Origin: Ctena decussata
Lineage: Eukaryota > Mollusca > Bivalvia > Lucinida > Lucinidae
Reading direction: 5' to 3'
Length of the DNA stretch: 64,000 bases
NCBI GenBank assembly: GCA_963989385.1
Contig: OZ022510.1
Location: 32,493,448-32,557,447, forward strand
Numbering within the stretch: position 1 is the first letter of the stretch; the number at the start of each line of letters is the position of its first letter. The notes under the pieces are model-generated. The model was not told the DNA's origin. It saw only the letters and a program-made list of their open reading frames with translations, and searched no databases. Shown here piece after piece: positions 1 through 64,000 of this stretch. A program made the translations under genes and the position numbers.

Positions 1-340
1 CAACTTATTATTACCGAGTTTGAAAGATTTCCCGGGCATTTGCCGGGTCCAAGACGGTTTTTGACTATTTCCCGGTACTCTCCCGACCCGGAGCCGGTAT
101 TTTGAAATTCCCGTTTTTCCCGTCTTCCCGGTCCCGTGGGAAACCTGGAAAAGATTTAATCATATGTCGTTGCATCTGAGAGTGTAATAAAGCCATTCAT
201 TAAAAACGATAATCAACTAGTGGATTAAATATGCAAATTACGTAGTAACGTTATGCGTTGAAGGCCATGAAAAGGTCGCGTTTTCTAATGGCGAAATCGT
301 GACGTTTTAGTGCAAAATTTGCCAATAAAATGCGATTTTA
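1..340. other. No gene seen; CCCGGG-rich stretch then AT-rich DNA
   Basis: Bases 1-150 carry several CCCGG/CCGGG words in an otherwise AT-rich background, which suggests the end of a repeat whose other edge lies outside the window. No open frame or known motif is supported. Bases 150-340 show nothing I can identify. Confidence 0.4.
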
Positions 341-352
341 ATGTCATATGAT

Positions 353-505
353 AAATAGAATCTTGTATTCGTGCCCCTGTATTATTGAATTTATTAACCT
401 CGTTGGGGGAAAACCGATAAGATGCTCGGCATAGGCTCGCATCTTATCTTTTTCCCCACTCGTTTAATTCAATAATACATGACCACTCATGTAAGATCCT
501 CTATG
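353..505. mobile_element. Foldback element, family Q, copy 1
   Basis: The left arm (about 353-410) and right arm (about 455-505) are imperfect reverse complements. Both contain TATTATTGAATT and an ATCTTGTA/ATCTTACA end. The centre is a second hairpin in which GATAAGATGC pairs with GCATCTTATC. No coding capacity. A related, shorter copy lies at about 34421-34503 with the same AGAATCTTACACTCGT terminus, so this is a dispersed inverted-repeat family rather than a chance hairpin. Confidence 0.75.
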
Positions 506-540
506 TTCACATCTCCGCACATTAACCGAGTTACTTCAAA

Positions 541-779
541 TGAGCCGCGACGCAAGAAAACCAACAATGTGGTTGTGCGACCAGCGCAGACTCAGATCAG
601 CCGGGACATCCGCTAAGTTTGACAAGACTCTTCGTTAAGTTCTCAAAGAGTAGCTAAGGGTCTAAGCTACCTCCATGCGGACAGCGAAGACTCTGATCAG
701 ACTGGGCGGATGCCCAGGCTGATCTGAGTCTGCGGTGGGCGCACAACCACATTGTTCGTTTTGTCGTGTCGCGGCTCAA
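541..779. mobile_element. Foldback MITE, family R, copy 1
   Basis: About 60-bp terminal inverted repeats. The left end starts GAGCCGCGAC and contains CAATGTGGTTGTGCG and CGCAGACTCAGATCAGCC; the right end carries the reverse complement of each. The flanks share TCAAAT, a possible target duplication, but its edge is ambiguous because TC also belongs to the terminus. No open frame. A diverged second copy is at 46920-47137. Confidence 0.75.
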
Positions 780-935
780 ATAAACAGCGAAAAGTCCTCG
801 ACTTTTCCACTTTTAAAAACTGACAAACCGCACCACGGAATATGATTTAGGGGATAACTGTACTCAAAATTGTCATTTGGGGAGGTAAATCGTCGGTTTT
901 ATGGTCGGACATTGCGTTTTACGGCGACGCGCCCC

Positions 936-1140
936 ATTCTAATGCACTTTTCACCTGTAAGAGTGTGCTACTTTGCCCCATACCAAGCGCTTTCAGCTGC
1001 GTAAAACAATACGCCAGCCAATGAGAACCGACGTTTCTTAATGACGTCGGGTTTGCGACAGTATATCGCAGAATATACTGTCGCAAATTTTTGACGTTAT
1101 GCAATCAGACGTCGCGTTATATTTGTAAGTGCATTAGAAT
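936..1140. mobile_element. Foldback element with a perfect inner hairpin
   Basis: Outer inverted repeat ATTCTAATGCACTT at 936-949 pairs with its exact complement at 1127-1140. Inside, 1052-1066 and 1073-1087 form a perfect 15-bp stem (TTTGCGACAGTATAT) with a 6-nt loop. GACGTCG-type words on both sides pair as well. The open frame that overlaps this stretch is a by-product of the palindrome. Confidence 0.7.
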
Positions 1141-2510
1141 TTCTTTTCTGCTTCTCAGCTGCACATTTTTTACCGTTTTATTCAACTTTTATTATAGCGA
1201 CATGGTAGTCATTCAATCGCATGAAAACGCGTAGGTTTGAGTCTCCTAAAATCTTTGTCATCTGTTTCGCAGAGGATTTTTGCTACTTTGCCTGTTCATG
1301 CATAAAGATCAGAAAGACAGAATTTGCGCCAGCAGTTTTCAAATGTTTATAGGCTTGTTATTCCGTGCAAGACAATACATTAATACAGGGATTGTAAACA
1401 TTGTACTTCTTAGCATATCTGATTTAGTACTGAATTCAGCCGTTTGTCATGATTTGAACTTTGGACTGACTGGTCAATGGCCAGCTAAACTTCATTGCCA
1501 GTGATTGGTCTTGTCATCATGTCAACAAATATGATACTGAATATGCGTGACTGCTTCTTTATTTGATTATCACTATTATTGACTATTCAGGCATTGGACA
1601 TGTTGTGATGTCAACCAGAGAATACCAATACTGACCGACACGATGGTTTATGTATCCGATGTACTTCCGTACTGCCTATCTACGAATCGATTTTTACCGT
1701 TACACATAACGATACATCGAGTCGAGTGTGGATGTTGGCGCCTCTGGTCAGAAGCGTTTGCATAAAGTTTGACGTCATGCAAATTTGGCGTAACAATGCC
1801 ACTGTTTTACGAATTCAATTTACAATAAAAAAAGGCACCAACTATTGCGAACTTAAGTCTGCAAAACTCTTCGAAATCTTATATTTCGAGTTTAGTAATA
1901 TCTCATGAGAAAACCCCGAATCAAGGAGACATCGGTACTAATCACGCCCCTCACCAATGAAAATAGCCTAGATTTAGATAATGTGAAATATTCAATATTT
2001 ATTACAAGTGGTTTGCTGCTGAATGACATTGAATAGCTAATTACGGAATTTCAACCGACTACTTGGATTCATTTGGCGAGGCTCTAAGTCAGATGTGAAA
2101 CGCTCTCGCATGATGGCTAAAAGGCACAAGATTGAACAGTCTCGGTATTCAGATGGGTAGGAATTAATCACAACATCTATAATTTCTGTCATTTGTTACT
2201 TAGTATAATACACTGCTGCCTGTATATGTCGAAGACGATTAGCACTCAAAGTGACTACTAGATTATAGGACCTAGAACTTGATGTTATCGTTTGTGCATA
2301 ATGCCTAGATTTTTTTCTTTCCGTTGTAAGAATTTCAGTGCACGAAGATTATGCAGATAATGCTTGAAAATATAAAAACAACAAACAGTTGACTTTGACC
2401 TGTCCCTTTGACCCCTAATTTGAATATATAATTTATTAGATTCAATTGATTTCACAGACAGGGGTGCAAGAAATATAACAAAATCTTGAGGCCATCCTTT
2501 GAAAATTTCT
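1141..2510. other. No gene or repeat identified
   Basis: AT-rich DNA with only short, unconvincing open frames (under 75 codons) and no family motif. I see nothing in it that can be supported. Confidence 0.4.
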
Positions 2511-2565
2511 GTTCTGTGATGTTTGACGGTTCAGAGTTGTATGACTTTGTTCTGTCAGGGAGGTG
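2511..2565 (+). repeat. Dispersed repeat D, short copy
   Basis: Shares the core TGTTTGACGGTTCAGAGT and TCTGTCAGGGAGG with longer copies at 6446-6612 and 18566-18742. Non-coding; the family is not recognised. Confidence 0.6.
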
Positions 2566-2627
2566 CGAATTATAATTAGGTCTGGATACTTGGTTGAGCA
2601 ATACTCAGGGTGATTACTTGATGGTGC

Positions 2628-3174
2628 TTAAAGGTAGGTTCCTGTACTAGCGATAACAATTATGTCCACAAAATAATTTCGTCTTTTTCTGAGCAATATC
2701 GAATTCTCTTATTTTTCTGAATTTGTTGCTACTGAGAAACTCGTCACATGTTGAAGAAAATAGTCGTTTTCCCTTTTGGTTTATTTTATTTCTTTGGAAT
2801 TCCAGTTCTAAAAATAACTATGTTTATTATGTCTATAAGTGCGCAATTTCTGATGCCATTCTCCAAAGGTCAATTTTCCCTTGTCGTGAGCTCTCCTAGA
2901 GGTCCTGGCATGGTGGATGGGTTAAAACTATCCCAAAATGCAATGCAGCATGACCTCAGCTGCGTTATCTATTTTTGGCGCAAACTTAAAATAGCGCTAA
3001 CTGGTGTGCGAAGCAGAGTTAGGAAATCCCTTGCAAAACAACTTTTCTAATATTTTTTTGATTTACACTTTTTAGTGAAACTTATTCATTCCCTTTTATA
3101 AGTGCTTTCCAACAACTTGGATGAAAGATCATCAAAATTATGATGCATTCCAAAGTACAGGAACCTACCTTTAA
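2628..3174. mobile_element. TTAA-flanked inverted-repeat element T (MITE)
   Basis: Ends AGGTAGGTTCCTGTACT (from 2633) and its exact complement ending at about 3170, bounded by TTAA at 2628-2631 and 3171-3174. The body is about 540 bp with no convincing gene; the 100-codon open frame inside matches nothing I recognise. A TTAA target is typical of piggyBac-type elements, so this is probably a non-autonomous piggyBac-like MITE, though the terminal bases differ from classical piggyBac. Its right TTAA is also the left TTAA of the next element. Confidence 0.8.
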
Positions 3175-3728
3175 AGGCCCCATTGCTCTATCAGCATGAA
3201 ATATTTTATCGTGAGGTATCGCTGCAAACTTCTCACTACAGTTTCTCCTTTGATTATTATCGTGATTGGCCGGCTTTGAAAAATCAAAACGTCCTTGAGT
3301 TTACCATAAAATAGATTTGAAATAATAACTAGGTCATTTTAGTTGCCAACCAAAATGACCTACTTTCGATTTCACAAGCTTTATTTCATGATAAAAATAC
3401 AACGTACAGGCGGTAAAAATATAAGGTACAGGCGTTTAACAAGTGATAAAAATACAATGTACAAAAAGAATTAGGCAAGGATCCCATTGATTGTGCCGCT
3501 GTTGCATTTTTGCATTTCTTAACGGGGAACCAGAGACGAAACCCGTGTTTTTATGGAGAGACTTATCTTTTTTTTTTCAAAATACCTTGTTCCTTCTTTT
3601 TTTTGCCAGTTATATGCTACAAAAAGCACATCAACCGACATATTTCATCAATTCTGAAGGCTGTACAGGTTTCATAATGATTTGTAATTTGACGGTGTTT
3701 ACCTTTGATAGGACTATGGAGACTTTAA
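3171..3728 (+). mobile_element. TTAA element, family C, copy 1
   Basis: Starts TTAAAGGCCCCATTGCTCTA and ends with GATAGGACTATGGAGACTTTAA, so the ends are imperfect inverted repeats bordered by TTAA. The inside contains the family's near-palindrome AGGTCATTTTAGTTGCCAAC with its complement, then repeated AAAATACAATGTACA words. Other copies lie at 7045-17039 (split), 34897-35374, 38576-40955 (split), 51328-51779 and 59851-60331. Non-autonomous; no gene. Confidence 0.85.
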
Positions 3729-3867
3729 TGCTCAGCTGCAAAAAGGTCGTTTGCGCCTTGGGAAAAAATTATATAGAAAGCAATAAACGAACGAATCGGC
3801 GAACATACTTGTCAGCATGCCACAGAATTATTACAGTATTTAACTCCTGTTTACCATGATTGATGAA

Positions 3868-3960
3868 AATTATGAATAATATGCTTTTTGGCCGATACAT
3901 TTTACCGCAAATTGGAAAAAATTCGATACATGTCTTATTTTTTTACAAGCTGGAGGTAAC
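3868..3960 (+). repeat. Host repeat carrying a hit TTAA site, copy 1
   Basis: Contains GGCCGATACATTTTACCGCAA and ends GAGGTAAC next to the family C start at 3961. The same stretch, diverged, lies at 6950-7044, where a family C copy sits at the same position in the opposite orientation. Confidence 0.6.
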
Positions 3961-4255
3961 TTAGAGGCCCCATTGCTCTATCAGCATGAGATATTTATCG
4001 TGAAGTATAGCTGCAATCTTCTCACTACAGTTTCTTCATCGTATAATCATGAATGGCCGGCTTTGAAAAATTAAACGTAAATTTTCTCATAAAAACGATT
4101 TGAAAGATGACCTTTCGATTTCACAAGTTTCATAAAATGGTAAAAATACAATGTACAAGAGGTAACAAATACAAGGTACATGAGGTAAAATACAATGCAC
4201 AGTCATTTAATAGTGGATAAAAATACAATGTAAAATAAAATCTTAAAAGAGATCC
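3961..4255 (+). mobile_element. Family C element, diverged partial copy
   Basis: Begins TTAGAGGCCCCATTGCTCTA (the terminal TTAA mutated to TTAG) and follows the family consensus through the cytosine-poor AAAATACAATGTACA region. It then loses similarity before the expected 3' terminus, so it is 3' truncated or replaced by the repeat that follows. Confidence 0.7.
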
Positions 4256-4480
4256 TTCAACAGCAGAGCACACAATCAAAAGAAAGAACATGGGCCGTAC
4301 TTGGAAGTTTCGGGTATTCAGGCTTTATTAGTGACCCTGAAAATATCTGGTTACGAAAACCAGAGAAAAGCATAGACTGTAATTTCTGTATATTAATAAG
4401 CCTATTCAAGGTACAGGTATCAAAAAGGGTCCAAATGGTTATAAAGCGATGATTTAGAATAAAATTATAAACCAATGGAT
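4256..4480 (+). repeat. Dispersed repeat K, copy 1
   Basis: Shares ACATGGGCC, GTGACCCTG, ATATCTGGT and ACCAGAGAAAAGCAT in the same order with copies at 41148-41345 and 41452-41600, and in reverse at 58992-59136. About 140-230 bp, non-coding. Class unknown. Confidence 0.65.
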
Positions 4481-4495
4481 GTATGCTATCCAATA

Positions 4496-4622
4496 TCACT
4501 TACATCAGGTGGCGTTAATTGCCTTTCTGCTCTCAAGTAAACATGGTTAGTTCCGGGTCGTCCTACTAATTTGGATTGTATAGGGCATTAGCCTACTGTG
4601 CTTGCAGTAGGTGCGGATGGTG
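4496..4622 (+). mobile_element. Repeat U fused to a SINE-B fragment
   Basis: 4496-4556 resembles 17130-17210 (CTTACATCAGG, TCTGCTCTCA, GTAAACATGG). From 4557 the double hairpin of SINE-B begins (GTCCTACTAATTTGGAT, then CCTACTGTGCTTGCAGTAGG). The SINE is cut off at 4622, where the CpG-rich repeat starts. Confidence 0.6.
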
Positions 4623-4945
4623 GTACAGTACCAGCAGCGCAAAACCGTACAATTTTCGCGTTTTGAACGCGTGTGCAACGCGTTTTTCGTGCGTGTGTAT
4701 GAAACGCGTTGACTCGCGTTTATCTCGTTTTCCAAATATCCAATCAAATCGCTTCCCGAGAAACCCATGCGAAACGCGTGTTATCCGCGATTTTCGCGTA
4801 GCATAACTTAACCTATCAGAAAAGTTCATTTGCGTTTCTCTGTGACGTAGATAACGCAAAAATCGCGATTCATAATAAGCCAATCAAAACGCTCCTCGCA
4901 AAAAGCGTGCGAAGCAGCCATAATATGGTCGTACGCGCATCACAA
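4623..4945 (+). repeat. CpG-rich repeat P, copy 1 (ACGCGT and CCAAT words)
   Basis: Starts GTACAGTACCAGCAGCG. Contains at least four ACGCGT sites and repeated CCAATC words in a CpG-poor neighbourhood. Copy 2, in the opposite orientation, is at 5760-6035 and ends with the complement of the same start. All open frames here are side effects of the palindromic composition. Could be a MITE; the second terminus is not clear. Confidence 0.65.
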
Positions 4946-5759
4946 TTTATCAGCAATTTTGCAGCGTTTTCAAGTGAATTATCAATTGGATTTATAAATA
5001 GAGTCATGTTGTTTCATACTTTTTGGCATTGGGAATCGGTCCGAATTTCGGCCCCAAATATCGGTGATTGAGAGCCCTGTTAATTGTCCATTATGCCTGA
5101 ATATGACGCCAATTGTACTAATTTTGAGTCTCTTGGTTCCTTCCTAGCAGGACCTAAAAATTCTAGTACGGATTTAGGTACAGAGTATGAAAGTATGGGT
5201 TGTATTTTTCATATCCGACCTTAAAAATTTTAACATAAAAAAGTTTTAAGATTTTTTTTGTGTGTGTGTGTGTGTCGGGAAGTGGGGAGAGGGGAGGGGA
5301 TCCTAGAAGTATGATGTTGCCTTCCTGTTATATATTTTTGGAGGGGAGGGTCTCTGGTTCTGGCTGCCCCACACTCCAACCGTCCGACTCCAACGAATAT
5401 GATTTCATGCAAAAATTATGACTTATGACTAGGATCGTTTTCCCGTTTCCATTGTAACTGGCGACATCCGTTGACGCTGAAAAAATTTATTCTCTCAAGC
5501 TTTTACAATAATTTTGGGGGAATTTGAGAGTCACAAAGGGCTTAAATTTAAATAATTTCAAGTTCTAGAAAAATGTGTTGTTTTCAGCCCTGAACCTGGC
5601 ACAGGGATTTAATTATAATTTCCATAGATCTAATTTTCTTTATATACTTCATCGAAAATAATTGGGGAAAAAGGCAAATCCTACTTTAAGTACTTACCAA
5701 ATTTAGTTGGTTCTCAGTTTTTCAATAGCATTGTCAATGAAGCTAGGAACCAGTCTATA
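4946..5759. other. No gene; short GT microsatellite
   Basis: Contains a (GT)n run at about 5258-5275 next to a purine-rich GGGGAGAGGGGAGGGG stretch. Nothing else is supported. Confidence 0.45.
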
Positions 5760-6035
5760 CGAGACCGAAACGCGTTCGGCAAACGCAATTTTCATTGGTC
5801 TAAACACCAAACGCGTGCGCACGCGAAGTAACGAAAAACGCGAACTGGAATCGCAGTTCTGATTGGCTAAAGCGAATTTCGCGTACAAACGCGATTATTT
5901 GCGATTTTATGCAGCAATTTGATTGGTTCTTTCACAAACGCGTTTCTAAATCGCAAAACGCGTTTGAAAAATACGCGTTTCGAACGCGAATTTCTTGCGA
6001 AGCGCATGTACGGTTTTTCGCTGCCGGTACTGTAC
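5760..6035 (-). repeat. CpG-rich repeat P, copy 2
   Basis: Reverse-oriented copy of 4623-4945. Five ACGCGT words and three ATTGG/CCAAT boxes are visible, and it ends CTGCCGGTACTGTA, the complement of the copy 1 start with one change. Divergence between copies is substantial, yet ACGCGT density is kept. Confidence 0.65.
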
Positions 6036-6445
6036 ATTTTTGCCGACAAAAATATGACGTCATTTTTTGGAACGTTCGTAAAGATGCAATAATTGCGACA
6101 AAATAACTGCAAAACAAGGTTGAATGATGGATATTAAATACAAAGCTGGTAGAAAATTCCGTAACTGGTGTGAGGTAGCGTTTCTGGCGAAATCCCTTCA
6201 GCTGCGTGGACCTGCGACAGTGTTGACCTGAGTTGCTGTTTGTAAATACAGACAGGTGCTGACAGGCGTGGATATCATGTTTTTGGATTTCTTTGTCACA
6301 CTGGTAGATGGAAAGTTTCTCAAAAGTTGAAAAGAAATGAGGCTTACAAAAAAGGCGAAAATGACATCGGAAATGGCATAATCTTTGAGCTTCCGTTCAC
6401 GCTAATAATGCGCAATGTTAGCGGTCGCGCAGTGTTACCGGACTC

Positions 6446-6612
6446 GACTTAAAATGTTCTGTAGTGCTTGGAGCTTCAGAGTGGTTTGACATTGTCTGTC
6501 AGGGAGGAACGTGTTTGCATCTTTTTTTGGATTCACCCTTCTTCTCCGAGATGCAGCAGGTGCTGATCTCGCTCGTCCGCTTGTTTGGACGTGCATGAAA
6601 GATCCGATAGCA
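6446..6612 (+). repeat. Dispersed repeat D, copy 2
   Basis: TTCAGAGTGGTTTGAC, TGTCAGGGAGGA and ATCTCGCTCGTCCGCTTGT are shared with 18566-18742 in the same order. Family unknown, non-coding. Confidence 0.65.
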
Positions 6613-6678
6613 GTTGATAAACGTGTTTATTATCTTCTCGGTCTGTGCTGTCGAAATCACCTGCCGTAGCAGCAACCC

Positions 6679-6944
6679 AGCGACGCATGTGCAGGGGTGG
6701 TCGGGTGTTGCGATGGTGTTGCGTGTTCCATCCAGTGCCGGGCGTCCTACTGATTTGTATATTAGTAGGACAAGGGCATACCGTGCATGCAGTAGGTACG
6801 GGTGGAATGTTTAGACATTTTTTCTCGTTTTCTTTCCCCCTTCTTTCTCCCACTCTTTGGGAAGACGGCCCGATATAGACTGAAATACTGCCTCATAGGG
6901 CCGTTAAACCCAAAACAGTCAATCAATCAATAGCGACGCATGTG
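6679..6944 (+). mobile_element. SINE-B, copy 1, with 13-bp target duplication
   Basis: The SINE body is 6692-6931, flanked by AGCGACGCATGTG at 6679-6691 and 6932-6944. It contains the family marks: a TGGTGCGATGG-like A box near the 5' end, the hairpin GTCCTACTGATT...TAGTAGGAC, the second hairpin CATGCAGTAGG, a pyrimidine tract, GGCCCGATATAGACTGAAAT, GGGCCGTTAAACCC and an (AATC)n tail. Non-coding and dependent on LINE enzymes for movement. Confidence 0.9.
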
Positions 6945-6949
6945 GCGGA

Positions 6950-7044
6950 TTGATGATAATGAACAACATACTTTGTGGCCAATACATTTTACTGCAAATT
7001 TGGAAAATTTTACGTCACCTTACATTTTACAAGTAAGAGGTAAC
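6950..7044 (+). repeat. Host repeat carrying a hit TTAA site, copy 2
   Basis: Matches 3868-3960 (GGCCAATACATTTTACTGCAA, ACAAG, GAGGTAAC) and is interrupted at its TTAA by the minus-oriented family C copy that starts at 7045. Confidence 0.6.
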
Positions 7045-9409
7045 TTAAAGTCTCCATAGTCCTGTCAGTGGTAAAATAGTCGAAACTCGAAGTATTGTCA
7101 AAAGCGGCTCAACCTTCACGTTAAGTAGTAAAACGTGGGTTCATGTGCATAAATTGAGTCATATAACTGTCAAAAAATAGAGGAAACAAGTTTTTCAAAA
7201 ATAACAAATACATTTTCCTGTGCTGGTTTCCCCGTCTTGGGCACTTTCACATTAAATTAGAGCAAACAGTCTCATGGTGGGGGGCGGGGGGGTGGGGGGG
7301 GGAGGGGAAAGTACCCTTCTACATGTTTTTTTTATAATTTTTTCCATATATTATATACAATGAATTTTACAAAAAAAACTTCTTAACGCCAGATTATGAC
7401 TGTTAAATTTCTTTGAGTGATTTGAACACAGAAATTGTGTATTTTCAAGACATTTTGAACCTTTTTTCACCTATGAAGCTACTAGGACTGATGTAAGATT
7501 TTGCTTAAGTAAGGGTGTTTAAAAAGAAACTATGGGTCACATGTCTGTTTTGTAAGGGTTTTAAGCTGGTTATGCCTATGATAATTCTTGAAATTAAATC
7601 TGGAAGTTAATGTCTGTGTTTCTATTTTGATTTTACCTCCTTTATTCTGTAACTTCCATCATGGTGATTTAAGGCCAATGATTTTTGTGTTACTGAACAA
7701 GGCTGCGTGGCTCTTGAGATCGGCTAGACATTTCTTGGAAAGTGCAAACGGTTATTGAACTGGAGTGTGTCCCAAATTGATGTCCTCTCCAGTACAACGT
7801 TCTGATGACATTAATGTTGGACTGTGACCAAAGAAACCAAAAAACACATAGTTTTGACTTTTCAAAATTAGTTTTTCTTTAAATTTGAAACATATGCAAA
7901 CAATTTTTACTGAAAAAATCGTAGAAAATTTTGTAAGTTAACTTTTTTCAATTGATATCTTAATTCAGTGGAAGAAAACATTTAAGGAGGTTGTAAAAAG
8001 TTTTATCCATACCAAATTTGTTTTCAGCAGTATAGAATTTTCTGCAAGTCTGGTATGCAGTATCCAAAATTATTAAATCAAACCATTGCAAGATCTTAAT
8101 GTTTTATAGAAATGATTCACTAAAATATCCATATAATTTGTACTGGAGTGGACATATTTTTGGGACACACATCTCTGACCCTCAATTCTGTTTTAACTAA
8201 AAAAGAAATTGTTAGATATTAAATCAGACCTTAAAGATACAATTGTATCTGGTGAGAATTGAAACAAACTCAGGTAGTTCACTTGATAATAATGATATAA
8301 AGATAGGGCATTGGAATCTATGTCTATTTTAAAAAGTGTAAAGAATATGCAAAGCCTTTCTTGCATGGTAAACAAAAACAATTCCTGTTGTTTCATCCAA
8401 TGCTATGACTAGAACTTTTAAATACAAGTTTTCATGAAGTATTTTTTCAAGATTAAGATGCATACATGTATAAGAATAGTTATCCTGGAGGGGACATTTT
8501 TAGGACATAGATCTGTACCATGAAACAATGTAAAATGAACAAGAATAGGCAAAATATTTACAGAATGTTCAAAAATCTAGACTATAACACTAAAATATGC
8601 AGCAATTTGCTGAGGAAAAAAAACGACATACCAGTCTGATTCATATTTCAGTATAACCGTGCGGTAACAGAGTGACCTATACAGCCGTGATTGTCGAGAA
8701 CACTTCCATATTCTTTAAGTTTCGAAACCATCAATGACGCATTAATTGTATGGACAATGTGCTCAAGAAGAGGCTTCAATACTTTCAAATACCACATGCT
8801 TACCAATGCATAACAAACCCTGACTCTTTGGTCCTGGAGTGGACAACCGTATGGGACAAGTTTTATTAAATTCTAGACTGTTAGCAAAAAGGCTAAGGCA
8901 GAAATATTTGTTGATGTACCTCATCTCTCACTGTCCTGCAAATGAAATTAAAAAAAAATGCAACTATTAAACTAGAAATATACCGTAATTGCCACAACTT
9001 TCGGGCACCCTTAAATGTGCTTTAGTCACTCTAAAATGGACAAAGCAGGTCTACGATAGTGTTATGCCTCCAACAGATGCAACCGGTGAAGACTTTGATA
9101 AGACTGCTTCTGTTGGAGCAGTCTGATCTGGGTCGGTACTGTTTGGCCAGGTCCATCCATCCAAAAACTTAGGGTCATCAGGGTAGGGCTACTTCTGCTC
9201 GTCTCTGATACAAAATACTTTGTATTTTACTTGTTTATAACAATAAATTCAAAATAGAACAGTAAGTTTCTGCTGCTGCTCCTTGAACTTAAGACAGGGT
9301 TATTTAACACTGCTTTTATTTCAGATTTAGGTTCCCATGATGTATTCTCCTTGTCAGGCCAGAAGAACATGGATTTATTTTCTATGCCATGCATCTATTC
9401 TATCATCCG

Positions 9410-10000
9410 ATTGTCTTTTCTATAGCTATAAGTACTACATACTATAAAAATGGATCTGAGAGAGCGTGGGTCAAAATATTATAGCTACAATATTTTGACC
9501 GACCCCTCTTGAGAGTAAAATAGGCCATTTACTCCTTCTGTTGGTTTCGTTATATCTGTTGTGACAGAATTTAAATTTAAAACACTATCTGATTGTCATT
9601 CCCAGAGCTATAAGACTTCATTTGCAAAGGATGGGTCTAGGAGGGGGGCGGGTCAAAATATTATAGCTATAATATGTTGACCTCCCCCCTCTTTCAGAGT
9701 TACATATGTCTTTGACCGTAGTGGCATTGGTTTGTTTATATCTATTGTGATAGAATTTGAGATTTACTATACCATCTGATTGCATTTCCTATTGCTATTA
9801 GTTCTTCATATGTAAAGATGGCTCTGAGACAAGGCGGGTCGAAATATAATAGCTATAATATTTGCCCATTTCAGAGTTAAATAGGCCTTTAACTATAGTT
9901 CCATTGGTGTCTTAAGATCTGCTGTGATAATATTTAAATTAAAAACACTACCTGATTGTCAGTCCCAAAGTTATGACTTCATTGCGAGGACCAGTCTAGC
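9410..10000 (+). repeat. Tandem array, about 185-bp unit, each with a palindrome
   Basis: Three and a partial fourth diverged units. Markers repeat in order: CTATAGCTAT or similar, a GTCAAAATATTATAGCTA palindrome, an ATAGGCC word, a TATATCTGTTGTGA-like stretch and ACACTATCTGATTGTC. The palindrome is at 9472-9501, 9653-9683 and 9837-9868. Part of element I. Confidence 0.7.
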
Positions 10001-10777
10001 GGGGGAGAGCAATAAACATATGTTAGCAAAAGTCTCAATTTATATAGATTTACAAACGTCCCACAAAAATGTCCTCTCCAGGACACTTTCTTTGTGTATC
10101 TACATACACATATTTTATAATTATAGTATGTCACATGTCATTAAGGGACAGGATGGTCATTTATGATGGACAGCTGAGTATAGATTCCACTTTTTAATGA
10201 CAATAATACAGTGTTGCAATTTTTCTATGGTTCCAATGTTTTCTCTGCTTAGCCTGAATTAGGCATATCTGAACAATAAGTAAATCTGGTACCAAGGATG
10301 TGTACAAAAGGCACTGTTTTATACTTAACACTCATTTGTACATAGATAATGGGCTAAACAAAAAACACTTATTTGGACATAGATAATGGGCTAAACATAA
10401 AAGTAGGACCACTTTTAGCAATTATTTCTTGAGTATTATGATTCAGTGTAAGGTGTCCTGGAGTGGACATTGTGTTTTTAGCTCGCCTGAACGAAAGTTC
10501 AGGAAGAGCTATTGTTGTCACCCTGGCGTCGGCGTCAGCGTCCGCGTCGGCGTCCGGATTGGATGTTTTGGTGAAAGTTTTTATAGACCTACATCTCCTT
10601 AACCCATGGATGGATTCTTTTTATACTTGCACTGTAGTTAGATATTGGTCGAAAGTTTAACAGGGTACCATCCCCACCCTACCCCGTGACCTTGATGTCA
10701 AGGTCATGGACTTAGAAAATTGGGAGTATTTTTGGACTGGATGTTTTGGTTAAAGTTTTATAAAGCCCAATATCTCC

Positions 10778-13700
10778 TTATAGACCTTGAGCTGACCATA
10801 GACCCCCCCCCCCAGGGGGAGTTTTGTACCCTATGATTTTCTAAAACTACATTATATATGAAACAAAATGACACATGTTAGCCCTCTGTACGTTGGGGCG
10901 TTAGCGTATGACGTCAACGTCAATTACACTACCCAAATTTACATATTAACGTTATAATAGAAGATACGCATTGTTATACACATGTTAGTATTCGCCCTAA
11001 AAACATGTTGGGTTTTGTCTGCTAGTGCATAAATCGCTGTTTCAAGTAATTGACATTGTCAAGGATAAGTTGACTAACCCGTGTAACGTAGTTTATATTG
11101 CATTTGACGTTTTTCCCCTTCAGTGTCTAAATACATGTAATATAAGGAGCAAATTGTAAGAATTTAAGTGTAGAGAAAAGTTACTGTCATATATATGACT
11201 GTTTCAATAGTCTAATATAAAAAGGAAACAAACTTTTACGTCTTACAAAACTCGTCAGCAGTCACGATAAATATGTAACGTATATAACCACAACAAAAAT
11301 GCAAAAAAAAAAACAAAAAAAAAAAAAACAGAATAAGACAAAATCGCTGATTTGGTGGACTGAAGTTTATATGTGCTCCCTCAATCTTCTTTGATTCATG
11401 CCCAGCTTAGAAAAGCTAGGCAGCAGTTAAATTAGCAGGGATACATTAAATGGGGACAGAAACTATTTTATTTTTGAAGAACTTAACCTACAAAATGACG
11501 AGAAAAGTTAAGAAAGCCAACATCAGCTGCATTTCATATTCAATGTTATCTTTAATTTGTCTTAAGTAGATACTGTTTTATATGTACATATGAAGAAATG
11601 TCAATGTTATGTGTCCTCAAACTATGAAAAAAAATCTAATAGTGTATTCTTAAAAAGCAATCTAACAGTAACATTACGTTACATAATGTAATATGTCGAG
11701 GAATAAGATTTGTGAGTCATCTGTTATCAAAAGTTTAGTTCCCTGGCAGCATGAAGTATTCATTGCTGTAGTATAAGCTTACCACTGGAAGTCAGATGGC
11801 AATTTTTAGCAATTAGAAATACACAAGAGTTCAGCAAGACGCACATAGATTGTTACAGCTGAAGCAATTTGACTTTGCCTTCAATTCAGTCTCTCTTAAA
11901 AGTGACTTCATAAAAATGATTTTTTTTTCAAATTTTATGCATTAAATGAAGTAAGTATAAGTTGGTATATGCTGCAACTGATTAGAATTTAGGTTCTTGT
12001 TATGATGGGGATAAAACCAATTTCGCTACCTGTGCTGTTGGCTGAGCCATTCAATTACCCTACATACAAATATGTAACTGTGATTACCAGCTGAGGCAAT
12101 CACAAGCAGTACCAACTCTGCCGGCATGCATTAACACCATTTTTCTATGCTGTCAGTCGAATCATCAGCCACGAGCCTCTTCGCACAGTAACTGCTTTAC
12201 ATGGGTTAGCAAATATGTGTGGCTCCCGTGATCATAACTTATATGTTAATTTGTGATCTACGTGATCTGTTTATGCAGCTCCCTGTCATCAAATACATTA
12301 CAAAATGTTAACAATGTGAAAATTTAAGGATTATAGAAATTGACATACTTTTTAACACATACAGCATTCTCTCTTCAGCCTGTTCAGGAGTTCTATTTTT
12401 CATTATGTTGTTACAAATATTTAACTGGTCAGATAATTTTGCAAACCCCATGGTTTTATTCCAAATTGCTGTTCATTTCAAGGACTAAAGGTGTTACGAA
12501 ATACAAATTTCAGTCAGACAATTTTCAATAATGTAACAACTAAAATTGGGGCTTTATTCTCTAAAAGTATTTAACATATTTGGACAATAATGATTTGATA
12601 AGCAGTAACATATGATAAATATGATAAATAAGCAGTTTACAACCATATTTATTGCTAAAAAGTAAACAGTATGGTAATACAAGGTCACAGAGATCAACTG
12701 CAGTAAGTTATTTAGGTTAGCCCTTCCTTGGCATGTATTGGTATGCACTATTTCTATCGTTTGATTATTTGCTCTTCAGAAATACTGTATTACTAGTTAT
12801 GGATATCGGAAATGAAGAAGCCATAAACTCTCAATAAATACGTTGTATACGTTACTTGTTTGGTCTTTCCTTTTTTTTGTCTTTCTTTTTTTCTCAATAT
12901 TATGCTGCAAAGCATATAACTACAGTGTAGGCAAATACATTCTGAAGGAGAAAAGCTAACATTTGCTCATAAATATCTGAACAGCGATGACAAACATTAA
13001 TATATTCTGTCATTTTCATTTGCCATTTTATTATGTGGGCAGAGCTACTGGAACACTGTCCCTGGAAAAAAAACATTTTTGCCCAACTAAACGTGTCTTT
13101 ATGTTCTTTAGTTAATAGATTCTTTAAGAGATGATTGAATGTAGTTAGATTCTTTAGGATATGGTTGAATCTAGTTAGACTTTAAAGAGCAAGAAACAAA
13201 AGCATAGAACTATAGATCATCATAAACATAGCATTTATAGATTGCTACAGTATACTAGTAAACTGCCAGTGTCTCTTTTCTGTATTAAATATTTCTGATA
13301 CTATTCTCCCAAACTCCTGGTTGACACATAATTGTTAGTTACATAAATGAACTAAGTAAGGCAATGTACTGACACTACCATTTATTTTTTTTTTCAAAAT
13401 TTTGTTTGTTTCTTAAATGTAACTCAGCAATGTTGTTTCCTCTGGTAGCGTAAAATATACGATAGTCTTACAAAAGTATACGCTGGCAGCAAATATCTAC
13501 ATTAGCTTTGATGCAGATCTGTATTTGACTTAAGCCTTCAAACTTCAGGTTTACTGTTCTGCTTTATAGTTTTTCAGTGTGCACGTAAAGTAAAAAGTAT
13601 GCAAAGACCAGGAACTGAAACAATCAAAATCCAAATCCAGCCCTCAAACCATAGTTGGAAACAACTAAGATTACAAATAATCAAGATACAGAGAACATAT

Positions 13701-15301
13701 GGCCAACCGAGTGAGCAACTTGTTCCCAAAAGGTGGCCACTCAGCAACCCAAACCGAACCAAAAATAATAAGAACATACATAAGGTAAAACATCACAGAA
13801 ACTCTATAAAGGCTATAACAAATCCTGTCAATAAACAAAGTGGAACTCTATTTTGCATTGTTGACTACTGATTATTTTATAGTTTTAAACTTAACACATC
13901 AAAACCGCTTAGCTTAAAATGGTATCAAACTGATTGCATATCATTTTATTCGAGCCCGATATGCAAAATCAATGCTGGCTTTAAATAGCTGCAGCTTTAT
14001 CTTTTCTGAAGTATTTTTTGTTGTTGGTGGTGGTGTTTTTTTCCGGATTTTGTTTTTGATTTTTTCAGCTGTATATAACAAAATTTCAGGTGTGTTACTG
14101 TCTTTAGAACTGAAATGTACAATCTGTAAAAGAAACAAACTGGGCAATGCCAATATGACATACTTTTATTTTTGATATAATAACAGAGTAAACAGCAAAA
14201 CCCGTTTTACATATGCAGAATATGTCACTGCCCTTAACATTACAATTTGAAGTATACTGTGTTTAATCACGTATAAAACACACCCCATGAATCCCTAAAA
14301 GTAATAACTGAGAGAAGTGTTGATAGGTTCAAGTACACAATATATCATAAGAACAACCCGACTTATATGTGTTATTTTTTATGTGACAGTGGAAAAAACC
14401 TGATTAAAGGTATTATGATAAAATATTTTAAATGTTAATGTTATTTACGTTACTACTAGTAATAGCTTATCATAGAAAATAAACCAGACTGCATTTTTTC
14501 TCTTATATTAGAAGATTCTTTTAAAAAGAAACTGCTACCAAAGAAAATAAAATGATTGTATCTTCAAATTATATGATTTTAACAAAAGTAGCCCTAGGTA
14601 ACGTTTATAATCGATCATTATGGCCGACTAAAATGCATTCAAAATATTGTTGAACTGTTCCTTGCTGTTTATATAGACTGGCGTATTCAATATTACATTT
14701 TACTGTTGTTTTCAATTCCAACAGTGTAGTTAAAGCACTTGAATTATACGGAAAGTGATAATTGTAATATTGAACATTCATAAGGGGATACTGTGTTCAA
14801 CATCCTATTTCTCCCAAAGTATACAAGATAGGAGAATAATTTTTGCAGATCTGAAAAGATCAATAAATCTTCTTTAACATAGTAACAAACATTTGGTCTA
14901 ATATTAAAGGAATAACTTACAAAAAGAAACTATTTTGGATGGAAATTGCAATTTTAATGGAGAGTAAAGAAAAACGTCACGTATATAACACTATGTAAGA
15001 TAAAGTGACGTTTCAAACATCATAACTTTTAGCTGTTGGATTGTTCTATCAGACTACATTATAATTTTAAACATAGGAACGTGATTTCTATTTTTTATAA
15101 TTTTTTATATTTTTTATTTTATGTTAATTATTTTAATGGGTAACGTAATGTAATAGGCTGTTACAGCTTAACGCCCCACTCGCCAGAGGGCTAACATGCT
15201 GCAAAATACTTCTAAGATGCTGGACTTTAAGAAAAGTATGGTCTACAAAACTCCCCCGGGGGGGGGGGGGAGGTAAACCATATCTGGCTCATGTCCTATT
15301 A
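10778..15301. mobile_element. Element J: 4.5-kb inverted-repeat DNA element, TSD TTA
   Basis: Body 10781-15298. Left end TAGACCTTGAGC, right end complement TAGGACATGAGC. Both arms then carry a run of 12 or more C, GGGGGAGTTTTGTA, and about 80 bp further in TGTTAGCCCTCTG...GGGGCGTTA. TTA at 10778-10780 and 15299-15301 is the target duplication: removing J restores CTCCTTAACCCATGG, the normal element H unit. A 3-bp TTA/TAA target is typical of PIF/Harbinger, but I see no transposase or Myb-like gene among the short frames, so the superfamily is open. Confidence 0.85.
11161..15140. other. Interior of element J, no gene seen
   Basis: About 4 kb of very AT-rich sequence. The longest open frames (60-90 codons at 13574-14175) lie over low-complexity DNA on both strands and match nothing I know. 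Homopolymer A tracts at about 11299-11330 and T-rich tracts at about 15090-15120 are the only notable composition. Confidence 0.5.
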
Positions 15302-17129
15302 ACCCATGGATGGATTCCTTTGATACTTGCACTTTAGTTAGATATTGGTCCAAAGTTTCCCAAACTACTACCCCCCCCCCCCCCCCCACCCTCAGTGACG
15401 TCAAGGTCATGGACTTAGAAAATTGTCGTTTTATTGATAGGATATTTTGGTTAAAGTTTTTTAAAGACACATATCTCCTGAACCCATAGATGAATTCTTT
15501 TTATATTTGCACTGTAGTTATATATTAGTCCAAAGTTTTACAGAGTTCTACCCCAACCCCGCTCAGTGACCTTGATGTCAAGGTCAGGGACTTAGGAAAT
15601 TTGGTCTTAATTAAAGTGTTCTAATTGCATACTGATTCATAATGCTTGGCAGAGATTTAGTTACACTTGAAGTTATGTTAGACACTTTTTTGAGTTTTTA
15701 CAAAACACTATATACTTACCCCACTGGATGACCTTTAGGTCAAGGTCCTTGACTTATAATTTTGTCTTAAAGATTTTAGTTTAAGTTATATATTTATGAA
15801 AACATAGTGTCACAGTGCCACAATTGACTCAGTTGATACTAATACTTGGACTGATGTTAGATAACTGTTCAAGGTTTTGTTATAGCTTTTGTTTATAAAT
15901 GTGTTATCATTATGGGCATGCTTGTCTGAAGTCTTATGCATAGCAGTCCACACCACCATAGCGACTGTGTGATGGGCAAGCAACTATTCAGGCGAGCTAT
16001 GCTGTCAGGCGACAGCTTTTGTTCAGTCTTCTTTTCATCTCTCTTGCACAAAAACTTACCCCATGCTACAAACCAAAAAAAGGGCACCAAATCTCAACAC
16101 TTATTGCCCCCTAATCATGATTTCTTTCAGAATCAGTGAATCTGAGAGAAAAAAAAAACAAGTCTGGAGAGGACATTTTTGAGGGGCAAATGAGGGTAAT
16201 GCTAATCTGTGTATCACATCATGTAACCAGAGACATTTACATATACTAGGTTTTAATATTTTAATCAATATCATGTTGGAATCCCTATTTCATAGAAAAC
16301 CTTCTGTTTACTTGTGTATTCTATACCAGTCTTGAACCCTTTGTCCTGGAGGGGACATTTTTGGGAAAATTTGGCAATTTACAAAAAATGGTGCTTTATT
16401 AAAAACTCGCAAGATAAGCTTTACTCTCTTTTTTCAGTGAAACTGAAGCTTCGAAACTACAACATTTGGTAAATTATAGACAGCTAATCTTCATCATTTC
16501 TATATATTAAACTAACAAATTATGCTAATTTCAGAATGAGACGATTTTTGGTCCCAAAAAACAGACATTTTGGCAGTTTATGCAAAAACTACTGGACCGA
16601 TTCTCATCAAATTTTCACCATTTGTAGAATACAACCATATGCATTGAATGCAAATGTAATATTGAACAATATATTTTATTCTGTGAAGAAATGAAGCCCC
16701 AAAAACACATTTTCTGTAACTCCAATTTAATGTGAAAGTGCCCTCTTGCAATGCCATTTCAACACAAGCAGGACAGTAATTGGGACTCCACGCCTGTATT
16801 GTATTTTTACCATTTTATCTAACATTATGAAATCGAAAGTAGGTCATTTTAGTTGCCAACTAAAATGACCCAATTAAGTTTTCAAACCATTTTTTATATG
16901 AAACCTAATGTTTTATTTCCCAAAAACTGGCTGATCATGGTCATTTACAATGACGAAGCTACACTGAGAAGCTTGTAGCGATGCCTCATGATACAATTTT
17001 TCATGCTGATAGAGCAATGGGGCCTTTAAAGATGAATGAGTAGAATTTCTGGGCAGGCAACTCTGCCTTTCAGGGGCAGGCAAAGTAACTTTGCCTTTCT
17101 TAATGTCGGTCAACTCTTAAAGGAATGAA

Positions 17130-17340
17130 TGTGTAATATCAAATATCGCTTACATCAGGGTGACTTCTAGTTCCCCGTTCTGCTCTCAGGTAAACATGGA
17201 GAGTGCGGGCCGTGCTGCTAAGGACTTCTATGATTAAAGCGAGGATTTTCCCCATTAGACCGGCGCGACAGGTCCGAATTTTCAAAGTATAAAGTGTGCA
17301 AATTTTTCTTATCAGAGCTTCCACAAATATGTAAACCGTA
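17130..17340 (-). repeat. Dispersed repeat U
   Basis: Contains CTTACATCAGGGTGACTTCT, TCTGCTCTCAGGTAAACATGG and AAGGACTTCTATGATTAAAG. The first part matches 4496-4556 and the second matches the reverse of 18110-18145. Non-coding. Confidence 0.55.
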
Positions 17341-17644
17341 TGATATCAGATCATTTGTGATTCAGACCCAAAGACATTGGAGATAATCCATTCTGACCCT
17401 ACGTACCCTAAATTAAAGGTTTTCGCATACCTCATCTTTTGAGGTAATAAAAGTATTGAAACCAGTCATTCATTCCATACATTTTTGTCATAAATGCATG
17501 CTAAATACACGCATATCACAATACAAAGCAATGATTTTCTTCTTGTTACGCCTGACTGGCATTTAAACATGCAAAACCATAGTTACACTTCCGGTCAAAA
17601 CGGCCAAAATAGAACGCTTCACTATAATTAAGGTACAAGTACTT

Positions 17645-17750
17645 TCCCCCCCCCCCCCCCCGTGACCCAGCATTTCCTTCATTCAGCGGACTTATGTGAT
17701 CCAAGTACGAAATATATATGAGTGGGAAGCTGAGTCACGGGGGGGAACGA
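17645..17750. repeat. Foldback with poly-C / poly-G arms
   Basis: CCCCCCCGTGACCCAGC at about 17657 pairs with GCTGAGTCACGGGGGGG ending near 17745, with one mismatch in 17. The loop is about 60 nt. The 16-C tract at 17646 extends beyond the stem. No coding potential. Confidence 0.65.
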
Positions 17751-18090
17751 TACTCAGTAAGCGAAAGAAGAAGAATGGTCAACAGTAGCTCTGTGATCTT
17801 CAAGGATTATATTGTGTGCCATGACCTTGAAATGAGGTCAAGGTCACATATATATAGTCAAAACTATCCAGTCTTGTCTGTTATGTAAGTGATGTAAGTC
17901 AAAAAAGGGTGAAATGTATACAATAATTCATTATTTCAACGATCAGTTTGAGGATAATTTACAATTTATCTCAACAATGACGTCAACGTCTACGTATGTT
18001 TAACGTACTTTACATAGACACAAACAGTTGAAAATTCATTTGTCATGCAAGTTACATGTCATAGTCAAAAACGCAAAGCAGAAGTCAGTG
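17751..18090. other. No gene; TCAAGGTCA motif
   Basis: Only a GACCTTGAAATGAGGTCAAGGTCA motif near 17820-17842 stands out, similar in wording to the motifs of elements G and H. Otherwise nothing identified. Confidence 0.4.
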
Positions 18091-18282
18091 ATCCGTATAA
18101 CTTTTATATCATGGGGAAAATTCACGCCTTAACCATAGAAGTCCTTTGGATAATAGTAGGACAAGGGCCTACTGTGTTTCCCGTAGGTACGAGTTGGGGT
18201 CGTTTGGACATTTTTATCTTGCCTGTAATCTCGTATAGACTGAATACTGTTTCAAAGAGCTGTTAACCAAAACAACCAGCCA
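18091..18282 (+). mobile_element. SINE-B, diverged 5'-altered copy
   Basis: From 18145 the sequence follows SINE-B: TAGTAGGACAAGGGCCTACTG, then GGTACGAGTTGGGG, TTTGGACATTTTT, TATAGACTGAATACTG, CTGTTAACCAAAACAACC. The head is replaced by repeat U material (ATGGGGAAAATTCACGCC). No target duplication found. Confidence 0.7.
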
Positions 18283-18565
18283 TCCTTCGTCTTTTTGTCT
18301 ACCTACCTGCTGCCTTTGTCTTTATGTTTCCTCTTGATTGTCTGGTAGTGGACTATGGTCTGCTCTGCGGATCATTTTTCGTATTGAAATTCATGAGGCG
18401 GAAGCACAGTCTGGCCCCTATGCCATGAGCAAGGGTGCTACACCGGATTCTTTAATCGTATTGAGGCTGCACATTAGTAGACTTGTTAAAATTATTAGAC
18501 AGTGGCTCTGGACGATTTCTGGAATAGCATCGTTTTCAAGCTTGCCAGTGCTCTCTGTTTCCCAC

Positions 18566-18742
18566 AGCGTTAAATGTTCTGTGGTGTTTGACGGTTCAGA
18601 GTGGTTTGACTTTGATCTGTCAGGGAGGAGCGTATTTGCATTTTTCTTGTTTGTTTGTTTGATTTATCCTTATCATCTTCTCAGAGATGGAGCGGCTGGT
18701 GATCTCGCTCGTCCGCTTGTTTGGATGTGGATGAAAGCTCCA
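18566..18742 (+). repeat. Dispersed repeat D, copy 3
   Basis: GTTCTGTGGTGTTTGACGG, TTCAGAGTGGTTTGAC, TCTGTCAGGGAGGAGCG and ATCTCGCTCGTCCGCTTG match the copy at 6446-6612. It runs directly into tandem array E. An overlapping 135-codon open frame has no recognisable domain and I do not call it a gene. Confidence 0.65.
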
Positions 18743-19151
18743 TAGATACGCCTGGGGAAGATCTATTGAAAGCAGCGACACATATCAAGTCATTACCTGT
18801 TTTTCACGGTTGATTGATCATAGAAAAAATATTCACCTGTTACGTTTAGCTCAGTTTCTAAATAACAAGGGTTAGAGGCTTCTACAAACTTGCTTCGTAG
18901 ATACACAGGGGATGATCCACTAAAAGCAGTGAAGCATATTGTGCCAAGACCTTTATTTCACGGTTGATTGAACGTAGAAAAAAAATCACCTATTGCGTTT
19001 AGCTCAGTTCATAAGTACTACTTAGTAGCCACAAGGGCTCGAGTCTTCAAACTTGCTCCATAGGTACATATTGCCAAGATCTACTAAAACAGCGGTGCAT
19101 ATTCTCCCATGACTTATATTATACGCTTGACTGAACATAGAACTAGAAAAT
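18740..19151 (+). repeat. Tandem array E, first block
   Basis: Diverged units of roughly 160 bp marked by GATCTACTGAAAGCAG, GATGCATAT, CACGGTTGATTGAACATAG, CACCTGTTGCGTTTAGCTCA and GGGCTAGAGTCTTCAAACTT. The array is interrupted by element F and resumes at 23219. Confidence 0.8.
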
Positions 19152-19220
19152 GTGTTTATGAAACACTATGCCCCCAACCATATGCTTGTCTCTAGAGAAG
19201 GTTCATCCAATAATGCTTGT

Positions 19221-20186
19221 ACCTTTGTACCATAGGCTTACAATGCACTAAGTCGAAAAAAGGGCTTAACTCAGTCAAAAATTTACGAATTGTTTTCAAA
19301 AGTTAATCAGGTCATCTACACCTTGGGCAATATCAACCTGCAAAAATCATGATCCTAGCATCAGGGGTTCTCCAGATATTTTGTTCACAAGCTTCCATAG
19401 GCAAATAATGCTCTAAGTTGGAAAAGGGGCATAACTCAATCCAAAATTTACAAATTATTTTCAAAAGTTTATCAGGTCATCTACACCACAGGCAGTATCT
19501 TCCTGCATAAAATCATGCTCCTAGCATCAGGTGTTCTTGAGATATTTTGTTCACAAGTTTCCATAGGCTTACAATGCACTAAGTCGAAAAAGGTGCATAA
19601 CTCAATCAAAAGTTAATCAGGTCATCTACACCACAGGCAGTATCTTCCTGCAAAAAATCATGCTCCTAACATCAGGGGTTCTTGAGATATTTTGTTCACA
19701 AGGTTCCATAGGCTTACAATGCACTAAGTCGAAAAAGGGGCATAACTTTGTCAAAAAATCACGAATTTGTTTCAAAAGTTAATCAGGTCATCTACACCTT
19801 GGGCATTGTCATCCTGCAAAACCTCATGATCCTAGCATCAGGGGTTCTTGAGATATTTTGTTCACAAGCTTCCATAGGCAAATAATGCACTAAGTTGAAA
19901 AAGGGGCATAACTCAATCCAAAATTTACAAATTATTTTCAAAAGTTAATCAGGTCATCTACACCACAGGCAGTATCCCCCTGCATAAAATCATGCTCCTA
20001 GCATCAGGGGTTCTTGAGATATTTTGTTCACAAGGTTCCACAGGCTAAGTCGAAAAAGGGGCATAACTCTGGAAATACATTGCCGGCGGAAAAATAAAAA
20101 AAATACGGGTCTGCTGATTTTCCATACTGATTATGTGTATAAAGTTTCAAGTTCCTAGCTCTTATTGTCCTTGACTATATGCAAGG
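19221..20186 (+). repeat. About 165-bp tandem units within F
   Basis: Successive units begin near 19232, 19397, 19562, 19706 and 19873, each with ATGCACTAAGTCGAAAAAGG, GGGCATAACTC, AAAAGTTAATCAGGTCATCT, CACCTTGGGCA or CACCACAGGCAGTATC, and CTTGAGATATTTTGTTCACA. Units alternate between a TTGGGCA type and a CACAGGCAG type, the precursor of the higher-order unit. Confidence 0.85.
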
Positions 20187-23110
20187 GTACCTTTGTACCA
20201 TAGGCCTCAATGCACTAAGTCGAAAAAGGGGAATAACTTGATAAAAAAATCACGAATTTTTTCAAAAGTTAATCAGGTCATCTACACCACAGGCAGTATC
20301 TTCCTGCAAATAATCATGCTCCTAGCTTCAGGGGTTCTTGAGATATTTTGTTCACAAGGTTCCATAAGCTTACAATGCACTAAGTCGAAAAAGGGGCATA
20401 ACTCGGTCAAAAATTCACGAATTTGTTTCAAAAGTTAATCAGGTCATCTACACCTTGGGCATTCTCATCTTGCAAAGCCTCATGATCCTAGCATTAGGGG
20501 TTCTTGAGATATTTTGTTCACAAGGTTCCACAGGCTAAGTCGAAAAAAGGGGCATAACTCTGGAAATACATTGCCGGCGGAAAAATAAAAAAATACGGGT
20601 CTGCTTATTTCCCATACTGATCATGTGTATAAAGTTTCAAGTTCCAAGCTCTTGTTGTTCTTGACTATATGTAAGGGTACCTTTGTACCATAGGCTTCAA
20701 TGCACTAAGTTGAAAAAGGGGAATAACTTGATAAAAAATTCACGAATTTTTTTCAAAAGTTAATCAGGTCATCTACACCACAGGCAGTATCTTCCTGCAA
20801 AAAATCATGTTCCTAGCTTCAGGGGTTCTCATGTTCCTAGCTTCAGGGGTTCTTGAGATATTTTGTTCACAAGGTTCCATAGGCTTACAATGCACTAAGT
20901 CGAAAAAGGGGCATAACTCGGTCAAAAATTCATGGATTTGTTTCAAAAGTTTATCAGGAAATCTACACCTTGGGCATTCTTATCTTGTAAAGCCTCATGA
21001 TCCTAGCATCAGGGGTTCTTGAGATATTTTGTTCACAATGTTCCACAGGCTAAGTCGAAAAAGGGGCATAACTCTGGAAATACATTGCCGGCGGAAAAAT
21101 AAAAAAAATACGGGTCTGCTTATTTTCCATACTGATCATGTGTATAAAGTTTCAAGTTCCTAGCTCTTATTGTTCTTGACTATATGTAAGGGTACCTTTG
21201 TACCATAGGCTTCAATGCACTATGTCGAAAAAGGGGAATAACTCGATCAAAAATTCACGAATTTTTTTAAAAAGTTAAGCAGGTCATCTACACCACAGGC
21301 AGTATCTTCCTGCAAATAATCATGCTCCTAGCTTCAGGGGTTCTTGAGATATTTTGTTCACAAGGTTCCATAAGCTTACAATGCACTAAGTCGAAAATGG
21401 GGCATAACTCGGTCAAAACTTCACGAATTTGTTTCAAAAGTTAATCAGGTCATCTACACCTTGGGCATTCTCATCTTGCAAAGCCTCATGATCTTAGCAT
21501 CAGGGTTTCTTGAGATATTTTGTTCACAAGGTTCACAGGCTAAGTCGAAAAAGGGGCATAACTCTGGAAATACATTGCCGGCGGAAAAATAAAAAAATAC
21601 TGGTCTGCTTATTTTCCATACTGATCATGTGTATAAAGTTTCAAGTTCCTAGCTCTTATTGTTCTTGACTATATGTAAGGGTACCTTTGTACCATAGGCT
21701 TCAATGCACTATGTCGAAAAAGGGGAATAACTCGATCAAAAATTCACGAATTTTTTTCAAAAGTTAATCAGGTCATCTACACAACAGGCAGTATCTTCCT
21801 GCAAATAATCTTGCTCCTAGCTTCAGGGGTTCTTGAGATATTTTGTTCACAAAGTTCATAGGCTTACAATGCACTAAGTCGAAAATGGGGCATAACTCGG
21901 TCAAAAATTCACGAATTTGTTTCAAAAGTTAATCAGGTCATCTACTCCTTGGGCATTCTCATCTTGCAAAGCCTCATGATCCTAGCGTCAGGGGTTCTTG
22001 AGATATTTTGTTCACAAGGTTCCACAGGCTAAGTCGAAAAAGGGGCATAACTCTGGAAATACATTGCCGGCGGAAAAATAAAAAAATACGGGTCTGCTTA
22101 TTTTCCATACTGATCATGTGTATAAAGTTTCAAGTTCCTAGCTCTTATTGTTCTTGACTATATGTAAGGGTACCTTTGTACCATAGGCTTCAATGCACTA
22201 TGTCGAAAAAGGGGAATAACTCGATCAAAAATTCACGAATTTTTTTCAAAAGTTAATCAGGTCATCTACACCACAGGCAGTATCTTCCTGCAAATAATCA
22301 TGCTCCTAGCTTCAGGGGTTCTTGAGATATTTTGTTCACAAGGTTCCATAGGCTAACAATGCACTAAGTCGAAAATGGGGCATAACTCGGTCAAAAATTC
22401 ACGAATTTGTTTCAAAAGTTAATCAGGTCATCTACACCTTGGGCATTCTCAGCTTGCAAAGCCTCATGATCCTAGCATCAGGGGTTCTTGAGATATTTTG
22501 TTCACAAGGTTCCACAGGCTAAGTCGAAAAAGGGGCATAACTCTGGAAATACATTGCCGGCGGAAAAATAAAAAAATACGGGTCTGCTTATTTTCCATAC
22601 TGATCATGTGTATAAAGTTTCAAGTTCCTAGCTCTTATTGTTCTTGACTATATGTAAGGGTACCTTTGTACCATAGGCCTCAATGCACTATGTCGAAAAA
22701 GGGGAATAACTCGATCAAAAATTCACGAGTTTTTTCCAAAAGTTAATCAGGTCATCTACACCACAGTGAATATCTTCCTGCAAAAATTCATGCTCCTAGC
22801 TTCAGGGGTTCTTGAGATATTTTGTTCACAAGGTTCCATAGGCTTACAATGCACTAAGTCGAAAATGGGCATAACTCGGTCGAAAATTCACGAATTTGTT
22901 TCAAAAGTTAATCAGGTCATCTACACCTTGGGCATTCTCATGCTGCAAAACCTCATGATCCTAGCATCAGGGGTTCTTGAGATATTTTGTTCACAAGGTT
23001 CCACAGGCAGAGTCGAAAAAGGGGCATAACTTTTGAAATATGTGACCCGCGGAAAAAAGAAAAAACACGTGTTCGCTTATTTTCCATACTGATCATGTGT
23101 ATAAAGTTTC
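20187..23110 (+). repeat. 490-bp higher-order tandem repeat within F
   Basis: GTACCTTTGTACCATAGG recurs at 20187, 20677, 21192, 21681, 22170 and 22660, giving periods of 490, 515, 489, 489 and 490. Each unit has one CACAGGCAG-type and one TTGGGCA-type 165-bp repeat plus a distinct third block with TTGCCGGCGGAAAAATAAAA. The 515-bp unit carries a local duplication of about 25 bp at 20809-20850. Units are far more alike than the flanking 165-bp repeats, so they spread recently as a block. Confidence 0.9.
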
Positions 23111-23218
23111 AAGCTCCTAGCTGTTACGGTTCTTGAGATAGAGGACAGACGGACGGACGGACAGACGGACAGGCCCAAACCAATATGCCCCCACAATTTC
23201 TCCGAAATTGGGGGCATA

Positions 23219-23970
23219 AAAATATCGACCTGTTGCGTTTAGCTCAGTTAGTTAGTAACCGCAAGGGCTAGAGTCTTCAAACTTGCTCCATAGATACATA
23301 TTGCACAGATCTACTAAAACAGCGGTGCATATCCTGCCAATACCTATATTTTACGTTTGATTGAACATAGAAAAAAATATCAACCTGTTGCGTTTAGCTC
23401 AATTACTTAGTAACCGCAAGGGCTAGAGTCTTCAAACTTGCTCCATAGATACATCTGTAGAAAATCTACTGGAATCAGCGATGCATATGGGGCCTTGACC
23501 TGTATTTACGGGTGATTGAACATAGAAATAACTATTCACCTTTCGGTTAAGCTTAACGGCTAGAGTCTTCAAACTTACTCCAGGGATATATCTGGGCAAG
23601 ATCTACTGAAAGCCGTGATGCATATTGGCCCATGGCCTATATTTTAAGGTAGATTGAACACATATAAGATATCCACCTGTTTCTTTTAGCTCAGTTTCAA
23701 AGTTACCAAAAGGGCTAGAGTCTTCAAACTAGCTCCATAGATATATCTACTGAAAGCAGCGATGCATATCCTGCCATATTTCACGGTTGTTTGAACATGG
23801 AAAAAATATTCACCTGTTCTGTTTAGCTCTGTTTGTTTGTAGCCGCAACGGCTAGAGTCTTCAAACTTGCTCCTAAGATATGTCTTGGAAAGTTCTACTG
23901 TTGGCAGTGAGGCATATCAGGCCGATCTACTGTTGACAGTAATGCATATCAGGCCATGGCGTATTACCAC
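23219..23970 (+). repeat. Tandem array E, second block
   Basis: Resumes mid-unit at AAAATATCGACCTGTTGCGTTTAGC and continues for about five diverged units to near 23970 with the same markers as 18740-19151. This confirms that F is an insertion in a pre-existing array. Confidence 0.8.
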
Positions 23971-24059
23971 GGTTGTTAACTGTTCATTAATATGTGTCAT
24001 ATCTCTTAAAATATTTCTAAAAGGTTTGAATTTGTCTCAGGAGAACTGTTTATTTTGAC

Positions 24060-24170
24060 ACTACAGTTGATCTTATTTCACTTTGCTGGTATCTCACATA
24101 TTAAACTTGCGCTTGTTAAAGTCAAGCTTCCGCAAAGTCGCGCTTTATTCTCTTCTAAAAATTGTTGTTG
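24060..24170 (+). repeat. Dispersed repeat W, copy 1
   Basis: ATTAAACTTGCGCTTGTTAAAG, AGTCAAGC and CGCTTTATT...TCTTCT also occur at 52205-52315 in the same order. About 100 bp, non-coding. Confidence 0.6.
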
Positions 24171-24865
24171 TTACCTGAAGGCATTGTCACATTCATAACG
24201 CTATTGGTCTCAAAGACTTTTGGACTGGGAGTAGTAAATTTTTCCCATGCGGACATGAGGTTTGGCAGTGTAGCTGCTGGGTGCTTCTGTAGCAAAACAG
24301 AAAATCTAGAAAGAAACAAGAGAGCCATGCTGAGACTTTATACTGATAGGTTCCTGAGATTGTTTATCAGGTACATGTAGTTTTACAGAAGATGACAATG
24401 TTTTTGTCTTACCCGCAACTAGTAGAAAATGTGACATTATGTATAGCTTTTGTCTCCGTTGGCATAAACATTTGTTGGATCTGTATAAGCAATGCAGAGA
24501 TAGTTTTGTGACCATACCTTTATAGGTAAAACACAGCATTCCATGGAATTCTTGTTTGATCATAAGAGCTTGTCCAAGCCAGATAATGGACCAGATGGGA
24601 ATATCAGTCATTTAGATAATTGTCACTTAGTGAGCAAGAAACGATATGACAGAAACTGCCATATCACAGCTTTTCTTTATCTGTTCACTTACGTACACAG
24701 CACACATTTCATTTGATATTTCAAATGGTATTAAACTACAGTATGGCCATGAAATTGCAGCTCATCCCATCAAGAAGAATTATCATGAAAGAGTGGTCAT
24801 AATTATGTTTACGGACTGAGATATACTGACTGAGAGACACCAGGCCCATTGTTTTATTCTTTGAA
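24171..24865. other. No gene identified
   Basis: Open frames up to 101 codons on the minus strand (24306-24611) show no recognisable domain and overlap low-complexity DNA. Nothing supported. Confidence 0.4.
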
Positions 24866-24871
24866 TTTTTG

Positions 24872-24940
24872 TTGGGTGATAATATAAACGTATCCACACC
24901 AAATTTAGTGCGACAGACGCGCGTTTCTGTATTTAACTTC
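24872..24940 (+). repeat. Dispersed repeat Y, copy 1
   Basis: ATAATATAAACGTATCCACA and GCGACAGACGCGCGTTTCTG followed by TATTTAACTTC recur at 25686-25752. Short and non-coding. Confidence 0.6.
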
Positions 24941-25163
24941 AGTGTCGCTAAGCCACAAAAGTTTGAAAGAAAAGAGATGATTGGTAGGTCTCGGCAGACA
25001 ACGAGCATTCCTCTCCGAGCCACACTAACTGTCGCGTTCCGCGGGACACATTAGCTGCAGACATCAGGTAAGAGACGCCTACGTATTAACTCGTGAGCGC
25101 AGGCGTCCCCCATCGAGTCCACATAGCCCCAGTGTCTCGAGAAAAGAGATGTTCGATGCTGCA

Positions 25164-25432
25164 AGATTGATTGATTGATTGCTTAACGTCCACGGTAAAC
25201 AACTAAGGTTATGTCGTGACGGTCAGTTAACATAACCACACTATTCCTGGGCAGGCTTAGACCTCCTAAGCGGTTAACCAGTACCAAGTGCACATACTTT
25301 CGTCAGTAACTGACAACTGCCCTTCTTGAATCAGCGGAAGGAGAAACGAAAGTATGTGGCCAGACCGGGTTTCGAACCCAGGACCTCTGACTTATGAGTC
25401 AGGTGCCCTACCAATGCAGCAAGAACCGGGCG
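25164..25432 (-). mobile_element. SINE-A, copy 1 (tRNA-headed)
   Basis: Read on the minus strand: a tRNA-like head with A-box-like GCATTGGTAGGGC and B box GGTTCGAAACC (25372 region), then CTGGCCACATACTTTCG, CTGATTCAAGAAGGGCAG, TTACTGACGAAAGTATGTGC, GGTTAACCGCTTAGGAGG, ATAGTGTGGTTATGTTAAC, ACCGTGGACGTTAAGC and an (AATC)n tail. The anticodon arm does not fold with a 7-nt loop, so it is a SINE head and not a tRNA gene. Confidence 0.85.
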
Positions 25433-26215
25433 CAAAAAGTCAAAACAATTAAAAAGAATGGAACCCAAACTCAGCTAAGATTCTTGTTGCTATGACAGGT
25501 TTGTCATAGTTTTAGAATAATTTAGAAATTTACCAGACATACATTAAATGGATTAAGGTTACTTTAAATCAGTATTTCAATAGTGAGCCCAATGCTAGAG
25601 AACCAGAATCAACACTGAAACACTAACTCGGTTGATGATATCCTCGGGGACAAATTGTCACTAGCAGCAATAACGGCCCAGTGGTTATAATATAAACATA
25701 TCCATACCAATTTTAGTGCGACAGACGCGCGTTTCTGTATTTAACTTCTTCAGTGACGCATGATAACCCAATCCACATCAACCCGAAACAATTGATGTAA
25801 AAAACGTACCTAGGAAAAACTTGATCAATGGCCTCATGTGTATGGCCGACCATGAAAAAATTGATTTTAACTTCTTGAAGACATGTCTTTTAACAAGGAG
25901 ACACAACAAACCCAAGAGAATCCTAAAGTCAAGAAAAAAACCCAGTTTAATCTTGCTTAAATAACCCCTGACAGAGGTTTTTGAACGGGCTAGATGTCAT
26001 GTTCAATTCACTGTGCAGTTAAGACTTGACTCAGAAAGCCTACTTATTATCCCATACCGAAGACAAAGGGGATATGTAGGGGCTGACAAATCTATTGTTC
26101 TGCACAGGGCAAGTTAAAATTTTTCTAGGCAAGTAAAATGCATGTACTGAATTCTTACTTGCACAGAAAACTGTATTGCTGTATAAGGAAAACTGAAGAA
26201 TTACAGCACTTTCTA
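25433..26215. other. No gene; repeat Y copy 2 inside
   Basis: 25686-25752 is the second copy of repeat Y (TATAAACATATCCATACCAA, GCGACAGACGCGCG). The rest shows no open frame or motif that I can support. Confidence 0.45.
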
Positions 26216-26217
26216 GC

Positions 26218-27045
26218 TGAAGCTATTCACCGGACGAGTAAAACGGTATACGACGAAACATAGAAAGACAAAAGAGAGAAGCGACACTTCATAGATAAGT
26301 CAAAACATAGACGGGACATTTAATAGATCGACGAATAATAGAACGACCAATGATAGAACAATAAGTGTGAAAACGATAATCACTTGACCGCTCGGCAATG
26401 CTTTGCGTCATTGAACATTCGCTCTTTTCAATGAAAACGTTTAAGGTCAAAGGGTTTTGATATACCTCGCAATTTTTTAAACATTTTTACACCAGTCATG
26501 GAGAATACGTGGGAATTTAAAGAGTAACTACACTTCAGGAACTGACTGAATCAGATCCCAAACCCTATCCCCAACATCAACCATTTTCCCAATGGTTTCT
26601 GTTTGCTATCAAAGAAAAGCAGTGAAATATACACAGCTGTGTTTAAAATTATCAAAGACAACTGATTAGCTTTTGGACAAATTAGCGCAAAATTTCTGAA
26701 CTTGGCCTTCGAACTAAGTACGTTGACGGTCTTGATTTCAGCTTGAAGGTACGCATGTTGACTGAATCAAATACTGAATTATTATTTCTTTTTTTAAAAA
26801 AGCTTTGTTGTCGTTATGGTTGTTAATAAAATTTTCGATGTTTCTGAAATTTTTCGATGTTATTTCGATGTTATTTCGATCTTTTTTCGATCTTATTTTT
26901 CTATGTTTAGTCTTTCTATGTATTTTCTTTTCTATGTTCTGGTTTTTCTATGTTTTGTCGTTCTATGTTTCGTCATAGACCCGAGTAAAATGTTTTAGCA
27001 AAGCATGTTGAAGCTATTTACTGGACAAGTAAAACATTTTACAAA
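26218..27045. repeat. Inverted repeat Z built from ACATAGAAA words
   Basis: Left arm about 26225-26370 with GACGAAACATAGAAAGACAA and further words ending ATAGAA or ATAGA. Right arm about 26820-26990 reads the complement (TTTCTATGTTTTGTCGTTCTATG). GAAGCTATTCACCGGACGAG at 26220 and GAAGCTATTTACTGGACAAG at 27011 are direct repeats outside the arms. The 60-codon frame over the right arm is a by-product of the T-rich repeat. Confidence 0.6.
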
Positions 27046-28110
27046 AGCATCCTGAACTTTGGAATTTTCATATTCTGTTTCTTTGTATATAAGATTCATT
27101 ATGACATGTTTTTATATAAGATTTATTAGACATTAGAACTTTTAATGGCAGTTTCGTCGTTTTCGAGAAACCCATTTGATTTGGAAGCAAACGGACTATA
27201 AACCATAATTTAAAAATAACTGTTATATAAAGTGTCTTCACACCAGCTGTAGTTAAGGTACATTCCTGACAAGACTGACTACCGAGAACAAAGAACATAT
27301 TCGTGAGTGAAACGCCAAGAACACAGAACATATTCGCGAGTGAAACAGCACTTTTTGTTTTTATTAAGATGAGGTCTGAAAAACAAAACAAACAGATGCT
27401 ATACTTTGGTTGCATAGCAACAGTTCGATTTAGACCCTTTAATTATTATAAAATTCATTGAACTCTTGAGACACAGAGGTTTCAGTGGCCTTTTGAAGAA
27501 AAATCATCAGACAATGGATGAGCAAATTGACTGACAGGGAATGATGGTAGATGAAATAGGCTCCCCATGGTCACTTTGGTCTTAGTATTTTATCATAACT
27601 GTGCACAGGTATTAAAATCACCATGTCCAAAAACTGTTTTATAATGTTGTATTAATTCAGCAAATATGACCTTTTCTACAGTATGTAATACCTGTTTTTA
27701 TTTTCTCTAGCACAGTTATCCAGTTGCAGGTACAGGGTCTCAGGAAGTTTGTCGTTTATTGAGTGTAGTAGATTAAGTGAGACAAGTATTGTCAGGTTGG
27801 ACCCATGGGGATTCTGTTAATAGTCGAAGTATTCATAAGTACCAAATCCATTGATAATTGCGCCAGTCAGATGAGTCCTGAGTTTCCACATTCCTGCAGC
27901 CATAGAGCTTAGGAACAGGAAGTTTGGAACATCTTTCTTGGATTGATCTATACAATCGATAATTATGGATACATATTTCTTTGGCTCTTGTTTAGCTGCT
28001 ACTAAGACGTGTTTATAATATTTCTGTCGTTTTTTCTTGAAATAGAAAGAATTCCCATTTTACTTAATGATTAGGTCTGTCCCATACAAGATCATGAATT
28101 TTCCAAAGAT
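27046..28110. other. No gene identified
   Basis: Short frames only (115 codons minus at 27068-27415, no known domain). Nothing that ties it to the virus-like cluster that follows. Confidence 0.4.
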
Positions 28111-28242
28111 CTTATCAACCGAAAACTTTATTTCCTCCCCCAGATCCGCATCTGCTTGAAGGTATCATATTTGTTTCCCCTCGCCTTTTCGAAGACAAGC
28201 GACGGGACATAGTATTCGGCGTTCCGTTCTTCTGTGGTTCCG

Positions 28243-28261
28243 CACCCCCCCCCCCCCCCCA
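28243..28261 (+). repeat. Poly-C tract
   Basis: A run of about 18 C. The minus-strand frame that runs through it has a poly-glycine stretch for this reason and is not evidence of a gene. Confidence 0.7.
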
Positions 28262-28359
28262 CCTTGACAATAGGTACCTTGTGTGCGCAATTCCTAGCTT
28301 TTCATTAATCATTCTGAAACTTATTCATGGCCTGTAGATGTGCATGTGACCTAGGGTTA

Positions 28360-28677
28360 TGCTCGGATAAATTTTACTACTTTTTTACTGTGCGAACTTA
28401 GTCAATTTTCAACATCAGAATATCTATTTAGTAGGTACCTTGTGTGCGCAACTCCTCCTACAACAAGATCACTAAGTTAGTGGGCGTGGGGCCAAAGAAC
28501 TACGGATACGAATATGTCGTGCTCGGATAAATTTTACTACTTTTTTACTGTGCGAACTTAGTCAATTTTCAACATCAGAATATCTATTTAGTAGGTACCT
28601 TGTGTGCGCAACTCCTCCTACAAGATCACTAAGTTAGTGGGCGTGGGGCCAAAGAACTACGGATACGAATATGTCGA
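28360..28677 (+). repeat. 160-bp tandem duplication
   Basis: 28360-28519 and 28520-28677 are the same sequence (GCTCGGATAAATTTTACTAC to GATACGAATATGTCG). They differ by a 3-base CAA indel in CTACAACAAGATC versus CTACAAGATC. TAGGTACCTTGTGTGCGCAA, part of the unit, also occurs once more at 28272. The second copy supplies the start of the polymerase-like fragment, so the first copy holds a second, cut-off version of it. Confidence 0.9.
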
Positions 28678-28807
28678 GCATGCCAGTGGCAAGAGAAAAT
28701 CTACCTGTAAAGTCAAAGAACTGACGTTAGATTACCATTCAGTCTGTTTCTTTTGTAAATCTAAGGATCATAGATCTAAAGACTGTGAACGAAAACTGAA
28801 ACAGTGA
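28604..28807 (+). pseudogene. Polinton/adintovirus-type DNA polymerase B tail fragment fused to a CCHC knuckle
   Basis: A 67-codon frame. Residues about 11-44 carry VGxGPKNYGYEY, a charged gap, then CKVKxLTLDY. This fits the block near the end of protein-primed polymerase B of Polintons and adintoviruses, where a GPKNYxY and CKVKGFxLxY pattern is usual (from memory of the family, not a search). Residues 48-61 then read CX2CX4HX4C, a retroviral-type zinc knuckle not expected there. The polymerase core is absent upstream and the frame starts in a tandem duplication, so this is a relic. It may be a chimera, or the knuckle may be chance. Confidence 0.5.
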
Positions 28808-28809
28808 AC

Positions 28810-29040
28810 CCACAGTGATGATACTAACAATGTGAGTTATGAGAGACTTTCAGTGTTATTATTACTACCAGTGATTGTGAAAGACTGCGAGTTTTAAATG
28901 AACAATATAGGAGACTTTCAGTATTATTATTACTACTAATGTGAGTTATCAAAGACGCTTAGTGTTAAATAAATAATGCGAGTTATGAGAGACTTTCAGT
29001 ATCATTACTACTAAGAGTTATGAGAGACTTTTTTGTAGTT
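28810..29040 (+). repeat. Degenerate tandem repeat (GAGTTATGAGAGACTTTCAG)
   Basis: The word GAGTTATGAGAGACTTTCAG, followed by TATTATTACTAC or a relative, appears in five diverged forms between about 28830 and 29035, spaced roughly 40-65 bp. AT-rich, non-coding, with AATAAA at 29085 and 29102 further on. Confidence 0.6.
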
Positions 29041-29149
29041 TAGAAGTCATGATAGTACTGTCATGTTTCTACATAGTTATTCAATAAATTATTTTAAATG
29101 AATAAAGTGTTGTTTTCAATCATAAGGTTTTCAATCGAAAAAGTTGAGT

Positions 29150-29165
29150 AGCCCTGAAAAGGGCT
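29150..29165 (-). terminator. Histone-type mRNA 3' stem-loop, gene 29189-29452
   Basis: On the minus strand AGCCCT-TTTC-AGGGCT: a 6-bp stem and 4-nt loop, the exact geometry of metazoan histone mRNA ends, preceded by CCCAAAC. It starts 23 nt after the stop codon of the upstream minus-strand frame. A purine-rich downstream element is weak here (GATTGAAAACC about 20 nt on). Confidence 0.8.
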
Positions 29166-29188
29166 GTTTGGGTGTTCTAAGTCTTCAC

Positions 29189-29452
29189 TTACTGTGAAGA
29201 CTTAGACACAGGTTTCACGATCCCTACAACAGGATTCGTCTTGGAGAGATTTACACCCCTTCTCCTCATAAAGACTTCAAACCCCATCTTATTCTGTTGT
29301 CTTTCGACTTCTTTCCAATCTTTCTTCTTTAACGCCTTACACAGTCGGCTGAGGTCAAAAGGAATATGCTTTGACAAACCCATATTTGAGAATGAAGTTG
29401 TTAAAGTCAATTGAATAACATGGCGGACTTGAAAGAGAGCATGCTTTCTCAA
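29189..29452 (-). CDS. Small basic protein of the virus-like cluster, unknown function
   Basis: Intact 87-codon frame. A second ATG at codon 24 (GLSKHIPFDLSRLC follows) may be the true start, because the first 23 residues look less constrained and the A+T-rich leader with GCATAAAACC lies at about 29487. The protein is lysine/arginine-rich with a helical KALKKKDWKEVERQQ centre and ends in KPVSKSSQ. No family recognised. The stop is followed 23 nt later by a histone-type stem-loop, which supports a real transcription unit. It lies between the polymerase-like relic and a second minus-strand gene and is probably a small structural or accessory gene of the same element. Confidence 0.55.
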   Translation of the reverse strand: MRKHALFQVRHVIQLTLTTSFSNMGLSKHIPFDLSRLCKALKKKDWKEVERQQNKMGFEVFMRRRGVNLSKTNPVVGIVKPVSKSSQ

Positions 29453-29530
29453 CCAATCAAAACTATGCGAATTAGTTATGGGGTTTTATGCAACTATCAA
29501 CACAGTATTTCTTTTTGAATAAAATGAAGT

Positions 29531-29546
29531 GGCCCTGAAAAGGGCC
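29531..29546 (-). terminator. Histone-type mRNA 3' stem-loop, gene 29621-29933
   Basis: On the minus strand CAAAAC then GGCCCTTTTCAGGGCC: 6-bp stem, TTTC loop, matching the canonical histone 3' element including its CAAAA leader. AAAAAGAAA, a plausible U7-type downstream element, begins about 14 nt after the stem on the same strand. The stem-loop starts 74 nt after the stop codon. Confidence 0.9.
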
Positions 29547-29620
29547 GTTTTGTGAGGCAGTGCTCAAAAGATCTTATGTGCAAGGACAACGGCTTGGCCT
29601 TCCGCCGCAGGCTGGACATC

Positions 29621-29933
29621 TTACACTCCACTCCTGGTAAGAGATTGTCCCCTGTTGCTGATAATAGAAGGGGGGGCGTCAACCTCCCTGTCCCACTCCT
29701 CAGCCATGGGACTTTCTCTTTCCTGCCGTTGGTAGTTGGCTGGTGGCGGCTCGCGGTCCTCTGGCTTCATCTCTGTCCATTCTTCTTTTACTAGAACTCT
29801 CTGATCCTCCTCTCTTCTTCTTTCTATGGCCCGCCGAGTGATGTCAAAGATATGCTTCAGCACCTCCACTGCCCTCTGCAGAGAGTCCAACTGCGCCTCA
29901 AAGTCTCAAACAGGCTTCTTCTAATTCAGCCAT
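29621..29933 (-). pseudogene. Coiled-coil small gene of the virus-like cluster, one frameshift
   Basis: The ATG at 29933 opens a frame that shifts after 11 codons by one extra T (about 29899-29902). After that a frame runs to the stop at 29621, so the whole would be about 104 residues. The middle is a leucine-heptad and charged stretch (SLQRAVEVLKHIFD, RRAIERRREEDQR) and the end is proline-rich and acidic. No family recognised. A CATAAATAG box lies about 20 bp upstream of the ATG and a canonical histone stem-loop follows the stop. The single-base shift may be decay or a read error. Confidence 0.55.
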
Positions 29934-30064
29934 CGTAACAATGGGTCAATGCGCAAGCTATTTATGCAGTCAGCGCGGACCTGATAGAAAGCAAGTAAGT
30001 AAGTAGGTCAATCCAACTGAGAAGTATATAAGGACATACTGGAGTGCTTTGCAGTAATGTCAAT
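29934..30064. promoter_or_regulatory. Divergent promoter with a TATA-like box on each strand
   Basis: Minus strand: GCATAAATAGC at about 29950-29960, upstream of the ATG at 29933. Plus strand: GTATATAAGG at 30023-30032, about 33 bp upstream of the ATG at 30065. Only about 130 bp separates the two start codons, a virus-like compactness. The plus and minus boxes are each at a spacing that would give very short leaders. Confidence 0.55.
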
Positions 30065-30457
30065 ATGGAGACTGCGTTCACTTTGGACGATATTGTAAAA
30101 GATCTGAGAGGATCGGATATCTTAGCGACTGCAGTCAATTCTATCATGGACGACGGTCAACAACAACAAACGTATGTTCAGCCGACGACGTACTTCCAAT
30201 CAGTACAGACTAGGCCGACGCAGCAAGGCATGGGCGCTCTAGCGAATATGATCAAAGAATAAAGTGACCTGAAGACCAGAATTCAAAGATTAGAAGAACA
30301 ACAGCAGCAGCCCAGCATGCTAGAATTCAGCGTCAAGCCTATCAAAATACCCCTGACTATTGATGTGACCACTTCGGAAGAACACACGGAATCGAGATGT
30401 GGCGTAGGTTCACACTGCAAGGACATAGAGAATCCTAGAAAAAAGAAAACGAGATAG
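30065..30457 (+). pseudogene. Acidic/Q-rich small gene of the virus-like cluster, one nonsense codon
   Basis: The preferred start is the ATG at 30065 (METAFTLDDIVKDLRG), 33 bp after the TATA box; an upstream in-frame ATG at 30044 is possible. The frame runs 65 codons to TAA at 30260-30262 and then continues open in the same frame to TAG at 30455-30457, about 130 codons in total, so a single nonsense codon splits it. Visible parts: an acidic amphipathic N-terminus, a Q-rich stretch, a short coiled coil (RIQRLEEQQQQ) just after the stop, and a basic RKKKTR end. A histone-type stem-loop follows 30 nt after the TAG, as expected only if the longer frame was the real gene. No family recognised. Confidence 0.55.
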
Positions 30458-30486
30458 ACAGAAAAAAGCCGCTATAACAAACAAAC

Positions 30487-30523
30487 AGTCCTTTTCAGGA
30501 CTACCCAATTCTTTTAGAAAGAG
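30487..30523 (+). terminator. Histone-type 3' stem-loop plus downstream element
   Basis: AGTCCT-TTTC-AGGACT at 30487-30502, preceded by ACAAAC and followed by ACCCA exactly as in histone mRNAs. AGAAAGAG at 30516-30523 lies 13 nt downstream, the position and composition of the U7 snRNA-binding histone downstream element. The stem differs in sequence from the two minus-strand loops while its pairing and the TTTC loop are kept. Confidence 0.9.
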
Positions 30524-32287
30524 TAGGGGAAATTGGGGCAAGTGGGACACTTTTTGGAAAAACACCTGCTTTCACAGGATAATAAGATAGAGAAAAAATC
30601 TGTTGGCACTTTATAACTCCTCATCACATGATTTCATATTACACATTAGAGGCCTTGCACCAGTATATGTTAAAAAACAGGGCAGCATTAATACCATGCT
30701 GTCAAATGTCCCACTTAGGTAAGTGGGACACAAATTGCAAATAAATTTTAAGCATTTCAACTTTCATTTATGTTCACTGTGAAAGAAAAATGCATGAGTT
30801 TAAGTTGCAGATTAAACCATTTGTACCACAGAAAGAGAAGCGCAAAAATCAAAACGCTTTGAACCTTTTAATAATATCGGGTGTAGATAACAAAGAAAAA
30901 CTAAAGGGATAAACTTTACCCCGGCATTTAAGTTATTTACTGTGGGCTTAAGTTATATTAACACATTCATTAACTCGAATATGCAAAAGCATTATGATAA
31001 AACGCTCAAAAACTATAATCAGTGCACTGACATTGACAAGATAACGGATGTGTTCCATTCAAAATTAATATCAAAATACCCCACCCGCTACATTTTCTTT
31101 GCAAGTGTTCTTCCCAAATATAATAAAATTCAGACGTCGACACTTTTGTTATTATGGCATTACTATTATGAAGAATCTGTGTGGAAATAATTAAAACCAT
31201 AATACTATGCAAGGAGCGTTTAGAAAAATAATAAATAATCAAACGAAATAAAGTGGGTGGGATAAAGCCAAATTATCATGTTTCAAGTCGAATTTGTCAT
31301 GTGAACAAGAGCTAACTGATCTTTTGTTACACCAGGCTGCTCCCAGCAAGATTCTGTATACCAAAAGTGTCCGACTTATTCCCTGAGCTTCTACATCAAA
31401 ATATATAGCTGAACTTGTAAAGTCAAAATACTGGCGTCCCAGTTACCCCAGTATGTTGAAGTAAATGGCACAGCGTCAGTCAGCTGTTAGACTGTGGTAC
31501 TTGAAAGTTTCAACAATATCGAAAATGATAAAATCATAATAATTTTCTACCATTCTTTTATTTACCATCTTTTTGAAAAAAAGTGTGAAGACTGAAATTA
31601 AAATAGCTAACTCAAAATCATGAGTGCAACATCACAGAAGATGACAGTAAACTGACGTCACGTCAGATCGAAATAGCGTTACATATTTGTAGCTCTATGC
31701 AGACGCGTTGTTGTAGTGTATTGAAAATTTTCATACCAAAAATTTACCACGCTTTCTGTTTAAGACAATAGTATTGGATTTTCACATAAAATAATACCTT
31801 TTTTATAAGTTCAATTCCCTTTTTATATGTGCCATGTACATTACGTCGCTTCAGTCACAGCTTACGTCAGGAATGTTATTTTACAAATGGGCTAATAAAC
31901 ATTTGCTTATTTAACGACAAGAAACAATAATATTTTAGCTCAACTTTAGACAATGACCATTTGTTTTCCCTTGCTCGAGCGATATAATTTTAAGTGTCTC
32001 AGTGGAAGGGTTAATTTATAACGATGGTTCATACTGACCAATGCTGCTATATCCTTCTTATGCAAATGAATGACCTCGCCTATTCTGGACCTTCAAATTT
32101 AAAATGCCAGCAGTGCATTCTTTTGAATATCTAAGACTCGTAAAAATTCCATTTCTAAACAAAGCAATAGAAATGCTTTGGCAATATTTATTGACTTGGT
32201 AAGTGCGCACCATATGCTGGGTCTGGGGCTCTATGAATAAAATGTGTCCCACTTACCCCATTGTCCCACTTGCCCCAATTTACCCTA
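30524..32287. mobile_element. Element S: TA-flanked inverted-repeat transposon
   Basis: The body 30526-32285 begins GGGG and then AAATTGGGGCAAGTGGGACA; the right end carries the complement with one change. TA at 30524-30525 and 32286-32287 fits a Tc1/mariner/pogo-type target. GTCCCACTTA...TAAGTGGGACA motifs recur just inside both ends (30713-30730, 32244-32263). The longest internal frame (82 codons) has no transposase features, so it is non-autonomous. It inserted one base after the histone downstream element of the gene before it. Confidence 0.85.
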
Positions 32288-32755
32288 CCCCATACGAATT
32301 GTCGCATTCTGCACACAAACCTCATGACTAACTGCATTAAAACAATATACACATCTACTTCTTAACCTTAATAACAATTCCAGCATAATTTCAAAACTTT
32401 ACAAACCTTAAATACGCTATTTTCCCTTGAACATACACTAAGCGCAGCTTCTATGGCGGCCCACGTCTTGTTTACTTCGGCTAGATATAACTGACATCAT
32501 AAACGTTCAAACATAACGTCACAACTGGCCAAAGACGTCGCGTGATCCCGCAAGTTTTCTTGTGTGCTCCTACAGATCCTACAAACTTCCTATAACGTCC
32601 CGCAAAGTTGCGTGCATGATTCCACGGCTATTTCTTGTGGGAAAATGGCGCTGAATCGTCCTAAGAACAACTCTGCGAGCCTAGGAACTTGACTTCTACG
32701 GCTTTAAAAGGGCCTAACAGGGGCTCACTAGCCTAAATAAGTTAACTCATGGATT
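32288..32755. other. No gene; slightly CpG-richer stretch
   Basis: 32440-32700 contains several CG words and a CCACGTC/GACGTCGCG cluster ahead of a short ATG-led frame at 32644. I do not see enough to call a gene. Confidence 0.35.
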
Positions 32756-32864
32756 GGCATCTTTGGGTACGGCCATGTATTTTTACACTAGGCGACCGTG
32801 CGGAGTTTTTTTCAGGCCAAAAGTCTATGTAAAAATACATGGGAAAATCCGTACCCAAAGTGCC
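32756..32864. mobile_element. 109-bp foldback element
   Basis: GGCATCTTTGGGTACGG at the left pairs with CCGTACCCAAAGTGCC at the right, and ATGTATTTTTACA with TGTAAAAATACAT inside. The loop is GC-richer (AGGCGACCGTGCGG). No coding capacity. Confidence 0.75.
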
Positions 32865-33965
32865 TGTCCTTACTACTACCATTTAATAACGCTGTTTAGC
32901 GAGCTATTGTCGGATTCTCCGACAGTTCTAGTTAATTCATTGTTTATTCCCTCCATGCATTCAGTACTGTAATTTTTCGAAAGAGATTCGTATCGTGGGA
33001 TTGAGAGCCAGTCTTCTCCTGCTTGTTTTCCCCTGTCTAGTTTTGTGTTCAAAGATATCTTCACAACCATGTATGCTGGAAAGTTCATATTTAGTGACAA
33101 TGACAAGTTGTATCGTAGGATAGAGAACCAGTTTTCTCCAATATATTTTTCCCTGCGTTCAATTTTCTCCTCTCCGTGTATTCTTTCTATGCCTTCAGTA
33201 TTTTGTATTCTTTCCATGCCTTCAGTATTTTTTCGTAAAAGACTTCAGCAAATGTTCAAGGAAGAATCTTCATATTTGATATATGAGTTGACAATTTCTG
33301 TCCATGTGAAATTTTATTTTTTATTCTATATTTCATATCATAGAAACTTAAGTAGAATAATTGATTTGGGTATACATATTGACAACGGGTTCTATCTCTC
33401 TATACTCCATGTAATGAAAATAACACCATTTACGAAAGCCTGTTAAGCGGGGATGTAGTCAAATTCTTCGAAGTTCTAGTTGACTATAAGATAGGCAAGT
33501 ATATCACACATACAATATAAAAACTGCATTACTGTGGCGAAGACAAGTGTGAAAGTGAAATTGTTTAAGCTTGAAAAGTAGACTTCCTTTCGTGTTCTTC
33601 ATAATTTTGACCAAAACAAAAAAAATAAAATAAATAAAAAAATAAAAATATTAATAAACAAAATATTCACAGTCTACTTCATTTTTTTTATCTGCTCAAC
33701 CTGATTATGTGTAAAAGAGTTGCAAAAAAAACTGGTACGCTCTTTACAATGTATTGAAGTACCTTCAGACTTAAATACATATTCTATAGTGATGTAAATT
33801 TCGGCATCTAAGTTTGACCTTGACCCTTGTCAGGCTTAATAAGGTGAACATTTGGAAAACAAAATCAAGTGAGTTGATATTCTTGCTGAAAAAAAATATA
33901 ATCAGCTTCTGCAGTGGTGAAGCTCCTCACATTTTGTCGGCAAAATGGGAGTGTTTCTGCATGTA
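32865..33965. other. No gene; diverged direct repeats
   Basis: GTATCGTGGGATTGAGAGCCAG (32990) and GTATCGTAGGATAGAGAACCAG (33111) are diverged direct repeats, each followed by TTTTCTCC or TCTTCTCC. Frames on both strands here (113 and 133 codons) follow this repeat and show no domain. Confidence 0.4.
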
Positions 33966-33967
33966 CT

Positions 33968-34156
33968 CTATTTCTAACTTGAATATGTCGTTAAAAATAT
34001 ATTGTAAGTTATAAACAACTTGTCCCTGAATGGTTTCAAAGGTGTCCCTGAATGGTTTCAAAGGTTTCTGAATGTACCAGACTATTTCTAACTTGAATAT
34101 GTCGTTAAAAATATATTGTAAGTTATAAACAACTTGTCCCTGAATGGTTTCAAAGC
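33968..34156 (+). repeat. 114-bp tandem duplication
   Basis: CTATTTCTAACTTGAATATG starts at 33968 and 34082 and the following 70 bases are identical. GTCCCTGAATGGTTTCAAAG is itself duplicated next to the first copy. Confidence 0.85.
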
Positions 34157-34420
34157 TGCTGTATGATCATTGCTTTCTTTCATTATTTTTTCAGTTCATT
34201 GAGCTTTCCTTTCTAAGAAAAAATATCAATGTTAATACTGATCAAGCATATGTTACGTATGACGTCGCTGTTATTCAGTGGATAACGTCGTGTCATAAAA
34301 ATCGTATGACCACACGTGTAATAACACTTTGGTGCGTACATGTAACGTCACTGACAACGTTCATGTCATCAATGCTTTTTCTTATTGCAATAATGTTAAT
34401 TTGAAAGGCGATAAACTGGC
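34157..34420. other. No gene identified
   Basis: An 86-codon plus frame here lacks any recognisable domain. CGTAACGTCACTGACAACGT-like words are visible but unassigned. Confidence 0.35.
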
Positions 34421-34503
34421 CATATGATAAACAGAATCTTACACTCGTGGTCATTTCATATGAAATTTATGAAACTCGTACTCGTGTAAGATCCTTTATA
34501 TTT
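34421..34503. mobile_element. Foldback element, family Q, copy 2
   Basis: CATATGATAAACAGAATCTTACACTCGTGGTCATTTCATATGAAAT on the left and ACTCGTGTAAGATCCTTTAT on the right pair. Same termini as 353-505 but without the inner GATAAGATGC hairpin. Confidence 0.65.
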
Positions 34504-34896
34504 GAAAGCATTTATCTTCAGCTGACTGTAAAGTCTAGACTTAGCTCACTGTAAGCTTACACTACAATCAAAACAAACTCGTTATCTATTTAGAAAATAG
34601 ATATAATAGCTTGTATTGATACCATCTTATTTGTTAGACTTAAATGGCTTTCTAGACAGACAGATACGATTTATTGCGGATTATGTTTTATCGGGGAGTA
34701 AGTTGCTTGATTTCTCCGGTTGACCATAAATTCTAGAACCGCTGTATTAAAAGGTTATGCAGTTAACTCTTATTCGACCAGTTCAGCTTTATTTGTTTTA
34801 TATCATAATTGTATGTCTAATATGACTGGTGCTTGCTGTTTATGTCAGATATACGATTCAATCTTTGTCGTATGCGTACAAATTATTTCTTCTAGG

Positions 34897-35374
34897 TTAA
34901 AGTCTTCAAGTCCCATCAGTGGTAAAAACGTCTTGACACAAATCATCGTAAAAAAGCGGTTCAACCTTCGCATTTGGTAATGCAATGTGGGTTGATGTGC
35001 AGATATTGAGTCATCTAGTTGGCAAAAAGTAGAGAAAACAAGGTGTTGAAAATAAACAAATTCCTCGTCAAAGTACAATTTCCAATTCTGGTTTCTCATC
35101 CAGTAATGCGATATAAACATAGTCGGGATAGTGAATTGGGCTTCACTCTTGTACATTGTTATTCTACCATTTAAAAAAAAAAACTGATGAAATCGGAAGA
35201 TCATTTTAGTTGCCAAATTAAGTTTTCAAACCCGTTTTATGTGAAACTCAAGGATGTTTTATCTATTTAAAGCTACCTAGTCACGGTCATATACAATGTC
35301 GAAACTACAGTGAGAAGCTTGCACGATACCTAATGATATTTTTTTTCATGCTGATAGAGCAAAGTGGCATTTAA
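34897..35374 (-). mobile_element. Family C element, minus copy
   Basis: TTAA at 34897-34900 then AGTCTTCAAGTCCCATCAG; the other end is GCTGATAGAGCAAAGTGGCA then TTAA at 35371-35374. The whole length is 478 bp, matching the other full copies. The 123-codon frame inside is on the element's own sequence and is not a gene. Confidence 0.8.
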
Positions 35375-36195
35375 AAGTGTTTGCACATCACTGAAGCAGC
35401 TAGGCTTGTATCATCGATACATGGTTTATTGACGTTGAAATGCCAAATGCTCCACCGTTTTGCTGACCTTGTTGACTTTCAAGCCAAATATACAGTAATT
35501 TGCGCACTAAAATGATACCAGTATAGGCCATTTTTACGTGTCCGATGCATACAATTTACATCAGGGCAGCGTGTTCTATCCGATGTAAAAGCTGTAGAAT
35601 ATGCCTGTTGTTATAATCCCAGTATTTATTATTTATTCAGCCATCGAAACACTATCCAGAATTAATTGTAAGCCTTCGTGCTTTACAAATCGTATCAAAG
35701 AAACAGTGATACGAAGCAGATACCTTGACACGACTGGAAAAACTCAATATTCAACATGCGAGTGCATTCTTTGAAGTTTTATAAAATAATGGGAAGATCC
35801 GTACGGAAAAGAAGCAATAATACACGATAATGGGTAAACACATTTCAAAATAAATTTATAAAAAATTCGAACAAAGCCTTACTTGTTTAAAAACAAGGTC
35901 ATTATTTTTAAAATGTTTTCAGTTATATTTTCCGTCCATTGCACTGGCCGAACACGAGTCCTTCTATCATAAAAAGATTCCATACGTACACCTTTTAAAA
36001 TACTTGGTGTTTGATACCGAGAATTCACTCAATGGCAGAGCATATGCAACATAAGTTTTCAAATCCTGGCTTAAAAACATTAAGCCTAGGTTTGAACTTC
36101 AAATGTTCAAATTGTCAATCATAGGTTCGAAAGATAATTTCTCAAACCACGATTTTAACTTTCATACTTAATCCATTAATGCCTCGCGTTCCATA
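35375..36195. other. No gene identified
   Basis: AT-rich; nothing supported beyond short frames. Confidence 0.4.
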
Positions 36196-36199
36196 AAAT

Positions 36200-36275
36200 G
36201 GATATAGGCAAACAGTGCCGACCCACATCAGACGCCGCAAAACGCGGCGTCTGATCAGGGTCTACACTATTTGCA
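36200..36275. repeat. Perfect GC-rich hairpin in a dispersed repeat
   Basis: TCAGACGCCGC at 36228-36238 and GCGGCGTCTGA at 36244-36254 form an 11-bp perfect stem with loop AAAAC. Similar text (CTGATCAGACGCCGCGTTCT, GCATCTGATCTGGGCCAG) is at 53628-53670 and, weaker, at 9070-9145, so it belongs to a dispersed family related in wording to foldback R. Confidence 0.65.
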
Positions 36276-36322
36276 TATGACAAATGGGTATGTTTTACAA
36301 TTATCACAAAATAATAAAAAAG

Positions 36323-38285
36323 AACAAGAGGGCCATGAGGCCCTGAAATCGCTCACCTGGGCAATTGGCAAGGTGGCTTTTTCTTATCATGTCTGAAATT
36401 ATCAAAATATGAGTCTTGGGTCAAAAGTCAAAGAATGACCATGACCGCTTGTACTCATAAATCTTCATGTACTCATTAAGACAACCATATATACCATTTT
36501 TAGGCCAAAATCTTCAAAACTTTCCACAAAATCTTATGTTCTAGCATTTTCCCATATTTGACCATGCCACAAAAAAGGTCAAGGTAAACCCAAGGTCACC
36601 ATTTGAACACTCTTGGTGGTACTCTAGTACTCCATGCTACTTAACAAGTTTCAAGGCCATAGATGTATTGGACCTGGAGAAGAAAAATATTAAAGATTTA
36701 TCCCATAAGTGGTAATGGCGGCCATGTTGGTCATGTGACCTTGACTGTTTGAACAAATTTTTATTCAATCAACCCCTGGAGGCTCTATATGAAATGTGTC
36801 TACAATTGGCCCTTTGACTTTTGAGGAAATGGTTGAAAATGTCAAAATATGAGCGATCTGGATCAAAGGTCAAGAAATGACCTTGACCTCTTGTACTCAT
36901 GATTCTTCATGACCTCATTAAGACAACTGTATATACCAATTTTTAGGCCAAAATCTTCAAAACTTTCCATGTAATCTTACGTTCTAGGATTTTCCCATAT
37001 TTGACCTTGCTGTAAAAAAGGTCAAGGTCAACACAAGGTCATAATTTATCTTGATAGTATTCAAGTACCCAATGCTACATACCAAGTCTCAAGGCCATCG
37101 GTCAATTGGTTCTGGAGAAGAAGATTTTTAAAGGTTTTTACCATATATGGGCATAGTGGCCATGTTAGTCATGTGACCATGACCGTTAGAATTTTTTTTC
37201 ATTCCCTCAACCCCTGGAGGCTCTATATAAAATTTGGTCACAATTGGCCCAGTGGTTTTTGAGGAGATTGTTTGAAATTGTCAAAATATGAGAGTTCTGG
37301 GTCAAAGGTCAAAGAATGACCTTGACCTCTTGTACTCACAAATCTTCACGTACTCATTAAGATGACTGTATATACCGATTTTTAGGCTAAAATCTTCAAA
37401 ACTTATAATGAAATCTCATGTTCTAGCGTTTTCCCAAATTTGACCTTGCCGTAAAAAAGGTCAAGGTCAACACAAGGTCATAATTTGAACAATCTTGATA
37501 GTACTCAAGTACTCAATGCTACATACCAAAACTCAAGGCCATCGGTCAACTGGTTCTGGAGAAGAAGATTTTTAAAGGTTTTTACCATATACGGGCGTGG
37601 TGGCCATGTTGGTCACGTGACCTGGACGGTATGAATAAATTTTTGTTCCCTCAACCCCTGCAGGCTCTAAATGAAATTTGGTTTCAATTGGCTCAGTGGC
37701 TTTTGAGGAGATTGTTAGAACTTGTCAAAATATGAGAGTTCAGGGTCAAAGGTCAAAGAATGACCTTGACCTCTTGTAATCGTAAATCTTCATGTAGTCA
37801 TTAAGATGACTGTAGATACCAATTTTTAGCCCAAAATCTTCAACAGTTTCCAAGATATCTTATGTTGTAGCATCTTGCCATATAAAAGCATAAGGAAGCA
37901 AATTTGACCTTACCGTAAAAAAAGTCAAGGTCAACCCAAGGTCATAATTTGAACAATCTTGGTAGTACTCGCGTACCCGATGCTACATACCAAGTTTCAA
38001 GGCCATCGGCCTATTGGTTCTGGAGAAGAAGATTTTTTCAGGTTTTTACCATATATGGGCATGGCGGCCATGTTGGTCATGTGACCAGGACCGTTTGAAC
38101 AACTTTTCGTTCCTAAGGTCCCAGGAGGCTCTATATGAAATTTGGTTACAATCGGCCCAGCGGTTTCAGAGGAGAAGTCATTTGAAATTGTGGACGGACG
38201 GACGGACGGACGACGGACGGACGGACGACGACGGAGCCTTATCATCCTATAAGCTCCCCCGGAGCCGCTGGCTCAGGTGAGCTAA
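36323..38285 (+). mobile_element. Element G: four 440-bp tandem units, hairpin ends
   Basis: Starts with an AGGGCCATGAGGCCCT hairpin, then GCTCACCTGGG; ends with a GCTCCCCCGGAGC hairpin and CAGGTGAGC at about 38284, the complement of GCTCACCTG. Units marked by GACCTCTTGTACTCA recur at about 36443, 36883, 37323 and 37766. Each has TCTTCAAAACTTTCC, AAAAAGGTCAAGGTCAAC and GGTTCTGGAGAAGAAG. A (GGAC)n tail is at 38193-38230. Same architectural class as F and H; no gene. Confidence 0.75.
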
Positions 38286-38299
38286 AAACTTAACCAGAC

Positions 38300-38510
38300 A
38301 AACCTTAATGGACACATGGGCTTATTCATCTGATAAGATAAAACAGTACTATGGGCATAAATGGGTTAAGTTCCAAAATAACCATGGGCTTACAGTACTA
38401 TGGGCATAAATGGGTTAAGTTCCAAAATAACCATGGGCTTATTCATCTGATAAGATAAAACAGTACAATGGGCATCAATGGGTTAAGTTAAAAAATAACC
38501 ACTTCTTGAA
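38300..38510 (+). repeat. Short tandem repeat (GGGCATAAATGGGTTAAG)
   Basis: CAGTACTATGGGCATAAATG with GGTTAAGTTCCAAAATAACC appears three times, with TTATTCATCTGATAAGATAA between two of them. Period about 50-75 bp. Confidence 0.7.
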
Positions 38511-38689
38511 AGTCCGAGACCACGGACTGAAACATTCAGTTATGTTTCAAAATAACAATAACCCCTTAAAGGCCCCATTGCTCTATCAGCGTGAAAAATT
38601 TTATCATAAAGTATCGCTGCAAGCTTCTCAGTATAGTTTCGTTAGTGTAAATGACCGTGATTAGCCAGTTTTAAACAAACAAGCTAGTT

Positions 38690-40581
38690 CTGACGAAATG
38701 CCGCCAGAGAAGTCAAGCCACATTGTGACAGTCCATCTCTTGGACGACATTTATGTATCAGCAATGTAAAACATTGCTCTGCTTGGGCTGTTCTTAGAGA
38801 TGAAGTCGTTAGTTTTCAGAGAGCTAAAACCTGTTACAGTCGAGACAAATACTTAAGTCCTTTATTATTATCATTTATTTTGGTCTATTGATGGGGATTT
38901 TATGGCCAAAATTTTCAGATTTGGGCCACGTTCTAAAAACTATAATGCAGTGAACTGAATAGTTACAAATATATTAACTGTATAAAAGTATTAAAAATGC
39001 GAAATCAGTGGACATTGAAATTGGGTCAAAATAACCTGGTAATATCGGTAATTGCACATTGCTGATGTACTTAAAGTATCAAGTTGCTACCGTAACAGGC
39101 AATCTATTCATCTATCTCTTATAAAAATCTATACCCGAGTCTAACAAGATTGGGGACGTACATACACACACGATCAAGTACACATACGCAGACAATCTGA
39201 ATACAGTATACAATGACTGACTAGAATTTTAGGGTAATCAGGCACTAGAGGCACGTAGCGATTAGCTTATTAGATAATGGACGTTAATCATTCTTTTGTA
39301 GTACCACTCTGTCTTTAGACAAGAAATGCAGAATTTCCGGGAATTTCCATGTGCACCTGGGTGGCACGGAATATGCCTAATATGTTTTAAGCATTTGATC
39401 AGAACACAGGAATTTGACTTTTTAGTTTGAGTTTCATATGAAAATTTCATCAAAATGACGTACAACAGAAAATGATCGTCTAAACGATACCCTGATCAAA
39501 TCAGATTTCCTGTACAGCACAGGCACTTGTTTCTCAAGAGGAGCTATAAGAGTTAGGGCATTTTTGCGTTGCAAGAGAGGCAATAATAGTGGGGATGTGT
39601 TTATACGAAACAAGTGCTGTACAGGTAAAGCTTTGGAAAAAAATTCAATCAGTTATAAGAGTTAGGGCATTTTTGCGTTGCAAGAGAGGCAATAATAGTG
39701 GGGATGTGTTTATACGAAACAAGTGCTGTACAGGTAAAGCTTTGGAAAAAAATTCAATCAGTTGACTAGAATTCCCGAACATGCATTTTCTTTTAGGAGC
39801 TACCAAAGGGTATCCTTATGTTGTTCTGCTGCACAATAATAGCATATGGCTCAAATAATGATTAAAACCCCCAAAATGGAGTATCTGTGTTGGAAAAGCA
39901 TATTTATTTATATATAGTTCGTTTCGGTAAAACACGTGCATTCTGGTGCGTTCCCGTATTTTCGTGTTTTTACGTATTTTGTTAGTGTGATTTGACATTG
40001 CGTATTATATATCATTTGTCTTCATCTTTAGACGTACATTTTACCGCTAAGAGGGCATTTGTGGGATTTTAACTCCCAACGCGGGTATTCTATCGCTGGG
40101 ACGGATTAAACATTTTACCTACTTTGAATTCGACTTTTTGTGTTTATAGTCTCAACTAGATCAGACTTACGTATTTTCTAAGTGGATTTGAAATGATTAG
40201 TCCTATATGTAACTATTTCAATGCCTTAACATTATTTATTTTGCTGCTACATACATGTTCAGCCATTCATAAAAATCCATTGCGGTTTACGCGGATGCGG
40301 GTGCGGGTTACACTTCTTATCTATTCTCCATTCTCGTTCCGGTATTTCTACGGACCGAATCCAAAGTACTCACTTCCTTTACTACTTGCGCATCTAGATA
40401 TAGTCCCACGTTTCAATTAATAATTGTTATCTACATGAGACTCTTAACAGACAGGTTTTAAGTTTTCTTTCTCGTATAATCGATTCTTGATTCATCAGTA
40501 AGCAACTAAAACACCAAACGCATCACATAAAAAACTTGGACTCATATTAATATATAGTCAAGCCGTCTTGCGGCTTGACTA
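38690..40581 (+). mobile_element. Insert with a terminal hairpin and CTAA end (possible Helitron-like)
   Basis: Lies inside the family C copy. Its right end is AGTCAAGCCG-TCTTG-CGGCTTGACT at 40556-40580 followed by AA, so a 10-bp hairpin next to a CTAA. Helitrons end in a hairpin close to CTRR, but the usual spacer of about 10 nt is absent and the 5' end is not clear. No helicase or Rep-like frame. Contains the 109-bp duplication at 39545-39762. Confidence 0.45.
39545..39762 (+). repeat. 109-bp tandem duplication
   Basis: TATAAGAGTTAGGGCATTTT starts at 39545 and 39654 and the copies are identical through AAAATTCAATCAGTT. Near-perfect identity points to a recent event or an assembly artefact. 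Confidence 0.85.
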
Positions 40582-41147
40582 ATAAAACATCATTGAGTTT
40601 CACATAAAAAGGGTTTGAAAACTCATTTGGGTCATTTAAGTTGGCAACTAAAATGACCTACTTTCGATTTCATTAAGTTGAATAAAATGGTAAAAATACA
40701 ATGTACAGGCGTGGAGTCCCAATCGCTATCCCGCTTAATTTTATACAGCATTGCTAGACGGGAAACTAGAACAGGAAATTTGAATTTGTGGAGCGATTTG
40801 TTATTTTTCAAAATCTTGTTTTCTCTATTTTTTTTTTCCAGTTATATGACTCAATGCACACCAACCCACATTTTATTACCAAACACGAAGGTTCGCCTTT
40901 TACAACGATTTGAGTGTAGACGTTTTTACCTCTGATAGGACTATGGAGACTTTAAATGATTCAGTCCATGGTATAAAACTTACTGCTCCTTCAATATTTT
41001 AAACCACGGATTCAGTCAAAGAATCATTAAACCCAAACCTACCAACCAACCCTTGCCTAACCACCCCACCCTTTTACTTTCTAGGCGATGGATAAGCCAA
41101 AGGACAGGGGGGGAGCAGAAGCATAAATTTGAATCTTAAATAGTTAC

Positions 41148-41600
41148 TTCAAGAGCAGAGAATACATGCAGAAGAAGGGACATGGGCCAGACTACGTAGT
41201 TTCCGCCTGTTGACGAAACCAGAGAAAAGCTACTGTAATTTCTTAATTTTAATTTGGCAGTCGATTCAAAGACTGATTTGTATCAAAAAGGATCCAAATA
41301 ATATAAAAGACGATGATCTAGAATAATAGTATTAATCAATCTCAAATTTAGATTCTCAGAATATGTCCTCCGATCTCAAAGGACAAATGAAATATAATCT
41401 GCACTACGGCAAAACACCAGCTGCAGTGAGGTAAACTTAAAATCTCAGTTCCTTCAAGAGCAGGGAATACATTCAGTAGGACATTAAATCCTCGTCAGTG
41501 ACCCTGGCAATATCTGGTGACGTAACCAGAGAAAAGCATACTGTAATTTCTTGATTTTAATTGAATGGGCCATCGATTCAAAGACTGATTCAAAAACAGA
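41148..41600 (+). repeat. Dispersed repeat K, copies 2 and 3
   Basis: Two direct copies (41148-41345, 41452-41600). Both have CAAGAGCAG, AATACAT, ACCAGAGAAAAGC, CTGTAATTTCTT and GATTCAAAGACTGATT. Copy 2 has GGACATGGGCCAGACTACGTAG, which is also in the minus-strand pseudogene at 59070-59095. Confidence 0.7.
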
Positions 41601-41759
41601 TATAAGACGCGGTTCTGATCAGGCGTTGACACCCACAGGACAAGGTGCTTTTCAGAAGACGGAGGAGCTGATGATAACCTTTCGTGTATAGCTACAGAGG
41701 GCAAGACAGCCAACCCAGCCAATACTTAGCTTTGCCCTTGAGAAGCGAAGGATCTGCTA

Positions 41760-43080
41760 TGCATATGTTTTTTCCCCGCCATTAAAAATGGGGGGGGGGG
41801 GGGGGCATATAGTATTACCGCTGTACGTACGTACGTACGTCCTGTCCTGTCCTGTTCGTACGTCCTGTACATCCCGTACGAAAATGGTTTCCGTTCGATA
41901 TCTTTTGAAAACATTGGTGTATTGAATTGATATTTTATACATAGGTATATAATCATAAAATACAGGTCAAGATCGATGTTTGGTAAAATCCGTCTATCAC
42001 TATTGTTGGAGTTATGGCCCTTTTCCGACTTCATTTTGTATGAAAAATGGTTTCCGTTCGATATCTTTTAAAAACATTGGTTTATGGAATAGATACTTTA
42101 TACACATGTATATAATCATTAAATACAGGTCAAGTTCGATGTTGGGGAAAATCCGTCTATTATTGTGGGAGTTATGGCCTTTTTTCGGCTCCATTTTGTA
42201 TGAAAAAATGGTTTCTCTTCGGATTCTTTTACAAACATTGGTGCATTGCATTAATATTTGATACACAGGTATATAATCATAAAATACAGGTCAAGTTCGA
42301 TTTAGGGTAAATCCGATTATTATTGTGGAGTTATGGCCCTTTTTCGACATCATTTTATATGAAAAAATGGTTTCCGTTCATTATCTCTTGAAAAGATTAG
42401 TCTATTTGATTAATATTTTATTAACTGATATGTAAATATTAATACAAGCCAGGTTCAGTTTAGGGTAAAATCCGCCAATCACTTGGAGTTATGGCCCTTT
42501 TTCAACTTCGTTTCATACAAAAATGGTTTCGGTTTGTTAGTTTTAGAAAAGGTACGTGTTTCCGGGCTATTTCTGTTGGAAAGTTGCATGGCATCCATTT
42601 CTGTGATAAGATACAGAATGTTATCACATATCACAGTCAACCCCCCCCCCCCTGCACACACACAAATTTCTCTTGACCCCCCCCCCCCCCCCCCCCCCTG
42701 CACACACACACACATTTCTCTTGATCCGAGAAGCACAATACATCTGCCCAAGGAAAACAATAAAACATGTGTACCACACAAGTCTGCCTTTGTGAACCTT
42801 GACATCATGGCATCCATTTCTGTGATAAGATACAGAATGTTATCACATATCACAGTCACCCCCCCCCCCCCCGTGCACACACACACATTTCTCTTGATCC
42901 CCCTCTGCACACACACACATTTCTCTTGATCCGAGAAGCACAATACATCTGCCCAAGGAAAACAATAAAACATGTACCACACAAGTCTGCCTTTGTGAAC
43001 CTAGTTATCCTACAAGTGCCAGTATCTTAAACAAGGCGCCATCTTACTTAGGGCTTTAGGCGGGGCCATCTGTGTCCTAT
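41760..43080 (+). repeat. Complex tandem array M with poly-C tracts
   Basis: 41792-41808 is a poly-G run, then (TACG)n and (CCTGT)n at 41825-41880. Four to five units of about 160 bp follow (41880-42540), each with ATGGTTTCCGTTCGATATCT, ATATAATCATAAAATACAGG, TAAAATCCGTCTAT and GAGTTATGGCCCTTTTTC. 42585-42999 is a pair of 200-bp repeats starting CATGGCATCCATTTCTGTGA, each with long C runs and (CA)n. The 148- and 167-codon frames over this stretch come from the repeat and are not genes. Confidence 0.7.
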
Positions 43081-43104
43081 GGACACATTCTAGTTTTAAA
43101 ATAA

Positions 43105-43736
43105 CATACCATCATTACCAACTACAATACAGCATTTACTGACGCAGATATCGGCAAACTTGGGAAGGAAAGTCGCAGGAAAAAGTTTTGGGTCATTAGA
43201 AACATTCTTGACCTCTGCGATGAGAGGAGGAAGGTATAAAGCAGACAAAATTAAGAAAACTAGCAAGAGGATTCAGAAGACCCTGAAAAAAAAAGCAAAA
43301 AAAGGACTGGCTAGGGTCTTCAGCGCGAGACAATCGAAACTTGCCTGAACACAAAACAATAATTGAGGCCATCAGCTGGTTAAAGATCTACTTCGGAGAA
43401 ACAGGGTTAATCCAGAACTATTCGGAATAGTTTCTGTCATACAGATGAAAAGATTCTCAGCAGATGGATGGCATATTATACAATTATGAAATCTGTGGCG
43501 ACACTATAGTTCTTGACTGAAATCAGAACGCAGACGATGTAAAGTCGATCCTATCTGAGGAAGTTGATATAGCAGCACTGAAAAAGGGAAATCCTGCTCG
43601 GGTCGATAATAAACCTGCTGAACTTGTTCAAGAAGGTGGGAGAGTATCAGAAATCATCAGAAATCTATACAAAAATCTAGTAAGCAGGAGAGTGGCCGAC
43701 CTCATGAACTCAGTGGCTAATTATAACACATCATAA
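43105..43736 (+). pseudogene. Decayed non-LTR retrotransposon: endonuclease-RT linker and start of RT
   Basis: Open segment 43105-43239 reads a TDADIGKLGKESRRKKFW...NILDLCDERRK-type text, typical of the linker after the endonuclease of the endonuclease-reverse transcriptase family annotated in molluscs and cnidarians. After a gap with frameshifts, about 43460-43736 reads LYNYE..GDT, then DDVKSILSEEV and LKKGNPARVDNKPAELVQEGG, the family's reverse transcriptase entry motif (KKGKSxGVDNIPAELVQ). One TGA interrupts at 43518-43520. The rest of RT is missing. Family by recognition of motif order; no search was run. Confidence 0.75.
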
Positions 43737-43757
43737 AAAAGGTATAGAGCTAACTCG

Positions 43758-44013
43758 TGCTGAAAGGGTGGTGGTCGGGTGGTGCGATGATGCTGTGTAT
43801 AAATTCCAGTGCCGGGATGTCCTACTGATTTGGAACATAGTACTAGGACAAGGACGTACTGTGCTTGCAGTAGGTGTGGGTGGGTGTTGTAACTTGGACA
43901 TTTTTTCTCTTTCATCATTATTCTTCTTTCTCTCTGAGAGAAGACCCGATATAGTCTGAATGCTGTCTCAAAGAGCCGTTAACCCCAAAACAATCAGTCA
44001 GTCTTGCTGAAAG
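43758..44013 (+). mobile_element. SINE-B, copy 3, with 9-bp target duplication
   Basis: The body 43767-44004 is flanked by TGCTGAAAG at 43758-43766 and 44005-44013. Family features are all present (GGTGCGATGATGC, GTCCTACTGATT...TACTAGGAC, CTTGCAGTAGG, AGACCCGATATAGTCTGAAT, AGCCGTTAACCCC, AATCAGTCAGTC). It landed just downstream of the retrotransposon relic; the reading frame before and after the SINE joins cleanly, so the retrotransposon-derived DNA continues to about 44110. Confidence 0.9.
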
Positions 44014-44136
44014 ACATTTTGACTTGGCTTTAGATCCCAAGCTTAAAAATAATCGCCGAAGAACAGACTGGGCTAAGAGCTGGAAGGTGCACCATATAAT
44101 AGAACTGAGATGTTCAACCTCAGCATCCTGGGTTCG

Positions 44137-44262
44137 AAGTTATGAAACTTGAGAATAATCTCAAACTCAAAATAAAGCACACTGATTGGATGCTTCCGAG
44201 AAGCAGCCAATCAGTATGCTTTATTTTGAGTTTGAGAATGTACTCAAGTTTTATAACCTTGG
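44137..44262. repeat. Long near-perfect hairpin, about 55-bp arms
   Basis: TTATGAAACTTGAG, CTCAAACTCAAAATAAAGCA and ACTGATTGG on the left arm pair with CCAATCAGT, TGCTTTATTTTGAGTTTGAG and CTCAAGTTTTATAAC on the right, with TGCTT/GAAGCA near the loop. Only a few mismatches in 126 bp. No target duplication noticed. Confidence 0.85.
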
Positions 44263-45716
44263 GGCCTGTTTGAAAATTATATTCAGCACCAACAAAACAT
44301 GTAGTACTATGCCTAGCATTTCTGACTACTCTGCTCAAATATTTTAAGTCATTACCGCACTTTTACAAAAAAAAATATACGTAAATACAAGCAGAATATC
44401 ACCTATTGATTATGATAAATAAGAATATTGTATGTGCTTCCCTTGAGGCACCAGAATGGTACAGCAGACAGCGTGGTATTTCCTGTTAGATGCGTTAAAC
44501 CTAATTCAGTAAATGAAATTATGTCTTCAAAATTGCTGAAATCTGTTGTATGTCACATCGTTTTGAGCAATATGAAGTCTTGAAAAAGGTTTTACAAAAA
44601 GTTAAAACACATATAAAAGCCTGCAGTTGCTATTACAATATCTATCCATTAAGCACACAAATTAAAATAACGTCGAATCAATGTAGATTAGATGTCATGA
44701 TGTCTAATGAACATTGATTCAAGGTTGTTTGTAAATCGGAAAATATTCGAGGAAGTTTTGTCTTCCCAAAACTTGGCAAACGTCGAAAACCTGCGGTCAT
44801 CTGGGTGCCTTGTGGAACAAACTACACTTTCGAATATTATTTGATGCAGCAAGAGCTTAAAATTGATTATTTTCTCAAATAAGGAATAAAAGTCCATGGT
44901 GATAAATTATATTGCCAGACATTAGCAGCAGCTATGAATTTAGCCCAAACAATATAAAGTTACAGTATGGAAGTTATGATAAGGTTTTAATACGCAATTT
45001 CGTATTGAAATTTCTAAAAAGGTAACATTTAGTGAAGAGGTTTCGGAATGCTTGTGCCTAGAGTACTGAGTTAAAAAAGAATAGACAAAGAGGAACACGA
45101 ACGTGCGATAAAAACAAACATTAAATCAATGAAAGCAAATACACAACAAATAAATAAAATAAAAAACAACATAGGAAAGTAAACAAAAATAAAATACAAA
45201 AACGGGCAAACAAGCTGGTCAGGAGTGATCTGATCTAGTCTATATTATTTGCTGAGACAGTTCTTGTCAAATGTTCATGGTCTTTTGGATTTTGGAGGCC
45301 ACAAGCAATTATTCGAATAAAAGTGCATTGAGATGGTCTCGAGACTATCTTGGCATGTTCTTAGCTTTATTCTTACACCACTTCACATAAAAGTTTGATG
45401 TTTGACTGTCTTTAAAATATCTCCGCGTACACCGCTTTAATTCGGTTTGGTTGAAATGTCTGTTTTGTTTGGTGTAATCTTAAAAATGTGCTCCTTTGAG
45501 AAAAGCATTCAAACGAGAAAAGAATTTCTGAACATGGCCTTTTACTTTGATATAGTTTTGCTTTAATTTAACTTTCTGGTCTATGTGAATTTGACTCATA
45601 ACTATTACGCATACTGAAACAACACTTTATGCTAGTTGACGTCAGAAACTTTTACTGTTTCAGTTGTATGTCTCGTGATCAGGTTAAGGCACAACGTCCC
45701 CCTCTCCGCTCCTCCT
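44263..45716. other. No gene identified
   Basis: AT-rich. Short frames only. 45100-45210 is an A-rich, AAATAAAA-type stretch. Nothing supported. Confidence 0.45.
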
Positions 45717-45717
45717 T

Positions 45718-45990
45718 GCCGGGCCGCATAGCGCAGTCGGTAGGGCACCTAACTCATATGCCAGAGATCCTGGGTTCGTTACCCGGTCTGGCCACATACT
45801 TTCGTTTCTCCTTCCACTGATTCAAGAAGGGCAGTTGTCAATTACTGGCGAAAGTATGTGCACTTAGTACTGGTTAATCGCTTAGGAGGTCCATACCTGC
45901 CCGGGAATAGTGTGGTTAGGTTAACTGATGGTCCCGACATGACCATAGCTGTTTACCGTGGACGTAAAGCAACAAATCAATCAATCAAAC
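45718..45990 (+). mobile_element. SINE-A, copy 2, full length
   Basis: tRNA-like head GCCGGGCCGCATAGCGCAGT with A box TAGCGCAGTCGG and B box GGTTCGTTACC (one change from consensus), then the family body CTGGCCACATACTTTCG to ACCGTGGACG and an (AATC)n tail. The anticodon region AACTCATATGCC cannot form a proper 7-nt loop, so it is not a tRNA gene. Confidence 0.9.
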
Positions 45991-46443
45991 CACTCTCTTC
46001 CTTATTAACTTAAAAATGGCGATTCGAAGGCAGTGTATTTGATTTGGTTCGTCACTTTTACTTATTTGGTTGCCAAAATCAGATCTTTCGTTCACTTATT
46101 ATGTGAGTGGCAATGTTTAGTTAAACATAGATAGGAAAGAGCTTGTCGTGCTTTGTTTTCATGCCTATCGTGCATTTCTGTCAGATTATGTATTTACATC
46201 TTTTCCTTTTGAGGGCAGAATATGGAATCTGATTACATTTGTTCCTGATCGATGCTTATCATTTTACCTTTTATGTCAAACTTGAGTCTGCATCCGCATG
46301 GTTTTAAATTTTATTCCATTTTGATCCAATTGCACGTCGCTTTGAAATCTCTTTATCTATGAACAAAATTATTTTGCATTGGATGATTTGCGGTTTAAAC
46401 CATCCAAGATCATTAGAATGCGACTTGAAATTGGAGTTTACTT

Positions 46444-46685
46444 TCAAATAAACTCAATCCCGGTCTGGCCACATACTTTCGTTTCTCCTTCCGCTGATTC
46501 AAGAAGGGCAGTTGTCAGTTACTGGCGAAAGTATGTGCACTTAGTACTGGTTAACCGCTTAGGAGGTCTAAGCCTGCCCAGGAATAGTGTGGTTAGGTTA
46601 ACTGACCGTCCCGACATGACCTTAGTTGTTTACCGTGGACGTTAAGCATCAAATCAACCAACCAACCAAATCAAATAAACTCAAT
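46444..46685 (+). mobile_element. SINE-A, copy 3, headless, with 15-bp target duplication
   Basis: The body 46459-46670 starts at CCCGGTCTGGCCACATAC, exactly after the tRNA-like head, and runs to the tail. TCAAATAAACTCAAT at 46444-46458 and 46671-46685 is a perfect 15-bp target duplication, so the copy inserted already truncated. Confidence 0.9.
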
Positions 46686-46919
46686 TTTAGCTTTTTCCGA
46701 CAAGAAAGAAATATCATCATGGAACTCATAGCATTCAGTTCCGATAGTATCTTTCAGTTCATTGACTTTTCTGGCCATAATAAGCTAAATTTTATTATGT
46801 TTAAAGGAGCTCCGACGTAGTCAGGTTGTTAAGTGACCTGAATTTCCAAAATAAAACTCTCACTGATGGTTTTAAGATAGCATGTATCTGGGATACCGAA
46901 CAACTTAAGCGGCAATACG

Positions 46920-47137
46920 ACAAAATCAACAAGAGGCATATGCGCCCAGCGAAGGCTCAGATCAGCCTGGACATCCGCCCAGTCTGATTAGAGCATTCAA
47001 TGTCCGCATGGAGCTAGCTAAAACAATTCGCTACCCAAACACTTCGCTACCCTTTAAGTGTGCGGGTGCCAGGCTGATTTGAGTCTTCGCTGGGCGCACA
47101 TGCCACTTTGTTGGTTTTGTCGTGTCGCTGTTCATAT
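46920..47137. mobile_element. Foldback MITE, family R, copy 2
   Basis: CGACAAAATCAACAAGAGGC, ATGCGCCCAGCGAAGGCTCA and GATCAGCCTGG on the left mirror CCAGGCTGATTTGAGTC, TTCGCTGGGCGCACATGCC and TTGGTTTTGTCGTGTCG on the right. Same family as 541-779. Confidence 0.75.
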
Positions 47138-47407
47138 GTCACGTCCAGACAATTTTCTGTAATTTGCTTCATACTGTTTACCAAGAATGGGCTACAGACA
47201 AAACGCTGTACATCATTGGTGCAGAGCTAATTGAACATGGCTCGCAGACTCAAGGAGTGAAAGATGCACTTATTTTGTAACCGGCAAATCTATTTTGACA
47301 GCATTGCTGTTGTATACTACTTAAAGCTTTTAGTGCATTTTCTCAACGACGTTACTATTACTGTTCTTCGGCTTGTAAAACCAAATATTCTACTTTGCTA
47401 TTATCGT

Positions 47408-47934
47408 TCTTCGGCATGTAGCCGGGCCGCGTAGCGCAGTCGGTAGGGCCCCTGACTTATATGTCAGAGGCCCTGGGTTCGATACCCGGTCTGGTGCGAT
47501 GGTGCTGCGTGTAACTTCCGGTGCCGGGGCATCCTACTGATTTGGATATTGGAAGGACAAGGGCCTACTGTACTTGCAGTGATTGCGGGTGGGGTTGTTG
47601 GGACATTTTTTCTCTCGTCTATCATTTCGCCTTTCTTTCTCCCTCTCTCTGAGAGACGCTTCGATATAGACTGAAATACTTCTCAAAGGGCCGTTAAACC
47701 CAAATCAATAAAAAAAAACCGATACCCGGTCTGGCCACATACTTTCATTTCTCCTTCCGCTGATTCAAGAAGGGCAGTTGTCAGTTACTGGCGAAAATAT
47801 GCGCACTTAGTACTGGTTACCCTTAGGAGGTCTTAGCCTGCCCAGGAATAGTATGGTTAGGTTAAATGACCGTCCTGACATGACCATAGCTGTTTACCGT
47901 AGACGCAAATCAATCAGTCAATCTTCGGCTTGTA
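47408..47934 (+). mobile_element. SINE-A, copy 4, split by a SINE-B
   Basis: Head at 47421 (GCCGGGCCGCGTAGCGCAGT, B box GGTTCGATACC), interrupted at 47494 and resumed at 47721. TCTTCGGCATGTA at 47408-47420 and TCTTCGGCTTGTA at 47922-47934 form the target duplication with one mismatch. Confidence 0.85.
47481..47734 (+). mobile_element. SINE-B, copy 4, inside SINE-A, 14-bp target duplication
   Basis: The body is 47495-47720. GATACCCGGTCTGG at 47481-47494 and 47721-47734 is duplicated SINE-A sequence. The copy begins TGCGATGGTGCTGCGTG, so it is slightly 5' truncated, and ends CCCAAATCAATAAAAAAAAA. Confidence 0.9.
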
Positions 47935-49330
47935 AAACCAATTGTTCAAGCCAGGGCATTAGACAAGATCGAAAGCATTTGCATATGATTTCCCCTAGTC
48001 TGGCTCTAGTCGAATCTGTATATTACTCTTGTGATCAGAATCATCTGGTAACTTACCTACATTCTTTGCAATATAAATCCTTGTGTTAATCAAAGCATCA
48101 TTATAAGTGCTATAAAGTGTCCATTAGATTAATACAAGGGGCGTTCGGAGAGTTTTGCAAATGGTTTAATAACTCTGTTTTGGGGCATGTTGGGCAAAAA
48201 TGCTATGCATATGCTAAAAGCACTACATTTGGTCATTACAATGATACCCAACACTATACAAAAACACTTGTCCTTGCTGATTTGCCACGCACTTTATTAG
48301 GCCCAAGTCATACTACTGAGCTAAATTCATTTGTAAAATCTTTTCAGTGTTAGGCCTTGAAGTCAAACATTGTTGTAAATACAAAATATTTCTTGGTCAG
48401 CTGCTTGTCCATCGTTGCCTACATTATGCATACAACAGCTGGAAGGGTTGGAACTGTTATCAATTTATTCCATGCAAAGCAATGCGCAGTTCTTATGACG
48501 TTATTAAAATCGACGTCAACGTAATTTTGGAAAGATTGTTACAGTAGCGGTTTCGTGTTTTGCATTAATTTGAATTTATTGACAGATTTTAGTTGAACCA
48601 TGGAAAGGCTCTTGCTGACAGGATTTCGAATACTAACAGGCTTCTTTTATTTAAAAAATTATTATAGCTTTAGTGGGGAGGGAGAATTAGCTACTATATA
48701 AAAAAAAAAGCGGATAATACATATCTATGTGACAGTATGGATCGTAAATAGATATAATTTCCGAGATAATTTACAGGACAACATTGCCTGGCCATGATCT
48801 TTAGGTAGCAAAGATAAAACAAAATCCAAAGACTGTTCTTATTTGGATTACGGCCTACTAAAGTAAAATTCTGCTCTGCAGTGCCTGAAGGGTATACCTC
48901 TTTCAAAGAAGTTTAAAATGCGTCCTTAAAGAAAAATACACCGCGTTTGCAGACTTCTGTAGCAGACTTCTGATCATAGCTTTATGTGTTTATTTGCTAC
49001 CTGGTTTATGCTATTAGAAGTTCTGTGTTTACAATGGTTTCCAAGAAATTACGCAACTTGCAGAACTTTCTATACACCCCTGGTACAGACAAAGCAGATC
49101 TTAATCTGGTCATTTTTTTTTCAAATACCATTACCTGTCTGTTAATTCGATGGCAAAGAAGAATTGGGGTGGAAGAGAATTGAATGGCTGACATAATCTA
49201 CAGCTACATGGCTACACTTGCTCCCAGATTGTGGGAAAGTGGTTCTCTAAAAGGAAAAAATGCTCTTTAAGACATTTAGGAGAAAGTGAACAAGACCGTT
49301 GCATTCCACTCCATTCCATTCCAAATTTTA
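47935..49330. other. No gene identified
   Basis: AAGGGGCGTTCGGAGAGTTTT at 48137 resembles a mariner-type terminus in wording, but I find no partner end. Frames of 60-78 codons show no domain. Confidence 0.4.
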
Positions 49331-49334
49331 AATA

Positions 49335-50245
49335 AAAGGCCATCGGCCAAGTGTTACCCGACGTTTGAAATGTGTCACAAACTGCAGCCATTTATTCTGT
49401 TTTAGAGTAACTGTATGGCCAAAATCAGGAAATATGTTTATTACAGAACCTGGTAAGCAAATAATAATTGAAGCATAAGCACAGACATATACCCAATTAC
49501 TGGGCCCTCTATGAGGTTATTGAATACTTAAGTTCAGAACTGGGCATATATGTGTAAAATCAGGTAACTGAAACTTTAGGCCCTTATAGAATGCCCAAAA
49601 CATCAAGACTGTATACCCAATAACAAAATAACAAGGGCCATAATCCTCCTAATATGAATCTGATGAAAAATGAACAATGCATTTATGAAAATTCAGCCCA
49701 ATAATATGAACAGTTGTTGAGTTATCCCTTTACCTTTAAGTAAAAGTCTATTAGCTATGAAAGGGGAATAACTCTGTCACTAATAAATTTAGCATATCCT
49801 AACAATAATCAGAATAATCAATTTACCAAATGCTAATAGCGTACCAAATTTCAGCTCTCTCGGTCAAACGTTTCCAAAGTTGGAAAAATGCCAAAAAACG
49901 AAAAAGGGCCATAACTTTGTAAAATATAGGACAATTGAAATTGCAAAATCACATGCACATCTTCAGATCATGATAAAACATTCTGCACAATTTCAAGTCA
50001 ATCTGATAAAAGATGTGGCAGGAGTTGCGGGCACAAGGTCTGAGTCAGCAAGGGCCATAACACCATCAAAAATGGCCGAAACAAAAATCAAAAACCACAT
50101 GCACATCTTCATATCATAAGAATACAATCTGTAAAATTTCATATCAATCTGATGAAAGACGTAAGAGGACGTGCGGGGACAAGATTTCGGACGGACGGAC
50201 TGAGACACAGACGGACGAGGGTCATTTCTATAGTCCCCCTCCGCC
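49335..50245 (+). repeat. Element N: tandem-unit element with GGAC tail
   Basis: Two units of about 155 bp (about 49900-50055 and 50055-50160) share GGGCCATAAC, CACATGCACATCTTCA, ATATCAATCTGAT and GAAAGA. GGACGGACGGACTGAG and GACGGACGAGG lie at 50187-50222 and it closes TAGTCCCCCTCCGCC. Same style as F and G; ends not defined. Confidence 0.55.
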
Positions 50246-50840
50246 TACGTAGGGTGACAACCATGCCAAAATTGAAGTTCGGGTGGTATATTGTTGAACA
50301 GTCTGTGAATATATAAGATTTATTTATATTTGTTAATACAAACCGCTTTTGGCCGCGGTCAGTCGAAGAACAACGCGCATATATAAGAACCGAATATTTG
50401 AGAGGGAAAACAGGAAAAGAAAGTGAAAACTTATACGAAGCGTGTGGTGGATCTGCAATTTTGTTTAAAACAGTGTATAACTTAAGGTAGTTGAGGCATT
50501 TTTCGACCGGAATGATTGAAATTTCTGATAAACAACGCAATTGAAGGCCTATCGAGGTACCTGATAAGTTTCATATTGAAAAAGTTAAGGAATATTTGAA
50601 TATTTGAATGAAGGCAAGCGATTTACATGTGATTAGCGAGTGTCGGTATAAGTCATGGATCGGTTTATACAATTTTGACAAGGCATTTGGAAATGCCACG
50701 GTAAACAGCTAGATGGGTGCCACATCACCTGCCGCGAGGTCAAATGACGGTTAAGGTAGAGGCAGCAAAAAGACAATAACACGGAATGAAAATTGATGTG
50801 GTCAGTTTTTCTGTCGTATCTTAGCGATAGACGAGACATG
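50246..50840. other. No gene identified
   Basis: A 133-codon minus frame (50139-50540) overlaps the end of element N and has no recognised domain. Nothing else supported. Confidence 0.35.
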
Positions 50841-50984
50841 GCTAAGACGTTATGAACCATGGACTGACACCTTGAGTGACCTCAAACTATTTTGAGGTCA
50901 GTGTAACATACATAACTGTATATTTCATGGTCCAGTGATTTTGCATCATATGTCATGGATTTGCATTATTCTTGGGTTAATGGT

Positions 50985-51258
50985 TTGGACTGACACTGTA
51001 GGGGTGGTTGGGTGGTGCAATGGTGCTAGATATAACTTCCAGTACCTGGGCGTCCTACTGATTTGGATGATAGTAGGGCAAGGGCCTACTGTGCTTGCAG
51101 TAGGTGCGGTTGGGGGTTGTATGGAATTTTTTTTTCTCTCGTCTATCATTTCTCTCTTTAATCCCTCTCTTTGGGAGACGGCCCGATATAGACTGAAATA
51201 CTGTTTCAAAGGGCCGTTAAACCTAAAACAACCAACCAACTAATTGGACTGACACTGT
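50985..51258 (+). mobile_element. SINE-B, copy 5, with 15-bp target duplication
   Basis: The body 51000-51243 is flanked by TTGGACTGACACTGT at 50985-50999 and 51244-51258, itself array X sequence. The copy is full length with both internal hairpins and an (AACC)n-type tail. Confidence 0.92.
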
Positions 51259-51327
51259 GAAGTAAAAAGATAGGCAGTGTGAGTCACCTCATACTACAAT
51301 GTAATTGTAGGTCAGTGTGACCTATGT

Positions 51328-51779
51328 TTAAAGGCCCCATTGCTCTATCAGCATGAAACATTTTATCATGAGGTATCGCTGCAAGCTTCTCAGTATAGTT
51401 TCTTTATTCTATATGACCGTGATTAGCCAGCTTTAACAAAATAAAACATCCTAAATGGCTTGAGTTTCACATAAAAATGGTTTGAAAACCTATTTGGGTC
51501 AAAATGACCTACTTTCGATTTCATAAAATGGTAAAAATACAATGTACAGGCGAGGAGTCCCAATCACTATCCGGCCTGTGTTTATATAGCATTGCTAGGC
51601 GGGAAACCAGAACAGGAAGTTGTATTTTGTTGAGCGATTGTTATTTTTCAAAAGCTTGTTTTCTCTACTTTTTACCAGTAACATGACTCAGTATTTGCAC
51701 AAAACGTGAAGATTGAACCGCTTTTTACAATGATTTGAGTTTAGGCGTTTTTACCGTTGATAGGACTATGTGACTTTAA
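51328..51779 (+). mobile_element. Family C element, plus copy, in array X
   Basis: TTAA at 51328-51331 then AGGCCCCATTGCTCTATCAG; ends GATAGGACTATGTGACTTTAA with TTAA at 51776-51779. Flanks GTGACCTATGT and TGTTCCAGTGATTT join into a normal array X unit. Confidence 0.9.
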
Positions 51780-52204
51780 TGTTCCAGTGATTTATGCCGA
51801 CATCTCAAACACTATGTCAAGGATTTGCATTATACTTGGGTCCACGGTTTGGGGTGACACTGTGAATGACCTCATACTTATTGTAGGTCAGTGTGACCTT
51901 TATTTTATGGTACAGTGAGTTTAGTCAATATATCTTATAGACTTGCATCATACTTGGGTTAGTACATTTGGCTGGCACTATGAGTGACATTCTAATTGTA
52001 CGTCAGTGCGACCTCTACTTTTTGGCCCAGTGATTTAAACAAATGTCTCTTTACACTATTCCTTGACTTGTATTATACTTGGTGTAATGGTACATTCAGA
52101 TACAGTGATTTAACTTATGCCACTTCCAGGTCACTATAAACTATATTTCACAGTTCATCGTTAGAGGTTTGAATTATTCCTAGGATAGTTATTTATTCTG
52201 ACCA

Positions 52205-52315
52205 TGCAGTTGGTCTCAATTTACTTGGCCAGTATTGTCCATATTAAACTTGCGCTTGTTAAAGTCAAGCCCCCATATGTCACGCTTTATTGTCTTCTGA
52301 TAATTCTTGTTATAG
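52205..52315 (+). repeat. Dispersed repeat W, copy 2
   Basis: ATTAAACTTGCGCTTGTTAA, AGTCAAGC and CGCTTTATTGTCTTCT match 24060-24170. Confidence 0.6.
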
Positions 52316-55300
52316 TTTTGACCATATGACACTTACAATACAATAACATAAGGACGCAGAATATAAAAATCTAGTTGTATCAGCCCACTTTGTTTCAGAA
52401 AAATAGAAATTTTCCGAATTCTAGGGACACAAATAAATTGCATTTAAATAAATCACTGTGCTGTACTGTCCAAAATCTAATTTTGGAAAATGACTATATT
52501 TCGACGAAATGTATGCGTTCCATGTAACTGATAGAACAGTTATCTCAACAGATGCCTCTTTATAGCTATGAGATGTTGCACTCCGAGAAATTCCGTTAAA
52601 AAGAACATGCTTATTCATTTTGTATAGAAATATTGTGGAAATCAGGATGATACTACCCATTCCGAAATCTATTGACTTTTTTATCCTTGCCCACGCCATA
52701 TTTTCCCCCGTGCGCAACGGTAAACTTGTCTTCAAAGAAACACTTCAGACAGAACCCGCAAGAGAAATATCAGCGGGAATCGTTGCACGCCTGTCATTTA
52801 TCACCAGCTGTTGCAATAATAGCAACGCCCACTTGCCTGATTCGCCTTGCAATCTACCGCCTACTTTAGCTCGCAACTGAATAATTTAAGCAAGCAGTTC
52901 GGCTATGGAGGCACTGTAACAAATTCTTGTACCTTATTCATATCTTATTCACATTCTGCATGTTCTGAGATAGTGTGTGCTTCAATTTGTGTACACATAA
53001 AAAAGCCACAACCTGTAATTTGTGAACCCGATCAGAGTGCGCGGAAGCGAGTGTTAGGCAAGTTTTCAAATGACTTTGCCTTTAGCTTTGACCTGTCTAA
53101 TGATACCAAGTCTATGAATATAATTTAAGTCGACACAAAAGAAAAGGCCGAAGTGCACGATTTATTAATTTTCAAATGAACGCGCGTAGCCCCTTCGAGA
53201 ATTTGGGCCTATAGCTTGCTTAAAGTCTTACAGGCTCGTTTTATTTATTTATTTTGCTATAATATCATATCGTTTCATGGTAGCCGTAAAATGCGGGAAA
53301 ACCATGGGTTGTATTTTTTCTGTAAACTGTGGTCACCCCAAAAGAAGTTTCATCTTACAGGAAAGAATTTGCACCTCAGGAACTAATTCTTTCACTTACA
53401 AGTAATGTTAGACCCCTTTTGACGACCGGCAAAATATGTTATTCCTAATCATCTCGCTGGAACTTTACCAATTTACCTTAATGGCAGAATTCTAAAATTT
53501 CGAATATCCTTACCTCGCACTCCTCCCCTTTTTAACTTGAACAGGTCCGTTTTAAGTTTTACGACTGTATGGTTAAAATTTTTATACATTATTCAAATTC
53601 ATATTTGGTATAAAAAGCAAACGCTGAAGGCTCTGATCAGACGCCGCGTTCTGTGGCATCTGATCTGGGCCAGCACTGTATGAGTATGTCCCAAAAATGG
53701 AACGCTCAGATCAGATAGGTTAAATGTTGACCAACATTACTGTTAAATCCCGCATTTCCACGGTGGAAAGAACAAGAGATAGCTGTTAATTCTGTCACTG
53801 ACAGTTTAATGTTAATTAGTTTGATATTTTAATTTGAACAAATTCTATTTTCACCAGATTTGACTAATCCTATCATTAATGACAACATGAATGCACATGC
53901 TTTTGACCGCTGACATAAAATGATCTGTTTTATTATGATCAATTCTTTTTAATCTTTTTTGGTCAGCCCACTTGGTGTTGAATTACACAGGCTCAAAATC
54001 TCCACTGGCAGTCACACTTATTGATCTTAATATTTGTCGCGTGAAAAGGGAACTTGAGCCTTCTGCGTACAGTATTAGCCGAATGATCAGCATCTTCACT
54101 TTTACAGATTCCGCAGGATTCACATATTTATGCAAAGTCTGATACGCAGATAGATCTGAGCCGTCTCTATACGCACATGCCAAAAGTAGTTTTCACGTTT
54201 GTCAGAGCATCATAGGCCTTCCTCAAGTAAGCTGTCCGTTCGAACGGACAAACATACACCAACTTGCCCGAGAGGAGTGAACTACTGCAGAAGGGCCGTA
54301 AAAACCATCATTCTTACCGTTATCTTCTGGCCAAGTTCGTGGCGTTCGAATAATGGAATACGACAAAACCGGTTAAGGCGAACGGGTCCATGTTTTTTCA
54401 GAGAAACATGTTTTGTTGTTTCCCTAGAAGACAAACCCATCCCGAAAAGGGTCTACCCTTAAAGGATAGAAGTTGCTTCTCTTGGAGCTAATTCTTTCCT
54501 TTTTGAGTTACCCTAAATGAGAAGGGAGGCAAAACTAAAAATGGCAGGGTTGTTTCTCATGAAAGTGTATCCATTTATTTACCTGAAGATTCCATAAGCT
54601 TTAGCAATGTGATAGTCTGTGGTACGGTCTATGTACTCGTTGAAGTTTACTCACTTTCGAAACAGAGAAGACTTAAGTTCAGCAGGGCACTTAGTGAGAA
54701 GCAAGCACTGGCATATACCGAAGCTCAAATGTGTCGCTTGAATGCACATGCTGGCATTGTTAATGCGTCATTCACTTCTGGCCTGCTGAGTCTACGGAGC
54801 CCGTATCTTGCCCGTATTCCCTTCAACGCGCGGCTTTCTAGCGAAGGCAGGCGGCGGCCGTGCGATTTTCGAACCGATTCATTGCCGCCGTGGTCTCTAG
54901 GATTTTGTTTATTGAAATGCATGGTGACAAATTACAGTCTAGCGAAATTGTGGATTAGTTAAAACAATTTACGTAGCAAAAGTTCAATTTCTTTAGTGAA
55001 AAAAAAAAACCAATAATAATACTAACCAAGCTTACGATGATACTTCTACGAAAGAATGTAAACGTAGACCAATAGAATTTAAGTACTGCCAGTGAATTTT
55101 TTTCCTTATATCCAATGCTTATGCCAGTGTCCCAATTTCAATTTCAAAATGTTCTTGAGGGCCTCGGGGAAGATTGGCCTCGCCAACCGAGTTACCCTCA
55201 CTAAATAAAGACATTACTTACTTTACTTACTTACCTACCCAAACAAGATCCGACCGGAACTACAATGACAGCAAAAATTTGAATCTTTCTAGGTATTGGA

Positions 55301-55570
55301 CATAATAGAAAAGAATAGAACAGAAACACGCGTTAAATAACAGAAAGCAACCGACACTCCGTTGTTTGCCCCTTCGGCAAACAACTCCTATGTTGGTTGC
55401 TATAAGTACGGTAACAGAAAATAATTCAAGCATCCTTTTCTTCTCATTCCTGCATATGAAGCTTTCGCACAACTGGTAAACGCGCAGTTTCATTTCCACC
55501 TGGAAATCCAAAATGAAAACTTGTTCAGCCATGACATGTAGTTTCAGCTTTGTTAAAGAGAAACTGATGG
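52316..55570. other. No gene supported; GC-richer open stretches at 52640-52880 and 54600-54960
   Basis: 52640-52880 is less AT-rich than its surroundings and open in two plus frames; 54609-54962 is open for 117 codons with a GC-rich core at 54775-54900. Neither shows a family motif or clear splice signals, so I leave them as unexplained. CATTCCGAAATCTATTGACTT at 52660 recurs inverted at about 56583-56605, a sign of a dispersed repeat. 53628-53670 holds the GATCAGACGCCGC repeat. Confidence 0.35.
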
Positions 55571-55647
55571 AGTTCACACAAAACTCCTGAAAGTGGCCAA
55601 ACCGAAATTTTTGTTAGTTACCAACTTTCAGGAGTTCTGTGAGAACT
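55571..55647. repeat. Hairpin with 24-bp arms
   Basis: 55571-55594 (AGTTCACACAAAACTCCTGA then AAGT) and 55624-55647 are reverse complements at 22 of 24 positions, with a loop of 29 nt. No coding or transposon features around it. Confidence 0.75.
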
Positions 55648-57049
55648 TCACGAGTTATTTTGTGTGCGCTAATATGCTTTTTTACAAGTCGATTTTGGCT
55701 ATATTTGCAGGAGCTTGAATATTTTTTACTTATTTATTTTTAGCGGAATGCGCACGTTCGCAAAAGAACATGCAGAACGACAGTTGAGAAACTGAGATCG
55801 CAAAAGAAAATTTCTGTGCCGTAGCCGTCCTAACAAAATCTGTTTGAACGCTTGTTCAAACTGAGAGCACCAACCTCAGTTTCCAGTACAATTTCCTTCA
55901 TTTACGAAACATCGTCCCGTGTTGAAATTTACAAGGAATAAAAGACCTCAGAACCCAACCGATCTTCTACCGAGTATTTGCGGACACTTTCTCCAGGATT
56001 GACCGATTGATTATTTGGATGCGCAGGCTGATCTTGTCTTCCTTGTTCGCACAAGCTATACCTCCCATCTACTTGGGTAAATTATATAATGTTACGCTCC
56101 ATCGAGAGTTTTATTCTAACTGAAAATAGTAAATCCTTTACCTGCGTACATGCCCAGTTTTATATCAAACTACGCATGTCTAGAATAGCTTGCGCACACG
56201 CGCAGTCTTGTCAGGGCCACTTGGTATGAACATGCGTAAGCAGAATGCGCATACGCCTGAATACAGTCACTTACATGAGATTGTCAAACTCTAAAATTTC
56301 GAGCCCTGACTTACACAGTAATGTCTAAAATACAGCAAATATTTTTCTTCTGAGCGAAATTCGTACCGCCTACTCTTATATTCAGATTGATTGACATCTT
56401 TGACAGCAATAGCTGGACAGAATATAGGACTTCCCCTCTCACCAAACCTTCCAATGATCACGAACAAAAATAAGACCGGTCGGTTCAAACAGCTTCTGAC
56501 CGCAATCTAATCTCTTTGAAATCGATGCCGCTTGTCAAATTTTGACAACCAAACTGTTATAGATTTGTGAATGAGCTTAGGTGAAAAAGTCAATAGATTT
56601 CGGAATTAGTAGTATAATATCTCGTAATACGTATTACATATTTTATATGACATCGTTTAAAGAAATAATAAAAGGCGTTCTTGTTTGTCTTTATCTCAAT
56701 GTTATCGTAAGGACCTCTAGCATAAGACGTAGATTTTTACCCTAATTGGCACGCTGATTCTTTCTTTTAAGAGTTGATCCCCTACTGCGAAGAGATGGCA
56801 AAAAAAAGTAGAGTTGCTTCATCTGAAAGTATACCCATTCACCTCAATACTGTTTAATTGATGAATTTTGTTGTGGCTGATTAATGTCCTACACTTTAGG
56901 CTCTATATAACGCCCCCTTTCGTAAAATGTAACGTACCCGGGGTGTTTAATGAGATTCCACAATCCCTTTTGTGTAGGAATGACGTGTCGAATTATGTTT
57001 CAGGCGTGTTATGTAGGAAGATTAGCTTAGGCCTTGCATGGTTTAAGGC
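55648..57049. other. No gene supported
   Basis: Possibly the rest of the minus-strand pseudogene lies here in unrecognisable form, but I could not follow its conserved C-terminal block. GAGATGGCAAAAAAAAGTAG at 56791 resembles 54520-54560, a weak dispersed repeat. Confidence 0.35.
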
Positions 57050-58991
57050 CTTTGACTTTGCAAAAACAAAAAAAATATACAGGTGGCTATTTCACATGCT
57101 CCCCTGTTTGCAATTCCAAATGTATGAAAAAGCATCTCCATTTCTAAGACTGTAGACAGTCAGGTTGAAAGTACAAATTTTTTTTTTGAATAATAGAATA
57201 TCGATTCATTACTGTTGGGGTTTGGAAGACCTGTTGTAGGTCAAAACAAGCAACGGTCACATCTTTTTCAGTTTTTGATCTTTGTTTATCTGCTTGCTTC
57301 TGTTCTCTTGAGATTTTTTATTTTGAATGTGTGTGTGGTACTCTTTTTCCAACTCAAACTTTTCAGATACAGAGCTGTTTTGATATTGTGAGCAAACATT
57401 GCACTGATCTTAAGAGGCCTTATGAAATCCTATGTTGTAACATACATCAAATATTTCTCTATATTTACATTATGACACTGGTTCTTGTTCAGTCTTTGTG
57501 GATTCTAGTTCGTAAAGGTTATTCATGCTAGAGACAGCCCAGGTTCTAGGTTTTCTTTATTGGTGTCTTTTCTACAATAATGAGATTCTAGTCTGGGAAA
57601 AGTTTCTATGTGTCTTTTAACTTGCGCAATCTTTTCAGCTGGAACTTTATGGGGTCTGCTATCATGACGGCCTCTTTTATCGGGAGAAGCAATGCAGGAA
57701 GGGTCAACATCTTTTCTAATTAGGAAACTCTTTTTAAATGCCGTTTCAACCACTGTATGGCTTATGTCTAATGTATGCAGAAAAAAATACAGACAGATAT
57801 TGAAAATCCATCAACCATGAATGTTAACGATTTAGTGAACTGCCTGCAACTAATTCTGTTATTATATGTGGTGACACTGGCGGCTTTAGGTTTCACTTGA
57901 ACCGAGTTAAGTATGTAAACGCTTTGCCGGTTAATGTTCCTTTACTGCCAGAACCGCCGATGAAAATTGCCTCTCGCTGATTCTGACAAACATGCTCATG
58001 GCATTTCATCCTGCAACCAGAACCACACCCTGACTTAAGATATCTTGCCCTCTTTGGTGTATTGCTATTATTCATGTAGCTTTGGCCTAGGTTTTGTTTT
58101 GTTTTTTTGTAACATTTCGACGCCAGTTTTCAGGATTTCGCACTCGTATTCTGCCAAGCTTACCTTGACTAGAAGTTGAGTCTGATTCAGAAAGACTTTG
58201 GCTTTTTGTAGGAGTGCTAGCAGAAGTGGCAGAATCTGAAGTATTATTTTCAGTTGCAACTGGGTACCGGTAAGCCTCAAATTCAAACTGAGGATGAGTC
58301 ATACCATTTTCTTTTTGTGCATTACTATCAGGCTGTAAGACATTGAGCTGGGCAACATTAGGCTGCCCCTTTTCAGAGTTATTAATGCCTTGGAACACAT
58401 CTGGGCCCACACTTACTTAAAAAAAATGGGATTTTAGAAGCTTTCAACTGTTCTCTAATCTTGCTTAATGGAACATCATCATCAGACTGTGTCTCATTGT
58501 CAGTATCAAAGGACACATCTGATCCTGACAAATGATGGTCTTCAGTTGGTCCTTGCAAGACAGGTGAGTCAGACTTAGCATCCAAAGTGACTAGCCCATC
58601 AGACTGCACTGTAAAACCAGAACCAGAAAAGGGTGTTTTAAGGTAGGTATTCAGACTGCCTACACTATTCCCATGAAAGGAAGGGGAATATAAATGTACA
58701 AAATCAGGCTGCATGAATGTTGCAATACAAGAAATATTACCCTGATATAAATGTGTGACTGTATGGTATTCACCTCTAAGGATAGTATCACCAGATACAA
58801 AATTGGACTGGCTTGTACTGCTGTTAAAAGTATGGGTCTTAGGATGAAACTCAGACTGCATGTTTTTGGTGCTGCTAACAAAACCATTCTGCATAGAAGA
58901 ATTCAGGTGATCTTGAGAAACACAGTTAGCCTGAATTACTCTCAATCTATCAGAAATAGGACTTGACTTTGATAAATCCCACAAATTTGAA

Positions 58992-59136
58992 ATCAAGAAA
59001 TTTCAGTATTCTCTGGTTTCGTCACCAGATATTGTCAGGGTCAACGATGAGGCTTTATTAGCCGAAACTACGTAGTCTGGCCCATGTTCCTTCATCTGAA
59101 TGTATTTTCTGCTCTTGAAGGAACTCTTAAAGATTT
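58992..59136 (-). repeat. Dispersed repeat K, copy 4, within the pseudogene
   Basis: Read on the minus strand: CAAGAGCAGAAAATACATTC, ACATGGGCCAGACTACGTAG, TTGACCCTGACAATATCTGG, GACGAAACCAGAGAATACTG. The frame at 59003-59533 ends in this repeat, so its last 40 or so residues come from the insertion. Confidence 0.75.
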
Positions 59137-59613
59137 TAATTGAATTACCAGCATAAAAAATAGGATGCTGGTCAGGTACAGAATACAACTGCATGGCATT
59201 GAGACCTTTGCATACAGTACTTTGTTGAACAATGTCGGGCTGTACAGGATTACCAGGACCATCTACAGGGCCCTCACCCAAAATATCTGCAGACTTTATG
59301 TTACCAGCATCAAGATTTCTAGGTACGAAATAGCAGTCTGTCATATTACTTGAACTGAAAATAGACCCTGGAGGCACTGAGTCATAAGAATAGCTGTAAC
59401 TAAAAATATGATCTTGAGTTACGCCTCCAGTCAGCATTTCATTAGCAATACTTGACCTAGGAGCATTAGCTTGAAAATCACACTGAAGGTTATGACTAGT
59501 TACAGGACCATGAAGTTGAAAATCTGACTGCATAGTATGAGTAGAACTGGGAACATATCCTTGAGCTACATAATCATGATATTGTCTTCACTGGCAAGGG
59601 GGACTAGAGTTAT

Positions 59614-60361
59614 CAATTCAGACGGGGGTGGTTTGGTTGTGCGATGGTGCTTTGGTTGTGCGATGGTGCTGCATGTAACTTCCATTGCCTGGGCGTCCTA
59701 CGGATTCGGATGATAGGACAAGGGCTTACTGTGCTTGCAATGTATGTGGGTAGTTTGGACATTTTTTCTCTCGTCTGTGTTTTCTCTTTTCTTTCCCCCT
59801 CTTTCTGGGAGACGGCCCGATATAGACTGAAATACTGTCTCAAAGGGCCTTTAAAGTCTCCATAGTCCTATCAGCGGTAAATTCGCATAAAACTCAAAAC
59901 ATTGTAAAAAGCGGTTCGATCTTCATGTTTGGTAATACAATGTTGGTTGATGTGCATATACTGAGCCATATAACTGGCAAAAATAGAGAAAACAAGTTTT
60001 TGTAAAATAACATGTCGTTCCACAAAATACAATTTCCTGTTCTGGTTTCCCGACTAGCAATGCTATATAAACATAGGCGGGATAGTGATTCGGACTCCAC
60101 GCCTGTACATTGTATTTTTACCATTTTACGAAATCGAAAGTAGGTCATTTTAGTTGCCAACAAAATGACCTAAATAAGTTTTCAAACCCTTTTTATGTGA
60201 AACTCAAGGCTGTTTTATTTTTGTAAAGCTGGCTAATCACGGTCATTTACTATTATTGAACTACAGCGAGAAGCTCGTAGCGATACCCCATGATAAAAGT
60301 TTTCATGCTAATAGAGCAATGGGGCCTTTAAACCCTAAACAATCAATCGACCAATTCAGAC
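59614..60361 (+). mobile_element. SINE-B, copy 6, in the pseudogene and split by a family C element
   Basis: The SINE body begins at 59624 and ends at 60351. CAATTCAGAC at 59614-59623 and 60352-60361 is the 10-bp target duplication. The SINE is interrupted at its own TTAA (GGGCCTTTAA / ACCCTAAACAATCAATC). Confidence 0.92.
59851..60331 (-). mobile_element. Family C element inside SINE-B
   Basis: TTAA at 59851-59854 and 60328-60331; body 59855-60327. Minus orientation, beginning AGTCTCCATAGTCCTATCAG and ending GCTAATAGAGCAATGGGGCC. Removing it restores GGGCC-TTTAAACCC of the SINE, giving direct evidence that the element duplicates TTAA. Confidence 0.95.
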
Positions 60362-61204
60362 CGCAAGGTACTACCAGCACTAGTGACCAGACTTTGAGCT
60401 ACAAATACTGACTGCAAGTCAGTCCTAGCACTGGTATCAGGACTCTGAGCCATAACATCAGACTGCAAGGCACTACCAGAACAACCAATATGACTCTTGC
60501 ATACAAAATCAGACCGAGGGTCACTAGCAGCACTAGCAATAGGATTCTGAGCTGAAACTGCACACTACACAGAACTGTCTCCTGCTACACATGCAGGGCA
60601 CTGAGTTACAAAATTGGATGGTACAGTACTATTAGTAGCATTAGACGTATGACTCTGCGGAAGAATATTCTTCGTAGTGCAATCAGGTACAAGAACACTT
60701 CGAGAGGTACTGCAAGTCGAAGTAACAGAGCCTTGGGGTGCAAAATGACACTGAACAGTACTTGAAACAGGAACTGAAATGCACAAGTACTAGTAACTAA
60801 ACCTTCTGGTATAAAATCTGACTGCATGGTGCGGCCAACACTCAACACCGGATATTGAAATGTAGCATTTGACGGAAGCACATTGCCTGTATCATATGCT
60901 AGAGCTTGGACTGTAAAATCCTGCTGTATGGTATTTACAGCACTTGAAGCTTGATCTTTAGATACAAAATCCAAATTTACTGGATTACCAGTGAATAAAA
61001 AAGAATCTTGAGTTATGGTGGCACTACCAGCACTTGACACAATGTCTCGAGGTACTGAATCCGACTGAACAGTACCATTAGCAACTAACAAATCGTCTTT
61101 AATTATAAAATTAGCCTGCATATTACAACAAGCATTTGACACAGGATTTTGGGTTACATTATCAGACTTCATGCTACAACCAGTATTTGACACAATATAT
61201 TTAG

Positions 61205-62266
61205 TCAGAAATTACAGCTAGCATCCAAATTAGTATCATGAGTTAGAAAATGAAATGATCTGGCACTGCCAGCGTTTGACACATGGTCTTGAGTCATGAT
61301 AGTATGACTACACTTTGTTATAATATCTGGAACTGTGATGTCTGGAGTTGTAATATCAGACTGCACGGCACTAGTAGCATCTGACACAGAACTTTGACTA
61401 ACAGCATTAGATTGCAAGGAACTTTCAGCATTGGACACAGTACCTTGAGTCAATAAGGTATCTTTAGCATTTGTCACAGTGTGTGGAGAAATAATGTCAG
61501 ACTGCATGATAATACCAGAACTTGACATAGACTTTTGACTAACAGCATCAGACTGCATGGTGCTTCCAGCATTTGACATACACTTTTGACTTACAGCATC
61601 AGCCTGCATAGTACCGTCAGCATTGGACATAGTCTTCTTAGTAATAGCTTTAGACTGCATGGGGCTTCTAGCATTTGACATAGACTTTTGACTAACAGCA
61701 TCAGACTGCATGGTACTTTCAGCATTTGACATAGACCCTTGACTTACAGCGTCAAACTGCATAGTACTGTCAGCATTTGACATAGACTTTCTACTAACAG
61801 CGTCAAACTGCATAGTACTGTCAGCATTTGACATAGACTTTTGACAAACAGCATCAGACTACATGGTACTTCCAGCATTAAATTCTGACATACACTTTTG
61901 ACTAACAGCATCAGACTGCATGGTACTGCTAGCATTTGACATAGACTTTTGACTGACAGCATCAGACTGCATGGTGCTTCCAGCATTTGACATAGGCTTT
62001 TGACTAACAGCAATAGACTGCATGGTTCTGTCAGCATTTGACAGATGATCTTGAGGTATTATATTGGATGGCATGTTACAACAACCACCTAATGTGGGAA
62101 CTTTAAGTATAAAATCTGATTGTGTGGTACTGACAGGATCGGACTGAGGATTTTCAACTAAAGAATCAGATTGAATGGAACTATAAACCTCCAAGGCAGG
62201 TTCACGAGTCACATAAGTACTATCAGCAATCAACAAAGAATCTCTCGGTACAAAATCTGATTGCAA
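61205..62266 (-). repeat. 51-bp coding minisatellite of the pseudogene
   Basis: The unit reads MSNAGSTMQSDAVSQKS (17 residues) on the minus strand; about 12 close copies lie between 61480 and 62060 and more diverged ones continue on both sides. Because 51 is a multiple of 3, copy-number change keeps the frame. Two segments (61859-62266 and 61205-61834) are in the same frame, separated only by a CAG-to-TAG change. The shifted 97-codon frame at 61744-62037 is a shadow. Confidence 0.85.
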
Positions 62267-62503
62267 GGTACTGTCAACAGCTTATATAGTATCCTGAGAT
62301 ACAGAATCACCACTACTAGATATGGTACATTGTAGTTTAATGTTGGACCCTGTGGTGCTGTCATCATTTGAAAAAATACCCGGAAGCTTCATATCAGACA
62401 GCATTGTACTCTTAGTATTATTTTCTGCATGCGGGAATACGTTATAGGGCTGTTGGTTCCTGGTGCGGAGTCCAGGATCTTGATTTAAGTTTTGGTCTAC
62501 AGA

Positions 62504-63219
62504 TACCGTATAATGGGAAATTTTCGCGTCGCCTAATTTTCGCGGAATTTCGCGGTCGGTAGCGATCCGCGAAAATTAAACTCCGCGAAATATTTTCCAG
62601 GTTTGTAAAAAGTAATAGTAATAAGAAATATGTATCGCCTAAACATATGGTTTGCGATATTCAAAGCGCCCCGCAAAACCAAAGCTACAGAGCTATTATT
62701 TTTGTCGCAATTATATTAGCTGGTAATTAGCAGGTTATTACAATTTTAACAGGCTGTCACTTTTTTCGCTTGATTAACGGTCAATTGTATCTGATTATGC
62801 AAGTACAATTGAATTACTTTTAATTGATTGTGAGTTCTGTTTACTTTTATCCTGAACAATAGCCATTATATCAATTGCTCGCATATTTTAGTTGACTGTT
62901 TCTGTGCACTAAACATTGATTTGTACAAATGTCTATCTTACGTTTTCTTTGTGATAAAAGGGTGTGTATCCTCCCAAAGCAAAAAAGGAGCCGACTCTGT
63001 CTAAACTGTTCAGTATAAAGTTATTACAGTTTCTGTACGTTTCTCTCTCCTTGTGCGTCTTGATTTTTCAGTCAAGCCAATATTTTACAGGAAAAAAACA
63101 ATTTTTATTTTTGTGGATATTCACATCCGCGAAAATTAAAAACCGCGAAAATTAATCCTCATGTTTTTGGGGCAAATCCGCAAAAATTTGGCGACGCAAA
63201 AATTTTCCATTATACGGTA
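62504..63219. mobile_element. Mariner-type MITE L, TA target duplication, in the pseudogene
   Basis: The body 62506-63217 (712 bp) has 28-bp inverted repeats with two mismatches (CCGTATAATGG, AAATTTT, GCGTCGCC), and TTTTCGCGG words further in on both arms. TA at 62504-62505 and 63218-63219. No gene. Removing the body plus one TA (714 bp, divisible by 3) leaves the minus-strand frame open across the site. Confidence 0.92.
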
Positions 63220-63544
63220 ATATAGAGTGTGTAAGATTAGAGTTGGGGAGTTTGTTTGCATCATCATGTTGCAGTTCATTCAGAGACTCTGAAGAGCTTG
63301 ATATATATTCACAGTCAGAACTGTCAGAATCAATATCATGATCTGAATCTTCATCAATTATTTTGCTAACTTTGTCACTCAGGTCCTGCTCTAGGATAGC
63401 CAAACGACAATGATAATCACCATCACTCATGTTAGAAAATACATCAAAGTCACCATTCTGGTCAGTGTCTGTTATTTGGATGGTTGTCACCTCAAAACAA
63501 GTATTTATTAAAAATTTACTATTACGAAACAAGCTAGCAGACAA

Positions 63545-64000
63545 ATGTCTAACAAATTAACAGAGTTAAGTTACATTGTTATGCCAGGTTAGAACAGCTT
63601 TTCCATCCGGGCAAGACATTCCGAGGTCATTGCGACTGACTATGTGGGTCATATACAAAATAAAGACCATTTAAACTTACAACTCCCATTGTATAGCAAT
63701 CAATTGTCAAGAAACAAAAAAATTCCAAAGGGGGGTGCCTATAAGGCCCTTTTTCTGCCCAAGAGCAAAATGTTTTATTTTCAGCTGATGATTAGACTAT
63801 AGTGTCCGCTATACTGAATCAATAGTGGTTAAGCTCCGTAAGCCCTACTTTTGGAATAATGGGGTTATTAAAGTGGGTGGGGTAAATCAACATGAACCAG
63901 GGGTGTCATATTATAAGCTATATTTCTCCTTCAAAATTCATGGCATTCATAAATACCTTCCTTTATAAGTTGTAGTAATGTCTTTGGTGACATCTTTTCT
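63545..64000. other. No gene identified
   Basis: Upstream side of the pseudogene's start codon. No TATA-like box or repeat that I can support. Confidence 0.4.

Follow-up and report, generated by a model that had tools for sequence, protein, structure and literature searches.

According to openly available accounts, the mRNAs of replication-dependent histone genes in animals carry a 3' stem-loop and a purine-rich element that are bound by SLBP and the U7 snRNP, and the transcript is then cleaved without polyadenylation. In giant viruses such as mimivirus, a palindrome sets the 3' end of the mRNA, but these mRNAs are polyadenylated and the enzymes involved are viral. A noncoding RNA scan of PLV and virophage genomes tallied six histone 3' UTR stem-loops (PMC12220804); the available portion of that paper gives the number only, without genes, conservation, or mechanism, and places none of them in its cryptophyte elements. 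Apart from this tally, searches of open-licence full text, in which absence is weak evidence, found no account of histone-type 3' ends on the mRNAs of Polintons, adintoviruses, or other viruses, and the term "stem-loop" is absent from the accessible text of an adintovirus-related paper (PMC11071296).

The locus analyzed here lies in a 64-kb stretch of DNA from Ctena decussata, referred to below as the window. It contains three small genes, A, B, and C, and their sequences make it probable that these are the terminal genes of a Polinton and that their mRNAs end like those of replication-dependent histone genes, by way of the host SLBP and U7 snRNP. When the whole window was compared with Rfam using cmscan at the gathering threshold (34 bits for RF00032), the loop of gene B gave the only match of any family. 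A lax scan of positions 24000 to 36000 (12 kb) against all families ranked RF00032 next at the loop of gene A and also found it at that of gene C, and all three matches fall within 1.4 kb (Table 1). The prediction of three small nonhistone genes, each ending in a histone-type 3' loop, is confirmed by RF00032 matches at all three, those of A and C being below the cut-off. Loose matches to the 16-mer mean little, since 11 sites were observed and 5.15 expected, and these three sites are the only ones with zero or one mismatch. The stems around the TTTC loop (AGCCCT/AGGGCT, GGCCCT/AGGGCC, and AGTCCT/AGGACT) had been said to differ yet keep pairing, and this also holds: the differences among genes affect two of the six pairs, changed on both sides, and 100% of cells are paired in the comparison, which comprises eight natural sequences from three genes and few independent events. 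In these eight sequences the leader ends in AAAC and the trailer begins with AC.

Table 1. Positions, in the window, of the three genes and of the features associated with them
Feature	Position	Strand	Evidence
Tail of CCHC zinc-knuckle gene, the neighbor of gene A in fuller copies	28742-28807	+	C-terminus identical to CCHC ORF of L064
Gene A histone-type stem-loop, 6-bp stem, TTTC loop	29150-29165	-	RF00032, 28.9 bits (match 29124-29170, E = 7.4e-5), below cut-off
Gene A, 64-aa basic protein, intact; stop 29189-29191	29192-29383	-	ORF
HDE-like run of purines downstream of loop B (AAAAAGAAA)	29508-29516	-	Sequence comparison
Gene B histone-type stem-loop	29531-29546	-	RF00032, 38.9 bits (match 29506-29551, E = 7.2e-8), over gathering threshold
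Gene B, frame broken here, limits approximate	29574-29933	-	ORF list, sequence
TATA-like box of gene C, TATATAA, read by eye	30025-30031	+	TATAAAA at matching place in L062
Gene C, in-frame TAA at 30260-30262	30065-30457	+	ORF list, sequence
Gene C histone-type stem-loop	30487-30502	+	RF00032, 28.6 bits (match 30482-30527, E = 9e-5), below cut-off
HDE-like run of purines downstream of loop C (AGAAAGAG)	30516-30523	+	Sequence comparison

The original prediction treated the three as genes without distinction, but B and C are not intact in the window copy, B having a broken frame and C an in-frame stop. On the left side the CCHC gene is reduced to its tail (the zf-CCHC match, at 19.5 bits, is slightly under the Pfam cut-off), and on the right homology with other copies ends just past the gene C purine stretch; the window copy is a fragment, truncated from a larger element. 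The gene A protein is strongly basic (pI 10.4), and its AlphaFold model (mean pLDDT, 64.2) contains three short helices and is too weak for a fold search. Intact relatives of gene B encode acidic proteins of 103 to 120 amino acids with a cysteine-rich end, terminating in CPACGGRPSRCPC, and those of gene C encode proteins of 130 to 135 amino acids with a pI of 5.7 to 6.7 and a basic tail. None of the A, B, or C proteins has a histone match in Pfam, as expected from the prediction that they do not resemble histones.

Gene A has at least 143 matches in the genome (1.66 Gb in 245 contigs), of which 139 contain no internal stop. The counts for loops A and B cover 143 copies and those for loop C the 30 best copies, all from a single genome. 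In 131 of the 143 copies loop A is exact, and in 140 it has at most one change; of the other three, L074 and L091 appear to have lost one base (L091 with a further change), and L097 has two changes. For loop B, 126 copies are exact and 131 have at most one change; in the other 12, none was found in a search of 230 nt. Eight of these 12 form a third subfamily, in which gene B lies outside the stretch examined. Sequence upstream of A differs in this subfamily (L075, L077, L092, L110, L113, L115, L116, and L135), and its loop A is exact in all eight members and matches RF00032 in all five that were scanned. Among the 30 best copies, exact loops were found in 29 for A, 29 for B, and 27 for C, with one change in two further loops C and the loop missing in one copy. 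Loss of the loops from intact homologues, the outcome that the original prediction had set against itself, is therefore not what these copies display.

Loop A is less variable than its surroundings: over the 143 copies, a minor-allele fraction of 0.0048 in the loop compares with 0.0126 to 0.0201 directly beside it, 0.0437 for the sequence separating B from A, and 0.0952 for third positions of gene A codons. The corresponding value for loop B (0.0561) is no lower than that of its surroundings, because 12 of the 143 copies lack the loop at the place searched. Pairwise diversity in the 30 best copies, in figures that include truncated copies, is 0.0042 for loops A and B and 0.0458 for loop C, versus 0.063, 0.195, and 0.183 for the coding regions of A, B, and C, respectively. 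Loop B exceeds the gathering threshold in all 15 loci listed (15 of the 30) and also in L062, L065, L091, and L097; it falls below the threshold in L066, L074, and L090, each with one change. Loops A and C are below it wherever listed (26.9 to 30.6 bits against a cut-off of 34). The RF00032 scan gave no match for the changed loops A of L074, L090, L091, and L097, for the loop A of L065 (one change), or for the loop C of L064, in which the 16-mer is exact and the trailer differs. Since the hairpins are kept across many copies, the element probably borrows the host machinery for histone messages.

Many copies are nearly identical and not independent (gene A proteins are identical in 21 of 29), so that comparison between lineages is the stronger test. 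Between L034 and L039, each of the three loops is identical at 16 of 16 positions, whereas the coding sequences are identical at 176 of 195 positions in gene A, 170 of 364 in gene B, and 236 of 394 in gene C. The A-B intergenic region retains 121 of 134 positions, while around loop C only 9 of 27 positions are identical just before the loop and 45 of 101 after it. At the protein level, the two lineages share 48% of residues in gene B, 50% in gene C, 60% in PolB (over 838 aligned residues), and 80% in the integrase. Gene A has a dN of 0.013 and a dS of 0.65 between L034 and L039; in gene C, silent sites are saturated between the lineages, and pN is 0.29. As read from these alignments, the contrast between loop and neighborhood is large for C, good for B on the gene side, and modest for A. 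It is weaker for A and B than for C because the adjoining sequence is itself well kept and loop A has flanks of low variability. One locus, L065 (C12:44429000-44433500), is a mosaic that combines a gene B of the window type with a gene C of the other type, which suggests recombination between the lineages and an exchange of modules.

The spacing of the loops and of the purine runs that follow them is nearly fixed. The distance from stop to loop is 22 nt in 29 of 29 copies for gene A, 23 or 26 nt in 26 of 28 for gene B, and 26 to 30 nt in 22 of 24 for gene C. In the window copy, loops B, C, and A are followed by purine runs at distances of 14, 13, and about 17 nt, respectively. Among the copies compared, the run lies 13 to 14 nt past loop B in 29 of 29, and it reads AGAAAGAAA in most of the copies displayed; for loop C it lies 12 to 13 nt past the loop in 25 of 26 and 19 nt past it in the remaining one. 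An AGAAAGA-type stretch 12 to 14 nt past loops B and C is thus found in 54 of 55 copies compared. The run after loop A, at about 17 nt in 28 of 28, is shorter and weaker. In sequence and spacing, the purine stretches qualify as histone downstream elements, with putative pairing to U7.

The hairpins might instead serve RNA stability, translation, or export, perhaps with SLBP, while the usual cleavage and polyadenylation take place downstream. Such a function is compatible with the copy on contig C7, in which ATTAAA lies 11 nt past the stop of gene B and AATAAA 114 nt past that of gene A, and with the finding that some histone genes also make polyadenylated transcripts (PMC3661734, accessible portion). 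Two indirect points speak against it: a purine stretch that cleavage would remove is kept together with the loop at near-fixed spacing, and in the window copy neither AATAAA nor ATTAAA occurs within 150 nt past the stops of A, B, or C. Missing poly(A) signals are, on their own, a weak argument, since several other genes of the element have no nearby hexamer and the C7 copy has them near A and B; hexamers of this type make no clean split between the loop genes and the other genes. On the whole, downstream polyadenylation of these transcripts seems rather unlikely.

Far less probable is a role of the hairpins as DNA-level elements of the Polinton, such as signals for recombination or packaging, whose likeness to histone loops would be accidental. 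Three near-identical palindromes within 1.4 kb, close to one end of the element, could be expected of such signals, but each loop lies shortly past a stop, in the sense orientation of the gene it follows, whichever DNA strand that gene occupies, and the match to the histone model extends beyond the palindrome to the leader, the loop, and the downstream stretch.

The assignment of the genes to a Polinton/adintovirus-type element, as originally proposed, is borne out by fuller copies. The copy on C7, assembled from separately read pieces, has its termini at C7:69344143 and 69362569 (18,427 bp), with terminal inverted repeats (TIRs) of about 270 nt that begin with AGTAGTAAAG and a 6-bp target site duplication (TSD), ACCGTT, in the one copy examined. 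A(-), B(-), and C(+) occupy its right end, inside the TIRs. A 1,332-aa ORF encodes PolB (DNA_pol_B_2, PF03175; E = 5.6e-47), a family B polymerase of the viral, protein-primed kind, for which priming itself is predicted. An rve integrase (PF00665; E = 8.7e-14) with a Chromo domain, an adenovirus-type cysteine protease (PF00770; L063:3-374 on the minus strand, 25.1 bits against a cut-off of 21.3), a Pox_A32-type packaging ATPase over the Pfam cut-off, and a CCHC protein complete the recognizable set. In a second element examined (C9, L068), a PolB piece, split across two frames, and the integrase are also present. Polymerase, integrase, and capsid genes had been anticipated beside intact copies, and the first two were found; the capsid candidates by place and size, ORFs of 433 and 287 amino acids, have no meaningful sequence match in Pfam or PDB, and capsid genes are probably among these and other ORFs of the element. 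The same right terminus is reached by 18 of 28 copies compared and is followed by differing flanks, which identifies the copies as separate insertions; the window copy, being truncated, lacks this terminus. A scan for specificity at a lax threshold, covering L061, L062, L063, L067, and L068 (two copies of the element, the second partly covered), found RF00032 only at genes A to C in L062 and L068, and none in L061, L063, or L067.

It is highly improbable, and as regards location largely refuted, that A, B, and C belong to the host as linker-histone-like or other cell-cycle genes situated next to or within the element: a tandem array of a nonhistone gene with an imperfect histone loop does exist in the same genome, but in the C7 copy the three genes lie within the TIRs of an 18.4-kb Polinton with its TSD, gene A occurs at ≥143 places, and Pfam finds no histone in any of them. 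The 3' cassette itself may have been captured from a host gene long ago.

The array just mentioned (C4:9057373-9220948, plus C4:238952; loci L001 to L030) proceeds mostly in steps of 1.95 kb. All 75 of its scored RF00032 places (of 321,393 candidates) have 32.2 bits, which is below the cut-off, and no true histone gene was seen among them. Host histones were considered as their source and rejected, since the 106-aa ORF of L001 and L010 (MKVSLDKRFTLSDAERRFRR...) is not a histone. This ORF ends in an imperfect histone loop with one C-A mismatch, displayed for four loci, followed by AAGAAAGATT, and a TATA-like box is present in L010. The protein has no histone match, only HR1 and DUF349 below the Pfam cut-off, and no match in PDB. 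By these features the array appears to be a histone-like array of a nonhistone gene; beside genes A to C it would be a second exception to the histone-only use of such 3' ends in animals, perhaps a domesticated or host counterpart.

With 3' ends formed by the host histone machinery, expression of the cassette could proceed as follows. Three short single-ORF genes at one end of the Polinton would each be transcribed from a promoter with its own TATA-like box; besides that of gene C (Table 1), such boxes were read by eye, with no chance control, as GCATAAAA for gene A and GCATAAAT for gene B. Host SLBP would bind the loop, host U7 snRNP would pair with the purine stretch, and the transcript would be cut just past the loop and receive no poly(A) tail. 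Processing by SLBP and U7 without a tail would in turn favor S-phase expression, as it does for histone genes. The element would probably benefit from producing small nuclear or virion proteins in a burst during replication of host and element DNA; a DNA-condensing role for the basic gene A protein and regulatory roles for B and C are guesses. It is likely, on the strength of these sequence features, that a lineage of animal DNA viruses or Polintons has taken over host SLBP and U7 snRNP and transcribes a fixed cassette of three genes into histone-type mRNAs that lack poly(A) and are linked to S phase. In the divergent promoter between B and C, AAGTAGGTCAATCC is kept in both lineages (30001-30014 in the window; L062:840-853) and resembles a nuclear-receptor half-site.

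Searches of IMG/VR returned nothing for gene A, PolB, gene B (by alignment), the C4 array protein, or the loop pattern, and those of GTDB contigs returned nothing for gene B (by alignment) or the loop pattern; DNA of a relative from a second host was not found in either collection. Protein relatives numbered 4 for gene A (E ≤ 10), 19 for gene C, and 51 for gene B (E ≤ 1), mostly on ENA contigs. Two of them (P0008 and P0027; 100% and 99%) may come from the species of the window itself, and one relative of gene C sits in a metagenome-assembled genome named Candidatus Thiodiazotropha, a symbiont of lucinid clams, which makes bivalves the probable host group. The gene B relatives P0036 and P0040 represent clusters of 776 and 608 members with the common end CPACGGRPSRCPCS, and these cluster sizes reflect high copy numbers elsewhere.

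If the proposed processing is correct, it would be a viral 3'-end strategy without precedent found in the open-licence literature and a new way for animal viruses to finish their mRNAs; it would break the rule that confines such ends in animals to histone mRNAs, and it would tie the expression of element genes to the host S phase. The loops and downstream sites of the copies would also form a natural collection on which recognition by SLBP and U7 could be studied. Because a single genome contains ≥143 copies of gene A and most are open, existing RNA would suffice to test the proposal directly.

In its PolB (PF03175), rve integrase with chromodomain, PF00770 protease, Pox_A32-type ATPase, TIRs, 6-bp TSD, and length of 18.4 kb, the element resembles Polintons/Mavericks and adintoviruses, and it differs from those described in the papers that the searches reached in that three small genes at its end carry histone-type 3' stem-loops. 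Unlike the hairpin-terminated transcripts of mimivirus, those of A, B, and C would depend on the host histone pathway. Where the accessible text of PMC12220804 offers a bare count of stem-loops, the loops described here come with their genes and their conservation. Genes A to C share with metazoan replication-dependent histone genes an RF00032 loop after the stop, a purine stretch, a TATA-like box (read by eye), and a short single ORF, but their proteins are not histones, the stretch downstream of gene A is weaker, and the genes reside in a mobile, virus-like element.
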